From: Caldifarciminota bacterium
GTDB lineage: Bacteria; Hydrothermota; Tepidihabitantia; SM23-42
Length of the DNA stretch: 64,000 bases
Assembly: GCA_020349965.1 (NCBI GenBank)
Contig: CP070705.1
Coordinates: forward strand, 1,951,434-2,015,433
Direction: 5' to 3'
The notes beneath the pieces are model-generated. The model was given only the letters and a program-made list of their open reading frames with translations, did no database searches and was not told the DNA's origin. Position 1 is the stretch's first letter; each line of letters starts with the position of its first letter. This document shows positions 1-64,000 of this stretch, one piece after another. The position numbers were made by a program, and so were the translations under genes.

Positions 1-109
1 TTATCTTCTCAACTTCTTGTTTTTTCCGTTTCTCCGGCTCTCATTCAAAGGTTTCGTTTGTCCAGACCGCGCGCAGCGCTCAAACCGACCGCTGGTACCG
101 TAGCAGTTA

Positions 110-1186
110 TTATTGTCGTCGTCTCTTCAGAATCGTACTGATTATTCGTACTGCCTCTTCCCGTATCGGTTGCATCAGTCCGAGTTTCACCTTCGGGTGG
201 ATGGCATTGGCCAGCATTATTATTATAAGGTTCGTCTCCGGGTCGACACACACCATCGTACCGGTGAATCCGGTGTGGCCGAAAGAGAGAGGAGACAGCA
301 GTCCGGGGTACGGGTCGAGCCGCCAACCGAGATTTCGCTTTTCCGCACCGGCAGTGTGGTCCCGTAGCATCAGGGACAGCGTCTCCGGTGCGATGATCTC
401 TCCGCTGAGATAGGCGCGGGTGAAGGTTATGAGGTCGAGCACATTGGAAAATAGACCGGCATTACCAGCCTTACCTTCGTATGCATAGTAGGCGTTGCCA
501 TCATGTACTTCGCCCTGGATCACCTTCTTGCGCCATTTTATCTTGTTGCTAGGTCCGTGCGTTTTTGACATCTTCAGTTCGTGCCGATTTCCTTTTTCGG
601 TGGCAGCGACCGTCAGTTGGTCCTTAACAGGTCCGAAGCCGAGTGTATGTGATCCCAGCGATGCCGTCACAGTACTGGAGAAGAAACGATCTATGGGCTC
701 TTTCCCTACACGTTCGATGATCTTCCCGAGAATGATGTAGCCCAGACATGAATAGATTGTGTCTTCTTTCCCCGTATTTAACCCGGCGATGCTTTCCATT
801 CTCGTTTCTTCAGGAAAGAGGTAGGTTGGGTACCATGGTTGCAATCCAGATGTGTGGGCGAGCAACTGCCTGATGGTCGATCCCCTGCTGCCGGTCGCAC
901 TCAGCGAGGGCAATACTTCTCCTATCGGTTGATCGATATTGAGGTTTTTCTTCTCGTGCAAGATCATTATTGACAGGGCAGTTGCGATCGGTTTGGTCAA
1001 CGACGCAAGGTCGAATACGGTCTCTTTTTTCATGACGGTCTTTTTCGGCGTGATCTGAGCATGGCCGTATTCTTCGAAGAAGAATGATGTGCTCAGGTTC
1101 CCAACCCAGCAGACACAACCCGGGATCTTTCTGGCTTTGACGCATTTCGTCAGATAGTCATCGAGTTGTGTGAATAACATGTTCAT
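110..1186 (-). CDS. Beta-lactamase-family serine hydrolase, YbbE-like
   Basis: 358-residue class C beta-lactamase/penicillin-binding-protein-fold hydrolase. Visible motifs are the nucleophile S62-L-T-K65, a YxN-position motif at Y145-S-C, and H304-T-G in place of KTG. No signal peptide or membrane segment is seen at the N-terminus, so it is probably cytoplasmic. The start overlaps the stop of the AmgK-like kinase gene by 4 bp (ATGA), so it is the last gene of a four-gene operon. In Bacillus subtilis the related protein YbbE (AmiE) lies in the MurNAc-catabolic cluster with NamZ and acts on the peptide side of muropeptides. A similar amidase/peptidase role here is inference; an esterase is the alternative. 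Confidence 0.8.
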   Translation of the reverse strand: MNMLFTQLDDYLTKCVKARKIPGCVCWVGNLSTSFFFEEYGHAQITPKKTVMKKETVFDLASLTKPIATALSIMILHEKKNLNIDQPIGEVLPSLSATGSRGSTIRQLLAHTSGLQPWYPTYLFPEETRMESIAGLNTGKEDTIYSCLGYIILGKIIERVGKEPIDRFFSSTVTASLGSHTLGFGPVKDQLTVAATEKGNRHELKMSKTHGPSNKIKWRKKVIQGEVHDGNAYYAYEGKAGNAGLFSNVLDLITFTRAYLSGEIIAPETLSLMLRDHTAGAEKRNLGWRLDPYPGLLSPLSFGHTGFTGTMVCVDPETNLIIIMLANAIHPKVKLGLMQPIREEAVRIISTILKRRRQ

Positions 1187-2115
1187 TTTCGCATCGACGA
1201 AACCACTCTCTTTAACTTCGTGAACGATTTCTCGTTGAGTCCTCTCTCGAGTAATTCCAAACCGCGTGGAATGAAATGGGCGAAATGTGGTTTCTTCTTG
1301 TTGAGCGACAGGTTGGCAAAAGCGCCGAGCGCTTGCATGCTGCGCTGCAAAGCGATCAATTCATAGCAGTGCACGAAATCTTGGGTATCGATGCCGACGC
1401 CCCGCGCTTTTATCTTTTCGTAGTAGTAGGCGCGAAGCGTCTCTTCGTGAACGGGTTGGATCTCGACGTACGCATCCCTGAGCAGGGCTGCAAGGTCATA
1501 GGGGAGAGGGCCGATCCTCGCCGATTGGAAATCGATTAGCCGTATCCTATCTTCTTTGAGGTAGATGTTCTGTGACTGATAGTCACGGTGCATCAGGTAC
1601 CCGTCGAGCGGTCCACTAGCCTCCATGATGGCCACTGCGAGATCTCCAAAGTCCGACTCAAGTGCCGCCGTTTCATCAGGAGTGAGGCCGCAGTACTCGA
1701 TGAGGAAGTGATTGCGGAAATACTCCTGCTCCCATCGGATATGGTCGGTGTCGTAGCGGCATTTGATCGGTGCGCCCTCTCTGCCGTCGAACTGCAGTCG
1801 GACGAGTTCGTCTATTGCCTTCTTGTAGATATCCATTCGGATATTACCGTTCTTGCACAGTTCGTACAGCGAGAGCGGACCGAGGTCTTCCTGGACCATT
1901 ATCTTATCTGCAATACTGGACCAGAATACCTGGGGTACGGCGATCTTTCTCTGTGCAAGGTGTCGTTGCAGAACGAGATGTTGTTCGAGGTTCTGATCGT
2001 AGACCATTACCGACATTACGCTCTCTTTACGGCATCTGAAGAACCGGCGTTCAGATCCGTGACCGGTTATTTCGTCCAGCAGTTCATAGCCCGAGATGAC
2101 ATCGCCGACCTTCAT
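1183..2115 (-). CDS. amgK: AmgK-like amino-sugar kinase (APH fold)
   Basis: 310-residue phosphotransferase of the COG3178/AmgK type. The catalytic loop is H176-R-D178 followed by YQSQN, the metal-binding motif is D195-F-Q, and the family-typical GPLPYDLAALLRD segment follows. Another conserved AmgK stretch (QALGAFANL) lies near the C-terminus. AmgK phosphorylates the anomeric C1 of MurNAc (and GlcNAc), making the substrate of MurU. Here it sits directly downstream of a MurU-like gene with a 4-bp overlap and in the same operon as a NamZ homologue, which supports peptidoglycan amino-sugar salvage. The exact sugar cannot be read from the sequence. Confidence 0.82.
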   Translation of the reverse strand: MKVGDVISGYELLDEITGHGSERRFFRCRKESVMSVMVYDQNLEQHLVLQRHLAQRKIAVPQVFWSSIADKIMVQEDLGPLSLYELCKNGNIRMDIYKKAIDELVRLQFDGREGAPIKCRYDTDHIRWEQEYFRNHFLIEYCGLTPDETAALESDFGDLAVAIMEASGPLDGYLMHRDYQSQNIYLKEDRIRLIDFQSARIGPLPYDLAALLRDAYVEIQPVHEETLRAYYYEKIKARGVGIDTQDFVHCYELIALQRSMQALGAFANLSLNKKKPHFAHFIPRGLELLERGLNEKSFTKLKRVVSSMRK

Positions 2116-2999
2116 GTCACCATTATCCTGCTAGCACCGTGGATCAGAGCGTTGCAATACTTTCCCTCGGTCAGTTCGGTTCCGGGCAGGACTATTGTAT
2201 TCTCAAGGTATACGCCGCGGGCAACCCTGCAATCTTCACCGATGCTGACAAAGCCCTTGAGGGCATCGGTTCTGACGTCGCTTGAGCGCGCAATGTACAC
2301 GGGTGAGTCATGTGCGAGTCCTTCGAGCGCGGTCTGCCCGCGCAGCACATCATGATGTATCTTCCAATAATTGTAGTGTGAATTGATGTTATACCACTGT
2401 ATGACCGCCGGTAAGCCCATCAATGACTCACCTTCCTTGATGATGTTCCTGAACACATCGACGATCGAGAACACGTCTTGCTGCGGGAAGAAAGAAAAAA
2501 CACGTTCCGAAAAAACGCCGATACCCGCATATGTATATGGTGTAGCATCATGCGCATAGACCTTGTCGATCCGGTTGTCTTTGCCGATGCGGAATTTCGT
2601 CCCGTTGTGTCTGATCATGACGATCGTGGCGACTGGTTTGTGCGTGCGGTGAAAATCTACGATGTCCCTCAATTTAATGTCGGACAATACGTCGCCCGAG
2701 TGGATTATGAAGTCGCCATCGACGAAATCCTTGAAATTAACGAGTGCCCCTCCAGTGCCGTTCAAAACCTTTTCGACCACCGGGTAAATATTCCTGCCTC
2801 TGCTCGTCAGATGTTTGAGCAGGAGATCGTGGTGGTGGAAGAGGTTGATTCCTATGCTAGACACGCCGACCTTGAACAGGCGCCTCATGTTGATGTCGAT
2901 TAACTGCCGATCGACAACGGGCAAGAGCATCTTCGGGATCGTATCGGTTATCGGTTTAAGACGTTCGCCGCGCCCGGCTCCTAGGAGTATTGCCTTCAT
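2112..2999 (-). CDS. murU: MurU-like sugar-1-phosphate nucleotidyltransferase
   Basis: 295-residue NTP-transferase. The N-terminal signature LLGAGRGERLKPITD, followed by PKMLLPV, forms the nucleotide-binding loop and catalytic Lys. HSGDVLSD corresponds to the metal-binding Asp region. The last ~60 residues look like a short left-handed beta-helix tail (IARSSDV..., VSIGEDCRV). MurU converts MurNAc-1-phosphate to UDP-MurNAc. The gene lies between the NamZ-like gene (3-nt gap) and the AmgK-like gene (4-bp overlap), so the three steps release, phosphorylate and activate MurNAc are encoded in order. The alternative is a mannose- or glucose-1-phosphate enzyme; context argues against that. Confidence 0.78.
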   Translation of the reverse strand: MKAILLGAGRGERLKPITDTIPKMLLPVVDRQLIDINMRRLFKVGVSSIGINLFHHHDLLLKHLTSRGRNIYPVVEKVLNGTGGALVNFKDFVDGDFIIHSGDVLSDIKLRDIVDFHRTHKPVATIVMIRHNGTKFRIGKDNRIDKVYAHDATPYTYAGIGVFSERVFSFFPQQDVFSIVDVFRNIIKEGESLMGLPAVIQWYNINSHYNYWKIHHDVLRGQTALEGLAHDSPVYIARSSDVRTDALKGFVSIGEDCRVARGVYLENTIVLPGTELTEGKYCNALIHGASRIMVT

Positions 3000-3002
3000 G
3001 GT

Positions 3003-4163
3003 TCAGGAATACAACAAATACTTCTTTCTCACCGTGTTGAACTTCCTTAATTCAGTCATCCATCTGCGGGATATTTTCTTGATCGACGTACCCGCTTCGA
3101 TCTCTTTTCTTACCCATGAATTACCGATGAGAATATCAAACGGCATCTTCTCTTTCTCAAATTCATACGGCGGTTGTCGCCACGAGAATCGCTTTGGATA
3201 TAACTGCATGATGGTCTGTATGATCTCCAGGCCGCAGATCAAAGGGTCGAACCGATGCCGGTTCTTCACATGTATCTGTACGCCACCGCACAATTCGCCA
3301 CGGTATTTATGAAAGGTCGGTACGAACCAGGTTACACGCAATTCAATACCGCGGATGCTCCTCTTGTCAAGCTCGCACACGAGGCGCCGGGGATCGATCC
3401 ATGGTGCGCCGAATGTTTCGAACGGCCGCGTCGTGCCGCGGCCTTCAGATACGTTCGTTCCTTCGAGAAGGCACATCCCGGGGTAGACGAGTGCCGTCAT
3501 GAAGTGTGGCATATTGGGTGAAGGAATTGTCCATTCGAGCCGATTCTCGTCAAAATACGTATCTCTGCGCCAGCTCTGCAGTTTGACTACTCTTAGATCG
3601 GCACCGATGCCATTCTGGTGACTGAGCATCATGCATATCTCTCCGATCGTCATGCCGTGCCTCACAGGGATCGAATACAATCCCACAAACGATTCGAAGC
3701 CATCCTCGATCAAAGGACCCTGCACGGTGAGGCCGTTGAGGGGGTTGGGACGGTCGAGCAGGAATATTCTCTTTCCCGCGGCAGCTGCTTCCTTTATCAT
3801 CAACATCGCTGACCAGACAAAGGTATAGTACCGCGTGCCGATATCGAGAAGATCGATGACGATTGCGTCGACCTTCTTGAGTGCGTCGCGGCTGGGTTTG
3901 CGTTCTTTGCCATACATGCTACGGACCGGCAAATCTTTGCCGTAGAGTGTATCTGGCGCGGCCACCTGATCCTGCAGTGCCGCATGGAGTCCGTGCTCAG
4001 GCGCAAAAAGGGTATTCAGTTTGACTCTTCTTGCACGCTGGAACAGAGATATCGTAGGGTTAAGTTTCGAGTCGCAGCTGGACATCGACGATAGGAGGCC
4101 TAACTCCATACCCCGTACGAGGTTGAAATCCTTTCTGACCAACCGATCAATGCCCAGCAACAC
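3003..4163 (-). CDS. namZ: NamZ-like exo-beta-N-acetylmuramidase (DUF1343, GH171)
   Basis: 386 residues from the preferred GTG start. Family hallmarks are LFAPEHG, the IDLLDIGTRYYTF segment, FLLDRPNPLNG, PVRHGMTIGEICMM, IPSPNMPH, YPGMCLLEGTNVSEGRGTTR and FGAPW. NamZ removes MurNAc from the non-reducing end of peptidoglycan fragments. A longer reading from an ATG at 4199 would add a hydrophobic leader. However, TTGACA and TATATT separated by 16 bp lie inside those codons, and the GTG at 4163 follows the -10 by 5 nt, exactly where the conserved domain begins (LLGIDRLV). I therefore call a cytoplasmic protein. It is the first gene of the recycling operon. Confidence 0.85.
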   Translation of the reverse strand: MLLGIDRLVRKDFNLVRGMELGLLSSMSSCDSKLNPTISLFQRARRVKLNTLFAPEHGLHAALQDQVAAPDTLYGKDLPVRSMYGKERKPSRDALKKVDAIVIDLLDIGTRYYTFVWSAMLMIKEAAAAGKRIFLLDRPNPLNGLTVQGPLIEDGFESFVGLYSIPVRHGMTIGEICMMLSHQNGIGADLRVVKLQSWRRDTYFDENRLEWTIPSPNMPHFMTALVYPGMCLLEGTNVSEGRGTTRPFETFGAPWIDPRRLVCELDKRSIRGIELRVTWFVPTFHKYRGELCGGVQIHVKNRHRFDPLICGLEIIQTIMQLYPKRFSWRQPPYEFEKEKMPFDILIGNSWVRKEIEAGTSIKKISRRWMTELRKFNTVRKKYLLYS

Positions 4164-4168
4164 AGTGA

Positions 4169-4196
4169 AATATATAGTAAATACCCCCAGTGTCAA
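4169..4196 (-). promoter_or_regulatory. Promoter of the namZ-murU-amgK operon
   Basis: On the minus strand TTGACA (4196-4191), a 16-bp spacer and TATATT (4174-4169). The GTG start at 4163 follows after 5 nt, so the transcript should be leaderless. The element lies inside the longer reading frame that begins at 4199 and argues against that start. Confidence 0.65.
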
Positions 4197-4312
4197 CATC
4201 CGAGAGCTGTGAATCGACCATATCCTTTTTTCCGGTACGAAGGGATTGGAAGCGTGATACTACGTTTCAGTCGAATTCATATGCGTTTTAGGGCATCTTT
4301 TCCATGTTTCTC

Positions 4313-4340
4313 TTGACAAATAATTATTTATTTGTATTAT
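4313..4340 (+). promoter_or_regulatory. Promoter of the pil operon
   Basis: TTGACA (4313-4318), 16-bp AT-rich spacer, TATTAT (4335-4340). The pilB ATG at 4350 is 9 nt further on with no Shine-Dalgarno sequence between, which suggests a leaderless or nearly leaderless mRNA. Confidence 0.75.
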
Positions 4341-4349
4341 TTATAGATT

Positions 4350-6059
4350 ATGAAGCTCGGCGAGGTACTGCTCAATCAAGGTCTAATTAGCGAAGACATG
4401 CTATCACAGGCGCTGGAAGAGCAAAAAGCAGACGGTGAAAGACTCGGGGCGACACTCATCCGGATGGGCTTCATATCCGAAGATGAATTATTACAGGCGC
4501 TTTCCAAGTATTTTGGCGTGCGATCGGTCAACCTCAAGGCTAAGCAGCCCAATGAATCGGTCTTGAAACTACTTCCGGGCGATATTGCCGCTAAATATAT
4601 GGTCGTACCGGTGGCGAGGTTCGGACGTAAACTCACGTTGGCAATGCTCGATCCACAGGATGTCACCGCCATAGAGGACATAAAGTTCGCAACAGGATTT
4701 GAGATCGATCCGGTCGTCGCCAACATCGAAGATATAATCAAGATAATAGAAAGCCACTATCGCGTTCAGCGGATTTTTTCCGACGTGATGTTTGAGATGG
4801 ATATGAGCGACGCGATAGGCGATATTGATGGACCCGGCGAAGTACAGGTTAAAGAGAGGAAGGAAGAAGATCTCTCCAGCGTGGTCGATGACAGCGATAG
4901 TGGTCCTGCGCTCAAACTTGCCAGTAAGATTATCAGCGATGCAGTCGCAATGAACGTCTCGGACGTGCATATCGAGCCATACGAGAACGACATGCGCGTG
5001 CGCTACCGTATCGACGGCATCCTTCATGAGGTGATGAAACCGCCTAAGAAATTGAACCGGGCGCTGGCAACGGTCATCAAAGTCATGGCAAAGTTGAAAG
5101 TCGAAGAGAAGCGGCTGCCTCAGGATGGACGCATCAAGGCTCGCGTTCACAATAAGATCATCGACATCCGCGTTTCTACAGTTCCGACACTGTTCGGCGA
5201 AAAGGTGGCTCTCCGGGTTTTGGACCGCGCGGCAATTCAGCTGAACCTGGACCTTCTTGGTTTCGAAGCGGAAACGCTCAAGTGCTTCCGGAGGGCCATC
5301 AATACGCCGTACGGTATAGTTCTCGTCACAGGGCCGACCGGTTCGGGAAAGACGACGACACTTTATTCGGCGTTGACAGAACTCAATGATCCCGGTCTGA
5401 ATATTATCACGGCCGAAGACCCGATCGAATATTCAGTTGGTGGGATCAATCAACTACAGGTGAATGAACGGATCGGACTGACGTTCGCTTCGGCATTGCG
5501 TTCGTATCTGCGTCAGGACCCCAATATCATAATGGTCGGTGAAATACGCGATCTCGAGACTGCGGAGATCGCCATCCGTGCATCATTGACAGGCCATCTC
5601 GTACTTTCCACGGTACACACTAATTCAGCTGCGGCTACGATAACCCGATTGACGAACATGGATGTTGAGCCTTTTCTGATCGCGTCGACGCTCCTTGCCG
5701 TTCAATCGCAACGACTCCTGCGAAAAGTGTGTCCGAAGTGCCGCAAAGAGGTCGAGTATCCAGATGAGGCACTTATCGATGCGGGCCTCGTTCCGAAAAA
5801 AGTTGATTTTAAATTTTACAGGGGGGATGGCTGCAAGCATTGCCGCGGTACAGGGTACAAAGGCCGTATCGGTGCTTTCGAGACAATGCTCGTGACCGGT
5901 ACGATAAGAGAAGCAATCCTGCAAAAGGCATCGATCGCCGAGATCGAGAAAGTGGCGGTTGGTGATGGAATGATCACGCTGCGTGATTCTGCGCTCAGAA
6001 AATTACACGATGGTGTGACGACACTGGAAGAAGTCATACGCGAAACAAAGGTGGAATAG
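4350..6059 (+). CDS. pilB: Type IV pilus assembly ATPase PilB (copy 1)
   Basis: 569-residue GspE/PilB ATPase that powers pilin polymerisation at the inner membrane. The N-terminal MshEN/GSPII_E_N domain covers about residues 1-150. An N2 domain follows, then the Walker A GPTGSGKTTTLYSA near residue 330, the LRQDPNIIMVGEIRD segment (Walker B) near 390, and a zinc-binding tetra-cysteine (CPKC ... CKHC) near 461-498. All motifs look intact. It begins right after a strong promoter, and its stop codon overlaps the next gene's GTG by one base (TAGTG), so the two PilBs are probably translationally coupled. Confidence 0.93.
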   Translation: MKLGEVLLNQGLISEDMLSQALEEQKADGERLGATLIRMGFISEDELLQALSKYFGVRSVNLKAKQPNESVLKLLPGDIAAKYMVVPVARFGRKLTLAMLDPQDVTAIEDIKFATGFEIDPVVANIEDIIKIIESHYRVQRIFSDVMFEMDMSDAIGDIDGPGEVQVKERKEEDLSSVVDDSDSGPALKLASKIISDAVAMNVSDVHIEPYENDMRVRYRIDGILHEVMKPPKKLNRALATVIKVMAKLKVEEKRLPQDGRIKARVHNKIIDIRVSTVPTLFGEKVALRVLDRAAIQLNLDLLGFEAETLKCFRRAINTPYGIVLVTGPTGSGKTTTLYSALTELNDPGLNIITAEDPIEYSVGGINQLQVNERIGLTFASALRSYLRQDPNIIMVGEIRDLETAEIAIRASLTGHLVLSTVHTNSAAATITRLTNMDVEPFLIASTLLAVQSQRLLRKVCPKCRKEVEYPDEALIDAGLVPKKVDFKFYRGDGCKHCRGTGYKGRIGAFETMLVTGTIREAILQKASIAEIEKVAVGDGMITLRDSALRKLHDGVTTLEEVIRETKVE

Positions 6060-7777
6060 TGGAAGAGAAATTAGGTACGTATCTGGTCAAGCAAGGTATC
6101 CTGACCGAACAACAGCTGCGAGATGCGGTCAAGGAAAAACATGATACCGGCCAGCGTCTGATCAGCGTTCTGAATGCCCGTAACTATGTTTCCGAAACCA
6201 AACTGCTCGCACAGTTGAGCAACATCTACCGTATGGAAGTGATCGATCTGGACTACGTGATCCCTGACAAGAAGATTCTCGAGAGAATCCCGGCAGAGAA
6301 AGCATATCACTATGAAGTGTTGCCGCTCGATGTGAAAGGGCGCTATCTGACCGTGGCGATGGTCGATCCAACCGATATCAACGCCATCGAAGACCTACGT
6401 TTCATAACAGGTAAAGAGATAGAACCTGTGCTCGCATCGGAATCGAGCATCAGAGATGCGCTCGACCGTTACTACAAGATGGACAAAAGCCTTGCCGAGG
6501 TAAAAGCAGAAGCTGTGACCGAAACGAAGGAACTTGATGTCGAAGATCTGGAGTTACTCGAGACGGGATTCGAAGAAGATATCGAGGAAACCAAACTGCG
6601 CGCCGATGCTGAAGGAGGGCCGGTCATTCGCGTCGTGAATTTCTACATCGCCGATGCGGTGACCAAGGGTGCCTCCGATATCCACGTCGAGCCTTATGAG
6701 AAGCACGTGCGGATTAGGTTCCGACTCGATGGCGTGCTGCGTGAACAGCAGAGCCCTCCGTTCAACCTGAAAGCGGGCATCATCACCAGGCTCAAATTGA
6801 TGGCCAAGATGGACATAGCCGAGCGGCGTCTTTGCCAGGATGGCCGCATCAACATCCTTGTCGGAAACAAAATGATCGACCTCCGTGTATCCTGTATTCC
6901 GACCTTGTATGGCGAGAAGATCGTCATGCGGATCCTCGATCGGGCGTCACTGATGCTCGATCTGACAAAACTCGGTTTTGGCGAGGATGCGCTCAAGGGA
7001 TATTTCAAGGCCATCGAAAGCCCTTACGGTATCGTTCTTGTTACGGGGCCGACCGGCAGCGGAAAGACGACGACGCTCTATTCCACGCTTGCCAGGTTGA
7101 ACAGCCCGGACCGGCAGATAATGACAATCGAAGATCCGGTCGAGTATAACCTGCACGGAATAAATCAAATTCAGGTCCATGAAGAGATCGGCCTTTCTTT
7201 TTCAAATGCTCTGCGTGCTTTCTTGAGGCAGGCACCCAATATAATTCTGGTCGGTGAGATCCGTGATTCGGAAACGGCGGAGATCGCCATCCGCGCCGCA
7301 CTCACCGGTCATCTTGTATTTTCGACCATTCACACAAACGATGCTCCTACCACGATAAACAGGCTCGTCGATATGGGCATACCGCCTTATCTTGTCTCGA
7401 GCGCTCTTGTCTTGATCCAGGCGCAACGGTTGGTGCGTCGTATTTGCTCGCAGTGCCGCGAGAAGATCAAAGTCGAAGAGAAGTTGCTGGAGCAAGCGGG
7501 AATCCCGAAAGGAACGTTCCCGGATGATATGGTTTTCAAGGGAAAGGGATGCCCTATCTGCAACCAGACCGGTTACAAAGGAAGGATCGGTCTCTACGAG
7601 GTCATGCCGATCTCGCCAGATATACGGAGGATGATATTGTCTGGTGCCACTTCTGATGAGATTGCAAAAAAGGCTGAGAAGGACGGGATGACGACCCTGC
7701 GTGAAGATGGCATCGAGAAAGTGAAACAGGGTGTCACAACGATAGAAGAGCTAATGAGAGAAACTGTTTCATTCTGA
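6059..7777 (+). CDS. pilB: Type IV pilus assembly ATPase PilB (copy 2)
   Basis: 572-residue paralogue of the preceding protein with the same architecture: N-terminal GSPII_E_N domain, Walker A GPTGSGKTTTLYST near residue 330, GEIRD Walker B, and a tetra-cysteine zinc site (CSQC ... CPIC). One difference stands out: the usual LRQDP motif before Walker B reads LRQAPNIILVGEIRD, so an acidic residue is replaced by Ala. Start is the GTG overlapping the upstream stop; there is no separate ribosome site. The two copies could be alternative extension motors, a hetero-oligomer, or one could serve a type II secretion system; the sequence does not decide. Confidence 0.92.
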   Translation: MEEKLGTYLVKQGILTEQQLRDAVKEKHDTGQRLISVLNARNYVSETKLLAQLSNIYRMEVIDLDYVIPDKKILERIPAEKAYHYEVLPLDVKGRYLTVAMVDPTDINAIEDLRFITGKEIEPVLASESSIRDALDRYYKMDKSLAEVKAEAVTETKELDVEDLELLETGFEEDIEETKLRADAEGGPVIRVVNFYIADAVTKGASDIHVEPYEKHVRIRFRLDGVLREQQSPPFNLKAGIITRLKLMAKMDIAERRLCQDGRINILVGNKMIDLRVSCIPTLYGEKIVMRILDRASLMLDLTKLGFGEDALKGYFKAIESPYGIVLVTGPTGSGKTTTLYSTLARLNSPDRQIMTIEDPVEYNLHGINQIQVHEEIGLSFSNALRAFLRQAPNIILVGEIRDSETAEIAIRAALTGHLVFSTIHTNDAPTTINRLVDMGIPPYLVSSALVLIQAQRLVRRICSQCREKIKVEEKLLEQAGIPKGTFPDDMVFKGKGCPICNQTGYKGRIGLYEVMPISPDIRRMILSGATSDEIAKKAEKDGMTTLREDGIEKVKQGVTTIEELMRETVSF

Positions 7778-7808
7778 TAAGTTTAATGTTTTCAATTAAG
7801 GAGGTAAA

Positions 7809-8885
7809 ATGCCGGTTTCAATGAGACAACTCTTGGAAGAGATGGTTCAGAGGAATTCCACAGACCTTCACCTCACAACGGGTGCACCGCCGATGTTCCG
7901 TATAGATGGCGAATTGGTGCCTACGAACTATGAGATAATGACACCCGAAGTCATACAGAATCTGATCTACAGCGTTTTGAACGACCAGCAGAAGAAGAAA
8001 TTCGAGATGGAATGGGAACTGGATTTCTCTTTCGGTATCGCGGGTCTGTCGCGCTTCCGCGGGAACTGTTTTCAGCAGCGGGGGAGTGCTGCGTCGGCGA
8101 TCCGTACGATCCCATTTGAGATAAGGGGTTTTAAAGAGTTGGGCATACCGATGGTCGTCGAACAGTTAGCTAAGAGGCCCAAGGGATTGATACTCGTTAC
8201 AGGTCCTACGGGTTGCGGTAAATCGACGACCCTTGCGGCGTTGATTGACCGTGTCAATAGTGAGAGACGAAGTCACATCATTACGGTAGAGGATCCCATC
8301 GAATATCTGTTCCGCCATAAGAAGGCGATTGTCAACCAGCGACAGATAGGCAGTGATACGAAATCATTCGGTAATGCGTTGAAATACGTGCTGCGTGAGG
8401 ACCCCGACGTCGTCATGGTAGGTGAGATGCGCGATCCGGAAACGATCGGAACGACACTGACGATCGCCGAAACCGGACATCTCACCCTGGCCACACTCCA
8501 TACCAATTCTGCTGCCGAATCAATCCACCGTATCATCGACGTTTTTCCGCCTCACCAGCAGGGTCAGGTGCGCTCACAGTTGGCATTCGTTGTCGAAGGT
8601 GTATTGACTCAGCAACTGTTGCCCAAGATCGGCGGGGGCAGGGTACTGGCTGCTGAGGTAATGGTTGGAACTCCAGCAATAAGAGCACTGATAAGAGATG
8701 CAAAAGAACACCAGATATACAGCTCCATTCAGGCCGGACAGAAATATGGCATGCAGACGATGAATCAGGCTCTGTACACGCTATACTCGAAGCGTTTGAT
8801 CACTCTAGAAACTGCCTTTGACTACTCACCCAACATCGAAGAATTCGAGCATATGGTTGAACAGAAATCGCCAGTGCTGAAATAG
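7809..8885 (+). CDS. pilT: Twitching motility ATPase PilT
   Basis: 358-residue retraction ATPase, the normal length for PilT. It has an N-terminal PAS-like domain (LLEEMVQRNSTDLHLTTG), Walker A GPTGCGKSTTLAAL, the LREDPDVVMVGEMRD box, and the PilT-specific AIRAL motif (GTPAIRALIRDAK) near residue 290 needed for retraction. A clear Shine-Dalgarno AAGGAGG lies 4 nt before the ATG. Position between the PilB pair and PilC supports a functional retractable pilus. Confidence 0.95.
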   Translation: MPVSMRQLLEEMVQRNSTDLHLTTGAPPMFRIDGELVPTNYEIMTPEVIQNLIYSVLNDQQKKKFEMEWELDFSFGIAGLSRFRGNCFQQRGSAASAIRTIPFEIRGFKELGIPMVVEQLAKRPKGLILVTGPTGCGKSTTLAALIDRVNSERRSHIITVEDPIEYLFRHKKAIVNQRQIGSDTKSFGNALKYVLREDPDVVMVGEMRDPETIGTTLTIAETGHLTLATLHTNSAAESIHRIIDVFPPHQQGQVRSQLAFVVEGVLTQQLLPKIGGGRVLAAEVMVGTPAIRALIRDAKEHQIYSSIQAGQKYGMQTMNQALYTLYSKRLITLETAFDYSPNIEEFEHMVEQKSPVLK

Positions 8886-9017
8886 GACTTTAACAGAAGT
8901 GAATAACAATAATGATATTGGGCTAATAGTGGCTATATTGATATTTTACATTAGCTACATGCGCTATATTGACTTGTTTGATATCAGGGTAGTGCTGTGT
9001 CAAGATAAGGAGGTTTG

Positions 9018-10223
9018 ATGCCGATATTTGTTTGGAAAGGTAGAACTGCCACGGGCGCTGCTGCGAGCGGAGAGATCGCAGCCAGTTCACAGGCCGATGT
9101 CGTTGCTTCACTGCGGCAGAAAAAGATCATCCCTACATCGATCAAGGTCAAAGAGGAAAAGAAGGGTCTTGGGCTGTTCGGTGCGCGGGTTTCGAGGAGG
9201 GCACTTGCTGTGTTTACGCGTCAGTTCGCAACAATGCTCAATGCGGGCTTGCCTCTCCTGAGCTGTCTTGAAATCCTTGCCAAACAGACTGAGAGTCAGG
9301 CTTTGCGGCGTGTCCTTGGCGAGGTTAGGACCGATGTCGAGGGCGGTCTTTCGCTTGCCGATGCCTTACGGCGCCAGCCAAAGGTCTTCGACAACCTTTA
9401 CGTGAACATGGTCGAATCTGGCGAGACGGGTGGAGCACTCGACGTAATCCTCGTCCGGCTTGCCAACTATCTGGAAAAGGCTGCCGCTCTCGTTCGAAAG
9501 ATCAGGGGTGCGATGATCTACCCGATAATCATTCTTTCCGTCGCGGTCATAGCAATCGCGATCCTTCTCATCTTCGTCATTCCGATATTCGCGACAATGT
9601 TCGAGGGTGTGGGCGCGGAACTACCGCCGATGACGCAGCTGGTCGTGGGGTTGTCTAATCTGCTCAAGGTCTGGGCTTTGCCAATGCTCATCGTCTTCAT
9701 TGCCATCGTGACGATATTACGGCGCTGGCACAAGACCGAGTCCGGAGCAAAGTCGATCGACCCCATCATGCTTAAACTACCGGTCTTCGGTAATCTCTTC
9801 CGCAAACAGGCCATTGCACGCCTTTCTAGGACGCTGTCGACCCTGCTCTCGAGCGGTGTTCCGATCATCGATGCTTTGGAGATCACCGCAAAGAGTTCGG
9901 GTAACTGGGTAGTTGAGGATGCGATCCTCAAAGCGCGTACATCGATCAAAGGTGGAGAGAACATCGCGGATCCTCTCAGCAAGACCGCCGTCTTTCCTCC
10001 GATGGTTACCCAGATGATCGCCATTGGCGAAGCGTCGGGCGGCCTCGACGAAATGTTGGCGAAGGTCGCTGATTTCTATGACTCGGAGGTTGATCAGGCT
10101 GTCGAAAACCTAACGAGCGCTCTTGAGCCGGTGATCATGGTTTTTCTGGGCGGTATCGTCGGGTTCATCGTCATATCGATGTATCTGCCGATCTTCCAGC
10201 TTGCCAGCACGGTCATGGAATAA
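9018..10223 (+). CDS. pilC: Type IV pilus inner-membrane platform protein PilC
   Basis: 401-residue GspF/PilC family protein with two T2SSF domains, each with the FTRQFATMLNAGLPL / LSRTLSTLLSSGVPI-type repeat, and three main hydrophobic segments (about residues 170-195, 215-235 and 370-395). It forms the platform that the PilB/PilT hexamers turn. The start is the second of two adjacent possible starts, because AAGGAGG is ideally spaced for the ATG at 9018. The 129-bp AT-rich gap before it has no promoter that I can support. Confidence 0.93.
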   Translation: MPIFVWKGRTATGAAASGEIAASSQADVVASLRQKKIIPTSIKVKEEKKGLGLFGARVSRRALAVFTRQFATMLNAGLPLLSCLEILAKQTESQALRRVLGEVRTDVEGGLSLADALRRQPKVFDNLYVNMVESGETGGALDVILVRLANYLEKAAALVRKIRGAMIYPIIILSVAVIAIAILLIFVIPIFATMFEGVGAELPPMTQLVVGLSNLLKVWALPMLIVFIAIVTILRRWHKTESGAKSIDPIMLKLPVFGNLFRKQAIARLSRTLSTLLSSGVPIIDALEITAKSSGNWVVEDAILKARTSIKGGENIADPLSKTAVFPPMVTQMIAIGEASGGLDEMLAKVADFYDSEVDQAVENLTSALEPVIMVFLGGIVGFIVISMYLPIFQLASTVME

Positions 10224-10300
10224 GGGGAATCGGGAAGAGCATTCAATACTGCACTGCTAAGTTTTGAATTCGGCAGTTTTGCGGGACGCCGCTCAGCAAT

Positions 10301-11767
10301 ATGAAGAATCCCTCGAAGATTAGTCGAGTTTCCAGCCTCATCATAATACATCCATTCATCGTGATCTTCATTCTGCTAACATCATATCCACCGCTTTACC
10401 GGACCGAGAACCCCGCATGGTCTCTCATTCTAGTTTCGATTGCTCTTGCGGTCTTTTTTCAATTCATACGCAGGGTCGTTTCCGAGAGCACGCTCCTTTA
10501 TATGATTTTCCTCTCAGATATCCCGCTTGCTGGTGCAATCATCCACTATACGGGTGGAATCGAAAGTCTATTTCCATTGCTTTACGTCATATTGATCCTC
10601 GCCGGTTCGATGTACCTCTACCGGCGCGGTGCATATATCATTTCGCTCAGCTCGGCTTTGTTCTTCCTCGGCCTTGTGTTCTTCGAAAGCCGTGGCATCA
10701 GAATCTACTCCATGTCCTTAGTAATGTATCGTTTTTTCCTGTTCGCCCTGCTCTTCCTCCTCGTCGGGATATTGAGTGGCACGCTGTCGGAAAGTTACCA
10801 GCGAAGGGTCGAAGAGGCTGCTCGCCTGCGATTGACGACCGAGGATATCATTAAGAACTTGCCTTCTGGTGTAATCACAGTCGACAGTAGAGGCGACATC
10901 CTTTACACGAACATGGCCGATACAAGGTTGCGGGCTATGGTACATCTTCACGTTGCTAGATTTCTGAAGGATCGAGGGTCATCTGATTCGTTCGAACTGA
11001 GATTCGCCGGTCGATACTTCATTGTATCATGCGTCCGTATTTTCAACGGCAAGGCAGGTTTGGCTATTTTGCAGGATCTGACCGAGCTGAGAAAGCTCGA
11101 AGAAAGTTCTCGCGTTGCCAGCCAGACGAAGTTACTGGCAGAACTTGGCGGTTCACTGGCCCATGAGATCCGTAATCCTCTTGCTTCGATAAGGGGTTCG
11201 CTCGAGGTAATCCGCGACGCTAAACGCAAGAGAAGCGTCGTTCCTTTCATCAGTATGGCACTGAAAGAAACGAGGCGGCTGAACGAGATCGTCACGGATT
11301 TTCTCAACTTCTCTCAGTTCACGCCCAAGAACAGAAACCGCGTGCAGATAAGCGAAGTAGTGAGCGAGGCACTGGTCGACAGCCTCTTGAGGAAGAACGA
11401 GCGCAAGGTTGTGATCAAGCGTAAGGACGAGGATTTTTTCGTGCTGGCAGACGTAAACAAACTGAAATCGGGCTTCACGAATGTCATGAATAACGCGTAC
11501 GAGATGAGTCGTGCAAAAGATGTGATAGAGATCGTTTCATACCGGCGTGCCAAGCACGGCTTCGTAGAGATCCGTGACCACGGCCCCGGTATCAAACGAC
11601 AAAACATGAAGAAGATATTCGATCCTTTCTTCACGACTAAGAAAGGCGGTACCGGCCTTGGGCTCGCCATTGCAAGGAACATCATCGAGGCTCATGATGG
11701 TACGATCAGAGCACGCAGCAAGTTGGGTGAGGGGACGACCTTTGTGATCAGACTGCCTCTGGCATGA
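10301..11767 (+). CDS. PilS-like membrane sensor histidine kinase
   Basis: 488 residues. About six membrane segments lie in the first 160 residues, then a coiled linker, a PAS-like domain (about 180-265), HisKA with phospho-acceptor H288 in SLAHEIRNPL, and a HATPase domain with N box (NVMNNAYE), G1 (RDHGPGIK), F box (FDPFFTTKKG) and G2 (GTGLGLAI). The architecture and position behind pilBTC match PilS, which senses pilin level and phosphorylates PilR. No response regulator lies in this window, so the partner must be elsewhere. No convincing ribosome-binding site is seen ahead of the ATG. Confidence 0.85.
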   Translation: MKNPSKISRVSSLIIIHPFIVIFILLTSYPPLYRTENPAWSLILVSIALAVFFQFIRRVVSESTLLYMIFLSDIPLAGAIIHYTGGIESLFPLLYVILILAGSMYLYRRGAYIISLSSALFFLGLVFFESRGIRIYSMSLVMYRFFLFALLFLLVGILSGTLSESYQRRVEEAARLRLTTEDIIKNLPSGVITVDSRGDILYTNMADTRLRAMVHLHVARFLKDRGSSDSFELRFAGRYFIVSCVRIFNGKAGLAILQDLTELRKLEESSRVASQTKLLAELGGSLAHEIRNPLASIRGSLEVIRDAKRKRSVVPFISMALKETRRLNEIVTDFLNFSQFTPKNRNRVQISEVVSEALVDSLLRKNERKVVIKRKDEDFFVLADVNKLKSGFTNVMNNAYEMSRAKDVIEIVSYRRAKHGFVEIRDHGPGIKRQNMKKIFDPFFTTKKGGTGLGLAIARNIIEAHDGTIRARSKLGEGTTFVIRLPLA

Positions 11768-11818
11768 GGCGGTTTCTTACTCCAGCGTACACCATTGCCA
11801 ACAAATGCCACTACATTG

Positions 11819-11846
11819 TTGATTTGTATTCATATTTGCATATAAT
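11819..11846 (+). promoter_or_regulatory. Promoter of truA
   Basis: TTGATT (11819-11824), 16-bp spacer, TATAAT (11841-11846). The truA ATG at 11855 follows after 8 nt with no Shine-Dalgarno sequence, predicting a leaderless message. Confidence 0.7.
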
Positions 11847-11854
11847 CACATGAG

Positions 11855-12574
11855 ATGCGAAACCTTAGTATAATCATCGAATATGACGGTACTCGTTTTT
11901 TCGGATGGCAGTATCAACCAAACAAACGGACGGTACAGGGTGAGATTCAGACGGCGCTCAAGAAGGTGATCGGCGGAGACGTTAAGTTGACCGGTGCCGG
12001 AAGAACTGATCATGGTGTCCACGCCCTGGGGCAGGTCGCTAATTTTCACACCGCATCCCAACTGCCCCTACTGTCGATCAAGAAGGGGATCAACTCATTG
12101 ACCGGTGACGATGTTTACATAAGAGACATCGGAGTCGTCGCCGATGATTTCAACAGCCGGTTTTCGGCAAAGAGCAAGGTCTACGATTACCGTATCGCTC
12201 TCGAGCCGTCGCCCTTCAGGTTGCGTTACAGTTGGTACGTCAAACAAGTGCCGGATATCGCGCTCATGCAGAGGGCTATCCCGTCACTCATCGGTCAGCG
12301 GGATTTTGCCGGTTTCGCGGTCCAGAACGGTAGCGAAAACACCGTCTGTAATGTTCATGAGATTTCCGTGAATCGCGAGAGTAATCAGATCTATATCCGG
12401 GTCAGAGGGGACAGGTTCTTGCGGAAGATGGTGCGCGGCCTTGTCGGGTTCATGGTCGACATCGGGCGCGGAAGGTTCAGCCTAGCCGACGTCTCGGGAT
12501 TTTTTGATGGATCGAGAACCGGGATCAATTTTGCTCCCCCGCAGGGCCTGTTCTTAGTATCCATTGAGTACTGA
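11855..12574 (+). CDS. truA: tRNA pseudouridine synthase A
   Basis: 239-residue TruA, which makes pseudouridine at positions 38-40 of the tRNA anticodon stem. The family signature GAGRTDHGVHALGQVANF carries the catalytic Asp. The N-terminal IEYDGTRFFGWQYQP and C-terminal FLRKMVRGLVG motifs are intact, and the length is normal. It starts 8 nt behind a TATAAT box. A 24-nt gap then leads to htrA, and purB overlaps htrA, so the three genes probably form one transcript. Confidence 0.95.
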   Translation: MRNLSIIIEYDGTRFFGWQYQPNKRTVQGEIQTALKKVIGGDVKLTGAGRTDHGVHALGQVANFHTASQLPLLSIKKGINSLTGDDVYIRDIGVVADDFNSRFSAKSKVYDYRIALEPSPFRLRYSWYVKQVPDIALMQRAIPSLIGQRDFAGFAVQNGSENTVCNVHEISVNRESNQIYIRVRGDRFLRKMVRGLVGFMVDIGRGRFSLADVSGFFDGSRTGINFAPPQGLFLVSIEY

Positions 12575-12598
12575 AGCATGTTCGATTGAGGTCTATCA

Positions 12599-14056
12599 AT
12601 GAAAAAAAGAGATTACATTCTTATCGTCGTTGGTATAGCAATAGGTCTCGGCGCCGTGTATTTGTATGGCCGATTCAGACACCGCCCGGACAATTTTTAC
12701 TACGAGAATGCCCGCCTTGTGAGTTTGACCGATGACATCTCCACAGGAAGAGCAAATGCAATAGTTGTCGCTGCTCAGAAGGTCAGTCCCTCCGTGGTAT
12801 CGATAACCGTTGTGCAGACCAAGGTCGTTTCCACCTCTCCTTTACGTTCTCCATTTGCGGATGATTTCTTTCGCGATTTCTTTGGGGATTTCTTCCCAGA
12901 GCGTTACTACCGCCAGCAGATTCGTAGTCTTGGTACCGGTTTGATCATTTCACCCGACGGTTACGTCGTGACGAACGAGCACGTGACGACAAACGCAACG
13001 CAGATAAACATCACGTTGCCCGACGGCCGGCAATACGAGGCAAGGATTATTGCAGGGGACGTCGTTCATGATCTTGCTTTGCTCAAGATAGAAGACAATG
13101 ATCTTCCCTATGCCGAGCTAGGCAATTCCGACGGATTGATGATCGGTGAATGGGTGGTCGCCTTCGGCAATCCTTTTGGGTTTCTGCTCGAAGACACGCG
13201 CCCCACCGTTACCGTCGGTGTCGTTTCAGCACTGGGCCGGTCGATCAAATCAACGCGCGAAGATCGTGTCTATAAGAACATGATCCAGACCGATGCGGCA
13301 ATAAATCCGGGAAATTCAGGTGGCCCTCTTGTGAATGTTCTCGGCGAAGTTGTCGGTTTGAATACGGCAATCTTCACTTCGGGCGGGGGGTCGGAGGGAA
13401 TAGGTTTTGCCCGTCCGATCAACGATGTAAAGAAATTCATCAATGAAGCACGGCAGCACGGCAAGGTCAGGGTGCCGTGGATCGGATTGTGGACGAAAGA
13501 GGTTGGTGACGAAGCGAGTGTCGTTTCGTCGGGAGAGCGGCGCGGCATTCTCATCGACGGCGTCGATGAGGGAAGTGCCGCCCACAAGGCAGGCGTCAAA
13601 GATGGTGACCGGATACTGGCTGCAAATGACCGGGTGATGCAGCGGATCACCGACTGGAACCGTCTTGTTTCAAATGCCTATGTCGGCGACCGGCTGCGCC
13701 TTTCGATCGAACGTGGTAACGACACGGTCAATGTCGAATTCATAGTCGAGGAATTCAGAGAAGCCAATGGTCTCGAAACGAGAGTAGTAGCATACGGCAT
13801 CCACGTACAGGATATCGATAGGAATCTATACCGCAAGTACGGCCTCTCATATGTTGAGGGTGTGGTCGTGACCAAGGTCGACTCGAAAAGCGCCGGCGAC
13901 AGGTTGGGCATCGTACCTGGTGATGTTGTTCTCATGGTCAGTAACATGCGCATTCGAAAAAAGAGTGATTTCCAAAGGGCAATGCGTGCTCAGCGTGATA
14001 TTAATATCATCATTGACCGCAATGGTCGGATCATTCAACTATATTTGGGAGTATGA
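12599..14056 (+). CDS. Periplasmic serine protease HtrA/DegP family
   Basis: 485 residues: an uncleaved-looking N-terminal membrane anchor (about residues 5-23), a trypsin-like domain with the catalytic triad His in VVTNEHV, Asp in HDLALLKI and Ser in GNSGGP, then two PDZ domains (about 290-375 and 390-480). It is a quality-control protease acting outside the inner membrane. GAGG upstream of the ATG serves as a modest ribosome site. The C-terminus overlaps the purB start by 4 bp. Confidence 0.93.
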   Translation: MKKRDYILIVVGIAIGLGAVYLYGRFRHRPDNFYYENARLVSLTDDISTGRANAIVVAAQKVSPSVVSITVVQTKVVSTSPLRSPFADDFFRDFFGDFFPERYYRQQIRSLGTGLIISPDGYVVTNEHVTTNATQINITLPDGRQYEARIIAGDVVHDLALLKIEDNDLPYAELGNSDGLMIGEWVVAFGNPFGFLLEDTRPTVTVGVVSALGRSIKSTREDRVYKNMIQTDAAINPGNSGGPLVNVLGEVVGLNTAIFTSGGGSEGIGFARPINDVKKFINEARQHGKVRVPWIGLWTKEVGDEASVVSSGERRGILIDGVDEGSAAHKAGVKDGDRILAANDRVMQRITDWNRLVSNAYVGDRLRLSIERGNDTVNVEFIVEEFREANGLETRVVAYGIHVQDIDRNLYRKYGLSYVEGVVVTKVDSKSAGDRLGIVPGDVVLMVSNMRIRKKSDFQRAMRAQRDINIIIDRNGRIIQLYLGV

Positions 14057-15327
14057 TTAAAAGATACCAGACGAATGAACTATCCAGAGTATTGAACCAG
14101 GAGTATAGGTTCAAGAAATGGCTCGATGTGGAAAGAGTGGTTGCAGAAGTCGAAGAAGCCGAGGGGATCATTCCAAAAGGGTTGAGCCGAAAACTAAAGA
14201 ATGTCAAAGTCACACCGGAACGGATTGATGAGATCGAACGGATAACCAATCACGACGTGATCGCGTTCCTCGAAGCGGTGCGCGAAAAATTGTCGGGCGA
14301 AGGACGGTGGTTACACTTCGGATTGACTTCGTATGACCTTGTCGATACTGCATTCGTATTGATCATTGCCGAGGCAACGGATATTATTCTGCGAGATGTG
14401 AAGAAGCTCATTACGCAGCTCCGAAGGTTGAGCGTCAAATATAACAGCACGCCTCAAATGGGACGCACGCACGGTGTGTTTGCGCAACCCATCACCTTTG
14501 GTTACAAAGTTGCCTCCTGGTTCGAAGAAGCAAAGAGGAACTACGAGAGACTTTACGCCGCAAAGCGCGGCATATCTTTCGGCAAGCTGTCCGGTGCCGT
14601 CGGCACGTATACCATCCTGCCGCCGCGCATTGAGAAGAAAGTGATGCGGAAGTTGGGATTGAGCCCAGAACCGGTGAGCACCCAGGTCTTGCCCAGGGAC
14701 CGCTTCGCCGCAATGGCATCCGCCCTTACCCTCTACGCGTGCGGCCTTGACCGTATCGCTACAGAGATTCGCAACCTTTCACGTTCGGAGATCGGCGAAA
14801 TCTCAGAACCTTTCACTAAAGGGCAGAAAGGTTCCTCGGCAATGCCGCATAAAAAGAACCCGATAACGTGTGAAAGGATATGCGGTTTGGTTAAGGTCAT
14901 CCGTGGTTATTTAGTCACTGCCTTCGAAAATGTAAATCTCTGGCATGAGAGAGATCTCACAAACTCTTCTGCCGAGCGCGTAGTGTTCTCGGATATGCTC
15001 CATCTCGTACACTATATCACGTTGAAAATGCTCTGGATACTCAGGAATCTTCAGGTATTTCCTGAGCGTATGCTAGAGAACATCGAGATGAGCCATGGCG
15101 TTTATGCTTCACAACGACTCATGAATGCACTGATCGAGAAGGGGATGGACGGGGCAAAAGCTTATAGCATGGTGCAGAGTTTCTCTTTTGCCGCAGTTCG
15201 AACGAACACCGACCTGAAGGAAGTGGCGGCTGGGAACAAGGTGATCGGCAAATTCCTCAGCGCCAGTGAACTTGAAGAGATATTCGATATGAACTGGTTC
15301 CTCAGGCACATCAGGAAGACACGCTAG
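14053..15327 (+). CDS. purB: Adenylosuccinate lyase
   Basis: 424-residue fumarase/aspartase-superfamily lyase. The signature GSSAMPHKKNPITCE includes the flexible catalytic Ser loop. GRTHGVFAQPITFG carries the second catalytic His, and HFGLTSYDLVDTAF the third conserved segment. PurB acts twice in purine synthesis, on SAICAR and on adenylosuccinate. ATG overlaps the htrA stop, indicating translational coupling. Confidence 0.95.
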   Translation: MIKRYQTNELSRVLNQEYRFKKWLDVERVVAEVEEAEGIIPKGLSRKLKNVKVTPERIDEIERITNHDVIAFLEAVREKLSGEGRWLHFGLTSYDLVDTAFVLIIAEATDIILRDVKKLITQLRRLSVKYNSTPQMGRTHGVFAQPITFGYKVASWFEEAKRNYERLYAAKRGISFGKLSGAVGTYTILPPRIEKKVMRKLGLSPEPVSTQVLPRDRFAAMASALTLYACGLDRIATEIRNLSRSEIGEISEPFTKGQKGSSAMPHKKNPITCERICGLVKVIRGYLVTAFENVNLWHERDLTNSSAERVVFSDMLHLVHYITLKMLWILRNLQVFPERMLENIEMSHGVYASQRLMNALIEKGMDGAKAYSMVQSFSFAAVRTNTDLKEVAAGNKVIGKFLSASELEEIFDMNWFLRHIRKTR

Positions 15328-15370
15328 ATCCCCTCATCCCGTCCGTCTTCGGGGCATTGATGCTCGATTC

Positions 15371-15490
15371 TCGATGCTGGATGTTGGATACCGAATGTGT
15401 GGATCAGAATATGAGGGCATCAGCGGGCAGACTACCGGCATAACAGCACACCAGGAACGACAGAACGATCAACCGGGTTGTTTCGCTGAT
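15371..15490. repeat. Dispersed intergenic repeat, copy A
   Basis: About 120 bp that match 48710-48830 in the same orientation. In the best 70 bases I count about 12 differences including one gap. It contains no reading frame of note. The 5' part has a GATGCTGGATGTTGGATACC-type micro-repeat. The rest of the 396-bp gap between purB and the next gene shows nothing except the promoter near its end. Confidence 0.7.
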
Positions 15491-15687
15491 ATGCTCGCGT
15501 TTGTCACCGTGCGGAATTAGCATTTAGTGTTTCGAATTCAGGATTTTGCCTGACGGGCATCCTCATCGATCACCACTAACGGCGAGGTGTATAGGACATC
15601 CCACACCGATACCAGCGTGGTGCGTTGCGCGTCATGCGCACGCAGCGCGCTCATTCGGGGACAGCGGCAATTCGGTCACCGAAAATA

Positions 15688-15715
15688 TTGACTCAGTGGC
15701 AGGGATATGTATAAT
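15688..15715 (+). promoter_or_regulatory. Promoter of the serine palmitoyltransferase-like operon
   Basis: TTGACT (15688-15693), 16-bp spacer, consensus TATAAT (15710-15715). The ATG at 15724 lies 8 nt downstream without a Shine-Dalgarno sequence, so a leaderless transcript is predicted. Confidence 0.75.
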
Positions 15716-15723
15716 ACACTTAA

Positions 15724-16908
15724 ATGGACCTATTCAAGAAGTGTGAAAATACGGTGAGGATGGTAACCGGGGCTCAGAACACCGGCATCTATCCCTATTT
15801 TACTCCTATCCAGTCGACGCAAGATCACCGTGTGATGATCAACGGTGAAGAATTCATCATGATCGGTTCAAATGGCTATCTGGGACTGGCAGCAGATCCA
15901 CGCATGAAGGAAACGGTGATCAATGCGGTGAAGAAATACGGCTCGACGTGCTCTGGTTCGCGCTTTCTCAATGGGACACTCGATATACACGTGAAGCTGG
16001 AGAAAGACCTTGCCGAATTCTTTGGTAAAGCCGGCGCCATCGTCTTCTCTACGGGTTTTCAGACTAATCTCGGCATAATCTCGGCAATTGCCGGCAAGGA
16101 CGATATTCTCATCATCGACCGGCAGAACCACGCATCGATAATCGACGGCTGTCGTCTGTCTTTTGCAGACATCAAGAAATATCCGCACAATGATATGAAC
16201 GAACTGGAGCGGCTTCTGAAATCGCTACCATCTGACAAAGGAAGATTGATAGTCGTCGACGGTGTCTTCAGTATGGAGGGCGATCTGTCGAATCTTCCGG
16301 AGATCGTACGGTTGAAGAAGAAATACAACACGAGACTGCTCGTCGATGACGCCCACGGGATCGGCGTGCTGGGCAAGAACGGCCGCGGTGCGTGTGAGCA
16401 TTTCAATGTGCTCGATGATACCGATATCATCATGGGCACTTTCAGCAAAGCATTTGCATCACTGGGTGGCTTTGTCGTCGCCGAACGCGATGCAATCATT
16501 CACATCAAGCACACGGCCCGCGCTCTGATCTTCTCCGCAAGCATGACGCCGGCATCCGTTGCGAGTGCTCAATTTGCTCTCGATGTAATAAAATCGGAAC
16601 CCGAACGGAGGGAAAGACTGTGGCATATCACCGAGCGCGTGCTGGAAGGTTTCAAGAAAATCGGGCTCAATGTGGGTGAGTGTGAAACACCGGTTGTCCC
16701 TGTAATCGTGGGGCCGGATGAGGTGTGTTTTGCCTTCTGGAAGAGATTGTTCGAGAACCGTGTATTTGCGAATCCTGTGATCTCACCGGCAACCCCGCCG
16801 GGACGAGCGCTCATACGAACGAGTTACATGGCAACGCATACGGACGGGGATATCGATATCGTACTCGATGTATTCGAGCGCTGCGCCAAAGAACTCGGCA
16901 TAGTGTAA
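15724..16908 (+). CDS. Alpha-oxoamine synthase, serine palmitoyltransferase-like
   Basis: 394-residue PLP enzyme of the KBL/AONS/SPT family, condensing an amino acid with an acyl-CoA. PLP Lys242 sits in GTFSKAFASLGG; DDAHGIGVLG and HASIIDG give the cofactor-contacting Asp and His. From memory, several segments resemble Bacteroidetes serine palmitoyltransferases more than KBL or BioF: GSTCSGSRFLNGTLDIH, VVDGVFSMEGDLSNLP, LIFSASMTP, FANPVISPA and TSYMATHT. The next gene is a GNAT-fold acyltransferase 9 nt away. Together they suggest 3-ketosphinganine and ceramide formation. The alternative is a 2-amino-3-ketobutyrate ligase, for which a threonine dehydrogenase neighbour would be expected; none is here. 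Confidence 0.72.
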   Translation: MDLFKKCENTVRMVTGAQNTGIYPYFTPIQSTQDHRVMINGEEFIMIGSNGYLGLAADPRMKETVINAVKKYGSTCSGSRFLNGTLDIHVKLEKDLAEFFGKAGAIVFSTGFQTNLGIISAIAGKDDILIIDRQNHASIIDGCRLSFADIKKYPHNDMNELERLLKSLPSDKGRLIVVDGVFSMEGDLSNLPEIVRLKKKYNTRLLVDDAHGIGVLGKNGRGACEHFNVLDDTDIIMGTFSKAFASLGGFVVAERDAIIHIKHTARALIFSASMTPASVASAQFALDVIKSEPERRERLWHITERVLEGFKKIGLNVGECETPVVPVIVGPDEVCFAFWKRLFENRVFANPVISPATPPGRALIRTSYMATHTDGDIDIVLDVFERCAKELGIV

Positions 16909-16917
16909 TTGCGTAGT

Positions 16918-18042
16918 ATGGTTTCAATCATACGTGTACAAAGCGAAAAAGAACTGAAGCAGTTCATCGAATTCCCTTATGAACTCTACAAGAACGACAA
17001 ATACTGGGTCCCGCCGCTGAAGCGAGATGTTTACCATCTGCTCGATACTTCAGAGAATCCATTCTGGGATCATTCGGAGCGGGAGATGTTCATTGCAATA
17101 CGGAACGAAAAGCCCGTTGGCCGCGTGGCTGCGATCGTCGACCGCAATTTCGTAAAATGCTGGAACGAAAACACCGGTTATTTCGGCTTCTTTGAGTGTG
17201 AGGATGACGTCGAGGCCGCAAAGGCACTCTACGCCGCGGTCACCGATTATCAGCGGGAAAAGGGCATGAGCAAGTTCATCGGTCCGATGAACCCTTCGAC
17301 GAACGAGGAATGTGGATTCCTGCTCGAGGGTTACTACTCGTCACCGTTCGTCATGATGACATACACACCGGAATACTACCATAATCTCTCACTCGAATCC
17401 GGCCTGACTAAGGCCAAGGATCTCTACGCGTATTATGTCGACACGGAAGACGCCCCAATCGAGTATCTCGAGAGGATTACGGCGGTCGTGCGCCGTCGCG
17501 TACCAGACCTCAAGGTGCGCCCCGTGAACATGAATGACTTCAATGCCGAGGTGATGAAGATCCGCGATGTGTATAACGATGCCTGGAGCCAGAACTGGGG
17601 TTCTGTTGCAATGACCGATGATGAGTTCAAGCAGATCGCTAAGAACCTGAAGCCGCTGATCCTGCCTGAGCTTGTGCTGATCATCGAGATCAATAACGTT
17701 CCTGCTGCCGTGTCTCTCTCGGTGCCGAATTACAACGAGGTCCTCAAGCGATTGAACGGTAAGCTCGGACCGATCGAGATGCTCAAGTTCATGTATTATA
17801 AGAGAAAAATCAGCGAGGCCCGGTTGGTAATAATGGGTGTGCGCAAGGAATTCCGCAAGCTTGGGTTGGAATCATTTCTTTACCTGGAATCCTTCAAAGC
17901 AGGCAAACGATTGGGGTATAAAGGAGGCGAGCTTTCCTGGACCCTCGAAGACAATCATGAAGTGAACAACGGCATCAAGAAGATGGGCGGGAAGCTCTAC
18001 AAGCAGTGGCGTATCTATCAGGGTACGGTCAATCAGCAATAA
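16918..18042 (+). CDS. GNAT-fold acyltransferase, candidate bacterial ceramide synthase
   Basis: 374 residues from the ATG at 16918 (a TTG 9 nt earlier is less likely). It shows the features of a large conserved GNAT-like family: YKNDKYWVPPLKRDV, PFWDHSEREMFIA, PVGRVAAIVDR, GYFGFFE, KFIGPMNPSTNEECGFL and MMTYTPEYY, with a second GNAT-like half containing VRKEFRKLGLESFLY. In Caulobacter the ceramide synthase is a GNAT-type N-acyltransferase clustered with serine palmitoyltransferase, which makes this pair suggestive. The substrate is inference. No third sphingolipid gene (ketosphinganine or ceramide reductase, dedicated ACP) is in the window. Confidence 0.6.
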   Translation: MVSIIRVQSEKELKQFIEFPYELYKNDKYWVPPLKRDVYHLLDTSENPFWDHSEREMFIAIRNEKPVGRVAAIVDRNFVKCWNENTGYFGFFECEDDVEAAKALYAAVTDYQREKGMSKFIGPMNPSTNEECGFLLEGYYSSPFVMMTYTPEYYHNLSLESGLTKAKDLYAYYVDTEDAPIEYLERITAVVRRRVPDLKVRPVNMNDFNAEVMKIRDVYNDAWSQNWGSVAMTDDEFKQIAKNLKPLILPELVLIIEINNVPAAVSLSVPNYNEVLKRLNGKLGPIEMLKFMYYKRKISEARLVIMGVRKEFRKLGLESFLYLESFKAGKRLGYKGGELSWTLEDNHEVNNGIKKMGGKLYKQWRIYQGTVNQQ

Positions 18043-18162
18043 ATATACTGGATTCTTCAAAGATATTGAATGATGTGCTACACTCTTGTATCTTGTCGAT
18101 GCACATCCGAGAAGAGGTAGTTCAGTCTGTACAAGGAAGACGCGGCGTGAAAGGAGAAACGT

Positions 18163-19254
18163 ATGGCAAAGTACAGGATTGCCTGGATGCCAGGTGATGG
18201 CATAGGCAAGGATGTCCTTGATGCGACAAAGATTGTCCTCGATAGGATAAAGTTGGATGCTGAATATATTCCTGCTGACGTAGGCTGGGAATTCTGGTGC
18301 AAAGAAGGTGAACCACTCCCGGCTAGAACGATCGATATCATGAAGGAGACGGATTGCGCCATGTTCGGTGCGATAACTTCCAAACCCCGGACGATTGCCG
18401 ACAAAGAACTGATCCCCCAACTCCAGAACAAAGGATATATCTACAGGAGCCCGATTGTGCGTATGAGACAGTTGTTTGACCTTTTCATCTGCCGCCGTCC
18501 CTGTTTTGCTTACCCGGGCAATCCTCTGAACTACAAAGAAGGCATCGATTTCGTTATGTTCAGAGAGAATACAGAAGATCTATACTCGGGAGTCGAATAC
18601 TATCCCGTGCCCGAAGAGATGCTCAAGGTGAAGGGGATGGAGCGAGTGTCACGCGACGCCGCAATCTCGGTCAAAGTCAATACGCCACGCGGGTGTCGGA
18701 GAATAATAGAAGCTGCATTTGATTTCGCGCGGCAAAGGAAACGGAGAAAGGTTACGTGTGTCCACAAGGCGAATGTCGTGCGTGCGACCGATGGACTCTT
18801 CCTTGAGATATTCAACGAAGTATCCCAATCTTATCCAGAGATCCAACCCGATGAGGCGAATGTGGATTCACTGTGCCAGTGGTTATTGAAACGACCGCAC
18901 GACTATGACGTGCTGGTCGCGCCCAATCTCTACGGCGATATCATTTCGGACCTGTGCGCTCAGATGACCGGTGGCCTTGGTTTCGGGTCGAGCGGCAACA
19001 TCGGATCCGAATACGCAGTGTTCGAGCCGACCCATGGGTCTGCGCCGAAGTATGCGGGTATGTACAAGGTCAATCCCATTGCGACAATTCTGGCGGCAAA
19101 GATGATGCTGGAATGGCTCGGTGAGACCGAATCTGCGGAAAAGATCGAACGGGCGATCTGCAGGATTATCGAGGAGGGCCATGTTCGGACTTATGACATG
19201 GGGGGTGACGCTTCGAGCCTCCAAATGGCCGAGGCGATCGCAGCTAAATGCTGA
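18163..19254 (+). CDS. Isocitrate/isopropylmalate dehydrogenase-family enzyme
   Basis: 363-residue NAD(P)-dependent beta-hydroxyacid decarboxylating dehydrogenase. The family motifs are MPGDGIGKDV, FRENTEDLYSG, the substrate helix YIYRSPIVRMRQLFDLFICRRP, the lysine segment VHKANVVRATDG, the Asp cluster in PNLYGDIISDL, and FEPTHGSAPKYAG. The RSPIVRMRQ helix differs from classical isocitrate (SxNxxxR) and isopropylmalate types, so the substrate could be isocitrate, homoisocitrate or another 3-substituted malate. Ribosome site AAAGGAG lies 6 nt before the ATG. It opens a cluster with two LeuCD pairs, which act on the same class of compounds. Confidence 0.85.
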   Translation: MAKYRIAWMPGDGIGKDVLDATKIVLDRIKLDAEYIPADVGWEFWCKEGEPLPARTIDIMKETDCAMFGAITSKPRTIADKELIPQLQNKGYIYRSPIVRMRQLFDLFICRRPCFAYPGNPLNYKEGIDFVMFRENTEDLYSGVEYYPVPEEMLKVKGMERVSRDAAISVKVNTPRGCRRIIEAAFDFARQRKRRKVTCVHKANVVRATDGLFLEIFNEVSQSYPEIQPDEANVDSLCQWLLKRPHDYDVLVAPNLYGDIISDLCAQMTGGLGFGSSGNIGSEYAVFEPTHGSAPKYAGMYKVNPIATILAAKMMLEWLGETESAEKIERAICRIIEEGHVRTYDMGGDASSLQMAEAIAAKC

Positions 19255-19302
19255 TCTCCTTGGGTATCACGAACGCGTTTTATGTAGTGTGAAGGAAGTG
19301 CG

Positions 19303-20547
19303 ATGACCATAATCGAGAAGATTTTCTCGCGGGCGGCGGGGAAAGACGTTAAGCCGGGTGAATATGTATGGGCAAAGCTGAATCTCGTTGCCATGCGCGA
19401 CTTCGGCGGCCCGAATGTCATCCAGGAGTATGAGGAGCATTACGGAACGCGTCCGGTATTCGATGCACAAAGGGTCGCGGTGACGTTCGATCTTCACATC
19501 CCTGCTCGAAATGAAAAGGTCGCAGAAAATCAGAAGACACTACGGGGTTTTGTCCATCGCCAAGGTGCACGACTATTCGACGTCAATACCGGCGTCGGCC
19601 AGCATGTCCTACTCGAGAGCGGACTCGTCCACCCAGGGGATATAGTGGTGGGCACTGATAGTCATATGAATCTTCTGGGCGCAGTCGGTGCAGCAGGATT
19701 TGGTATGGGTACGACCGATGTCGCGGGTGCCATGTACAAGGGCAAGCTGTGGTTTGAGGTGCCCCAAACGATCCGTATCACTGTCACGGGGACCTTCAAG
19801 GACTTTGTCGGAGCCAAGGATCTGATTCTCCACATCATCAAGCGGTTGACCACGAGCGGCGCTCTTAACCGTGCGGTCGAGTTTACCGGAGAGGTAGTCG
19901 ACCGCTTAAAGATCTGGGAGCGGATCACGGTAGCCAGCATGGTTACCGAGATGTCTGGAGATGTCGGGTTCATCGTTCCGGACGATAGCATCATGGACTT
20001 CATCGAATCTCGTGCTGGTCAGTCCATCCAAAGGATTGCAGCTGACCCTCATGCCGTATATGAGAGAGAATACGAATTCAACGTCGACGATCTGAATCCC
20101 CAGATTGCCTGCCCGCATTCACCCGACAGCGTACGGGACGTTGCCGAGGTAGCGGGTATTCCCGTTGATCAGGTATTCATCGGTTCCTGTACTAACGGAC
20201 GTCTTGAAGATCTAGAGAGCGCAGCAGATCTTCTGAAGGGGAGAAAGATAAAGGACGGGGTGAGAATGATCATCGTGCCTGCAACCATGGAGGTTGCGCG
20301 GGCTGCGGTGCGAGCCGGCGTCCACGAGATCTTCCTGGCGAGCGGCGGAGTTGTGACAAATCCAGGTTGCGCGCTTTGTACTACTGGCCATCCCGGCATC
20401 CTGGCTCCAGGCGAAACGATGGTTTCGACATCGAACCGTAATTTTGTCGGCAAACTGGGCAAGGGTGCGAACGTCTATCTTGCCTCTCCGACAGTGGCGG
20501 CGGCCACGGCAATAGCCGGTGAGATAACCGATCCGAGGAGCATATGA
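19303..20547 (+). CDS. LeuC/homoaconitase-type hydro-lyase large subunit (pair 1)
   Basis: 414-residue aconitase-superfamily large subunit. [4Fe-4S] ligands are the Cys in GSCTNGRLEDL (about residue 290) and the two in PGCALC (about 350). The substrate and cluster segment GTDSHMNLLGAVGAAGFGMG and the terminal STSNRNFVGKLG are present. The length fits the short LeuC/HACN subfamily, not the ~890-residue AcnA or AcnB. The 4-bp overlap with the small-subunit gene shows they form one enzyme. Candidate substrates are citrate/isocitrate, 3-isopropylmalate, homocitrate or citramalate. Confidence 0.88.
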   Translation: MTIIEKIFSRAAGKDVKPGEYVWAKLNLVAMRDFGGPNVIQEYEEHYGTRPVFDAQRVAVTFDLHIPARNEKVAENQKTLRGFVHRQGARLFDVNTGVGQHVLLESGLVHPGDIVVGTDSHMNLLGAVGAAGFGMGTTDVAGAMYKGKLWFEVPQTIRITVTGTFKDFVGAKDLILHIIKRLTTSGALNRAVEFTGEVVDRLKIWERITVASMVTEMSGDVGFIVPDDSIMDFIESRAGQSIQRIAADPHAVYEREYEFNVDDLNPQIACPHSPDSVRDVAEVAGIPVDQVFIGSCTNGRLEDLESAADLLKGRKIKDGVRMIIVPATMEVARAAVRAGVHEIFLASGGVVTNPGCALCTTGHPGILAPGETMVSTSNRNFVGKLGKGANVYLASPTVAAATAIAGEITDPRSI

Positions 20548-21035
20548 TAGTGAAGGGGCGCGTGTGGCGTTTTGGTGACGATATCGATACGGACCAGATC
20601 TACCCGGGGATGTATCTGCCGCTGACCGACAAATCAGAGATGGCGCGCCATGCAATGGAAGGGACTGACCGTGGTAGCGAATTCATTGAAGGGGTCAAGG
20701 CCGGTGATATCATCGTTGCAGGTAAGAACTTTGGTTGCGGTTCGTCCAGAGAACATGCGCCGGTTGCGATCAAGGGTATCGGCATATCCGTGGTAATCGC
20801 ACGGTCATTTGCGCGCATCTTTCATCGTAATTGCGTTAACATGGGTCTTCCGATCCTGCTGTTCGACGATCCTGACCGTCTGGCCGACGGCGATCTGATC
20901 GACGTGGATGTTACAACGGGTGTGATAGAGAACACGACGCGTGGCGAGAAGTTCACCGCTCAGACCCTTTCCACACTCGAACTCAATATCATGAAGGCCG
21001 GGGGCCTTTTTGCATACTTAGAGGAAATTGATTAA
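20544..21035 (+). CDS. LeuD/homoaconitase-type hydro-lyase small subunit (pair 1)
   Basis: 163-residue swivel-domain subunit with GDDIDTDQIYPG, the conserved GKNFGCGSSREHAPVAIKG and ARSFARIFHRNCVNMGLP. The loop that helps set substrate choice in LeuD-type proteins reads YLPL. It is not the YLRT-type loop described for archaeal homoaconitase, so substrate cannot be assigned by simple rule. It starts inside the large-subunit stop (ATGA-type overlap). Confidence 0.88.
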   Translation: MIVKGRVWRFGDDIDTDQIYPGMYLPLTDKSEMARHAMEGTDRGSEFIEGVKAGDIIVAGKNFGCGSSREHAPVAIKGIGISVVIARSFARIFHRNCVNMGLPILLFDDPDRLADGDLIDVDVTTGVIENTTRGEKFTAQTLSTLELNIMKAGGLFAYLEEID

Positions 21036-21055
21036 TCGCCGAAAGGAAGTGTCAC

Positions 21056-21565
21056 ATGGATAATGAGTATATTGAGAAGTTGCTGCCCGAAGTCAGAGAG
21101 GTCCGAGACGACGGGTTGCGCAGGGCAGTCATCAAGGCATGGCAGTTGGCGATGGAAAAGGGAAAGTGGCAGAGCATAGATGACGTGCCTTTTACGCTGC
21201 TGACCGAGGCTAAGACCACCTTGGTGGAACACACACGCGCCGTAACCAGAATGGCTGTAGCAATTGCCGATAGCAGGCAGGACCTCGACCGCGATATCCT
21301 CGTTGCCGGAGGTTTGGTGCACGATGTCGGCAAACTTCTTGAATATTGCAGGAGTGGAGATGGGATCGTTAAGAGTGAATATGGAAAGAGGGTGCGCCAT
21401 CCTGTATCAGGCTTTGGGGTAGCCCTCGAGGCGGGATTGCCCCTGGAGGTAGCCCACATCGTTGCCGCCCATTCAAAAGAGGGGGAGGGTGTAGCGCGGT
21501 CGCCGGAAGCCATTGTCATCCATCATTGTGATTTCATAGATTTTGACATTGCAAAATCACAGTAA
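21056..21565 (+). CDS. HD-domain phosphohydrolase
   Basis: 169-residue HD superfamily protein. The metal ligands are visible as H in VEHTRAV, HD in GGLVHDVGKLLEY (about residue 90), H in VRHPVSGFG, H in VAAHSKEGEG and the distal D in HHCDFIDFD. It is likely a small-molecule phosphohydrolase or nucleotidase; the substrate is unknown. A good ribosome site (AAAGGAAG) precedes the ATG. Its position between the first LeuCD pair and the SucCD-like genes suggests a link to the metabolic cluster, but no mechanism can be read from the sequence. Confidence 0.78.
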   Translation: MDNEYIEKLLPEVREVRDDGLRRAVIKAWQLAMEKGKWQSIDDVPFTLLTEAKTTLVEHTRAVTRMAVAIADSRQDLDRDILVAGGLVHDVGKLLEYCRSGDGIVKSEYGKRVRHPVSGFGVALEAGLPLEVAHIVAAHSKEGEGVARSPEAIVIHHCDFIDFDIAKSQ

Positions 21566-21580
21566 GAAATCAGCTCGCTA

Positions 21581-21608
21581 TTGAATTGAGAGCAGGAGTC
21601 AATATAAT
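21581..21608 (+). promoter_or_regulatory. Promoter of the sucC-like sub-operon
   Basis: TTGAAT (21581-21586), 16-bp spacer, TATAAT (21603-21608). The ATG at 21618 is 9 nt further on. This would allow the second half of the metabolic cluster to be transcribed separately from the first half. Confidence 0.6.
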
Positions 21609-21617
21609 AAAGGGCAT

Positions 21618-22805
21618 ATGAGACTATACGAGTACGAAGCCAAGAGGATATTCAAACGTCAGGGCGTTTCCGTGCCTGCCGGCGTTGTCATCGGAAGAGA
21701 AAACATGGGCGACCTCGACAGAGTAGTATATCCTGTCGTGATCAAAGCACAGGCTTTTGTCGGTGGCAGGGGCAAGGCAGGATTGGTGCAATCGGCGGGA
21801 AACAGGGCAGAGGCTCAAGAAATGATATTGAATATGCTCGGCAGGGACCATGCAGGGCACAAGATCGACCGCGTTCTCATCGAACAGAAGGTTACGGTCA
21901 AGAGAGAGTTGTATCTGGCGGTCATCGTCGACCGCCTGGAACATATGCCTTTGATAATGAGCAGTCAGAGAGGCGGTATGGACATCGAGGAGATAGCTCG
22001 CACCAAATCTACGCCGATATTAAAGTATTACCTTAATCCCGGTGCTCATTTGAATGATTTTATGGCACGAAATGTCGCAAGTAATCTTGGTTTAAGAGGA
22101 TTGCTGCTAAAGGACGGGGCAGATACTGTCCATCGCCTGTACCGGCTCTTTGTGGACTATGACTGCAAAGTTGCCGAGATCAACCCGCTCGTACTCACTG
22201 ACGATGATCGAATCCTTGCCCTTGATGCCAAGGTCGACCTCGATGAGGATGCTATGTTCCGCCACCCTCAACTGATCCAGATGGGAATTGCGGCCAGGCA
22301 CGAGGTCGGTGAAATGACCGAGCGCGAGAAATTTGCCAAGAGGGCGGGTATACCCTATGTCGATCTCGACGGAGACATCGGTGTCTTCCCGGGCGGCGCC
22401 GGCTTTGGCATTGCATCTATCGATCTTATCCAGCACTATGGCGGTAAGCCGGCGAATTTCATGGATTCGGGTGGCGCTCCGACACAGGAGAAGCTACGTG
22501 CCATGCTCGGGCTTTTACTCGACAATCCGGGCGTGAAGGCGATATTCGGTGCCAGATTCGGCGGTATATCGCGGTGTGATGATTGGGCAAAGGCGGTTGT
22601 GCAATTCATCGTAGAAAATAGACCACAGAAGCCCATGATTATGAGAATGGCCGGTAACATGGAAGAAGAAGGTAGAAAGATAATAGAAAAGGCAAAGGTC
22701 GACCACCCTGAGCTGTTCAAGAAGATAAAGGTATATGCCTATGATACTCCGATCGAGGAAGTTATAAAAGAGACGATCCGTTCTGCCCAAACCGAGAAAA
22801 AATAA
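21618..22805 (+). CDS. SucC-like ATP-grasp acyl-CoA synthetase beta subunit
   Basis: 395-residue beta subunit of the succinyl-CoA/citryl-CoA/malyl-CoA synthetase family, with N-terminal ATP-grasp domain (VVIKAQAFVGGRGKAGLV, EINPLVLTDDDRILALDAKVDLD) and C-terminal ligase domain. Several positions differ from the canonical succinyl enzyme: the usual NGAG loop reads PGGAGFG and the NIFGGI motif reads GARFGGISRCDD. Followed after 7 nt by the alpha subunit and then by a citryl-CoA-lyase-like gene, which makes citryl-CoA synthetase (as in Hydrogenobacter) a real alternative to succinyl-CoA synthetase; malate thiokinase is another. Confidence 0.85.
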   Translation: MRLYEYEAKRIFKRQGVSVPAGVVIGRENMGDLDRVVYPVVIKAQAFVGGRGKAGLVQSAGNRAEAQEMILNMLGRDHAGHKIDRVLIEQKVTVKRELYLAVIVDRLEHMPLIMSSQRGGMDIEEIARTKSTPILKYYLNPGAHLNDFMARNVASNLGLRGLLLKDGADTVHRLYRLFVDYDCKVAEINPLVLTDDDRILALDAKVDLDEDAMFRHPQLIQMGIAARHEVGEMTEREKFAKRAGIPYVDLDGDIGVFPGGAGFGIASIDLIQHYGGKPANFMDSGGAPTQEKLRAMLGLLLDNPGVKAIFGARFGGISRCDDWAKAVVQFIVENRPQKPMIMRMAGNMEEEGRKIIEKAKVDHPELFKKIKVYAYDTPIEEVIKETIRSAQTEKK

Positions 22806-22812
22806 GGAGCGT

Positions 22813-23691
22813 ATGGCAATAATCATCGACCGGCACACCGAGACCATTGTTCAGGGGATTACAGGCAGTAACGCGGCAGTTCACACTAAATTCATGCTGG
22901 AATACGGTACAAAAGTCGTGGGCGGCGTCACGCCCGGCAAGGGTGGGCAGAATGTGGAAGGCGTGAAGGTATACGATACGGTCAGTGATTGTGTCGTCGA
23001 ACACCCCAATGTAACGGTGGCGAGCATCTGGGTACCGCCGAGATTTGCACGGGATGCGATACTTGAATCGATAGAAGCGGGGATGAAGCGTGTTATCGTC
23101 ATTACCGAACGCATACCAGTCCACGACATGCTCTACGCGCGGCACGTTGCCCGGGAAAAGAAGGTCATGATCATCGGTGGGAATACACCAGGCCTCATTT
23201 CTCCGGGGAGGTCATTGGTCGGGATGCTGCCTAAGATTGCGTTCGGTGCGGGCAGGATCGGTACCGTCGCGCGCAGCGGTGCAGTCACCTACTACATAGC
23301 GAATTCACTCAATCTCGCCGGGTTTGGCCAGTCGACGTCGGTGGGACTGGGCGGTGATCCAATACTCGGGACGAATTTCGAGGACGTCCTGAGATTGTTT
23401 GAGGAGGACCCCGAGACCGATGCCGTGGTAATGGCCGGCGAGATTGGCGGCGTCTACGAAGAATTGGCCGCGCCCTTTATCAAGACTATGAAGAAACCGG
23501 TGATCGCATATATTACGGGCAAGGCGGCTCCTCAGGGAAAGCGTCTTGGCCATGCAGGTGCGATCGTCGAGGGGAATATGGGCACGGCGGCGAGCAAAAT
23601 AGCCGCCCTCGAGGAAAACGGTGCCGTCGTGGCCGAGACACTGAGTGAGATACCCCGGTTGCTCAAGCAGGCATTGGATGGCACGCACTGA
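22813..23691 (+). CDS. SucD-like acyl-CoA synthetase alpha subunit
   Basis: 292-residue alpha subunit with CoA-binding Rossmann domain ([27 protein letters not shown]), [12 protein letters not shown], and the phospho-histidine motif [14 protein letters not shown] near residue 245. The otherwise near-invariant NCPG motif of succinyl-CoA synthetases reads NTPGLISPG here. This is a second hint that the enzyme has diverged from the housekeeping succinyl enzyme. It pairs with the upstream SucC-like subunit. Confidence 0.85.
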
Positions 23692-23713
23692 AGGAAAGCA
23701 GCCATTGGATTGG

Positions 23714-23719
23714 TATAAT
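23714..23719 (+). promoter_or_regulatory. Possible extended -10 ahead of the citryl-CoA-lyase-like gene
   Basis: TGG followed by TATAAT forms an extended -10, but no -35 is found 16 bp upstream. A strong ribosome site AGGGGGAA follows before the ATG at 23731. It may be an internal promoter or chance. Confidence 0.3.
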
Positions 23720-23730
23720 TAGGGGGAATT

Positions 23731-24495
23731 ATGTGGCAGACCGGAATAAGCAAGATCGAACCCAACCGTATCGTAACACGTGGTTATCGGCAGGAGGAAC
23801 TCATCGGCAATGTCCCTTTTGCATCCGTTTTCTATCTATTGCTAAGGGGCAGAATGCCTGATGACAAAGAAGCGCGCATGGTCGATGCTTTGATTACGTC
23901 TTCGGTCGATCACGGCGTAACGCCTCCAACGACACATGCGGCGAGGCTCGTAGCTTCAGCAGGCGTTCCGCTTCCCAGCGCAGTAGCTGCCGGCATACTG
24001 GCGGTCGGTGACGTACATGGTGGTGCCATCGAGGACGCGTCCCGTCTGCTCCAGGAGTGGAGCGCGAAGGCTAAAGAGAACGGTTGGGATGCGGAGAAGA
24101 CGGCAAGCAAGATGCTGGAAGTTCTTGCTGGAGAAGGGAAACGTATGCCCGGGTTCGGCCACCGCATTCACACGAAGGACCCGCGGACAGGGCGTCTGTT
24201 CGGCCTTGCGGCAGAACTGGGTTTAAGCAAGGAACACATTGAACTCAGCCTGGCTGTCGAAGCGGAATTTGCCCGCAAGAAGCCGCTGCCAATTAATGTG
24301 GACGGTGCGATCGCAGCGATCATTTCAGACATGGGTTTTGACTGGCGTTTAGGAAAGTCGTTCTTCTTGCTCGGCAGGGTTGCTGGTATCATTGCCCACG
24401 TTTATGAGGAGATATCGGATCAGAAACCAATGAGGAAGATGTGTACGCAGGAGACCGAGTATGATGGGCCTTGGGAAAGGTCTCTGGAGCCATGA
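23731..24495 (+). CDS. Citryl-CoA-lyase-like protein (citrate synthase family)
   Basis: 254 residues, far shorter than citrate synthase (~430) but the size of Hydrogenobacter citryl-CoA lyase and of the C-terminal part of ATP-citrate lyase. The three catalytic positions are present: His in GDVHGGAIEDA (about residue 93), His in GFGHRIHTKDPR (about 148) and Asp in INVDGAIAAI (about 190). Citryl-CoA lyase splits citryl-CoA to acetyl-CoA and oxaloacetate. The neighbours on both sides (acyl-CoA synthetase, hydro-lyases) support a reaction on citrate-like acids. The direction in vivo is unknown. Confidence 0.75.
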   Translation: MWQTGISKIEPNRIVTRGYRQEELIGNVPFASVFYLLLRGRMPDDKEARMVDALITSSVDHGVTPPTTHAARLVASAGVPLPSAVAAGILAVGDVHGGAIEDASRLLQEWSAKAKENGWDAEKTASKMLEVLAGEGKRMPGFGHRIHTKDPRTGRLFGLAAELGLSKEHIELSLAVEAEFARKKPLPINVDGAIAAIISDMGFDWRLGKSFFLLGRVAGIIAHVYEEISDQKPMRKMCTQETEYDGPWERSLEP

Positions 24496-24511
24496 GATTG
24501 GAGCGTAGGCT

Positions 24512-25759
24512 ATGACCACGGCCGAAAAGATACTGGCACGGGCTTCTGGCAAAGCTTCTGTCAAAACGCATGAGGTCGTCACGGCCAGGATCGACGTAGC
24601 CATGTCACACGAGAATGCCGATGTAGTGTTACGTGCTTTCAAGGAGATTGGCATCGAGAGAGTGTGGGACCCGGACCGTATAGTCATTCTCTTCGACCAC
24701 CGTGCCCCGGCCGAGACAGAAAAGACGGCTGCTACCCACCAGCGCATCAGGAAGTTCGTAGCCGAGCAGGGTATAAAGAATTTCTACGATCTTAAAGAGG
24801 GAATCTGCCATCAGGTTCTGCCGGAGCACGGCCATTCCCTCCCTGGTCAGGTCATGGTTGGTACTGATTCACATACTACTACGCACGGCGCGTTCGGAAC
24901 CTTCGCGACGGGCATCGGCGCAACGGAGATGGCCGGTGTTTGGGCAACAGGCGAACTCTGGTTCATGGTTCCCGACTCGATCAGGATCAACGTGACCGGA
25001 AGATTCAGTGAATTCGTATCGGCGAAAGACTTGATTCTTCATATCATCGGTATGCTCGGCGCCGATGGTGCAGACTACAAATCGGTGGAATTTTGTGGCG
25101 AAACGATCACTGGTATGAGTATAGCATCGAGAATGGTCCTAACGAATCTTTCGATGGAGATGGGCGCAAAGGTGGCATTCGTCGCGCCCGATGAGAAGAC
25201 GATATCGTACGTTAGGGAGAATGAAGGTTCGGATTTCGAAACGGTACTCTCTGACCCCGATGCCGTATACGTGCAGACGTTCGATATCGACGTCACCGAT
25301 ATCGGCAGTATGGTTGCCTGTCCGCACTCCGTCGACAATGTGAAACCGGCAAAGGAACTGGCCGGCACGAGGATCGATCAGGCTCTCATAGGCTCATGTA
25401 CTAACGGGCGGCTCGAAGATCTTGCAGTTGCCGCCGCCATCCTCGACGGTAAGAAGGTTGCACGGGGAGTACGGCTTCTTGTAATACCAGCGTCGCGCCG
25501 CGTCTATATCGAAGCGCTCAGACAAGGATACCTCGAGACCCTTGTGAAAGCGGGCGGATTGGTGCTCAACCCCGGCTGCGGTCCGTGCCTTGGAGGTCAT
25601 CAGGGCTTGATGGCACCCGGCGAGGTGTGCATTTCCACGACCAACCGAAACTTCAAAGGCAGGATGGGTAGCCCTGAGTCCTTTGTCTATCTGGCGTCAC
25701 CGGCTACCGTTGCCCGGTCGGCACTGGCGGGTACGATAACCGCACCGCAGGTTCGTTGA
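24512..25759 (+). CDS. LeuC/homoaconitase-type hydro-lyase large subunit (pair 2)
   Basis: 415-residue paralogue of the pair-1 large subunit. [4Fe-4S] ligands are in GSCTNGRLEDL and PGCGPCLGGH, and GTDSHTTTHGAFGTFATGIG is the substrate segment. That segment differs from pair 1 (SHTTTHG against SHMNLLG), so the two pairs probably act on different acids. Pair 2 looks closer to ordinary aconitase/IPMI-type sequences. The end overlaps the region before the small subunit. Confidence 0.88.
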   Translation: MTTAEKILARASGKASVKTHEVVTARIDVAMSHENADVVLRAFKEIGIERVWDPDRIVILFDHRAPAETEKTAATHQRIRKFVAEQGIKNFYDLKEGICHQVLPEHGHSLPGQVMVGTDSHTTTHGAFGTFATGIGATEMAGVWATGELWFMVPDSIRINVTGRFSEFVSAKDLILHIIGMLGADGADYKSVEFCGETITGMSIASRMVLTNLSMEMGAKVAFVAPDEKTISYVRENEGSDFETVLSDPDAVYVQTFDIDVTDIGSMVACPHSVDNVKPAKELAGTRIDQALIGSCTNGRLEDLAVAAAILDGKKVARGVRLLVIPASRRVYIEALRQGYLETLVKAGGLVLNPGCGPCLGGHQGLMAPGEVCISTTNRNFKGRMGSPESFVYLASPATVARSALAGTITAPQVR

Positions 25760-25770
25760 CAGGATGGATC

Positions 25771-26274
25771 ATGGAGACGATAAAAGGCAGAGTATATAAA
25801 TTTGGCAATGACATTAACACGGATGTAATATATCCGGGTAAGTATCTCTCGATCACGACCGACCGCGAGGAAATGGCTAAACACTGCTTTGAGGCCGTGT
25901 ACCCTGAATTCTTAAAGGACGGCCAGCCAGGCGACATCATCGTTGCCGGCAAGAACTTCGGTTGCGGGTCATCGCGTGAACAAGCGGCAACGTGTCTCAT
26001 ATACTTCGGCATTAGAGCCATCGTTGCTGAATCGTTCGCCCGCATTTTTTACCGCAACGCGATAAACCTCGGTCTGCCTGTGGCCGTTGCACCCGGCGTC
26101 TGGGGTATGTTCGAGCATGGCGACGTAATAGAGATCGATTTGGAAAATGGCCAGGTAAAGAATGAAAGAACCGGTGTCACCGCGGAGTGCCCTAAACTCC
26201 CCGATTTCGTTCTCGGTATACTCGGTGATGGCGGATTGATCGCGCACCTTAAGAAACAATTGCGCAAGGATTAG
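25771..26274 (+). CDS. LeuD/homoaconitase-type hydro-lyase small subunit (pair 2)
   Basis: 167 residues from the ATG at 25771, preferred over a TTG 15 nt earlier because AGGA is well spaced and the protein then aligns with the pair-1 subunit (both begin with KGRVxxFG). GNDINTDVIYPG, GKNFGCGSSREQAATCL and AESFARIFYRNAINLGLP are conserved. The specificity loop reads YLSI, different again from pair 1. Confidence 0.87.
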   Translation: METIKGRVYKFGNDINTDVIYPGKYLSITTDREEMAKHCFEAVYPEFLKDGQPGDIIVAGKNFGCGSSREQAATCLIYFGIRAIVAESFARIFYRNAINLGLPVAVAPGVWGMFEHGDVIEIDLENGQVKNERTGVTAECPKLPDFVLGILGDGGLIAHLKKQLRKD

Positions 26275-26288
26275 ACACAGGAGGTCCA

Positions 26289-26975
26289 ATGGCACAGTTC
26301 GTAGTGATTGGTTTGGGTCGTTTTGGTTCAAGTATTGCACGCGCCCTCAGCGAAAAGAATTTTGAGGTCCTGGCAATAGATAGAGAAGAGTCACAGGTGA
26401 AGGCTATGGAGGGCATTGTATCGCAATCGGTCGTTCTCAATGCTACCGATGAAAAATCGCTGCGGGAACTCGGGATCGGTGAATTTGATACGGCCATCGT
26501 CAGCATGGGTGAAACGGTCGAAGACAGTATCATGATAACCTTAACATTGAAGGAACTGGGTGTGAAACAGGTTATCGTCAAGGCAAAGAGCGAGCTCCAT
26601 GCAAAGATACTGAAGAAGGTCGGTGCGGACCGGATCGTATTCCCGGAACGGGAAATGGCCGATCGTTTGGCCCAGAGCCTTGCCAGTCCCAAAATTTTCG
26701 ATTTCATCGAGGTTTCCGAGACATATGGGATAGTGGAAATGGTCGCGCCGAAAAAATTCGCGAACAAAACTCTGGCCGATTTGAAATTGCGTGACAAATT
26801 CGGGGTCAGTGCCGTGGCCATCAAGAGGAAGATACCAGTATCAAAACCCGATGGATCCACCGACTTCAAAGAGGAATTCGTGGTCGGACCCGGCGGCGGG
26901 GATGAGATCATATCCGGAGACGTTCTCATCCTGCTCGGAAGGAATCTAGACATTGAAAAGATAAGGAAGTTATGA
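26289..26975 (+). CDS. RCK/TrkA-family potassium channel regulator (KtrA-like)
   Basis: 228-residue RCK protein. The N-terminal Rossmann domain has IGLGRFGSS and an acidic residue at the end of beta-2 (AIDREE); a C-terminal RCK_C (TrkA_C) domain covers about 140-228. It gates a Ktr/Trk potassium transporter in response to nucleotides. No membrane subunit is adjacent. In Firmicutes RCK_C domains of KtrA bind c-di-AMP, and this window also encodes cdaA and pgpH, so a regulatory link is plausible. Ribosome site AGGAGG is 5 nt before the ATG. Confidence 0.87.
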   Translation: MAQFVVIGLGRFGSSIARALSEKNFEVLAIDREESQVKAMEGIVSQSVVLNATDEKSLRELGIGEFDTAIVSMGETVEDSIMITLTLKELGVKQVIVKAKSELHAKILKKVGADRIVFPEREMADRLAQSLASPKIFDFIEVSETYGIVEMVAPKKFANKTLADLKLRDKFGVSAVAIKRKIPVSKPDGSTDFKEEFVVGPGGGDEIISGDVLILLGRNLDIEKIRKL

Positions 26976-27229
26976 GTGAGGAATATCGTGATCTGATCGA
27001 GCTGAGCGATTTCTATATCCTCAGCCAGCGCTATGACGAAGCCATAAAGATACTGAAAAAAGCGGAAAAGATCAGGAAGACGGATCCGCGATTGTACTAC
27101 AATCTCGGTATCGCTTACGAAGCAATGAACGAGGCGGCTGAGGCACGCGATGCATTCAGGCTTGTTCTAAAACTCGACCCTGCAAACAAATCGGCACAGG
27201 AGCACCTAGACAGATTGATCGAAGAATGA
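26972..27229 (+). CDS. Small TPR-repeat protein
   Basis: 85 residues with two tetratricopeptide repeats (SQRYDEAIKILKKAEKI and LYYNLGIAYEAMNEAAEARD). It overlaps its neighbours by 4 bp on both sides, so it is translated together with the RCK protein and DUF366. The role is unknown; probably a protein-binding scaffold. Confidence 0.75.
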   Translation: MSEEYRDLIELSDFYILSQRYDEAIKILKKAEKIRKTDPRLYYNLGIAYEAMNEAAEARDAFRLVLKLDPANKSAQEHLDRLIEE

Positions 27230-27783
27230 AGCAATTTGTAGCATTAGAAGAATTGAAGTACACAGGTGAGCAGCTGCGAAGCAGTTTTGCACACACTACC
27301 TATAACATACCCGGCGATTCGATCGTCGCGTTTTGCGGTCCTTGCGATGTTAAGAAGGAGTACATGGTTGACCTCGAAGATCTACAAAAGGGTGCTCGGA
27401 TATACTCGGAAAGCATGCTCCATTTCATCGTCGAGCACCACGACACCGATCTCGAAAGGGCCATACTCAGGCAGCTCGTGCTTACGAACATCGTCATGGA
27501 TATGCTGAACCGGCAGCCCAAACCACTGCAAGTGAGAAGGATACATACCGACCTCTATGATGGTGACGCAAAACTTACGGTCTCGGTCGCCACGGTGACA
27601 CCGCTGTCGTCACTGATCCATTTTGGCATCAACATAGAGTCATCGAACACGCCCGTAAAGAGCCGGGGACTGGCAGATTACAAAATCGATCCGTACGATT
27701 TTGCCCGACTCGTTGTTAAGGAGTACGCATCGGAGATCGACAGACTCAACGAAGTGCGGTGCAAAGTCAGATGGGTGGACTGA
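27226..27783 (+). CDS. DUF366 family protein
   Basis: 185 residues matching DUF366 (COG2029), a family of unknown function found in archaea and some bacteria. Visible family features are YTGEQLRSSFAHTTY near the start, IVAFCGPCDV, and MLHFIVEHHDTDLERAILRQ in the middle with His and Glu residues. It overlaps the TPR gene by 4 bp and is followed 38 nt later by queE. That neighbourhood hints at 7-deazaguanine or nucleotide metabolism, but this is guilt by association only. Confidence 0.7.
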   Translation: MKQFVALEELKYTGEQLRSSFAHTTYNIPGDSIVAFCGPCDVKKEYMVDLEDLQKGARIYSESMLHFIVEHHDTDLERAILRQLVLTNIVMDMLNRQPKPLQVRRIHTDLYDGDAKLTVSVATVTPLSSLIHFGINIESSNTPVKSRGLADYKIDPYDFARLVVKEYASEIDRLNEVRCKVRWVD

Positions 27784-27821
27784 AGGTGTGAACGGAACTG
27801 AAAGAAATTGACAGGCCTCCC

Positions 27822-28505
27822 GTGAAAGGTTTTGTCGGAGAGATTTTCACGTCGGTGCAGGGTGAGGGACTGGCCGTCGGACAGAGGACGCAATTCATCA
27901 GGCTGTTAGGGTGCAATCTCCGCTGTGCCTATTGCGACACGCCTGCGGCACAGAAGATGGAAGGGCTGCTGCACTACAAAGGCAAGGCCTTTGCCAATCC
28001 CGTCGAAGCCGACTTCGTCGCGGACACCATCCAGGAACGACGTGTTGCGATCACCGGCGGGGAGCCGCTCGTCCAGGTGGATTTCGTCCAGGAATTATGT
28101 AAGCGCCTTTCCGATCCACAAAAAACCCTTTTTCTCGAAACGAATGGTTCATTGCCCGATGCTCTCCTGCGGGTGAGGGATTATCTAGATATGATATGCC
28201 TCGATTTTAAAATCCCCAGTGCAACACAACAAAAGCAGATGTGGCACGAACATGCACGTTCATTGCACGTTGCATCGACAAAAGCGGTGTTCGTGAAGGT
28301 TGTGATCGATGCTAATTACCGCACTGCCGAGGTACGCAAAACTTGTAGCATAATAGCGCGGATTGACAGGAAGATACCGCTGGTCATTCAACCAGTATTC
28401 GGCCGAAAGATAGATAACCTGCTGGAACTACAGCGAATGGCGCAGAGGATCTTGGATGACGTCAGGGTAATCCCGCAGATTCACAAATACCTCAACCTGC
28501 ATTGA
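27822..28505 (+). CDS. queE: 7-carboxy-7-deazaguanine synthase QueE
   Basis: 227-residue radical SAM enzyme of the queuosine/preQ0 pathway. GTG start. The N-terminal EIFTSVQGEGLAVGQRTQFIRL is the QueE signature. The iron-sulfur ligands are CNLRCAYC (Cx3Cx2C) near residue 31-38, followed by DTPAA. The glycine-rich ITGGEPLVQ binds SAM. No queC, queD or folE is in the window unless DUF366 fills a role here. Confidence 0.92.
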   Translation: MKGFVGEIFTSVQGEGLAVGQRTQFIRLLGCNLRCAYCDTPAAQKMEGLLHYKGKAFANPVEADFVADTIQERRVAITGGEPLVQVDFVQELCKRLSDPQKTLFLETNGSLPDALLRVRDYLDMICLDFKIPSATQQKQMWHEHARSLHVASTKAVFVKVVIDANYRTAEVRKTCSIIARIDRKIPLVIQPVFGRKIDNLLELQRMAQRILDDVRVIPQIHKYLNLH

Positions 28506-28521
28506 AAGCCCGATCTTACCA

Positions 28522-29826
28522 TTAGGGCGGGTAACCGACCTTTTCGAGGAAGTTACTACGGTATGATAGATTTGGAATGAGATAGAAGAAAAAAGTATTA
28601 TAGAAACCCAACCTCGGGGAGACGATTATATTACGTTGCAGTATGGAATCCCAGGAATAAAACCGGTCACGCAGCCATTCCATTGTGGAATAGAGTGCCT
28701 GAGGTGCTACGCCAGGTGTGTTGACGACCGGCATCCATTGATCATAGAGGGTGAGATCCTGCGCAACCTGTTCCCTTGCCCGATAATCCTCATGAGTTTT
28801 CGTTCCAGGCAGAGGCGTCTGCACGGCCAACTCGATGATGTCTATCCTCAGTTTTATGAGGAATTTCAGTAATCTTTCATAGAAATGCTGATCCTCTCCT
28901 GGATAACCGAGCCTAATTTTACTGCCGACAGTGATCCGATAATTATGGAGCGCGCTCACCTGGTGCTCTTTTTCCTTTACGAATTCCTTGTTGTCGAGAT
29001 TATCTATAATATTTCTGTTGAGCCAATCCTCTTTCAGATAGATGATACGGACGCCGTCGTCACGCAGCCTCGCGAACAGGTCCGTGTGGCTGAAGATTTT
29101 GCCGGTCGTTTGAAACGTCCACATCTTCTTATAACGCCAGCATCTTTCGAGAATGCGCATGCCGTGATCGATATTAGACAAAAAATCATCATCGAGGACA
29201 AGAATGGCTTTTCGTTTCGATCGAGCAACGCTCTCGGCTGCCCTCTCGATACTCCAGCGCGCCGGGTTCCTGTATTGCACTGACTCATAGCAGTAATCTC
29301 TATGTTCGTCCTTGCAACCGCACCCGTAAGAGGTTCTGATTTGGGAAAAGAATGGTGTGAATCCGAATTTTGTCTCGATGCGCCGGTCCGCGTCGAAATG
29401 TTTTACGCGATCGCCACTGTACAGTGGGGCGAGACGGGCCTTTCGAATATCTGCGAGGATAGTTTTCCAGGGTGCAGCAATATCGCCGGTGACGACCGAT
29501 GTACAGAATTCCTTTGTTTGGGCCGGGAACATCGTGGCGTAAGATCCGTAGCACACCGTGGGGACTTCCCTTTCCCACTTTGAGCCGATGAGGTTCTTGA
29601 CATAGCGTGCAAGGTTTAACGGTGTGTGCATCACGATCATGTCGGGTTCGATGTCGGGGCACGTTTCGATGTGCTCATCGACATAGATGAAATCGTGCCT
29701 ACGCGATAGGTAGGACAGGCGCATCGCATCGTAGTTGGGCCGTCTGAAGAAAGGACTTCCCCTCAATGCCTCAAATGGTGTGCAGCGCCGCTGGCTCGGT
29801 GCAGGGTTATAGAAGAGGATCTTCAT
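28522..29826 (-). CDS. Radical-SAM/B12-binding-like protein with atypical cysteines
   Basis: 434 residues with the layout of B12-binding radical SAM proteins: an N-terminal Rossmann-like part (MKILFYNPAP..., SYLSRRHDFIYVD), then a TIM-barrel part with RTSYGCGC ... DYC and VLDDDFL. The cluster-binding Cys pattern is C169-x-C171-x7-C179 and not Cx3Cx2C. The cobalamin-ligating DxHxxG motif of the N-terminal domain is not seen. So it may bind a cluster in an unusual way or have lost radical chemistry. It lies downstream of rseP with a 107-nt gap. Function unknown. Confidence 0.6.
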   Translation of the reverse strand: MKILFYNPAPSQRRCTPFEALRGSPFFRRPNYDAMRLSYLSRRHDFIYVDEHIETCPDIEPDMIVMHTPLNLARYVKNLIGSKWEREVPTVCYGSYATMFPAQTKEFCTSVVTGDIAAPWKTILADIRKARLAPLYSGDRVKHFDADRRIETKFGFTPFFSQIRTSYGCGCKDEHRDYCYESVQYRNPARWSIERAAESVARSKRKAILVLDDDFLSNIDHGMRILERCWRYKKMWTFQTTGKIFSHTDLFARLRDDGVRIIYLKEDWLNRNIIDNLDNKEFVKEKEHQVSALHNYRITVGSKIRLGYPGEDQHFYERLLKFLIKLRIDIIELAVQTPLPGTKTHEDYRAREQVAQDLTLYDQWMPVVNTPGVAPQALYSTMEWLRDRFYSWDSILQRNIIVSPRLGFYNTFFFYLIPNLSYRSNFLEKVGYPP

Positions 29827-29933
29827 GACTCAAGAGGATCATTGATGCAGATGGATGAAGGCGGATGCAAACGGATAATAAAATCGGTCTGGATCTGCGT
29901 ACTTCCGCTTGAATCCAAGAGCCCTCAGACTTG

Positions 29934-31271
29934 TCATCTCGTTATGTCGTTGAAGGTAACAAAGACAATGAGCAGGAGAATGATCGCGTATCCTACTTGT
30001 TGAATGATCATGCGCGTACGGCGGGAAAATCTCTTTCTTCGCGCCGCTTCGACCAGTGAAATCACTACGTGACCGCCATCTAGCGCTGGGATTGGAAAGA
30101 GATTGATCAATCCGAGGTTTATGGAGATGATCGCGAGCAGTCCGAGCAGGTTTTCAAATCCCCATCTTGCCGATTCGCCGCTTAGCTGGGCGATCGCTAT
30201 TGGGCCGCCGATTGCCCGTCGTGATATGCGTCCGATAATGAGTTGGTATAATGTTCTAACCGTCAGCCATAATACCTCGCCGCTTCGCTGCACTGAGAAT
30301 GAAACCACGCTAGGGAATGAAAGATGACGACGCTCTAGGGGCATGACTGCGCCTATTTGCCCGATCGTGTCTTCGCTGACCGGATCGTAGTATGTAGCTG
30401 GTGTGATGTTGGCTTCTTTGACCTCTCTGCCGTCCTGCCAGACAAAGTGGAGCGGGATATCCCTTGATTCGCGAATGATTTCTATCATTCCATTCCATGT
30501 CTTGATCTCCTTGTCATCAATGCGCAGTATCCTGTTGCCCGGTTTCAAACCCGCCTTCTGCGCCGGACCGTCGAGTTTCAAGGTTCCCAGGATGGGCGGA
30601 ACGAGTGGTACGATACCCAGAGAATCGATATCCACCATGATTTCTTTTTCGATGAAGAGGCCATTACGAACGACACCGATGCGAACTTCCTGCCCCTCCC
30701 AATCAATAAGCAACTCGAACGCCTCGTCCCAGTTACTCACAGTAGTACCCAGGACGGTTACGATGGAGTCATTTGTGAGGAATCCGGCACGTTCTGCCTC
30801 AGTACCTGGTTCGACTTCTATCTTCATATAGGGGTTGACCAGGAGCCCGTAGATTCCCACAACGAGAATGAACACAAAGAATGCCGATATGATATTGAAC
30901 AAAGGACCGCTGAGAACGATCAACACCCTCTTATATATGGGTGCGTCATAAAAACCTCCCGCGTCTTTCTCCGGAATTTCAGTGTCTTTCTTGTCAGCGT
31001 GGTCACCATGTTTTTCGACTTCCTTATCAGTGGTTTTCTGCATGATCTCACCCTCGTCTTCCCCGGAGATCTTCACATAGCCGCCTAGGGGGAAATATGC
31101 GATACGGAAATCGGTTTCGCCGATTTTCTTTCGGATGAGCGGTGGACCGTAACCGATGGAGAACTTCTCCACCGGGATCTTGAATAGCTTCGCAACAAGG
31201 AAGTGGCCGAATTCATGGATCGTGATTGAAAATGCCAGAATAAAAAGAAACGCAAGAATGGTTACTAACAT
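29934..31271 (-). CDS. rseP: Site-2 zinc metalloprotease RseP
   Basis: 445-residue intramembrane protease. Zinc site HEFGH lies in the first membrane helix (about residues 19-23) and the second motif NLFPIPALDGGHV near residue 390. Two PDZ domains lie between (about 150-215 and 225-300). It cleaves anti-sigma factors and remnant signal peptides in the inner membrane. A charged insertion of about 35 residues (around 75-110, rich in Lys, Asp and Glu) precedes the first PDZ. It overlaps dxr by 7 bp; the order ispD-dxr-rseP is common in bacteria. Confidence 0.94.
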   Translation of the reverse strand: MLVTILAFLFILAFSITIHEFGHFLVAKLFKIPVEKFSIGYGPPLIRKKIGETDFRIAYFPLGGYVKISGEDEGEIMQKTTDKEVEKHGDHADKKDTEIPEKDAGGFYDAPIYKRVLIVLSGPLFNIISAFFVFILVVGIYGLLVNPYMKIEVEPGTEAERAGFLTNDSIVTVLGTTVSNWDEAFELLIDWEGQEVRIGVVRNGLFIEKEIMVDIDSLGIVPLVPPILGTLKLDGPAQKAGLKPGNRILRIDDKEIKTWNGMIEIIRESRDIPLHFVWQDGREVKEANITPATYYDPVSEDTIGQIGAVMPLERRHLSFPSVVSFSVQRSGEVLWLTVRTLYQLIIGRISRRAIGGPIAIAQLSGESARWGFENLLGLLAIISINLGLINLFPIPALDGGHVVISLVEAARRKRFSRRTRMIIQQVGYAIILLLIVFVTFNDITR

Positions 31272-32392
31272 ACGAGACTCCTGACCCTTTCTTTAGCCCA
31301 TGCGGTCGCTTGAAGATAACATTCGAGGTTGCCGTCACGTGGCTGATGCTTACTGATAACCTTTTCGATTATTCCCGGTATTTGAAGGAATTTTATCTTA
31401 TCATTGAGGAATAGTTTAACTGCTTCTTCGTTCGCCGTATTGAGAACTGCTGGCATTGTCCTGCCCATTTCCAATGCCTTGTAGGCGAGGCTCAGACAAC
31501 GAAACTTTCGGAAGTCCGGTTGGACAAAGGTTAGCCGTCCTGCTCTTGCGATATCGAGGTAGGGTACTGCCGACCGGAGCCTGTTTGGCGCCGTCAGTGC
31601 GTACTGGATAGGCAGTCGCATGTCCGGAGTCGATAATTGCGCAAGGGCCGTCCCGTCTTTGAATTGTACGATTGAATGGCATATTGCCTGGGGATGGACA
31701 ACGACTTTTATCATGTGCACAGGAAAGTCGAACAGATGGTATGCTTCGATGACCTCAAGGCCCTTATTCATCATCGTTGCAGAATCGACGGTTATCTTTC
31801 GCCCCATTTTCCAGACCGGATGATTGAGGACATCTTTCTTCTTTACGTTTTCGAGGGATCTTTTGAAAAACGGACCGCCCGAGGCCGTGAGTATGATATT
31901 GAGGACATCTGCTCTATTCTTGCCCTCGAGACATTGATAGATGGCAGAGTGTTCGCTGTCGATCGGGATGATCTGCGCCCGCATTCGTCTTGCTTTTTTC
32001 ATTACGAGACTGCCGAAATTGACGAGAATTTCCTTTGTTGCGAGACAGATCTTCATCTTTTTTTCAATCGCGCGCATTACGCCTCTGATCCCGATCGAAC
32101 TCGACATGGCACATATGATCGTATCGGCATTGAGCCTATCGATCATTTCCTCTATACCGTCCTCGCCGCAGTACAATTTTGCCCTGCCCACATCCTTCCT
32201 CAACGCACCCCTGTGTTTTTCGGTGACCAGGGTCACGATGAGTGGCTTGAGTTGGGCTGCTTGGGCACCAAGTCGACGGTAGTTGCCGTAAGCGGCTAAA
32301 CCGACGATGCGGTGATCCTTCAACCCTTTGATGACCTCGATAGCGTTACAGCCGATCGAGCCTGTCGATCCGAGGATAATGACTTTATTCAT
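31265..32392 (-). CDS. dxr: 1-deoxy-D-xylulose 5-phosphate reductoisomerase
   Basis: 375-residue DXR, the NADPH-dependent second step of the MEP isoprenoid pathway. GSTGSIGCNAIEVI is the NADPH-binding loop, PIDSEHSAIYQCL carries metal and substrate contacts, ILTASGGPF is the flexible-loop region and HPVWKMGRKITVDSATMMNKGLE is the family signature region. It overlaps ispD by 4 bp. Confidence 0.95.
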   Translation of the reverse strand: MNKVIILGSTGSIGCNAIEVIKGLKDHRIVGLAAYGNYRRLGAQAAQLKPLIVTLVTEKHRGALRKDVGRAKLYCGEDGIEEMIDRLNADTIICAMSSSIGIRGVMRAIEKKMKICLATKEILVNFGSLVMKKARRMRAQIIPIDSEHSAIYQCLEGKNRADVLNIILTASGGPFFKRSLENVKKKDVLNHPVWKMGRKITVDSATMMNKGLEVIEAYHLFDFPVHMIKVVVHPQAICHSIVQFKDGTALAQLSTPDMRLPIQYALTAPNRLRSAVPYLDIARAGRLTFVQPDFRKFRCLSLAYKALEMGRTMPAVLNTANEEAVKLFLNDKIKFLQIPGIIEKVISKHQPRDGNLECYLQATAWAKERVRSLVC

Positions 32393-33054
32393 GTCAGAAA
32401 TTTGCCGACGTACTTAAGATCCCGGCGATCAGTCACTTTTATATTGTGTCGATCGCCCTTACAGATGTGGACCGGCATGCCGATCGATTCCAACAGCGCT
32501 GCTTCGTCGGTGTATTCAACACTAAAATCGGCATCGGCCATCGCTCTCTTGATTGTCTCCAGATCATAGAACTGGGGGGTCTGAACGAGGAATAGGTCCT
32601 TGCGTGATACGGTCTCCTGGACGCGGGAACCGGCGATCTTCTTCACGGTGTCATGGACCCTGACGCCGAGTATGACGGCTTTGTACTTCCGGCACATGGC
32701 TATGCCGCGCGTGATCATGGCTCCGGTTATAAGCGGCCGAACCGCGTCGTGGATGATTACAATACCAGATTTCCGCCTTATCGTCCGGAGGCCGCGGGTA
32801 ACCGAATCCTGCCTCCTTTTGCCGCCTTCCACTACATGTCGGACTTTACTCAAACCCAGATCTCTGGCTATCTTTCCTGTGCGGCGAACATCGCGTTTGG
32901 GAACGACAAGGGTTATCGTTTTGACCTTTTCGTGACGGTTAAGGACGCCAGTTGCGTACGCGAATAGAGGTCGGCCGTGAACATGGACGAACTGTTTCTT
33001 GTTCCCGAATCGCCTGCCTGCACCGGCAGCAACGACTATAGCGTGGACAGCCAT
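32389..33054 (-). CDS. ispD: 2-C-methyl-D-erythritol 4-phosphate cytidylyltransferase
   Basis: 221 residues from the ATG at 33054. IspD forms CDP-methylerythritol from CTP in the MEP pathway. Motifs are VVAAGAGRRFGNKKQF (nucleotide loop), EGGKRRQDSVTRGL and IHDAVRPLI. The frame is open for a further 103 codons upstream, but those codons do not look like IspD. A TTGACT-16-TATTAT promoter also ends 5 nt before this ATG, so the short form is right and the mRNA should be leaderless. Confidence 0.92.
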   Translation of the reverse strand: MAVHAIVVAAGAGRRFGNKKQFVHVHGRPLFAYATGVLNRHEKVKTITLVVPKRDVRRTGKIARDLGLSKVRHVVEGGKRRQDSVTRGLRTIRRKSGIVIIHDAVRPLITGAMITRGIAMCRKYKAVILGVRVHDTVKKIAGSRVQETVSRKDLFLVQTPQFYDLETIKRAMADADFSVEYTDEAALLESIGMPVHICKGDRHNIKVTDRRDLKYVGKFLT

Positions 33055-33059
33055 GAGGA

Positions 33060-33087
33060 ATAATAGCCAGATCCGGGCAAAAGTCAA
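33060..33087 (-). promoter_or_regulatory. Promoter of ispD-dxr-rseP
   Basis: Minus strand TTGACT (33087-33082), 16-bp spacer, TATTAT (33065-33060), start codon 5 nt later. The 415-bp gap between this operon and the divergent lipoprotein gene otherwise holds only a short GAGCATGGAGCATAGAGCA-type micro-repeat near 33210 and the promoter at 33407. Confidence 0.7.
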
Positions 33088-33406
33088 CATAAGGACCAGT
33101 TCTGTACATCCGCCATAATTGACAACCTCAGAAACGGACGCCGGTGAGCATGAACTTTGAAGATGAACGAGAGTAGGAAGGTACGAAGGGAGAGAAACGA
33201 CATTGCATGGAACAAAGAGCATGGAGCATAGAGCAGTCTGAATCATAGTCCATGGCCGTCGGCTTTTGGGACGAAATGGGCATCGTAATCGACTAACGTT
33301 GCCAGTACGTGGTTCTAGCATCGTATATCCTGAGGCGTGTCCATCAAGGACCGGGCGCTGCATACGGCGTGGACAGACGGTAGCTTTTGACCATCTTTTT
33401 TGGCTA

Positions 33407-33434
33407 TTGACACGGGCGCCAATATGGTTATAGT
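33407..33434 (+). promoter_or_regulatory. Promoter of the envelope lipoprotein/LysM genes
   Basis: TTGACA (33407-33412), 16-bp spacer, TATAGT (33429-33434). Unlike most promoters here it leaves a ~30-nt leader with a strong GGAGGAG ribosome site before the ATG at 33470. Confidence 0.7.
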
Positions 33435-33469
33435 TTCATAATATACTTCGACTACACGGAGGAGGTATT

Positions 33470-33727
33470 ATGAAAAAGACAGTTGCGTTATTGTTCCTGG
33501 CCGTCTTGATTATCGGTTGCGGTCCTAAGATGGCGAAGCAGGAAACGCTCGATGCTTTGGCTGAAGCTCGAGCTGCTCTCGAAGCTGCTCAATCGAAACT
33601 TGCTGATCTCCAGGCTCAGAAAGACCAACTCCAGGCACGAGGCGCTGAACTCGAAGACATGATGAGCGAACTCCAGGCAGAGATCGACAACTTGCAGGGT
33701 AAGATCGATGCCCGCTGTGCGAAGTGA
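33470..33727 (+). CDS. Small Lpp-like coiled-coil lipoprotein
   Basis: 85 residues. Signal peptide with lipobox LIIGC gives lipidated Cys17. The rest is a single alanine/leucine-rich coiled coil of heptads (ARAALEAAQSKLADLQ ...) ending in ARCAK. The general form resembles Braun's lipoprotein Lpp, including a terminal Lys, but homology is not claimed. Strong promoter and ribosome site suggest abundant expression. It is probably a structural envelope protein, co-transcribed with the LysM protein 11 nt downstream. Confidence 0.75.
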   Translation: MKKTVALLFLAVLIIGCGPKMAKQETLDALAEARAALEAAQSKLADLQAQKDQLQARGAELEDMMSELQAEIDNLQGKIDARCAK

Positions 33728-33738
33728 AGGAGGACAAG

Positions 33739-34335
33739 ATGAAAAAAGTACTATCAATTACTTTAATTCTTTGCTTCGTGGTGCCGGTCTTAGCGTTCGC
33801 CCAGGAGAAGATGACCGAAGAGGAAGCGCAGGCAGAGCTAGCCCGAATAACAGCAGAATTGGAGCAGATCAATGCAGATATTGCCGCGCTAGAGGCTGAG
33901 GTTGCTGAATTGACCTCTTCGACTTCAACGATGGAAGCTGAATATTCTAGCATGCAAGAGAAAGCCGCAGAACTCCGGGAGACCTGGAAACGCTGCCAGT
34001 ATGGCCGCTATACTGTCGTCGAAGGTGATTGGCTCTCGAAGATCGCGAGCATGCAAAACGTGTATCGTGACGGCTCCAAGTGGCCTTGGATACATGAGGC
34101 AAACACGGATAAGATCAAAGACCCGAACCTCATTTACCCGGGCTGGGTATTACTCATCCCTACGTTTGATCAGTATACGGTCGGTTCAGGGGACTGCCTT
34201 TGGTTGATTGCATCGTATCTTTCGATTTACTCAGACGCCAAGAGATGGCCTGAGATATACGAAGCAAACAAAGACAAGATAAAAGACCCCGATTTAATAT
34301 ATCCCAAACAGGAATTTGTAATACCTCGTGACTAA
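33739..34335 (+). CDS. Secreted coiled-coil protein with two LysM-like domains
   Basis: 198 residues from the ATG at 33739, chosen because AAGGAGG is ideally placed. It has a signal peptide (cleavage after VLAFA, about residue 20), a coiled coil (about 25-80), then two LysM-like repeats: YTVVEGDWLSKIAS ... DPNLIYPGWVLLIP and YTVGSGDCLWLIASY ... DPDLIYPKQEFVIP. LysM binds peptidoglycan glycan chains. Together with the lipoprotein it looks like an outer-membrane/peptidoglycan linking pair; that is inference. Confidence 0.85.
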   Translation: MKKVLSITLILCFVVPVLAFAQEKMTEEEAQAELARITAELEQINADIAALEAEVAELTSSTSTMEAEYSSMQEKAAELRETWKRCQYGRYTVVEGDWLSKIASMQNVYRDGSKWPWIHEANTDKIKDPNLIYPGWVLLIPTFDQYTVGSGDCLWLIASYLSIYSDAKRWPEIYEANKDKIKDPDLIYPKQEFVIPRD

Positions 34336-34342
34336 TATGCAA

Positions 34343-34369
34343 GGGAGGGGCTGAGCACCCGCCCCTCCC
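34343..34369 (+). terminator. GC-rich hairpin between LysM gene and phoH
   Basis: GGGAGGGGC (34343-34351) pairs perfectly with GCCCCTCCC (34361-34369) around a 9-nt loop. No U tract follows, and the phoH GTG lies only 6 nt beyond. It may attenuate read-through, stabilise the 3' end of the abundant upstream mRNA, or mask phoH initiation. Confidence 0.5.
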
Positions 34370-34375
34370 ATTGAA

Positions 34376-35281
34376 GTGAAAGTATCAATACCGATATCGG
34401 GTTTCGATCCAACAACAATATCTGGATTTCAAGACGATTTCCTGAAGGCGATCCAGGCACGATTCGGAATCGCTGTGTCGATGCGCGACGATTACATCCA
34501 CCTCAAAGGGTCCGAGAAGAACGTCAAGGCTGCCGAGAAGGTAGTCCGATCCCGCCTTGGGACCGGTGATGTTCGATTTGACGTAGACGATGACCAGGAA
34601 CCCAAGCGCACTCACGAACAGAGCTCATCAGTCTCGACACCGAAGCGACTGATAAGGTCGAAGTCATCAGGGCAGGCTGATTATCTCAAAGCCATTGACC
34701 ACCATGATATCGTGGTGAGCATCGGCCCGGCCGGAACTGGCAAGACATATCTCGCAGTAGCCAAAGCCGTCTCTTACCTGATTGAAAGAAAGGTTGAGCG
34801 TCTCGTTCTGACACGGCCCGCAGTGGAAGCAGGGGAATCCTTGGGGTTCTTGCCTGGTGCGATCGAGGAAAAGGTCGACCCATACCTGCGCCCGCTCTAT
34901 GACGCGCTGAATGATTTCTTACCGTATGACCGGATCCGGAGATACCTGGACATGAAGACGATTGAAGTCGCACCGCTCGCGTATATGAGAGGGAGGACGC
35001 TCAATGATTCATTCATTATCCTCGATGAGGCGCAGAACACGACGGGCATGCAGATGAAGATGTTCCTCACCCGTATGGGTTGGCGGTCGAAGGTTGTCGT
35101 CACCGGCGATATCACCCAGGTTGATCTGCCGCCCAATGTTTTCTCAGGGCTCATTGAGATCCAGCATCTTCTGAAGAAGATCAGCGGAATCGAATTTATC
35201 TATTTGAGCGAAAAGGATGTCGTTCGGCACCGTCTTGTGCAGAAGATTATAAAGGCCTATGAAGCTAAGAATACAACCTAA
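34376..35281 (+). CDS. PhoH-family ATPase
   Basis: 301 residues: an N-terminal KH-like region (about 1-65), then the PhoH ATPase with Walker [16 protein letters not shown] near residue 118, [15 protein letters not shown], and Walker [12 protein letters not shown]. It belongs to the PhoH/YbeZ group that works with YbeY in RNA metabolism, and ybeY is two genes downstream. GTG start without a good ribosome site, right behind the hairpin. Confidence 0.9.
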
Positions 35282-37343
35282 GCCTTTTATCTTCATCGGT
35301 GTCATCCTTCTGCTAAATATAATCTTCCCACCACCGGCCGTTCCTCATCGATATGAAATATCACCGGGTGAGATAGCGAACCAGGATGTGATTGCTCCTT
35401 ACGATTTCTTCATCCCGAAGACCGATCAGCAATTGAGAGAAGAGCGTGAAGGAATTGCCCGTCGGATTCCCAGGGTGTTCGTAATGGACAATGCCGTGCC
35501 CTCTGAAATCTCGAGGAGGATCTCTACGCTAGAGGACTTGATCGATTCGACACGGAAGCTCCGCGTCAGCAGGGATTCGGCAACCTATATAGTCCAGAAG
35601 CAGTATGCTCTGAGTAGCAGTGTGATATCGCACCTTATAGGGTATAGCAGAACAGCATTCGACAAGTTGCGCAAGGACCTGGGCGAATTGTACGCCACAG
35701 GGATCATCGACCGCAAGATTGCCGACAACCGTATCATCGCGATAATCAGTGGCAACAAAGAGACACTCGAATCGATCGACAGACTATATTCTGTGGAGGA
35801 GGCAGAAAGTATCGCGGCAGTCAGGGAGAGGTCAGAATACCGTGCGTTGGTGCGCTTCTTCATGACACCGAATATCAGGTTCGACACAGTGCGTACGGAG
35901 GAGAGGATCGAAGAGGTTTTCGCAAACGTGCCCAAGACAAAGGGAAAGGTTCTGAAAGGCGAGATCATTGCCGAGAAACACAAGCGCGTCGATGACACAA
36001 CGGTCGAGAAGATACTCGCACTGGAGAGCACCTATACATCTATAGGTACTCTGGGAATAGTGAAGACGCTGCTTTTTAGAAACATCCTTTATCTTGCCTT
36101 TATATTTCTTTTATTCAAATTCGACGTAATAACGAAGATAAGGCTTTTCGACACAAAGAACCTTTACTTCATCTCGTTGCTTTCCGTGTCTTACCTCGTC
36201 ATTGGCAGGGTGACGCATGCAATGGATGTAACCTACTTGACTCCGATAGCATTCTTCATTTTCATGTTTGCTCTCTATTTCAACTTCTATGTAGCTATAC
36301 TATTCACCTTCGTCTTCGCATCCCTTTTCGGTATAATTCTTGATTCTGCCGGCATCTTCACCTTTCTTTTTGCGAGCGGATTGGTTGCGACATTTTCCAG
36401 CCAGACGATTGATTCACGCCTTGCATTCTACCGACCACTGACGTATCTTTCGATCGCCAATGTAGGTGCAATCCTTTTTGTCGATCTCTACTTGAATGAT
36501 GTAGGATTCAATTTCCTGCACATTGGCGCCGGCGTGGCAAACAGTATATTGGTAACGATAAGTTTTGTCCTCTTTCTCCCGCTCTTTGAGCGGTTGTTCG
36601 ATTTCACCACCGATCTGACACTCCTCGAACTTGGTAACCTGAACCTACCGATATTCAAGGATATGGCGATCGAGGCCCCAGGAACGTATCACCATTCGAT
36701 CATCGTAGGCAATCTTGCCGAAGCGGGGGCAAGATACATCGACGCCGACCCGGTTCTTGCCCGTGTCGGCGCTTATTATCACGATATCGGCAAACTGAAG
36801 AAGCCGGAATACTTCATCGAGAATCAGATAGGTATGAGGAACCCACATGATTCGCTCAAGCCGCAAATGAGCGCATTGATTATCATTTCTCACGTCAAGG
36901 ACGGGATCGAAGCTGCCCGGAAGATGAAATTGCCGAGGAAGATCCTTGAGATAATAGAGCAACATCACGGCACGACCATGATCGAACTTTTCTATAAGCA
37001 GGCGCTCGAGTCATCGAAGGACACTGCGCAAGATTCATACCGCTATCCCGGGCCGAGGCCTAAAACCAAAGAGACGGCCCTGGTCATGCTTGCGGACAGC
37101 GTGGAGGCCGCAGCGCGGGGTGAGCGTAACATAACTGCGGCCAAGTTGCAGAAGATAGTGAGAGAGAGTGTTGACAAGAAGTTCAACGACGGGCAGCTGG
37201 ACGACTGTCCGGTGACGAGACACGATCTGGAACAGATTAAGACTGCTTTCGTGCCGATTCTCACCGGAGTCTTCCATCCTCGTGTGGACTATGAGCAGAC
37301 CGGTATGCGCGCCGCTGCCGGTGATGAGAGAAAGAATAAATAG
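35259..37343 (+). CDS. pgpH: 7TM-HD c-di-AMP phosphodiesterase, PgpH type
   Basis: 694 residues: N-terminal membrane helix, extracytoplasmic 7TMR-HDED domain (about 30-265), seven membrane helices (about 270-450), and a cytoplasmic HD domain with [26 protein letters not shown] and EQHHGTT. PgpH-type proteins hydrolyse c-di-AMP. The gene overlaps the end of phoH by 23 bp. The neighbours phoH and ybeY are the standard context. A diadenylate cyclase is encoded at 56435-57190. Confidence 0.9.
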
Positions 37344-37368
37344 ATACCACACCCGACACAAATACAAT

Positions 37369-37740
37369 ATGCAAATAGAGATCTATGCTACGGGAGAGTC
37401 GATTCACGGGAGTAAGGGCAAAATCGAGCGCTTGGTTAGACGGGTGTTGGACGAAGAGGGCAGGAAGCTTAGGGCGGTAAACATAATCGTCACCGACGAT
37501 GCATATCTCAAAGATTTAAATAGAACTTTTCTTAACCGGGACCGGAGCACGAATGTTATCTCGTTTGATCTTGACGACGTTTCCGAGATCTATGTGTCGC
37601 GCGAACGCGCGGACAATGAGTATGACCTATATTACTATATCATTCACGGACTCCTCCATCTGCTCGGATACGATCACCGTAATGTGCGAGAGGAGAAGGT
37701 GATGCACGAGAAATGTGTCAAATATCTTCAAGATGAGTAA
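37369..37740 (+). CDS. ybeY: Endoribonuclease/rRNA maturation factor YbeY
   Basis: 123 residues from the ATG at 37369. The zinc motif is HGLLHLLGYDH (Hx3Hx5H) near residue 95, preceded by the STNVISFDL segment typical of YbeY. It acts in 16S rRNA 3'-end maturation and ribosome quality control. The reading frame extends 29 codons upstream into pgpH, but that part does not look like YbeY. Confidence 0.93.
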   Translation: MQIEIYATGESIHGSKGKIERLVRRVLDEEGRKLRAVNIIVTDDAYLKDLNRTFLNRDRSTNVISFDLDDVSEIYVSRERADNEYDLYYYIIHGLLHLLGYDHRNVREEKVMHEKCVKYLQDE

Positions 37741-38992
37741 TATCGCAGTCAATTCAATAATCATCTGTATATTTTTGTGTTTCAGTGCATTCTTCTCAGG
37801 CATGGAAGCAGCAATCTTCTCGATATCGCGGTTCCGGTTGAAGACGCTCTTGTTCGAGAAACAAAGGGGAGCACGTGTCCTCGAGCGATTGAAAGGTGCG
37901 CCGAGCAAAACTCTTGCCACCATCCTTCTGGCGAATCTACTCGTCAACGTAGGTGCTTCTTCGGTTGGCGCAATCATTCTCCTTCAACTGATCCATCGCT
38001 ACGGATTTGATACAACACTAGCGTTCACGGTAGAATTTATCCTTATGACATCGGTCATATTGATCTTCGGAGAGATAGCTCCAAAGACGATCGCCATTTC
38101 GAATGCTGAATTCCTTGCATTGCGTTTTGGAAAGTATATAGAATACCTGTCCTGGATTTTCGCTCCTGTTTCGCGTTGCATGGAAGGTGTCATGCAGCGT
38201 TTGCTCGGCCCCCGCATGGACCGTAGTCCCGATACTGTTTCAGACAAGGAAATAAAACTGATGTTATCAGAAGCCAAACGTTTCAAGGTTCTCGACGAGG
38301 GCGAAGAAGAGTTTGGATTCCAGATACTGAAATTCGGCAAGATGACGGTCAGCCAGATCATGACGCCGCGTCAAAAAGTTGCCGGCATCGAGGTTACATC
38401 CAGCTTTGACCAAGCAAAGAAGGTCGTGACCGAACAGAAGCATTCCAGGATCTGTGTCTTTGACGAAAAGGGAGAGGTGGTCGGTATACTCTATGCTAAG
38501 GATCTCTTCATCGACCGGATCGGGAGGAAGCCCGCAAAGGAAAACATAAGGGAGATGATGCGCGAGCTCTATGTGGTACCGGAGACGAAACTCATCGACA
38601 ATCTGCTTCTGGAATTTCGGAAGAAGGGTATTCATATAAGCATAGTTGTCGATGAGTTTGGCAATTTCACGGGCATCGTGACCCTCGAGGATATTCTGGA
38701 ATCCCTTTTCGGAGAGATCATCGATGAGTATGATGATATCGCCGATTTGCCCTACAAGAAAGTCGGTGCCGGGGCGTATCTCTTCGAAGGCGACGTCAAT
38801 ATTGGTGAGCTGGCCCGTGTCCTGCAGATTGAACCATTTGCAGCAGAGGGTGAGAGACTATCCGGCTACATTCTCAGCCACTTCGGTAAGATCCCGAGTG
38901 AAAAGGAGAAGATACAACTGGCAGCGGTCGAATTGACGATCGAGGAGGTCCACGACCGTATCATTGAGAAGGTTCTGGTAAGAAAATTATGA
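37733..38992 (+). CDS. CNNM/CorC-family transporter (with C-terminal CorC domain)
   Basis: 419 residues from the ATG at 37733, overlapping the ybeY stop. DUF21/CNNM membrane domain with about four helices (1-150), a CBS pair (about 205-330) beginning after VSQIMTPRQKVAGIE, and the C-terminal CorC_HlyC domain (about 345-419). This family exports Mg2+ or other cations or modulates such transport. Confidence 0.88.
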   Translation: MSNIAVNSIIICIFLCFSAFFSGMEAAIFSISRFRLKTLLFEKQRGARVLERLKGAPSKTLATILLANLLVNVGASSVGAIILLQLIHRYGFDTTLAFTVEFILMTSVILIFGEIAPKTIAISNAEFLALRFGKYIEYLSWIFAPVSRCMEGVMQRLLGPRMDRSPDTVSDKEIKLMLSEAKRFKVLDEGEEEFGFQILKFGKMTVSQIMTPRQKVAGIEVTSSFDQAKKVVTEQKHSRICVFDEKGEVVGILYAKDLFIDRIGRKPAKENIREMMRELYVVPETKLIDNLLLEFRKKGIHISIVVDEFGNFTGIVTLEDILESLFGEIIDEYDDIADLPYKKVGAGAYLFEGDVNIGELARVLQIEPFAAEGERLSGYILSHFGKIPSEKEKIQLAAVELTIEEVHDRIIEKVLVRKL

Positions 38993-39912
38993 GTGATTTC
39001 ATAATACCTTTGATCCTTTCCATCAGCATCGGCATCTTTACTGCGAGCGAGACCGGCCTCGTAAGTATCGAAAAGATCAAGATCCTCAAAGCAAAGCGCG
39101 AGAAGAAAAGATGGGCCATGCGTCTCGATAATTTTATTGCCTCGCCCGAGAGATTTTTCTCGACCATCCTCGTTTGCGAGAATTTTATTATCGTTATCGC
39201 ATCGACTCTCTACGCGAGGTTCTTTGTTAACATGATGGGGGGCAACGGTATAATCGTCTCGACAGTGACTCTTTCGCTATTTTCACTCTTCTTCGGCCAA
39301 TTCATACCCAAATCGATTGCTCTAGTCCACCCCGTTAGCACGATGGCTACTCTGTCTAGTACCATCTACTATATCGAAATCGTGACCTACCCGATTGTCT
39401 GGCTGTATGCCACTGTTGCCAAAATAATTGCACTTCTCTTCCGAAGTACGGGTGGCGGTGGGTCGATACAGCGTCTTGACATAGTACATGCGATGAGTGA
39501 ATATGAGGAGGAGGCGAGCAAACTTGCATCCCGGCTGTTCAACTTCTCTCGTAGAAAGGTCGGCGAAGTAATGATTCCGCTCAAAGCCGCCTTTGTTTGT
39601 GAAAAAGGACATGAGCTCGAGGCGATTGCTGCAAGTGACAGTAGAATATATACAAGGGTGCCGGTATTCGCTGACAAACGAGAGAACATAATAGGCATCT
39701 ACAATATAAAAGATCATCTGTATTCCGGCAGCATTAAATTACGGGATCCCTTCCTTGTAAAGGCCGACGAGAGGTGTATGACGATCTTCCTGACGATGAA
39801 GCAAAAAGGTGAGCACATGGCCATCGTTACGGAAAACGATAAAAACGTTGGGATCGTTACCCTTGAAGATCTGATCGAGGAACTTGTCGGTGAAATCAGG
39901 GATGAGAAGTGA
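38989..39912 (+). CDS. CNNM/CorC-family protein lacking the CorC domain
   Basis: 307 residues; a shorter paralogue of the preceding protein with a DUF21 membrane domain (about 1-150) and a CBS pair ending in VGIVTLEDLIEELVGEI, then stop. It lacks the CorC_HlyC tail. The 4-bp overlap with the upstream gene suggests the two form a hetero-oligomer. The first halves of the two CBS regions differ: the usual MTPR motif reads MIPL here. Confidence 0.85.
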   Translation: MSDFIIPLILSISIGIFTASETGLVSIEKIKILKAKREKKRWAMRLDNFIASPERFFSTILVCENFIIVIASTLYARFFVNMMGGNGIIVSTVTLSLFSLFFGQFIPKSIALVHPVSTMATLSSTIYYIEIVTYPIVWLYATVAKIIALLFRSTGGGGSIQRLDIVHAMSEYEEEASKLASRLFNFSRRKVGEVMIPLKAAFVCEKGHELEAIAASDSRIYTRVPVFADKRENIIGIYNIKDHLYSGSIKLRDPFLVKADERCMTIFLTMKQKGEHMAIVTENDKNVGIVTLEDLIEELVGEIRDEK

Positions 39913-39946
39913 CCGCGGTCATGATCAGACCGGTGGCTGGATCATG
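39911..39946. other. Palindromes at convergent gene ends
   Basis: GACCGCGGTC (39911-39920) is a perfect palindrome. It is followed by CATGATC (39920-39926) pairing with GATCATG (39940-39946). They lie where the CNNM operon and the minus-strand small gene converge, so a weak bidirectional terminator is possible. No T tract is present. Confidence 0.3.
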
Positions 39947-40193
39947 AGGATTTCTTGTCGAATAAATCTTTCAATTTCTGCGGCAGGACACCATCCTCAA
40001 TATCCAATGCCTTCATCTCCTTTTTGAATATCTGTTCCTTTGCTTCGGCAGAAAGCCGTTCGTTGATAATGAAGTAGGACTTATCCCGTAGTCGGCAATA
40101 TCCCCCTTTGCCGAAGAACCTGTCGTACTTCACAATAATCGATAATTTCTGGCAAAGTTCTTCGAATAGATTGAGAGTGGCAGTTTTTTTCAC
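39942..40193 (-). CDS. Conserved small protein of unknown function
   Basis: 83 residues, no membrane segment, rich in Lys, Glu and Leu. The middle (FFGKGGYCRLRDKSYFIINERLS) looks like a small beta-hairpin followed by helices. I recognise no family. It overlaps the end of the DnaJ-TPR gene by 4 bp and is the last gene of the nadB operon. Confidence 0.65.
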   Translation of the reverse strand: MKKTATLNLFEELCQKLSIIVKYDRFFGKGGYCRLRDKSYFIINERLSAEAKEQIFKKEMKALDIEDGVLPQKLKDLFDKKSS

Positions 40194-40831
40194 TGATCAC
40201 CTCCAAAGAGGCGTGAGAACATGCCTTTTTTCTTTTTTCGCAGCCGCCCGATTGCCACCTTGGCTTGGGTGTATTTCGAATTCCAGTTCAGGGCCTGCTG
40301 ATAGGCGCGTAGGGCTTCCTTTTCTTTGCCTACGGATTCGTAAGCCAGCCCGAGATTGTAGTGCATTACCGGATTGAATAGTTCCGTCTTTATCGCATGC
40401 TCGAGTTTCTTGAATCCATCGCTTTGATTGCGTTTTGTATAGACTTGCATGAGGCCCATATATGAAAGATACAAAGGGCGTCGGTCGTAACTGTACGCTG
40501 TCTTCAGCAGGTTGAGAGCAGGCCAGTGCTCTCCTTTGTCGATGTGTTCGGACGCGCGATTGAAGAGGTTCTTTGCCTGTATTTCCTTTGCCTCGTCAGC
40601 GTCAGTTGTGTGTTTGGCCAGTGACTGGTCGTATTTTGCCCTTAGCTTCTCATCGGAGAGAGTGCGGTATGCAGCGGTGACCCTCGAGAAGATTTCGCTG
40701 GCTTCTTTCTTCTCATTCTCATCGGTAAATTTATCCGGGTGGTATTTCTGCGCGAGAGCAAGGTATACTCTCTTTATTTCTGTTATTGTTGCGTTCTGCG
40801 ACACTCCCAGGACTTCGTAGAAATTACTCAT
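40190..40831 (-). CDS. DnaJ-domain protein with TPR repeats
   Basis: 213 residues. N-terminal J domain (about 3-66) with the HPD motif in ALAQKYHPDKF, followed by two or three tetratricopeptide repeats (about 85-195, NPVMHYNLGLAYESVGKEKEALRAY the clearest) and a basic tail. It is probably a DnaK co-chaperone with a client- or partner-binding TPR part. It lies in one operon with another TPR protein and a zinc ribbon. Confidence 0.85.
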   Translation of the reverse strand: MSNFYEVLGVSQNATITEIKRVYLALAQKYHPDKFTDENEKKEASEIFSRVTAAYRTLSDEKLRAKYDQSLAKHTTDADEAKEIQAKNLFNRASEHIDKGEHWPALNLLKTAYSYDRRPLYLSYMGLMQVYTKRNQSDGFKKLEHAIKTELFNPVMHYNLGLAYESVGKEKEALRAYQQALNWNSKYTQAKVAIGRLRKKKKGMFSRLFGGDQ

Positions 40832-40861
40832 GATTGGAATTGTTGTTCTGATGTACCCTGA

Positions 40862-40996
40862 TCATGATGCCTTTACTTCGGAGTTCTTAAGGCGGGCAAA
40901 ACGGACCTTACCGCACTTAGGACAAACGTATTTCTTTTTCTTGTGATGCGTACCTCTCCGCTCTGTCATCTTGCGGCGGCAGCGTGGGCACATCAT
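40862..40996 (-). CDS. 44-residue zinc-ribbon protein
   Basis: Starts MMCPRCRRK and contains a second CPKC pair (about residues 26-29), giving a four-cysteine zinc ribbon joined by a basic HHKKKK linker. ATG overlaps the stop of the upstream TPR gene by 4 bp (ATGA), which supports real translation. It is too short for routine gene finding. It resembles a ribosomal-protein-like or nucleic-acid-binding zinc ribbon; function unknown. Confidence 0.7.
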   Translation of the reverse strand: MMCPRCRRKMTERRGTHHKKKKYVCPKCGKVRFARLKNSEVKAS

Positions 40997-41280
40997 TTCT
41001 TGGATTTTCCTCCCTCGGTTATCTTCTTGTTGACCTCGTTAAGGCGAATTTCGGCATTACCATGTCCTTGGTCGATTTTCAGTGTCTTCTCGTATGTTTG
41101 CGCCGCTTCGGAATAACGCTCAGCGCCCTCGTAAGCAAGACCGAGATAGTAGTATGTCTCCGGATCATGAGGATTGATTCTGAGTGCTTCACTGAATTTA
41201 GTGATGGCTTTCTCATAATCTTTCTTCAACAAATACGCCTGGCCTACTTCCAATAAAACTTCAAATTCTCCTTGTTCCAT
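40993..41280 (-). CDS. TPR-repeat protein
   Basis: 95 residues with two canonical tetratricopeptide repeats (AYLLKKDYEKAITKFSEAL and TYYYLGLAYEGAERYSEAAQ) and a lysine-rich tail. It lies 40 nt after nadB and overlaps the zinc-ribbon gene by 4 bp. AAGGA before the ATG is a usable ribosome site. Partner unknown. Confidence 0.75.
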   Translation of the reverse strand: MEQGEFEVLLEVGQAYLLKKDYEKAITKFSEALRINPHDPETYYYLGLAYEGAERYSEAAQTYEKTLKIDQGHGNAEIRLNEVNKKITEGGKSKK

Positions 41281-41320
41281 CCTTTTCCTTGTTTAGGTTA
41301 TTGACTGATTATTAGTGTCT

Positions 41321-42859
41321 TCATAATGCGTCACGCAGTACCGGTTCCTTTATGGTATCTTTGCAATGCATCTTCTTTTTCTTCGGATAATCGGTCATGA
41401 AATGCAACCCACGTGATTCCTTCCGCTCCAATGCACTCTCGATGATGAGTTGTGCTACGACGGTAACATTGCGCGATTCAGCGTTGATAATGTGGATGCC
41501 ATCATCAAACTGACACCGGAAATTATCCACCATCCGTTTCGCGGACTGCAAGCCCTTTTCACTTCTTATCAAACCCACATACTGGTCCATTATTTCTTTG
41601 ATCTGGAATAACAGATTGGGCCCTACCACCGCAGTCTTCTTTGTCTTGATCGGTCTCGACGCATGCAGTGCCTTGACTGATTCCACCCGCTTTGCGGCAC
41701 GTTTTGCAAACACGAGTGCTTCGAGCAATGAATTCGAGGCCAGTCGGTTGGCGCCGTGCACGCCGGTGCAACTGCATTCACCGAGGGCGAAGAGCCTCGG
41801 TATCGACGATTCGGCCCATTCGTTGACATAGATGCCGCCGCACAGATAGTGGGCAGCCGGTACGACCGGTATCGGTTCGCGGGTGATGTCCAGACCCCAG
41901 CTCAGACACGTTTCGTATATCGTGGGGAAACGATTCTTGATGAAATCAGCCTGAAGGTGGGAGACATCGAGAAGCACGTATTTCGATCTAGTCCTGTGCA
42001 TCTCCTCCAGGCATGCACGGGCCACAATGTCGCGCGGAGCAAGATTCCCGGACTGGTGATACTTCTTCATGAATGTCACACCGTTCTTTGTCTTGAGCAC
42101 GCCGCCCTCGCCGCGCACGGCTTCTGATACAAGAAATGAACGGCCGTCTATCTTGATGCTGTATACTGCAGTCGGGTGGAATTGGACGAATTCCATATTG
42201 GCTACCTTTGCGCCTGCCCGGTATGCCATGGCAATGCCATCGCCTGTTGCGATGGGTGGATTGGTCGTATGGTTGTACACCTGCCCGGCGCCACCCGTCG
42301 CGAGAACGGTTGCACTGGCATGGATTAGATCGATTTGGCGAGTGTCAGCGTCAAGATAGTATATGCCTTGACATTCCCTGTCCTGGACGACCAGATCAAG
42401 GGCGATCTCGTTTTCGCTGATGCTTACGCCAGCCTTCTTAGTTTCTTCGAGCAGCACTCTCTCGATCTCCTGTCCAGTGAAGTCCTTTGCATGGACAATG
42501 CGCCGCCTTGAGTGTCCACCTTCCTGCCCGAGATCGAAATGACCACGTGAATTCATGGAGAAGCGGCATCCCATGGAGTGCAGTTCCTCGACCAATGCCG
42601 GACCCTCGCGGACCATCGTTTGGACCGCTTTTTCGTGGCATAGACCTTCGCCGGCCTTGATCGTATCCCTGATATGGTACTCGGGAGCATCATCTTCGCC
42701 AAAAACAGCTGCAATACCGCCTTGGGCATAGTTCGTACTGGAATCCGCTTTTCTCTTTTTGGTGAGTACTAACACGTCGCCGTATTTTGCTGCTTTGTTG
42801 GCAAAAGTCAGTCCCGCAATGCCTGAACCTACCACGAGGAAATCTACCTGCTTAGGCAT
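41321..42859 (-). CDS. nadB: L-aspartate oxidase
   Basis: 512-residue flavoprotein of the fumarate reductase/succinate dehydrogenase family. It converts aspartate to iminoaspartate for NAD synthesis. FAD-binding VVGSGIAGLTFANKA is at the N-terminus. TNYAQGGIAAV is the NadB-type signature, and HPTAVY and GVHGANRLASNSLLEALVF are the substrate and FAD segments. No nadA or nadC is nearby. The start lies 6 nt after a -10 box. Confidence 0.93.
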   Translation of the reverse strand: MPKQVDFLVVGSGIAGLTFANKAAKYGDVLVLTKKRKADSSTNYAQGGIAAVFGEDDAPEYHIRDTIKAGEGLCHEKAVQTMVREGPALVEELHSMGCRFSMNSRGHFDLGQEGGHSRRRIVHAKDFTGQEIERVLLEETKKAGVSISENEIALDLVVQDRECQGIYYLDADTRQIDLIHASATVLATGGAGQVYNHTTNPPIATGDGIAMAYRAGAKVANMEFVQFHPTAVYSIKIDGRSFLVSEAVRGEGGVLKTKNGVTFMKKYHQSGNLAPRDIVARACLEEMHRTRSKYVLLDVSHLQADFIKNRFPTIYETCLSWGLDITREPIPVVPAAHYLCGGIYVNEWAESSIPRLFALGECSCTGVHGANRLASNSLLEALVFAKRAAKRVESVKALHASRPIKTKKTAVVGPNLLFQIKEIMDQYVGLIRSEKGLQSAKRMVDNFRCQFDDGIHIINAESRNVTVVAQLIIESALERKESRGLHFMTDYPKKKKMHCKDTIKEPVLRDAL

Positions 42860-42865
42860 TACGTT

Positions 42866-42893
42866 ATTTTACATATCGTCTGGGAAAAGTCAA
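42866..42893 (-). promoter_or_regulatory. Promoter of the nadB operon
   Basis: Minus strand TTGACT (42893-42888), 16-bp spacer, TAAAAT (42871-42866). The ATG at 42859 follows after 6 nt with no ribosome site, so a leaderless mRNA is predicted. Confidence 0.65.
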
Positions 42894-43016
42894 CATACAA
42901 TGTGTTCTAGGTCAGCTCCATTTGCTCCTGGAGATTCGTGGAAACCGACTCCGGCCTCAATCTCTCTGCTCATACTTCTCAGGCAAAACAAGGTAAGATG
43001 CTCTTAATATGTTATC

Positions 43017-45056
<2,040 letters not shown>

Positions 45057-45242
45057 AAGCCGGAAACTCTACTTTTGACTGTCCCGAGTGCCTTGATTAC
45101 CTGTTCCTGTTCAGAAAAGCATCTTGCCCAATAACATGTCTCTGATTGGCGCTCTTAGTGACTGATTATTCTTGACGGAATGGCTACATATCCGTGAACA
45201 CTACCATGTAGAAAAACATGTCATACCCGGTACTCGCTCCGG

Positions 45243-45614
45243 TTAAAACCTTGCCTTGTAACTGATGCGTACCGTACCCAAATCAGATTCGACATCGAAA
45301 CCATGCATCTTGGCGCCGACATAAGCGTCGGCCAGAGAGAATCCGAAAGTAAAGAGTCCCCACCAGAGCATCGAATTTCTGCGTGTATAATCCTCGTCAC
45401 GATGATATTTATATGCATAGTAACCGATTGCGATCTCAGCTGCACCGATGATCACACCCGGCACATAGCGTTCGGTGTAGAATTGTCCGCCGCCGGGAAA
45501 GACACAGAGCAGCATGGCTATACCCGCGTTCTTTTCAGCTTTCGGCATACCGGCAAACAGGAACAAAAGGACGATGATCCATACCGTATGTCGGGTAAGA
45601 GTGGAAGGTTTCAC
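45243..45614 (-). CDS. Small membrane protein, DUF5683-like
   Basis: 123 residues: signal/anchor segment (about 10-25), a second hydrophobic stretch around GIAMLLCVFPGGGQFYTERYVPG and further hydrophobic segments near 55 and 85. The PGGGQFYxxxxxxG motif is typical of DUF5683-like proteins. The terminal LGTVRISYKARF resembles a final beta strand. It overlaps the upstream gene by 4 bp. Function unknown. Confidence 0.65.
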   Translation of the reverse strand: MKPSTLTRHTVWIIVLLFLFAGMPKAEKNAGIAMLLCVFPGGGQFYTERYVPGVIIGAAEIAIGYYAYKYHRDEDYTRRNSMLWWGLFTFGFSLADAYVGAKMHGFDVESDLGTVRISYKARF

Positions 45615-46021
45615 TTGATGAACATGTATTCGAAACGCTCTACTGAATCTACAGCAGCGTAAAGAGACAGGTTTCTATAGCTGATTCGCTGTTCAGCGAA
45701 AAACCTCATGATATCACCGGCGCGTACAAATGCGTGTGGTGCCGTAACATACAACTCGATGCCGCGTTTGCGCATGTCAAACCTGCGGAGAATCTCTACT
45801 TCGGCGAATGGTGTCAGTTTGTCATTTTCGAAGAAACGTTCGGTGGGAAAGCGCTGACGTTCACTCTTTACACCCTTCTCACCCTTCAGCACGTCTTCCC
45901 ACATAGATATTTCTTCCCGTAGCTCCCTCACATCCCTCTTAAGGGGAAGGTATCTTGTTTGATACACATAGTAAAGCGCTGCGGCTAATAATATGCTGAT
46001 GATCCACCCAAAGTATCTCAT
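45611..46021 (-). CDS. Single-pass membrane protein of unknown function
   Basis: 136 residues: one N-terminal membrane helix (about 4-20), then a short coiled coil (KRDVRELREEISMWEDVLKG) and a ~70-residue soluble domain. It overlaps the end of valS by 4 bp and the following gene by 4 bp, so it is in the valS operon. No family recognised. Confidence 0.65.
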   Translation of the reverse strand: MRYFGWIISILLAAALYYVYQTRYLPLKRDVRELREEISMWEDVLKGEKGVKSERQRFPTERFFENDKLTPFAEVEILRRFDMRKRGIELYVTAPHAFVRAGDIMRFFAEQRISYRNLSLYAAVDSVERFEYMFIK

Positions 46022-48618
46022 AGTCTCTTCATTGCCCTCTGGATGCCTTCTTTCTTCTTAAGGAAATCTTCGAGCCGTTGCTTTTCCATTTCCTTCACAT
46101 CATTGCTTGCTTTGCTCATATATTTTGGATTGTTGAGCCGATTCTTGATTTCATCGATTCGCTGCGTGAGAAAATCGATTTCCTGCAGGAGCCTGCTTTT
46201 TTCCCTTTCCATGTCGATACCGGTGAGTTTGATATAACATTCTATTCCCGGCATGATGACACTTGCTGCGGATTCTTTTACCGCTCGATCGTAGTCGATG
46301 CCATCGATGCCCGCGAATTTCCGCAAAATACCTTCGTTGTCTTTGAGAAATGCCGATACTTCCGGCGCGGCATTGACCGTAATCTGAAGTCTTTCTTTGA
46401 TCTTGATGTTGAAGATACCCCGGATATTGCGGATCTCTTCGATTAGACCGACAACGACATCGACGTGCGAAGTATCTTTTTTGACATCCACTGGTTCAGG
46501 CCACTCCTCCGCCATGATGCTTTCCCTGGCAAAACCAAATTTCCTGTAGATCTCCTCGGTTATGAACGGCATGAATGGGTGCAACACAATGATGATCCGT
46601 TTCATCATGAACCGTGCAGTTGCTTGCGACGGCACGATCTTAAGAAATTCAAGGTACCAGTCGCAGAACGTGTGCCAAACATAATCATATAATTCACGGG
46701 CGATCGCGTTGACTTCGAATGTCGCGAAATGCTCGTTGATCTTTGTGAGTAGTTTGTTAAAACTGTCTGCTATCCACGCGTCATAGATCGAACTATTTTC
46801 CGGTCTATACTCTGATTCTTTTCCCGATGTCGAGTATATCAGCCTCGCTGCGTTCCACAGCTTGTTGCAAAATTTCCGGCCGACTTCGATAGACTTCTCG
46901 CTGAATAGAACATCCTGTTCACGCGGTGTGATGAGCAATAACCCAAATCGTAAAGCATCGGCTCCGAATTTGTCGATGAGCTCCACTGGTTCAGGTGAGT
47001 TACCCAGGCTCTTTGACATCTTTCTGCCTTTTGCATCCCGTATCATGACGTGCAGTGCAACATCTCCGAAGGGTGTTTTTTGCGTGAATTCAATGCCGGC
47101 CATTATCATTCGGGCGACCCATAGGTAGATGATGTCCCATCCAGTAACGAGTGTCTGCGTGGGGTAGAAGCGGCGATAGTCCTCCGTGTCCTCTGGCCAA
47201 CCCAGTGTGGCAAAGGGCCAGATCCATGAGGAGAACCACGTATCGAGAACATCTTCGTCCTGGTATATGTCGCCAGAACCACAACTCGAACATTGCGTTG
47301 GCCTTGTTTCAGCAACCATTATACCCTGTTCCGAATCAGTCTTATCAGGGTCATAACAGGCATTGCAGTAATAGACAGGTATACGGTGGCCCCACCAAAG
47401 CTGCCGTGAAATACACCAGTCGCGCACGTTTTCCATCCAATGGTTGTAGAGATTGACCCACCGTTTGGGAAAGATACGCACCTTTCCCTGGTGGACCGCA
47501 AGCAGCGCAGGTTGGGCAAGTGGTTTCATCTTCACGAACCATTGTTTCGAGATGCGAGGTTCGATCGCCGTTTCGCACCGCTCACATTTTAGAAGTGGCA
47601 GCCTGTAGTCCTCAATCTTTTCAATCAACCCGGTCGCTTTCAGTTGCTGGACGATCTTCTCTCGCGCCTCATACCGGTCTAATCCGTCGAAGTGCCGCGC
47701 CAGAGCGTTGAGCGTCGCGTCAGGGTTCATGATGTCGATCAGTTCGAGATGGTGTTTTCTTGCCAGTTCGAAGTCGAACGGATCGTGCGCCGGTGTGACC
47801 TTCAGAGCACCGGTCCCGAATTCAGGATCGACGTAGTCATCGGCGATGACCGGTATCTCCCTTTCCATAATCGGTAATAAGGCACGCCGGCCGACAAAAT
47901 GCCGGTAGCGCTTGTCGTTCGGGTTAACACAAACCGCAGTGTCTCCCAGCATCGTCTCCGGCCTCGTTGTTGCTACGGTGATGTGATCATCTGATCCGAT
48001 GATAGGGTATCTGATATAGTACAGTTTACCGGGGTTTTCCTCGGTGACGACCTGCTCGTCAGACAGTGCGGTCAGGCACCGCGGGCACCAGTTGATGATG
48101 TACTCACCTCGGTATATCATTCCCTTGTTGTAAAGCATCACAAAGACGCGCGTGACCTTTTCAGAATATTGATCGGAAAGTGTGAATTGTTCGCGAGACC
48201 AATCCAGTGCATACCCGAGTCTGCGTAGCTGATTGCGGATGACCGTTGCGACCTCCTCTTTCCACTTCCATACTTCTGCGACGAATTTATCGCGGCCCAT
48301 ATCTTGCTTCTTGATTCCCTTTGTCAGTAATTTCTCTTCTACCTTGACCTGAGTTGCAATGCCCGCATGGTCCATGCCGACCAGCCACAGTGTATTGTAA
48401 CCGTTCAATTTCTTGTAGCGTATGAGGATGTCCTGGAATGAATTGTTAAGAACATGACCCATTGTGAGAGGACCGGTGACGTTCGGAAGTGGTATCATAA
48501 TAGTGTACGGCGGTTTTTCTGATTTCAGGCCAGGCGCAAAGTATTCTTTCTCCAGCCAGAACTCATATATGCGTTCCTCGGTACCACTAGGGTCATATTT
48601 GCTCGGGAAATCATTCAT
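46018..48618 (-). CDS. valS: Valyl-tRNA synthetase
   Basis: 866 residues from the ATG at 48618. Class I signature PLPNVTGPLTMGH (HIGH variant TMGH) near residue 40, the KMSKSLGN loop near 525, an editing domain with TTRPETMLGDTAVCV, zinc-binding Cys pairs (CERC, CSSC) and a C-terminal coiled-coil tRNA-binding arm. The frame extends 8 codons further, but a TTGACA-16-TATAGT promoter lies in that stretch, so the shorter start is preferred. Confidence 0.95.
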   Translation of the reverse strand: MNDFPSKYDPSGTEERIYEFWLEKEYFAPGLKSEKPPYTIMIPLPNVTGPLTMGHVLNNSFQDILIRYKKLNGYNTLWLVGMDHAGIATQVKVEEKLLTKGIKKQDMGRDKFVAEVWKWKEEVATVIRNQLRRLGYALDWSREQFTLSDQYSEKVTRVFVMLYNKGMIYRGEYIINWCPRCLTALSDEQVVTEENPGKLYYIRYPIIGSDDHITVATTRPETMLGDTAVCVNPNDKRYRHFVGRRALLPIMEREIPVIADDYVDPEFGTGALKVTPAHDPFDFELARKHHLELIDIMNPDATLNALARHFDGLDRYEAREKIVQQLKATGLIEKIEDYRLPLLKCERCETAIEPRISKQWFVKMKPLAQPALLAVHQGKVRIFPKRWVNLYNHWMENVRDWCISRQLWWGHRIPVYYCNACYDPDKTDSEQGIMVAETRPTQCSSCGSGDIYQDEDVLDTWFSSWIWPFATLGWPEDTEDYRRFYPTQTLVTGWDIIYLWVARMIMAGIEFTQKTPFGDVALHVMIRDAKGRKMSKSLGNSPEPVELIDKFGADALRFGLLLITPREQDVLFSEKSIEVGRKFCNKLWNAARLIYSTSGKESEYRPENSSIYDAWIADSFNKLLTKINEHFATFEVNAIARELYDYVWHTFCDWYLEFLKIVPSQATARFMMKRIIIVLHPFMPFITEEIYRKFGFARESIMAEEWPEPVDVKKDTSHVDVVVGLIEEIRNIRGIFNIKIKERLQITVNAAPEVSAFLKDNEGILRKFAGIDGIDYDRAVKESAASVIMPGIECYIKLTGIDMEREKSRLLQEIDFLTQRIDEIKNRLNNPKYMSKASNDVKEMEKQRLEDFLKKKEGIQRAMKRL

Positions 48619-48624
48619 ACGGTA

Positions 48625-48652
48625 ACTATACATAATTTGCACCGTATGTCAA
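48625..48652 (-). promoter_or_regulatory. Promoter of valS
   Basis: Minus strand TTGACA (48652-48647), 16-bp spacer, TATAGT (48630-48625), then 6 nt to the ATG at 48618. Predicts a leaderless mRNA. Confidence 0.7.
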
Positions 48653-48709
48653 CGAGACGAACGCACGATACACATGATTCATGCCACGATGCCGACAAGA
48701 CTGCAGGAT

Positions 48710-48830
48710 TCGAGATGCAGGACACTAGATACTAAATGCGTCGATCAGAATATGGGGACATCAGCAGGTAGAATACCGGCAAAACGCACACCAGGGATGA
48801 AGAAGCGAGCAGACGTGTTGTATCGCTGAT
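48710..48830. repeat. Dispersed intergenic repeat, copy B
   Basis: Matches 15371-15490 in the same orientation, with the GATCAGAATATG core, CATCAGC, TACCGGC, GCACACCAGG and a terminal CGCTGAT block shared. The rest of the 374-bp gap between valS and mutM (48653-48709 and 48831-48992) shows no gene or RNA that I can identify. Confidence 0.7.
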
Positions 48831-48992
48831 GGTCTGATTCATTGAGGGGAACAAACCCAAAATTAAAAAGACAAATGATCAGGTATCGAGTATCAGTGTC
48901 CCGACGACCGATGGAGTGGGGGACACTCAATCTCTCAACTTCTTGGCATCTGAGTTACAGCGCAGCGTTTCTCCAGCACATGGCGTGCCCTT

Positions 48993-49817
48993 TCACGTCT
49001 GGCATTTCGGACAGTATCTGGTACCACGATTGCCGATCTTCTTGAGGGCGATCTTACTGCCGCATTTACGGCAGGGCTCGCCTTCACGGCCATACACATG
49101 CAACATCTTCTGGAAGGACCCCTCCTTCCCGTCGGTCCTCTTGTAGTCGGACACCGATGTTCCGAAATTGGTAATGCCGTCTCTTATCACGTCTTTGAGC
49201 GTTTGCTGCAACTTCTTAATTTCCTTGTCAGTCATACGATTGGCCCTTCGCATCGGCCTGATGCCAGCACGAAACAACGCTTCATCGGAATAGATGTTTC
49301 CCATTCCGGCGCAGATGTTCTGATCCAGGAGCAAGGATTTTATCCTCGCCTTGCGGCGTTTGAGTTTTGCCTTGAGGTAATCGAACGTAAAACCGTCGCT
49401 GATCGGCTCGCATCCGAGTCTGTAGAAACCTTTCAGGGTAGGTACTAACTCGTTACCGTCGATCAAGTAGACGCGACCGAGAGCACGGGGTTCTTTGAAA
49501 AATAGCTGGCAGTCATTGAGTTGGATGGCCAGTCTGGTGAATCTTTCGAGTGTTGAATTTAGCGGAGATACCACAATGGTGCCGGACAGTCGAAGGTGGA
49601 ACACTAGCCTTTTGTTGTTGCTCAACTGTACTATCAAATACTTCGCGTTGCGCTCGACGTCGATTATGAGTTCACCCGTGATCGATGGACAGAACGCGGC
49701 GGCAGAAGGGTGAGCAATAATATCCTTGCGTTGTATTGAACAGCCGACGATCCTTTGTCCACGTATCTTCCTTCTCAACTCGCGTTTGATCGTCTCGACT
49801 TCTGGCAGTTCTGGCAC
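48993..49817 (-). CDS. mutM: Formamidopyrimidine-DNA glycosylase
   Basis: 274 residues, GTG start. The N-terminal PELPEVETI has the catalytic Pro1 and Glu2. The helix-two-turn-helix carries NICAGMGNIYSDEALF, and the C-terminal zinc finger is CRKC ... CPKC. It excises 8-oxoguanine and related lesions and nicks the abasic site. It is the last gene of the DUF3467-CCA-M50-AsmA-mutM operon, 20 nt after the AsmA gene. Confidence 0.95.
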   Translation of the reverse strand: MPELPEVETIKRELRRKIRGQRIVGCSIQRKDIIAHPSAAAFCPSITGELIIDVERNAKYLIVQLSNNKRLVFHLRLSGTIVVSPLNSTLERFTRLAIQLNDCQLFFKEPRALGRVYLIDGNELVPTLKGFYRLGCEPISDGFTFDYLKAKLKRRKARIKSLLLDQNICAGMGNIYSDEALFRAGIRPMRRANRMTDKEIKKLQQTLKDVIRDGITNFGTSVSDYKRTDGKEGSFQKMLHVYGREGEPCRKCGSKIALKKIGNRGTRYCPKCQT

Positions 49818-49837
49818 GTATTCCTAACGGGAGGTAC

Positions 49838-52123
49838 TCACTTAATGCCCTTTAGAATGTCCTTGATCTTCGATTCGAAATCCTTGGTCTTCTTCTTGAA
49901 TTCACTCTTTATCTTACCACCGATCCTCTCTTTGATCCTTTCGGTATCAAGCCTGAATCGGGGTGCATCGAACCCGCCCGTTGCGAGAACGTCTACAACC
50001 GTTCGACCTTCTTTATCCGTGAAGAAGATCCAGTCACCGTGATATCTTTTCACTTTTGCGGAATTTTGCTGCGTGAGCGTAATTGCGATCTGCAAATCTA
50101 CTGTACCGTTCAAACCGATGCTACCTCTGGTTAAGAAATCTCCAATCTGTGACGATATTGTCCAATCGTCGACGGTAGCACGTCCGTTTGCGATTCTGAA
50201 CCCGCTATTGAAATTGCTGAATCTGACAGTATTCTGGCCCTGGAGCCCCATCCAGGAGAGGAGTTTTACAAAGAAACCGAAGTTATCAAATTCGCCATTG
50301 ACGACACGGAGGTTGCCGACCCCGCTCGTGTTCGACTGCACCGACCTCTTATCCAGCCCCGTACCGCTCATGTCAACTACTCCACTCAGTGAACCCTTGA
50401 GCCTATCGAATTTTAGAAAACGCTGCGTGATCTTCTGCGCCTGTACTCCGGTCATTCGAGCATCTATTCGGTAGGGTTCCGGGCTATTCGCATTGTAGTA
50501 AAAATCGAACGCAACCTGACCGCCGTATGTCTGAGCACGGCAATCTTTGAGGTCGACTATTCCATCAACATAGCTGAAATCCGAATTGACGTTTGTGAAC
50601 TCCATATCCATCCCTATGAGTTTGGCGATGTTGACCGTTCCGTGAATGGTCACTCCCATTCCTTTTCCGCTTGAGGACCTGGCCGGTTCGCCCTTGGGTA
50701 GCATTTCGTCCAGATCGATCAGCTTCGATCGGTTATTCAACCGTATTATCGGCTTACCGAAATTCGAAACGGTTCCGGTAAGGGAGATGTCGGACTTGCC
50801 TATTCGCCCCCGGCATTCGTTGATCCTCAAGGCATCGTGTTGCATGGTACCCCTGATGTTGAGATCACTCAGCGGTTTGGCGAACCCGATGCCATCGATC
50901 TCTGCACTCCGGATACTGAGATCCCCTGAGTACCTCGGTTTTTTCATTGTACCCTTCAGTGCAATTTTGCCGGAGATATCACCTTTCAATTTGACATCCT
51001 TCATTTCTGCGGTCAGGGATTCAAAATCCCTCAGATCACCCTCGACCATTGCCGAAATGTCAAACATCGGTTCGCGTGTGTTCAGGGCAGATACCGCACC
51101 CTTGATCTTGAACTCGGTCCTTCCGAGATTGCCCCGCATGTCAATGTCATTGAGTGATGTCCGGTTGAATGAGAAGGTTGCGCTAACGTTCTCGATGGCG
51201 CGTTCCATCTCCTCCGTCATTATGACGATACCTTCCATACTACAGGTTCCTTCGATTTTGGGTTCGCTGGTCGTACCAAGGATTGAGAAATTGGTCTTCA
51301 TCCTGCCGCTCAATTTTCTCATCTTATATCGATCGGGAAGTAGTTCTCTCAGTTTCGCCAGGTCCTTTGCTGAAATATCGCCGGCAAGTTTCAGGTCTTT
51401 TCCTTTTTCTATTGTACCATTGACGTGGACGGTTACGTGCGGAATGTCAGCTGTCAAATTGTCGATTATCACATCCTTTGAGAGCGTGTCATATATAACA
51501 GAATTGCTGATGGTTATGCCGAGGGCCGGGAGCACGTCGGTTTTTGGTACCGCTACCTTCTGACTGCCTGCGACTGAAATCCTGTTCTTGCGGAAATCGA
51601 TATCCTGGTTTATATCGGACAACCGGTATTCCTCTTTTGCAGGCGCATTGTAATAGTGGAACCTACTGTTCCGGACGCGCACTTTTGACAAGGAGATATT
51701 CCAGCCTGGGCCCTTCATATCTTTGGGGATCAAAACGGCGATGTTCATTTCACCTTCGCGGTTTTTCTCCACATTCAGTATCGCCCTGGTGGCGTCGATG
51801 CTGCCTATGACGACCTTCCTCCGCAGCAGGGGCAGCAGATTGATATTCAATGCTGTCTTTTCTATCTCCAGCATCGGGCGGTCGCGGAAACCTTCCGGAT
51901 TGACAATGGTTACTTCGTCAACTCCTATCGATATCCTGAAACCAACGTTCAGTCGGGTTTCACCGATTTCAACTGGATATTGCAGGGCCTCAGTGGCAAT
52001 TTGCTGAGCTATGCGTCGAATTCTTTCTGGCGTGAGAAATGATCTTATTACAATGTAGCCGATGATTGCCAATACTACTATGACGGCTACAGCAATCATT
52101 GAAATCTTATGTATTCTCCGCAT
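49838..52123 (-). CDS. AsmA-family envelope protein
   Basis: 761 residues from the ATG at 52123, chosen because GGAGGATCC places an ideal ribosome site before it; an ATG 24 nt upstream lacks one. One N-terminal membrane helix (about 5-28), then a long repetitive beta-strand body and a C-terminal AsmA-like segment. AsmA-type proteins form groove-shaped bridges thought to move phospholipids between membranes, so this implies an outer membrane. The last 40 residues are a Lys-rich helix (KERIGGKIKSEFKKKTK). Confidence 0.88.
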   Translation of the reverse strand: MRRIHKISMIAVAVIVVLAIIGYIVIRSFLTPERIRRIAQQIATEALQYPVEIGETRLNVGFRISIGVDEVTIVNPEGFRDRPMLEIEKTALNINLLPLLRRKVVIGSIDATRAILNVEKNREGEMNIAVLIPKDMKGPGWNISLSKVRVRNSRFHYYNAPAKEEYRLSDINQDIDFRKNRISVAGSQKVAVPKTDVLPALGITISNSVIYDTLSKDVIIDNLTADIPHVTVHVNGTIEKGKDLKLAGDISAKDLAKLRELLPDRYKMRKLSGRMKTNFSILGTTSEPKIEGTCSMEGIVIMTEEMERAIENVSATFSFNRTSLNDIDMRGNLGRTEFKIKGAVSALNTREPMFDISAMVEGDLRDFESLTAEMKDVKLKGDISGKIALKGTMKKPRYSGDLSIRSAEIDGIGFAKPLSDLNIRGTMQHDALRINECRGRIGKSDISLTGTVSNFGKPIIRLNNRSKLIDLDEMLPKGEPARSSSGKGMGVTIHGTVNIAKLIGMDMEFTNVNSDFSYVDGIVDLKDCRAQTYGGQVAFDFYYNANSPEPYRIDARMTGVQAQKITQRFLKFDRLKGSLSGVVDMSGTGLDKRSVQSNTSGVGNLRVVNGEFDNFGFFVKLLSWMGLQGQNTVRFSNFNSGFRIANGRATVDDWTISSQIGDFLTRGSIGLNGTVDLQIAITLTQQNSAKVKRYHGDWIFFTDKEGRTVVDVLATGGFDAPRFRLDTERIKERIGGKIKSEFKKKTKDFESKIKDILKGIK

Positions 52124-52169
52124 GGATCCTCCTGTCATTACATCCATCTAAGATACGAATGCAAAAGCA

Positions 52170-52832
52170 CTAAATCAAGAAGTTGTGAATGAATGCGGCA
52201 AAAGCCGGTGTTCCGGCAAAGAGGCGTGCGAATATATCGACAAATGGGCCGATCCAGCCCCACAGAATGGGGATGCCGGTTATTCTGTCGAACATTATCA
52301 ACCCAATAAGCAGCATGAAACCATAACGTTCCAGCCAGTATTCGACGTGGGCATAACGCGGCGGGAGGAGGCTGAACAAGGCCTTCGACCCATCCAGTGG
52401 CGGTATGGGTATGAGATTGAACGCGCACAGAACAAGGCTATAGAATAGGGCAAAACCGATGATACCGCCGAGCGGCAGGAGGAAGCTCTCGCGCAGCAGA
52501 GGAGGGAACAGACGGAGCAAGAGACCGAGAGGAATGGCAAACAGAAAATTGGAAGCGGGTCCTGATATTGAAGTATAGAGCATGCCTTTCTTCATGTCAC
52601 GGAAATTGTAGGGGTTTATGGGTACTGGTTTGGCCCATCCGAATCGCAGGAATAAGAATGCGAGGAAGCCGAATATATCGATATGTTTGATCGGATTGAG
52701 GGTGAGCCGGCCCGCAAACTTGGCAGTTGGATCTCCGAGAAGATACGCGACATAACCGTGGAAATACTCATGGACCGTAATGACGATGAGTATTGCCGGT
52801 AAAGATATTATCAGCCCCAGCATCCCATTCAT
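52170..52832 (-). CDS. Site-2 protease family membrane metalloprotease (M50)
   Basis: 220 residues with about five membrane helices, zinc motif HEYFH in the first-third (about residues 21-25) and a second metal motif NLIPIPPLDGSK near 140. This is the short RIP-type family without a PDZ domain, distinct from RseP encoded at 29934. Its ATG overlaps the stop of the CCA gene by 4 bp. Confidence 0.9.
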   Translation of the reverse strand: MNGMLGLIISLPAILIVITVHEYFHGYVAYLLGDPTAKFAGRLTLNPIKHIDIFGFLAFLFLRFGWAKPVPINPYNFRDMKKGMLYTSISGPASNFLFAIPLGLLLRLFPPLLRESFLLPLGGIIGFALFYSLVLCAFNLIPIPPLDGSKALFSLLPPRYAHVEYWLERYGFMLLIGLIMFDRITGIPILWGWIGPFVDIFARLFAGTPAFAAFIHNFLI

Positions 52833-53983
52833 TTTTTTCGCAGGGTCTTAAGGTGTTCGATCGCTTCGCGCCGGCTCGCAAGTTTTTTGTCGATCTGAAG
52901 CACGAATATCTTTCTCAGTATTTTTGCATACTGCTTGTCAGGCTTGAAACCATATTTACGGAGGTCTTTTCCTGTTATGAAGGGATTAATACGCTTGAGA
53001 GCGTTGAAAGTTTTTATTTTTTCCTGCAGCTCGGGTTTGATTAGTGTTATGGCCTCGGTGACCTCTTCGGCAACAGGAGAGAGGAGAGTATACAACATGC
53101 TTTTCTTCGTTGCTTTGTTCAGTTTGACCATCATTTCATCGATATTCCTGAAATCATCAACGATCTCTTTCTCTTTCTTGCTTAGAGGTAAGCTATTCCT
53201 CGGTAATTTCGAAAGCAGGTAGTAGAATGCATGGCTGTTCGATGTTGGCATGAGCCTCAGTTCGTTCCGTTTTATTGCAAAAATCCCATAATAGGACAAG
53301 TCATTCACCGTCTCACCATAGCTATCCTCGGCGAAGATCAGATTCAGCTCATTGAGGATCCGTTGGCCGCTTAGCCTCTTGACCATACCTTCTTTCACAG
53401 CCTCCCGCATCAAACGTTCTGTATCTTCCTCAAGTTTGAACCCGAAGCGATTCTTGTACCTCAGGGCGCGGAAGATTCTCGTAGGATCATCGATAAAACT
53501 GTTCCTGTGTAGTATTCTTATAAGTTTGCGCTTTATGTCAGCTAACCCCTCAAAAGGATCGAATATCTCGCCGAAGTTCTCCCGCGAGATCGACATGGCA
53601 ATAGCGTTTATCGTGAAATCCCTGCGGTTCAAGTCTTCGACAATGGTGGAAGGGAAAACATGTGGCAGGTGGGCAGGCGACTTGTATTTTTCTGTCCGGG
53701 CGCTGGCAAGATCAACGCGCAGATTGTCGACGCTGATTGAGGCAGTTCCGAATTCGGCGTAAGCCACTATTTTCCCCTTGATCTTTTCATTGAGCTTGCG
53801 GGCCGCGGCTATGGCATCGCCTTCGACTACGACATCGATGTCGATCGATTCGCGCCCGAGTGTGGAGTCGCGGACATAGCCTCCAACGAGGTATGCGTGG
53901 TACTCGGATTTTACGAAGAAATCAATTACCTTTCGTAAAACCGATTTCTTTTTCTTCTTTGCCGAAGATCTTAATCTTTCCAA
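52829..53983 (-). CDS. CCA-adding/poly(A) polymerase-family nucleotidyltransferase
   Basis: 384 residues. Class II nucleotidyltransferase head with LVGGYVRD, SIDIDVVVEGDA (catalytic Asp pair) and DFTINAIAMS. RNA-binding FEGLADIKRKLIRILH and FRALRYKNRFGF follow. It adds or repairs the tRNA CCA end. The first codon is a TTG, 62 bp inside the DUF3467 gene; the unusually long overlap may be real, and a later start would cut into the fold. Confidence 0.88.
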   Translation of the reverse strand: MERLRSSAKKKKKSVLRKVIDFFVKSEYHAYLVGGYVRDSTLGRESIDIDVVVEGDAIAAARKLNEKIKGKIVAYAEFGTASISVDNLRVDLASARTEKYKSPAHLPHVFPSTIVEDLNRRDFTINAIAMSISRENFGEIFDPFEGLADIKRKLIRILHRNSFIDDPTRIFRALRYKNRFGFKLEEDTERLMREAVKEGMVKRLSGQRILNELNLIFAEDSYGETVNDLSYYGIFAIKRNELRLMPTSNSHAFYYLLSKLPRNSLPLSKKEKEIVDDFRNIDEMMVKLNKATKKSMLYTLLSPVAEEVTEAITLIKPELQEKIKTFNALKRINPFITGKDLRKYGFKPDKQYAKILRKIFVLQIDKKLASRREAIEHLKTLRKK

Positions 53984-54218
53984 AGCGGTCCTCGTATTTC
54001 TTCATATTATCGTCCAAGGCATTCTTCAGGAGAACAACATTCTGGGGAGTCATGATGATCCGCGTGAATACCTTTGCCTTTTTGGCTCCCGGCAATACAC
54101 GCAGAAAATCAAGGATGAATTCTGATGGCGTATGATGTATGCCGACTCCATTCGCATATATGCCTTCTGACTGCTCAGGACTGATCTCGATATTCAAAGG
54201 CGTTTTGGGCTCTTCCAT
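53922..54218 (-). CDS. DUF3467 family protein
   Basis: 98 residues matching DUF3467 (family features NGVGIHHTPSEFILDF and RIIMTPQNVVLLKNAL). A small conserved bacterial protein of unknown function. Clean AAGGAG ribosome site 7 nt before the ATG. It heads a five-gene operon and its 3' end overlaps the CCA gene. Confidence 0.82.
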   Translation of the reverse strand: MEEPKTPLNIEISPEQSEGIYANGVGIHHTPSEFILDFLRVLPGAKKAKVFTRIIMTPQNVVLLKNALDDNMKKYEDRFGKIKIFGKEEKEIGFTKGN

Positions 54219-54237
54219 AACGAATCTCCTTTTTGGT

Positions 54238-54265
54238 ATTATACCCGGATACGCCCCGAAGTCAA
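54238..54265 (-). promoter_or_regulatory. Promoter of the DUF3467-CCA-M50-AsmA-mutM operon
   Basis: Minus strand TTGACT (54265-54260), 16-bp spacer, consensus TATAAT (54243-54238). A short leader with AAAAAGGAG precedes the ATG at 54218, so this is a leadered transcript with the same promoter geometry as the leaderless ones. Confidence 0.75.
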
Positions 54266-54400
54266 CTATTCCGAGATCGTTAGGATTATTGTCTGTTTAA
54301 TATATTACGTACAACTTCAGCGGTATTACACGGTTTACTGATGATTATTGCATTTTTCTTAGAATGTACATTCACACATGGAAAGCGTGAGCCTCCTCTG

Positions 54401-55252
54401 TCAGGGTCGAACCTTGCACGTCTGCATAGCGATCCTCCATGCCTTTCTCGGAGCATAGCCATGCGGATCGTGGAAAAACTGGGCCGCGGTATGTATGAGT
54501 GGTTTGGAATCTCGGTAGTTGTTCATCGGGTTGATTAGTATGCCCCTGACTTCTGTGATGATGCGGGCTGAGCGCCTGCGGTAAGGGAACCGGATAATCG
54601 TGCCCGGGATATAGTCATTGGCGAATAAGTTGTCCCAGATCAATACGGGCCTGCGCAGGATCTGCGTGATCCTGGCTATGTCTTTTTCCGTTATCGACCG
54701 GGCGACGACTGTCTTCCCTGTCCAGAATATATCGATCCCGCTGCGGAGATTCTCAGCAATGTAGGTTATATAAGCCGTCTTCTTGAATCCACGATACTGC
54801 GTTGGGCAGAAAGAAAGACTGCCCGTTTTGACTTTGTCGTTGAGGAAGTCATGTAATGCATGTAATATCGAGAGTTGTAGCCTTGCGGTTTCCGTGGTCA
54901 GAGGGACCACTATGTCGTCGAAGAAGATGCTGTAGTTGACGATACCGGTTGCTGTCATCGTCGATATCTTCTGAACAACGTCGTCAATGTTAGGTGTGTG
55001 TACCGGGCTCAGGGCATAGACGAAATCGATTGAACGGTCTTCGCAATATCTTTTCATCCTTTCGAATTCTTTTAGTCGTTGCGCAGGGTACGGCTTCTGC
55101 CAGTTCTTCCGGTGAAAGGAATCCGCCTTTGGTCCGTAAATATATGTATTTAGTCTAAGGTCCTGGAGAAAATCGATGAGGTCAAGCCTCTGACTTAATG
55201 AGTAGGGGCGTCGGTAAAATCCTTCGACCACTCCGAAGACCTTATCGGTCAC
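54401..55252 (-). CDS. GH84-type beta-N-acetylglucosaminidase domain protein
   Basis: 283 residues corresponding to the catalytic domain of GH84 (NAGidase/O-GlcNAcase family): GVVEGFYRRPYS at the start, NTYIYGPKADSFHRKNW, and the adjacent catalytic Asp pair D112-D113 in IFFDDI. There is no signal peptide and no accessory domains, so it seems a minimal cytoplasmic enzyme. GTG start overlapping the upstream lipoprotein gene by 11 bp. Substrate could be GlcNAc from cell-wall fragments or from a glycosylated protein; the sequence does not tell. Confidence 0.78.
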   Translation of the reverse strand: MTDKVFGVVEGFYRRPYSLSQRLDLIDFLQDLRLNTYIYGPKADSFHRKNWQKPYPAQRLKEFERMKRYCEDRSIDFVYALSPVHTPNIDDVVQKISTMTATGIVNYSIFFDDIVVPLTTETARLQLSILHALHDFLNDKVKTGSLSFCPTQYRGFKKTAYITYIAENLRSGIDIFWTGKTVVARSITEKDIARITQILRRPVLIWDNLFANDYIPGTIIRFPYRRRSARIITEVRGILINPMNNYRDSKPLIHTAAQFFHDPHGYAPRKAWRIAMQTCKVRP

Positions 55253-55520
55253 GTTTCAGATCCTTGAGCAGTCGGAGCCACTGCTCAGGCTTCTCCTGCA
55301 GTCTTTTCAGCTCAGGTTCGGGTTCGATTTTGTACTTGGCTCTAATGACGGCGAGCGAATCCTCTCTCACCGATGGATCTGCAAGCTTATTTCGAAGTCT
55401 AAGTTCTTCTCGGAAATACAAAGACAGACGGTCGACACTGTCCGTTTTCTTTCCAATGCACGCCAGGCATGTTAGGGAGAAAAAGCCGAGGGCAGATAAG
55501 ATGCAGTATCTCAACGCCAC
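55242..55520 (-). CDS. Small putative lipoprotein
   Basis: 92 residues: N-terminal hydrophobic segment with LTCLAC, giving a plausible lipidation Cys near residue 18-21, followed by a charged helical part. It overlaps sppA by 10 bp and the GH84 gene by 11 bp. No family recognised. Confidence 0.55.
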   Translation of the reverse strand: MALRYCILSALGFFSLTCLACIGKKTDSVDRLSLYFREELRLRNKLADPSVREDSLAVIRAKYKIEPEPELKRLQEKPEQWLRLLKDLKRDR

Positions 55521-56338
55521 AGAAAATACAACTTGGGAAGGAGGAGGTGTTCCACCGGTTCGACAAATAGATCGACGAGGCTTACGCGCTTTGGTGGATA
55601 GATAAGGTGCGGTCTTTCAATACCCACCATATCTCCGGCAATTTCGACCGCAGTCTCGAACGAACCGAGCGTGTCGATAAAACCGAGCGCTTTGGCCTGG
55701 CCGCCGGTGAACACCCGGCCATCAGCATATCTCGCCACGCTGTCGACCGGAATCATTCTGTGTTCTGCCGTGACGGCCACGAACTGATCATAGACATCGG
55801 TTACGACTCCCTGCATTAATTGCCTTTCTTTGTCGTTCATCCTACGATAAGAAGAACCGATATCCTTATGCTCCTTGGACTTAACTGTCTCGAATTCGAT
55901 ACCGATTTTTTGAAGAAGTTTTTCGAGCACCGGCCATTCCATGATTACGCCTATCGATCCCGTAATCGTCCCTGGATTTGCGACGATTACGTCGCTCGGT
56001 AGGGCAAGGTAATAAGCCCCTGATGCGGCGACCGATTCCATCGAAGAGATAATAGGCTTCTTATCTCCCTGGCGCTTGACCATATCGTAGATCTCCTGTG
56101 ACGCCGCAACGACTCCTCCCGGCGAATTGATTCTCAAAATGATCGCTTTGATCGAAGGATCCTCCCCAAAAATTTTTAGATCCTTGAGGATGTGTTTAGG
56201 TGAATGGATGACCCCGGTGATTTCGATCACTCCAACGCTTCCGCCAACCATCGGACTTCGTATGCCGACGCCGATCATGACGCCGATCAAAATGATTGCG
56301 GCAACTACCGCTACAATAATTATGTGTTTTGTCTGCAT
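55511..56338 (-). CDS. sppA: Signal peptide peptidase SppA, short form
   Basis: 275-residue S49 protease with one N-terminal membrane helix (about 5-27). Single-domain type as in Bacillus and archaea, not the duplicated E. coli form. The nucleophile Ser is in SMESVAASGAYYLAL near residue 107, and the general-base Lys in the SKEHKDIG region near 160. GTITGSIGVI is conserved. It degrades cleaved signal peptides at the membrane. Confidence 0.92.
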   Translation of the reverse strand: MQTKHIIIVAVVAAIILIGVMIGVGIRSPMVGGSVGVIEITGVIHSPKHILKDLKIFGEDPSIKAIILRINSPGGVVAASQEIYDMVKRQGDKKPIISSMESVAASGAYYLALPSDVIVANPGTITGSIGVIMEWPVLEKLLQKIGIEFETVKSKEHKDIGSSYRRMNDKERQLMQGVVTDVYDQFVAVTAEHRMIPVDSVARYADGRVFTGGQAKALGFIDTLGSFETAVEIAGDMVGIERPHLIYPPKRVSLVDLFVEPVEHLLLPKLYFLWR

Positions 56339-56434
56339 CTAACCTCCAAGCGATGATACGGCATTGCAATTCTGACCGTCATGACACGAGCCCGGTCGGC
56401 ATCGGACGGACACAAAAGGAACCACACCGGCATC

Positions 56435-57190
56435 TCATTCTTGAATAATGGTTTCGGTCGATTTCTTCAGCGTTTCGACTTCTACTTTGGTTACCAGTTT
56501 GCCTTTGTAGGCGAATGCTATATTACCCGTTTCTTCAGATACGGTAATGCAGAGGGCATCACTCTGTTCGGCCATTCCCAGTGCAGCGCGATGTCGCAGT
56601 CCGTATGTGACACCGAGATTCGGATTTTCGCTCAGCGGCAGAACACAGCCCGCAGCGACGATCTTGTCTCCCTGGATGACGCATGCCCCGTCGTGGAGCG
56701 GAGTTTCGGGGAAGAATATCGTCCGGAGCAGCGACGAGTTCACCTGTGCATCGATGAGAACCCCGGTATCTATGATGTCCTTCAAACCTATGTTCTTCTG
56801 TAGAACAATGAGCGCACCGATACGGTCCTCCGACATTCGCTTTACGGCATCGATTATCTCATCGATGACTCCCACTTCCTCCAATTTGAGAAAAAACTTA
56901 ACCGGCCTCTGACGGCCGATGCGAGCGAGCGCATTTCTGATTTCAGGTTGAAAGACGATGACAAATGCTACTACCCAAAGGGCAAGAATCGAATTCATGA
57001 TCCAGGAAAGGGCTTTGAGGTCGAGCCATCTGGATATGAATGAAACCAGGAAGAAAAGGACGAGCCCAACGAGTATCGACGTTGCTTTCGTACCTTTGAT
57101 GAATCTGAAGAAGGCATAAAGCATGAAACCGACGACTATGATATCTATGATGTCTATTGCCCTGATCGTCAGGAATCCGAATAACTTCAT
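56435..57190 (-). CDS. cdaA: Diadenylate cyclase CdaA
   Basis: 251 residues: three N-terminal membrane helices (about 10-85), then a DAC domain with the DGACVIQGDKIVAAGC and RHRAALGMAE motifs that bind ATP and metal. It makes c-di-AMP from two ATP. The usual regulator CdaR and glmM do not follow; instead it overlaps folP by 4 bp. The matching hydrolase PgpH is at 35259-37343. Confidence 0.94.
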   Translation of the reverse strand: MKLFGFLTIRAIDIIDIIVVGFMLYAFFRFIKGTKATSILVGLVLFFLVSFISRWLDLKALSWIMNSILALWVVAFVIVFQPEIRNALARIGRQRPVKFFLKLEEVGVIDEIIDAVKRMSEDRIGALIVLQKNIGLKDIIDTGVLIDAQVNSSLLRTIFFPETPLHDGACVIQGDKIVAAGCVLPLSENPNLGVTYGLRHRAALGMAEQSDALCITVSEETGNIAFAYKGKLVTKVEVETLKKSTETIIQE

Positions 57191-58380
57191 CGTAGTATCT
57201 TATCAACAAGCTGAGCGACTCTCTTTGATTCCATAGTGTCGTGTACGCGCAGAATCGAGGCTCCATTGGCAATAAGCAATGCCTCCATGCCCAGAGTACC
57301 TTCCAGCCTATGTTCGGGCGAGAGATTGAATGGTTTGCCGACAAATGATTTCCTCGAATGACCGACCAGCAGCGGCCGATGCAAATCTTTAAATTCGGCA
57401 AGGCGGTTGATTATGGTATAGTTATCTTCCAGACGCTTTCCAAAGCCCAGTCCCGGATCGATAATGATACGATCGGGCTCAATGCCGGATGCAACTGCAT
57501 AGGCGATCCGCTCTTCGAAGAATCCATGGATCTCGTGCATCAGATCATTGTATCGCGGATTTCTCTGCATCGTTTTCGGCTTGCCTTTCATGTGCATGAT
57601 TACTACACCAGTGCGCTTGCGGGCAATGAGGCGTGCCATCTTCTTGTCGAATCTGAGCCCCGAGATATCATTCACGATGCTGACCCCATGATCAATAGCA
57701 AGGGCCGCAACCTTGGCCTTGTAAGTGTCGATCGACACCGGGACCTTCGCTATCTTCATCACCGTCGGAAGCACCAAGCTCAATCTTCGCATTTCCTCTC
57801 GCTCATTGACCGGCAGGCTCCCCGGCCTCGTGGATTCAGCTCCAATATCTATGAAATCGACGCCTTCGGAGGTCATTTCCTCCACGACTTTTTCGACTAC
57901 CGATCTCGTGGTGTGGGAGCTTCCACTGTAGAACGAATCCGGGGTGAGGTTTATTATTCCCATTATGTATGTCCGTTCGAGTTTCAGGAGTCTCCGACTG
58001 ATCTTCAGAACAGGTGTTTCATCGTCTTTGAGAACGCGATCCAGTTTGTCCGTTATCTTATCGAGCCAGGGTTGTTCGCCCAGCCGTTGCCGGATTTTTC
58101 TCAATTCGCGCCGGTTGGCAAAGAGGATGAGCCCGAATCCTCTCCCGCGACCGCCTTTGTAAGCATTCTTCGGGATCGCGGCATCGGCACCGCAGACTAG
58201 TGCGGTCTGTTTGAAAACATTGACCTGGGGGCATGAGAGACCCTCGAACTTCAATAACAGGTTGTCGGCTTTTTCCGCAAAAATGGCATAAGCACATGGG
58301 TCGACACCGATTCTCTTCAACTCTTCTCTCACTGCGTCCTTTTTCTCGGGGAACAACCTTCGGACTCTTATGTCGGTCAT
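57187..58380 (-). CDS. folP: Dihydropteroate synthase with N-terminal extension
   Basis: 397 residues. The C-terminal ~265 are a complete DHPS: MGIINLTPDSFYSG, DIGAESTRPGS, SIDTYKAKVA, IVNDISGLRFD, DPGLGFGKRLEDN and GHSRKSFVG. The first ~125 residues are an extra domain not found in typical ~280-residue FolP, similar to the longer forms in some other bacteria and archaea. It joins p-aminobenzoate to the pterin in folate synthesis. folP followed by cdaA is a common pairing. Confidence 0.92.
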   Translation of the reverse strand: MTDIRVRRLFPEKKDAVREELKRIGVDPCAYAIFAEKADNLLLKFEGLSCPQVNVFKQTALVCGADAAIPKNAYKGGRGRGFGLILFANRRELRKIRQRLGEQPWLDKITDKLDRVLKDDETPVLKISRRLLKLERTYIMGIINLTPDSFYSGSSHTTRSVVEKVVEEMTSEGVDFIDIGAESTRPGSLPVNEREEMRRLSLVLPTVMKIAKVPVSIDTYKAKVAALAIDHGVSIVNDISGLRFDKKMARLIARKRTGVVIMHMKGKPKTMQRNPRYNDLMHEIHGFFEERIAYAVASGIEPDRIIIDPGLGFGKRLEDNYTIINRLAEFKDLHRPLLVGHSRKSFVGKPFNLSPEHRLEGTLGMEALLIANGASILRVHDTMESKRVAQLVDKILR

Positions 58381-58397
58381 GTCAGAATGCTTGGTTC

Positions 58398-59759
58398 CTA
58401 CAGGAAATACGAGGCGGGGTTGATGCCATAAAGCTGAGGGTAGGTCGGCCGTATTATCTTCACTCCCTTCTCCGCGGCAAGGTCGATCGTGCGCCCATCT
58501 ATCTTCTCCTTGCTTCGGTCGATGATTATCTTGACCGACGGCCGGTCGATGGTGCTTGGATTTTGCCGCATTACCACGGCCACCTCACCGGTGTCGAGTT
58601 CCAAACAGCTGCCCACCGGGTATATGCCGAGAAGTTGAGTGAATACCTTTGCCAATATGGGGTCGAAAAGCCGGTTCTGATTTGACCAGATCACACGGAG
58701 TGCAAAGTGTGGCAGGTAGGGGACAGGCTGGTAGCCGCGTGCGGTTGTCATTGCATCGTACGAATCGCAAATGCGCACGATCTTTGAGAAGAGGGTTGGT
58801 TCCTCATCGGATTCTCTTATGGGATATCCCGTACCATCGTAATTCCAGTGATGCTGATAAGCAACGGTAATGGCGATCATCGAGATTTCATCGAGGCCCC
58901 GTGTCTTCAATATCTCGCGCACTCCGTAATTGGAGTGCAGTTTCAGGGTCTCCCATTCATCGTCATCCAGCTTCTGTATCTTGTTGATGAGGTCCCTGGA
59001 AATCTCCACCTTGCCTATATCGTGCATTAGCCCGGCCGTTCCAAGTCGTGCCAGATTCTTGCGGTCGAGCCCGATCCTCTGTCCAAGGGCAAGTGACAGA
59101 ATGCCAACATTGAGTGAGTGGTTGAACGTGTATTCGTCAAAATTTTTAATCGTTGTGAGGGCAAGAATACCGTATTCGTCGCGCGATATCGAATCGACGA
59201 GGCTGAAGATCACGCGTCGTGAGCTCTTGACATCGACGGGCCTGCCGCTCCATAGATTCTGCATCAGGTTCTTGGTGACCTTGAGTGCCTTGAAATACGT
59301 CCTCTTTGCGACTTGTCCGTCCTCGAACATCTCGTCCTGTTCCTCACCCTGTTTGAGACACTCTACGGTTATGTGCTCGTATTTCCTATCTGCGATATTC
59401 TTTTGAAACGACGCTCTATCTTCCTTTAGCATATTGGCAAATTGGATGATCTCTGCTTGCGTCAGACCGCGGCTAAAGGATACCGATTTTATACCCAAGT
59501 TCTTGAAGAGTGAGTTCATGAACTGGAGATTGGCGTAACTGTCGATCTCGTATTTCAATCGCTGTTTGTTGAAGAAGATGTAATCACGGTAGCGTACAAA
59601 ATCAAGACTGGCCATCGCAGAGAAGAGGTCTTGTGTGTACTCAATCAATTTCTGTCCGGTATTGATTACGACATTATTATTGATATCGTAGACCTGCACG
59701 GCTCTGCACAATGGATACAACAGCCCCACTACCGTCTTGCCTGCGATGTATACGTTCAT
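58398..59759 (-). CDS. HD-GYP domain phosphodiesterase-like protein
   Basis: 453 residues. N-terminal ~140-residue domain shared with the upstream HEAT protein, then an HD-GYP domain with HSLNVGILSLALG, GLMHDIGKVEISRDL, and YQHHWNYDGTGYP in which the family HHExxDGxGYP motif has W in place of E. Such domains hydrolyse c-di-GMP or related nucleotides. The HHWNYDGTGYP change may affect metal binding. It overlaps the HEAT gene by 4 bp. Confidence 0.87.
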   Translation of the reverse strand: MNVYIAGKTVVGLLYPLCRAVQVYDINNNVVINTGQKLIEYTQDLFSAMASLDFVRYRDYIFFNKQRLKYEIDSYANLQFMNSLFKNLGIKSVSFSRGLTQAEIIQFANMLKEDRASFQKNIADRKYEHITVECLKQGEEQDEMFEDGQVAKRTYFKALKVTKNLMQNLWSGRPVDVKSSRRVIFSLVDSISRDEYGILALTTIKNFDEYTFNHSLNVGILSLALGQRIGLDRKNLARLGTAGLMHDIGKVEISRDLINKIQKLDDDEWETLKLHSNYGVREILKTRGLDEISMIAITVAYQHHWNYDGTGYPIRESDEEPTLFSKIVRICDSYDAMTTARGYQPVPYLPHFALRVIWSNQNRLFDPILAKVFTQLLGIYPVGSCLELDTGEVAVVMRQNPSTIDRPSVKIIIDRSKEKIDGRTIDLAAEKGVKIIRPTYPQLYGINPASYFL

Positions 59760-61294
59760 GTCGATCTTTCCTTCAGAACCGTTTCACATGCGAGTTTGAT
59801 GTCTCTGTTCCTCATCTGTGCGCCTAACTTCAGGACTTCTCGCGATTCATCAGTGTCGATCTGACTCAATGCGAGGGCGGCAAGTCTTCGCATCACACGG
59901 TATTTCTTATGCCCGAACCATTTGCGTTTGTACAGCAGGTTGCGCATTAGCTGAACCACCCCGCTGTCTCTATTTGCCGTAAGATTGTTAAATACCTCGC
60001 GCTGTTCGGTGAAATCAAGATCTAGAAAGTCCCTTCTTTTTATGCGCTCCAATAATGCGGTGTAGATTCCCGGGTATTTGAACTTACCGAGTATGCGCAG
60101 GGATTTGATCCTTACTTCTACTGAAGGATCTGAGATGTATTTTGCCGCCAATTCTACGTGTTTGACGTCGGATATAGCGTCGACTATCGCCATTCGTATC
60201 CTCTCATCGGAATGATGCAATAGCGGCTGGAATAACTTATCCATACCTGCCGGCTTCATGATACCAATGATCTGCACGGCATTTAGCTGGATATCTGCAT
60301 TTTCATGCGTCACGAACGCGGCAACCGGACCTGCATCATTATCAGCGATGTGAGCGACGCGGTGCCTCAGTGCATTCAAGCGATCGGTGCGTTCGACAAA
60401 CGGTATCAATCTTATGATATATGGGATGGATTTCTTCCTGAAGAAACCCAGAAATGCGAGGAATTCGTTGAATCGTTCGTCCTCAGGTACATTGAGCATT
60501 TCTCTGAAACCTTCGATCGCTACCTCGTTCTCAAATCTTCCTATGAAATCAACGTCCGGGTAATCCTTAAGTTTGTAGCTTATCCTCCTGGCATTATAGA
60601 AATCTTTCATGTTGACGCTTGTCTCGAGGATCTCAATCAGACCGTCGATGATCTCCTCTGAGCGTTCGATACGCAGATAGTCGCTCAGCGTTCTTATCAC
60701 GATCGGCAGAATCGCCGATTTTTCTTCATCGGAGATGCATTTCTTCAAATTCTCAACTTCCCTGTCGTTAAGATCCGGAATGATAATGGCATCAATGTCT
60801 ATCTTCTCCTTCAGAAGCAATTGCCTCAATTTTTCGTCATAATCAATCTGTTCTACCGGAACGTCAGGGACTTTGTAGTCAAGAACCTCCTCTGTTTCAA
60901 TTACATAGAAAGTCACATGTGTGAAATTGCATTCCCAGAGGCCAAGTGCTACATCCCAATCCTTGGATGGCTGGCTGATCACGTCTATGAAAAGCAAGAG
61001 TTCATCGGATGTCAAGCCGCTCTGGAATCCAATTGAGCGGATGCCGTCTTTAAACAACCGGAACGCGATGCTCATATCCATCTCTTCTTCTTTGTAGACA
61101 TCCCTCTCGGCATAGATCATCTTGAATTTTTCGATCTTGAGGTGAAGTTCGTTGTGCTCCCTGAGAAAAGTGGACAGCTTCTGATAGAAAGGCTCAAAGA
61201 AGTTCAAAAAGGAGGAATGACTCATGCCGTACATCTGCATGGCTTTGAATGATTTAGTAAGTCCAAGAATAATTTGATCGACTTCGTCTTTCAT
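59756..61294 (-). CDS. HEAT-repeat protein
   Basis: 512 residues. N-terminal ~135-residue domain homologous to that of the HD-GYP neighbour, an acidic linker, then helical HEAT-type repeats over about 290-510 (IQLNAVQIIGIMKPA, DERIRMAIVDAISDVK, SVEVRIKSLRILGKF). A scaffold function is likely. First gene of a seven-gene operon; ATG 8 nt after a consensus TATAAT, so leaderless. Confidence 0.78.
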   Translation of the reverse strand: MKDEVDQIILGLTKSFKAMQMYGMSHSSFLNFFEPFYQKLSTFLREHNELHLKIEKFKMIYAERDVYKEEEMDMSIAFRLFKDGIRSIGFQSGLTSDELLLFIDVISQPSKDWDVALGLWECNFTHVTFYVIETEEVLDYKVPDVPVEQIDYDEKLRQLLLKEKIDIDAIIIPDLNDREVENLKKCISDEEKSAILPIVIRTLSDYLRIERSEEIIDGLIEILETSVNMKDFYNARRISYKLKDYPDVDFIGRFENEVAIEGFREMLNVPEDERFNEFLAFLGFFRKKSIPYIIRLIPFVERTDRLNALRHRVAHIADNDAGPVAAFVTHENADIQLNAVQIIGIMKPAGMDKLFQPLLHHSDERIRMAIVDAISDVKHVELAAKYISDPSVEVRIKSLRILGKFKYPGIYTALLERIKRRDFLDLDFTEQREVFNNLTANRDSGVVQLMRNLLYKRKWFGHKKYRVMRRLAALALSQIDTDESREVLKLGAQMRNRDIKLACETVLKERST

Positions 61295-61302
61295 TCTTTT
61301 TA

Positions 61303-61330
61303 ATTATAGATATATATTCAATTTAGTCAA
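61303..61330 (-). promoter_or_regulatory. Promoter of the HEAT/HD-GYP/folP/cdaA operon
   Basis: Minus strand TTGACT (61330-61325), 16-bp spacer, TATAAT (61308-61303), then 8 nt to the ATG at 61294. It is divergent from the rpmH promoter 67 bp away. Confidence 0.75.
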
Positions 61331-61397
61331 CAACGGCGTGGCGAATAATGCGACCAACCGTGTTCCGTTCGCGTTTTGCCGCCTTTTTCGGTGGTTA

Positions 61398-61425
61398 TTG
61401 ACTTGGAACGGATTCTGAATATAAT
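61398..61425 (+). promoter_or_regulatory. Promoter of rpmH-rnpA-yidD-yidC-jag
   Basis: TTGACT (61398-61403), 16-bp spacer, TATAAT (61420-61425), then 7 nt to the rpmH ATG at 61433. No ribosome site fits, so the highly expressed L34 gene appears to be leaderless. Confidence 0.75.
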
Positions 61426-61432
61426 AATTCTA

Positions 61433-61567
61433 ATGAAACGGACATACCAACCGAGTCGCCGAAAACGGAAAAAAACGCACGGATTTCGCAAACGTATGAA
61501 GACCAAATCCGGAAAACAAGTCCTCAACAGAAGGCGGAAGAAGGGAAGAAAAAAGCTCGTTGTATAG
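61433..61567 (+). CDS. rpmH: 50S ribosomal protein L34
   Basis: 44 residues, [21 protein letters not shown]..., the full standard L34. The frame is open 19 codons further upstream, but the promoter -10 lies there, so translation starts at this ATG. Codons 39-41 contain A-AAA-AAG (61549-61555), a strong -1 slippery heptamer, with AGGGA just before it. A -1 shift there would enter the rnpA frame. Confidence 0.96.
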
Positions 61568-61632
61568 TCAGCTCGCTGGTATCAGATATCGAAGATAAGA
61601 GAAGTATCCTTCCACGGACTGAAATCCTCAGA

Positions 61633-61914
61633 TTGAGTTCGGAGATCAATTGGTTATTCCAGCACGGCCGGAGACGAAGAATCGGAAACATCAGCTTCAT
61701 ATACCTCGCGTCTGACGTACGGAAAGCTGGTTTTATTGCCTCCAGGAAGATCGGTTGCGCTGCAAAACGGAATAGAGCGAAGAGAATATTAAGGGAGGCA
61801 TATCGAATGCACAAAGATATGATTGGAGAAATGAGAGTCATATTATACGCCGAGGCTTCCATCACTCTTGACGAAGCCATGAATGCCGTCGCCCAGTTCA
61901 AGGGGCAGCGATGA
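61633..61914 (+). CDS. rnpA: Ribonuclease P protein component
   Basis: 93 residues from the TTG at 61633. The RNR motif region [24 protein letters not shown] identifies RnpA, the protein subunit of RNase P. The start is uncertain. Codons just upstream in frame ([10 protein letters not shown]) also look like the RnpA N-terminus, yet no ATG, GTG or TTG begins there, and the frame stays open back through the whole of rpmH to 61402. Possible explanations are an unusual initiator (ATC at 61606 or CTG at 61576), entry by frameshift from rpmH, or a TTG start with a shortened first strand. Confidence 0.85.
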
Positions 61915-62141
61915 GTTGGGTAGCTATTCAACTCATAAGTCTCTACCAATTCACCGTAGGGCGAACCATACCCAGAGTATGCCGGTTCGAGCCAACGTGC
62001 TCGACATATGCAATAAAGGCTATCCGTCAATACGGGCTATTGAAGGGCGGTGCAATGAGCGCGTGGCGCATCGTTAGGTGCAACCCGTTCTGCCACGGCG
62101 GTTGGGATCCGGTACCAGAAAGGATGGGTAGAGATGAGTGA
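61911..62141 (+). CDS. yidD: Membrane protein insertion efficiency factor YidD
   Basis: 76 residues: [29 protein letters not shown] with the three conserved Cys positions of the family (CRFEPTCS and [12 protein letters not shown]). YidD assists YidC. ATG overlaps the rnpA stop by 4 bp and its end overlaps yidC by 8 bp; the gene order is the conserved rpmH-rnpA-yidD-yidC block. Confidence 0.93.
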
Positions 62142-63636
62142 TCGTGCAAGAACAGCATTGGCTTTTGGCGTTATCATCGGGATTCTATTGATTTGGACGT
62201 TCTTGAACCGTCCGGCACAAAGGACCGGAATCACCGAACAGGTGGCCGAAGACACCATTACACAACAGCCTGCGGTTCCCGCAGAGGAACCAGCACCTGT
62301 GACAGAGGATACCATCGTTATCGAGCGTCCCCGTATCCGAGTTGTTCTCTCAAACTATGGTGGGTCGGTATCGTCGTTCTACCTGAAGGATTACGAAATC
62401 GATATTGTACCACCAGGGCGTCGTCTCTTTGTTAGTCCTTTGGAGGATAGTCAACAGGATCAATTGCACGCTAGCTACACGGTGACTGACGACTCCGTCA
62501 CTTTCAGATTCACCCATGAGAACTCAATGATAGAAAAAACGTACCATTTTGATAACGACCACGGATTCTCAATACGAATTGCATCCGGTAATAGCGCGCA
62601 AATACTCAATCTCAGGTCGGGATTGAATATTACCGAAACAAGAAATCCGGCCGACGACATGCGCAACTTCAATGTCTATGTGAAGAACGAGAAACTTGAG
62701 AATGTAACCAAGAACATTAAGGAGGCATTCACGTATGTCGGAAAACTCGGCTGGTTTGCCTTGCGCACGAAATATTTCGTTCTTGCGGTCGACAACAACG
62801 CCGGGATCGACACTGTATGGTTCTACAAATTATCTGAAGATGTGGAAGCCGTAGAAAAAACTTCAGCATCATTCGGCTGCTACTACATGGGTGGCGCTAA
62901 GAATCGCTACGGAGCGGCCATAAAGGGCAGAGGGGACATCGACATAACCGTGCGGCTTATGCCAATGGACAATGAATTGCTGGCGCAATATAACAAAGGT
63001 TATGAGGAGATCAATTCCGGAGGCTTCTGGGGTCCAATATCGAAGGTCATTATGGGGATACTGAATTTTATGTATTCGATATTGAAAAATTACGGATTCG
63101 CGATAATGATCTTTGCATTGCTGATAAAGTTGGTCTTCTTCCCGCTCTCCCGACAGATGATATTATCTCAACACAAGATGCAGTTGGTCCAGCCCGAGCT
63201 TAAGAAGATTCAGCAGAAATACAAAGATGACCCCCAGCGCCTTAATCAAGAGATGATGCATCTCTACAAGACTTATAAGGTCAACCCGCTGTCGGGATGC
63301 TTGCCCTTATTGATCCAGATGCCAATCTTCTTTGCACTTTTCCGGACCCTTACGACCTCAATCGAATTCAGGCAGGCCAATTTCCTGTTCTGGATCACCG
63401 ACCTTTCTCTGAAAGATCCGTACTACGTCTTACCGATCAGCATGGGTGTGATGATGGTGGTTCAGTCACTGACAACGACAATAGATCCGAGACAGCGACT
63501 CATGGTCATCTTCATGCCCATCGTGATGGTCTGGATTTTCATTGGTTTGCCCTCGGGGCTACAATTATATTGGTTCACGTACAACATTTTAACTTTGATC
63601 GAACATTTCGTCACTAAGAGAGGAGGACTAAAATGA
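62134..63636 (+). CDS. yidC: Membrane protein insertase YidC
   Basis: 500 residues, the Gram-negative form: N-terminal membrane helix (about 7-24), Pro/Thr/Glu-rich linker, a large beta-sandwich P1 domain (about 65-290), then the conserved insertase core with five helices ([58 protein letters not shown] and so on). The basic residue in the hydrophilic groove is within [10 protein letters not shown]. Confidence 0.95.
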
Positions 63637-64000
63637 GGCTGGCAGAAGCAACGGGGAAGACTCTCGACGAAGCCATCGAAAACGGATTGAAGACATTAAA
63701 GGTGAGGCAGGAGGAAATTGAATACGAACTCATTTCCGAGGAAGAGGAAGAAGTCAAAATCAAAATGGAAGTCAAGGAGCCTCGCCTGCATCTGCTCGAA
63801 CTTACCAAATACATACTTGAAAGCTGCGGATTCAAACCGACCATCAACATCACCAAAGACGACAAGGGTTTTTACTTGAATATCAAAACTAGACATGCCG
63901 ATGCTATACTAATCGGTAAGAAGGGAGAGACGCTCTGGGCCCTGCAATACATCATTACGCGTTTGATGAAGAGGTTCCACCCGAATTTGAAAGTACTCGT
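63633..64000 (+). CDS. Jag/KhpB RNA-binding protein (partial, cut by window end)
   Basis: The first 122 codons are visible. Jag_N domain ([19 protein letters not shown], about 1-50) followed by a KH-like domain with the ADAILIGKKGETL loop. The R3H domain expected next lies beyond the window. ATG overlaps the yidC stop by 4 bp and GGAGGA inside the yidC end provides a ribosome site. Confidence 0.9.
   Translation, partial: MRLAEATGKTLDEAIENGLKTLKVRQEEIEYELISEEEEEVKIKMEVKEPRLHLLELTKYILESCGFKPTINITKDDKGFYLNIKTRHADAILIGKKGETLWALQYIITRLMKRFHPNLKVL

Follow-up and report, generated by a model that had tools for sequence, protein, structure and literature searches.

The analyzed window is a stretch of 64,000 nucleotides covering positions 1951434-2015433 of the 2,297,753-base, single-contig genome of an uncultured bacterium that belongs to the Candidatus Stahlbacteria/WOR-3 lineage or lies very near it. 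Two adjacent genes on the forward strand were examined. The spt-like gene at 15724-16908 begins with ATG and encodes an alpha-oxoamine synthase of 394 amino acids, a putative serine palmitoyltransferase (SPT). The bcerS/yghO-like gene at 16918-18042 encodes a tandem-GNAT N-acyltransferase of 374 amino acids, a putative ceramide synthase. The ATG at 16918 is the likelier start of this second reading frame, with a TTG at 16909 as the alternative. The spacing of 9 nt reported in the first-pass annotation is exact and extends from the spt stop codon (16906-16908) to the ATG at 16918. The two SPT-type motifs named there, SGSRFLNGTLDIH and FSMEGDLSNLP, were both found in the reading frame 15724-16908.

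The upstream neighbor purB ends at 15327, which leaves 396 nt to the start of spt. The downstream neighbor icd starts at 18163, on the same strand as the pair and 120 nt past the GNAT gene; the interval from the GNAT gene to icd showed no terminator-like site. Additional genes follow the spt-GNAT pair in order-level relatives. The earlier proposal that the operon contains nothing else is thus plausible but not proven.

Promoter and Transcript

The promoter of the pair is located at 15688-15715 on the forward strand and consists of TTGACT and TATAAT separated by 16 nt, with 11 of the 12 consensus positions matched. The end of the –10 box lies 8 nt before the spt start codon. The TTGACT hexamer, the –10 box, and a distance of 5-8 nt to the ATG are kept in 12 relatives at the genus, family, and order levels (11 aligned and the 12th alike), in line with the earlier suggestion that the pair has its own promoter. 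A scan for promoter motifs alone performs close to chance (5 found versus 3.2 expected), and the positional conservation in the 12 relatives is much better evidence. The short, conserved distance of 5-8 nt between the –10 box and the ATG indicates that the spt-GNAT mRNA is probably leaderless. A Shine-Dalgarno-like sequence is present at other genes of the window, such as icd.

Family Placement of the Two Proteins

The first protein was compared with family models, solved structures, and known alpha-oxoamine synthases. The top NCBIfam model is SerpalmtaseCFB (NF047600) with 537 bits, the best of 13 families; this score is below the equivalog cutoff of 640, and the protein is therefore classed only as SPT-like and not as a member of NF047600. 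In the PDB, the highest match is to the Sphingobacterium SPT (409 bits), followed by KBL (up to 238 bits), cysteate fatty acyltransferase (227 bits), and BioF (211 bits). A KBL/BioF/HemA/SPT tree had been proposed as a check. In a 63-row maximum-likelihood tree (IQ-TREE), the first protein falls in a 54-row SPT group that includes the Sphingobacterium, Bacteroidales, Sphingomonas, and Klebsiella-type SPTs and is split from Kbl, BioF, and HemA at 100/95; the tree contains a long branch for a Bacteroides plasmid protein, and some of its inner branches are unsettled. The window protein lies outside the separate clade into which the Bacteroidetes SPTs fall (100/99). A second alpha-oxoamine synthase, encoded at 233190-234215 of the same genome, is a KBL that joins the Kbl proteins of E. 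coli and Vibrio at 100/100.

The active site residues His136, Asp208, His211, Thr239, Lys242, Asn50, and Ser79 are the same as those of the Sphingobacterium SPT, whose residue roles have been described (PMC10196870). The PLP-binding lysine, the PLP-stacking histidine, the aspartate, the histidine, the threonine, and the GSRxLNG loop are all identical. The position of Ser79 is occupied by valine in KBL. Asn52 and Ser81 of the Sphingobacterium enzyme contact serine through water (PMC10196870), and both are kept in the window protein. From its sequence, the first protein would be a serine palmitoyltransferase that converts serine and an acyl thioester to 3-ketosphinganine.

Two other assignments of the first enzyme were considered. 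It could be KBL-like or BioF-like and act in threonine breakdown, biotin synthesis, or the formation of a secondary metabolite, with the GNAT protein serving as a small-molecule acetyltransferase. The high scores of the first protein against the TIGR01825, bioF, and Kbl models are compatible with this assignment, as is the acetylation of small polar molecules by structurally characterized tandem GNATs such as mycothiol synthase. The tree placement, the separate KBL in the genome, the serine rather than valine at position 79, the lack of tdh or bio genes beside the pair, and the recurrent linkage with CerR-like reductases (see below) argue against it and make it highly improbable. Alternatively, the first enzyme could use alanine, glycine, or cysteate to initiate synthesis of a ceramide analogue, a 1-deoxyceramide or a sulfonolipid-type lipid, to which the same GNAT adds the second chain. 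Alpha-oxoamine synthases are promiscuous, and the Sphingobacterium SPT accepts alanine and glycine at a low rate (PMC10196870). Anaerobes of the Black Sea are reported to produce 1-deoxyceramides, for which the use of other amino acid substrates has been suggested (PMC11334938). The cysteate fatty acyltransferase, however, matches at 227 bits versus 409 bits for SPT, and the serine-contacting residues equivalent to Asn52 and Ser81 are kept, an arrangement with which alanine is still compatible. This second alternative is considered unlikely, and serine palmitoyltransferase is the preferred assignment.

A plasmid of Priestia megaterium (Bacillales) encodes a protein that is 53.6% identical to the window SPT and carries the GSRFLNG and FSMEGD motifs. 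No YghO-type GNAT is annotated beside it.

The second protein has no match among the Pfam and NCBIfam models, and a phmmer search of the PDB returned no useful name and no solved structure. The GNAT family is matched by 71 of the 81 members of its alignment. The AlphaFold2 model built from this 81-sequence alignment has a pLDDT of 95.6 and a tandem GNAT fold, and the best solved matches to the model in Foldseek are tandem GNATs with TM values of about 0.6. The GNAT fold recognized in the first reading of the sequence is thus confirmed by the family matches and by the predicted structure.

A tblastn search of plasmids with the second protein identified a YghO-annotated protein. When YghO from E. 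coli B was used as the query, the GNAT protein was the single match in the window's genome (33% identity, E = 1.1e-59, query residues 7-377 of 380). The cluster members from Klebsiella and Roseomonas are 32% identical to the GNAT protein. In E. coli B, the neighbors of yghO are spt and the genes for an acyl carrier protein, a fatty acyl-AMP ligase, and an NAD-dependent reductase of the epimerase type. The published counterpart of Caulobacter CC_1154 in E. coli BL21 is yghO; CC_1154 belongs to a set of five genes that are needed for ceramide to form (PMC9386255). E. coli B YghO was used as the stand-in for Caulobacter bCerS in these comparisons. By this route the second protein is homologous to the bCerS/YghO family, the relationship that the initial reading had put forward. 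The backbone of the GNAT tree is without resolution and the E. coli/Roseomonas-type synthases occupy a long separate branch, so the homology is given by the sequence matches and orthology to bCerS is not given by the tree alone. The sequence kinship suggests that the second protein is a bacterial ceramide synthase that would N-acylate 3-ketosphinganine or sphinganine.

Divergent paralogues of the YghO family were found in related genomes. In two class relatives, divergent GNAT paralogues are arrayed in tandem, two or three together, and lack an SPT neighbor (L212:2272-6424 in G042 and L213:4675-7570 in G032); the array paralogues form their own well-supported clade in the GNAT tree. In a genome of the same genus (G003:C1:803000-814000, L208:1-11001), a divergent paralogue at L208:5182-6294 seems to share an operon with genes for a PEMT-DUF3419 fusion, a diacylglycerol kinase-like protein, a class II aldolase, a PLP decarboxylase of the Orn/DAP/Arg type, and a permease of the MacB/FtsX type. 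The DUF3419 portion of the fusion is one that we take to be BtaA-like. This operon could encode an unrecognized amino-lipid pathway.

Linkage, Conservation, and the CerR Candidate

The loci beyond the phylum were the best 80 among the matches listed, and only the GNAT alignment was used to retrieve them; some are too short to show their neighbors, and the fractions obtained are not natural frequencies. An SPT gene is directly adjacent and on the same strand in 46 of these 80 loci (43 upstream and 3 downstream), which come from many phyla. In 27 of the 46, a CerR-like gene is also present, and 17 of the 27 have all genes on one strand with SPT before GNAT. Since SPT and CerR had no part in the retrieval, the linkage of GNAT, SPT, and CerR constitutes independent evidence. 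Clusters of this type include Myxococcus loci L152 and L161, and spt-GNAT-SDR clusters also occur in Rubrobacter, Streptomyces, and Aureispira. GNAT-type ceramide synthases had been described at the outset as known in Caulobacter and relatives. The family is not confined to that group, and the spt-GNAT(-cerR) cluster is found in many phyla. Three Acidobacteriota loci (L142, L156, and L164) have the reversed order, with GNAT before spt and a CerR-like gene upstream. The SPTs encoded there group in a long-branched clade of their own.

The adjacency bears on a third alternative, in which the first gene encodes an SPT, the GNAT acts on another lipid, and the two genes are neighbors for regulatory convenience. 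The divergent YghO paralogues of the class, some of them in other lipid-like operons such as that of G003 with its presumably BtaA-like protein, indicate that the family may have more than one acylation target. Against this, the adjacency of spt and GNAT recurs across many phyla, the YghO family includes the published CC_1154/yghO genes, and the GNAT protein is the sole YghO-family protein encoded in the window's genome. An unrelated lipid substrate is accordingly given very little weight, and an acyltransferase acting on the SPT product is preferred.

Within the lineage, a homologue of this GNAT was detected in 58 of 61 relatives. Among good-quality genomes, a match with E below 1e-60 is present in 40/43 of the class and in 17/55 elsewhere in the phylum; one genome (G006, 94% complete) is without the GNAT. 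The spt gene lies beside the best GNAT in all class relatives read around it, with GNAT identities of 42-80%; the two class loci without an SPT neighbor (L057 and L058) are second copies that were chosen as such. Because the genes are adjacent in every class-level relative read at the best GNAT, the pairing is more than chance.

A search of the genome for a CerR-like reductase, suggested as a further check, was conducted with an alignment of five SDRs taken from clusters that contain spt. The alignment matched nine places in the genome. The best match (220 bits) is a candidate at 1948490-1949476 of the genome, 18 kb upstream of spt and just outside the window; the next SDR of the genome scored 93.5 bits. 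With E. coli CerR as the query, the candidate scored 111 bits and the next match 50 bits. Each CerR sequence used singly as a query also has the candidate as its top match, with a clear margin for the sequences from E. coli and Klebsiella. Its assignment as a CerR-like reductase is by homology only, its identity to E. coli CerR is only 26%, and NCBIfam named only distant SDR families for it. Homologues with E below 1e-40 are present in 46 of 61 relatives and lie far from spt where both genes were placed. No CerR gene was found beside the pair in class relatives, where the neighbors are purB, icd, recG, ligA, and similar genes. All three genes are nevertheless present in the window's genome.

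LpxC is present in the window's genome and in 53 of the 61 genomes searched, and Omp85 proteins are encoded in the genome. The idea that sphingolipids replace LPS in this organism was dropped for these reasons. Tentatively, the synthesis of a ceramide-type lipid, perhaps made with an amino acid other than serine, might be a near-universal trait conserved in the whole WOR-3/Stahlbacteria class alongside lipid A. If so, sphingolipids would belong to the normal makeup of the membrane rather than take the place of LPS.

Proposed Pathway and Comparison with Known Systems

The SPT clade placement, the YghO/bCerS homology, and the CerR candidate support the original ceramide-pair interpretation at the level of sequence. 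Of the two outcomes named beforehand as refuting it, a grouping of the first enzyme with KBL or BioF was not seen, and an unrelated GNAT is contradicted by the sequence homology to bCerS/YghO. The pair very probably encodes the enzymes for the first two steps of the bacterial ceramide pathway, with the CerR-like reductase encoded 18 kb upstream as a candidate for the third. From these assignments we infer the activities, the substrates, the order of the last two steps, and the lipid product. The spt and GNAT genes would be transcribed from their own conserved, probably leaderless promoter. Spt would condense L-serine with a long-chain acyl thioester to form 3-ketosphinganine. The acyl donor is probably acyl-CoA because the Spt is of the Bacteroidetes type and no acpR or aasR gene lies beside the pair. 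The GNAT of the bCerS/YghO family would acylate the amino group of the Spt product, and the CerR-like reductase would reduce the keto group to provide dihydroceramide. N-Acylation before reduction has been proposed for Caulobacter (PMC11087976).

The pathway is already known, and its presence in the Stahlbacteria/WOR-3 lineage seems not to have been described before. In the literature searched, no paper connecting Stahlbacteria or WOR-3 with sphingolipids and no lipid data for the lineage were found. The inferred bacterial sphingolipid producers now include an uncultured candidate phylum, represented by a single-contig genome, and the recurrent adjacency ties the YghO-type GNAT to SPT in phyla far from the Proteobacteria. 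The spt-bcerS pairs from many phyla are ready two-gene constructs for the debated question of whether N-acylation precedes reduction, and they are useful for mapping the evolution of the pathway.

Relative to the five-gene set of Caulobacter and E. coli B (aasR, cerR, acpR, spt, and cerS/bcerS = CC_1154/yghO), homologues of Spt, the YghO/bCerS-type GNAT, and CerR are all present here, whereas acpR and aasR are absent from beside the pair, the CerR candidate is 18 kb away, and the GNAT identity is 31-33%. For the bacteria treated in one study, cerS is always in an operon other than that of spt (PMC11324152); in the window, by contrast, spt and GNAT adjoin on one strand, an arrangement that would fit concerted expression. 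The Bacteroidetes SPTs (Sphingobacterium multivorum 3a2b/8guh, Parabacteroides, and Prevotella) share motifs and active site residues with the window protein and provide its best NCBIfam and PDB matches, but the protein is outside their clade and scores below the equivalog cutoff. A 2024 Black Sea study had already extended Spt-like enzymes, by inference, to 38 phyla, with bCerS and CerR homologues as frequent neighbors, and defined its "Spt-like" clade B by SPT homology together with such neighbors; WOR-3 is not named in its main text (PMC11334938). The adjacent spt-GNAT pair is shared with the spt-GNAT-cerR clusters of Rubrobacter, Streptomyces, Myxococcus, Zixibacteria, and others, where the CerR-like gene lies within the cluster, whereas it is detached in the window's genome.
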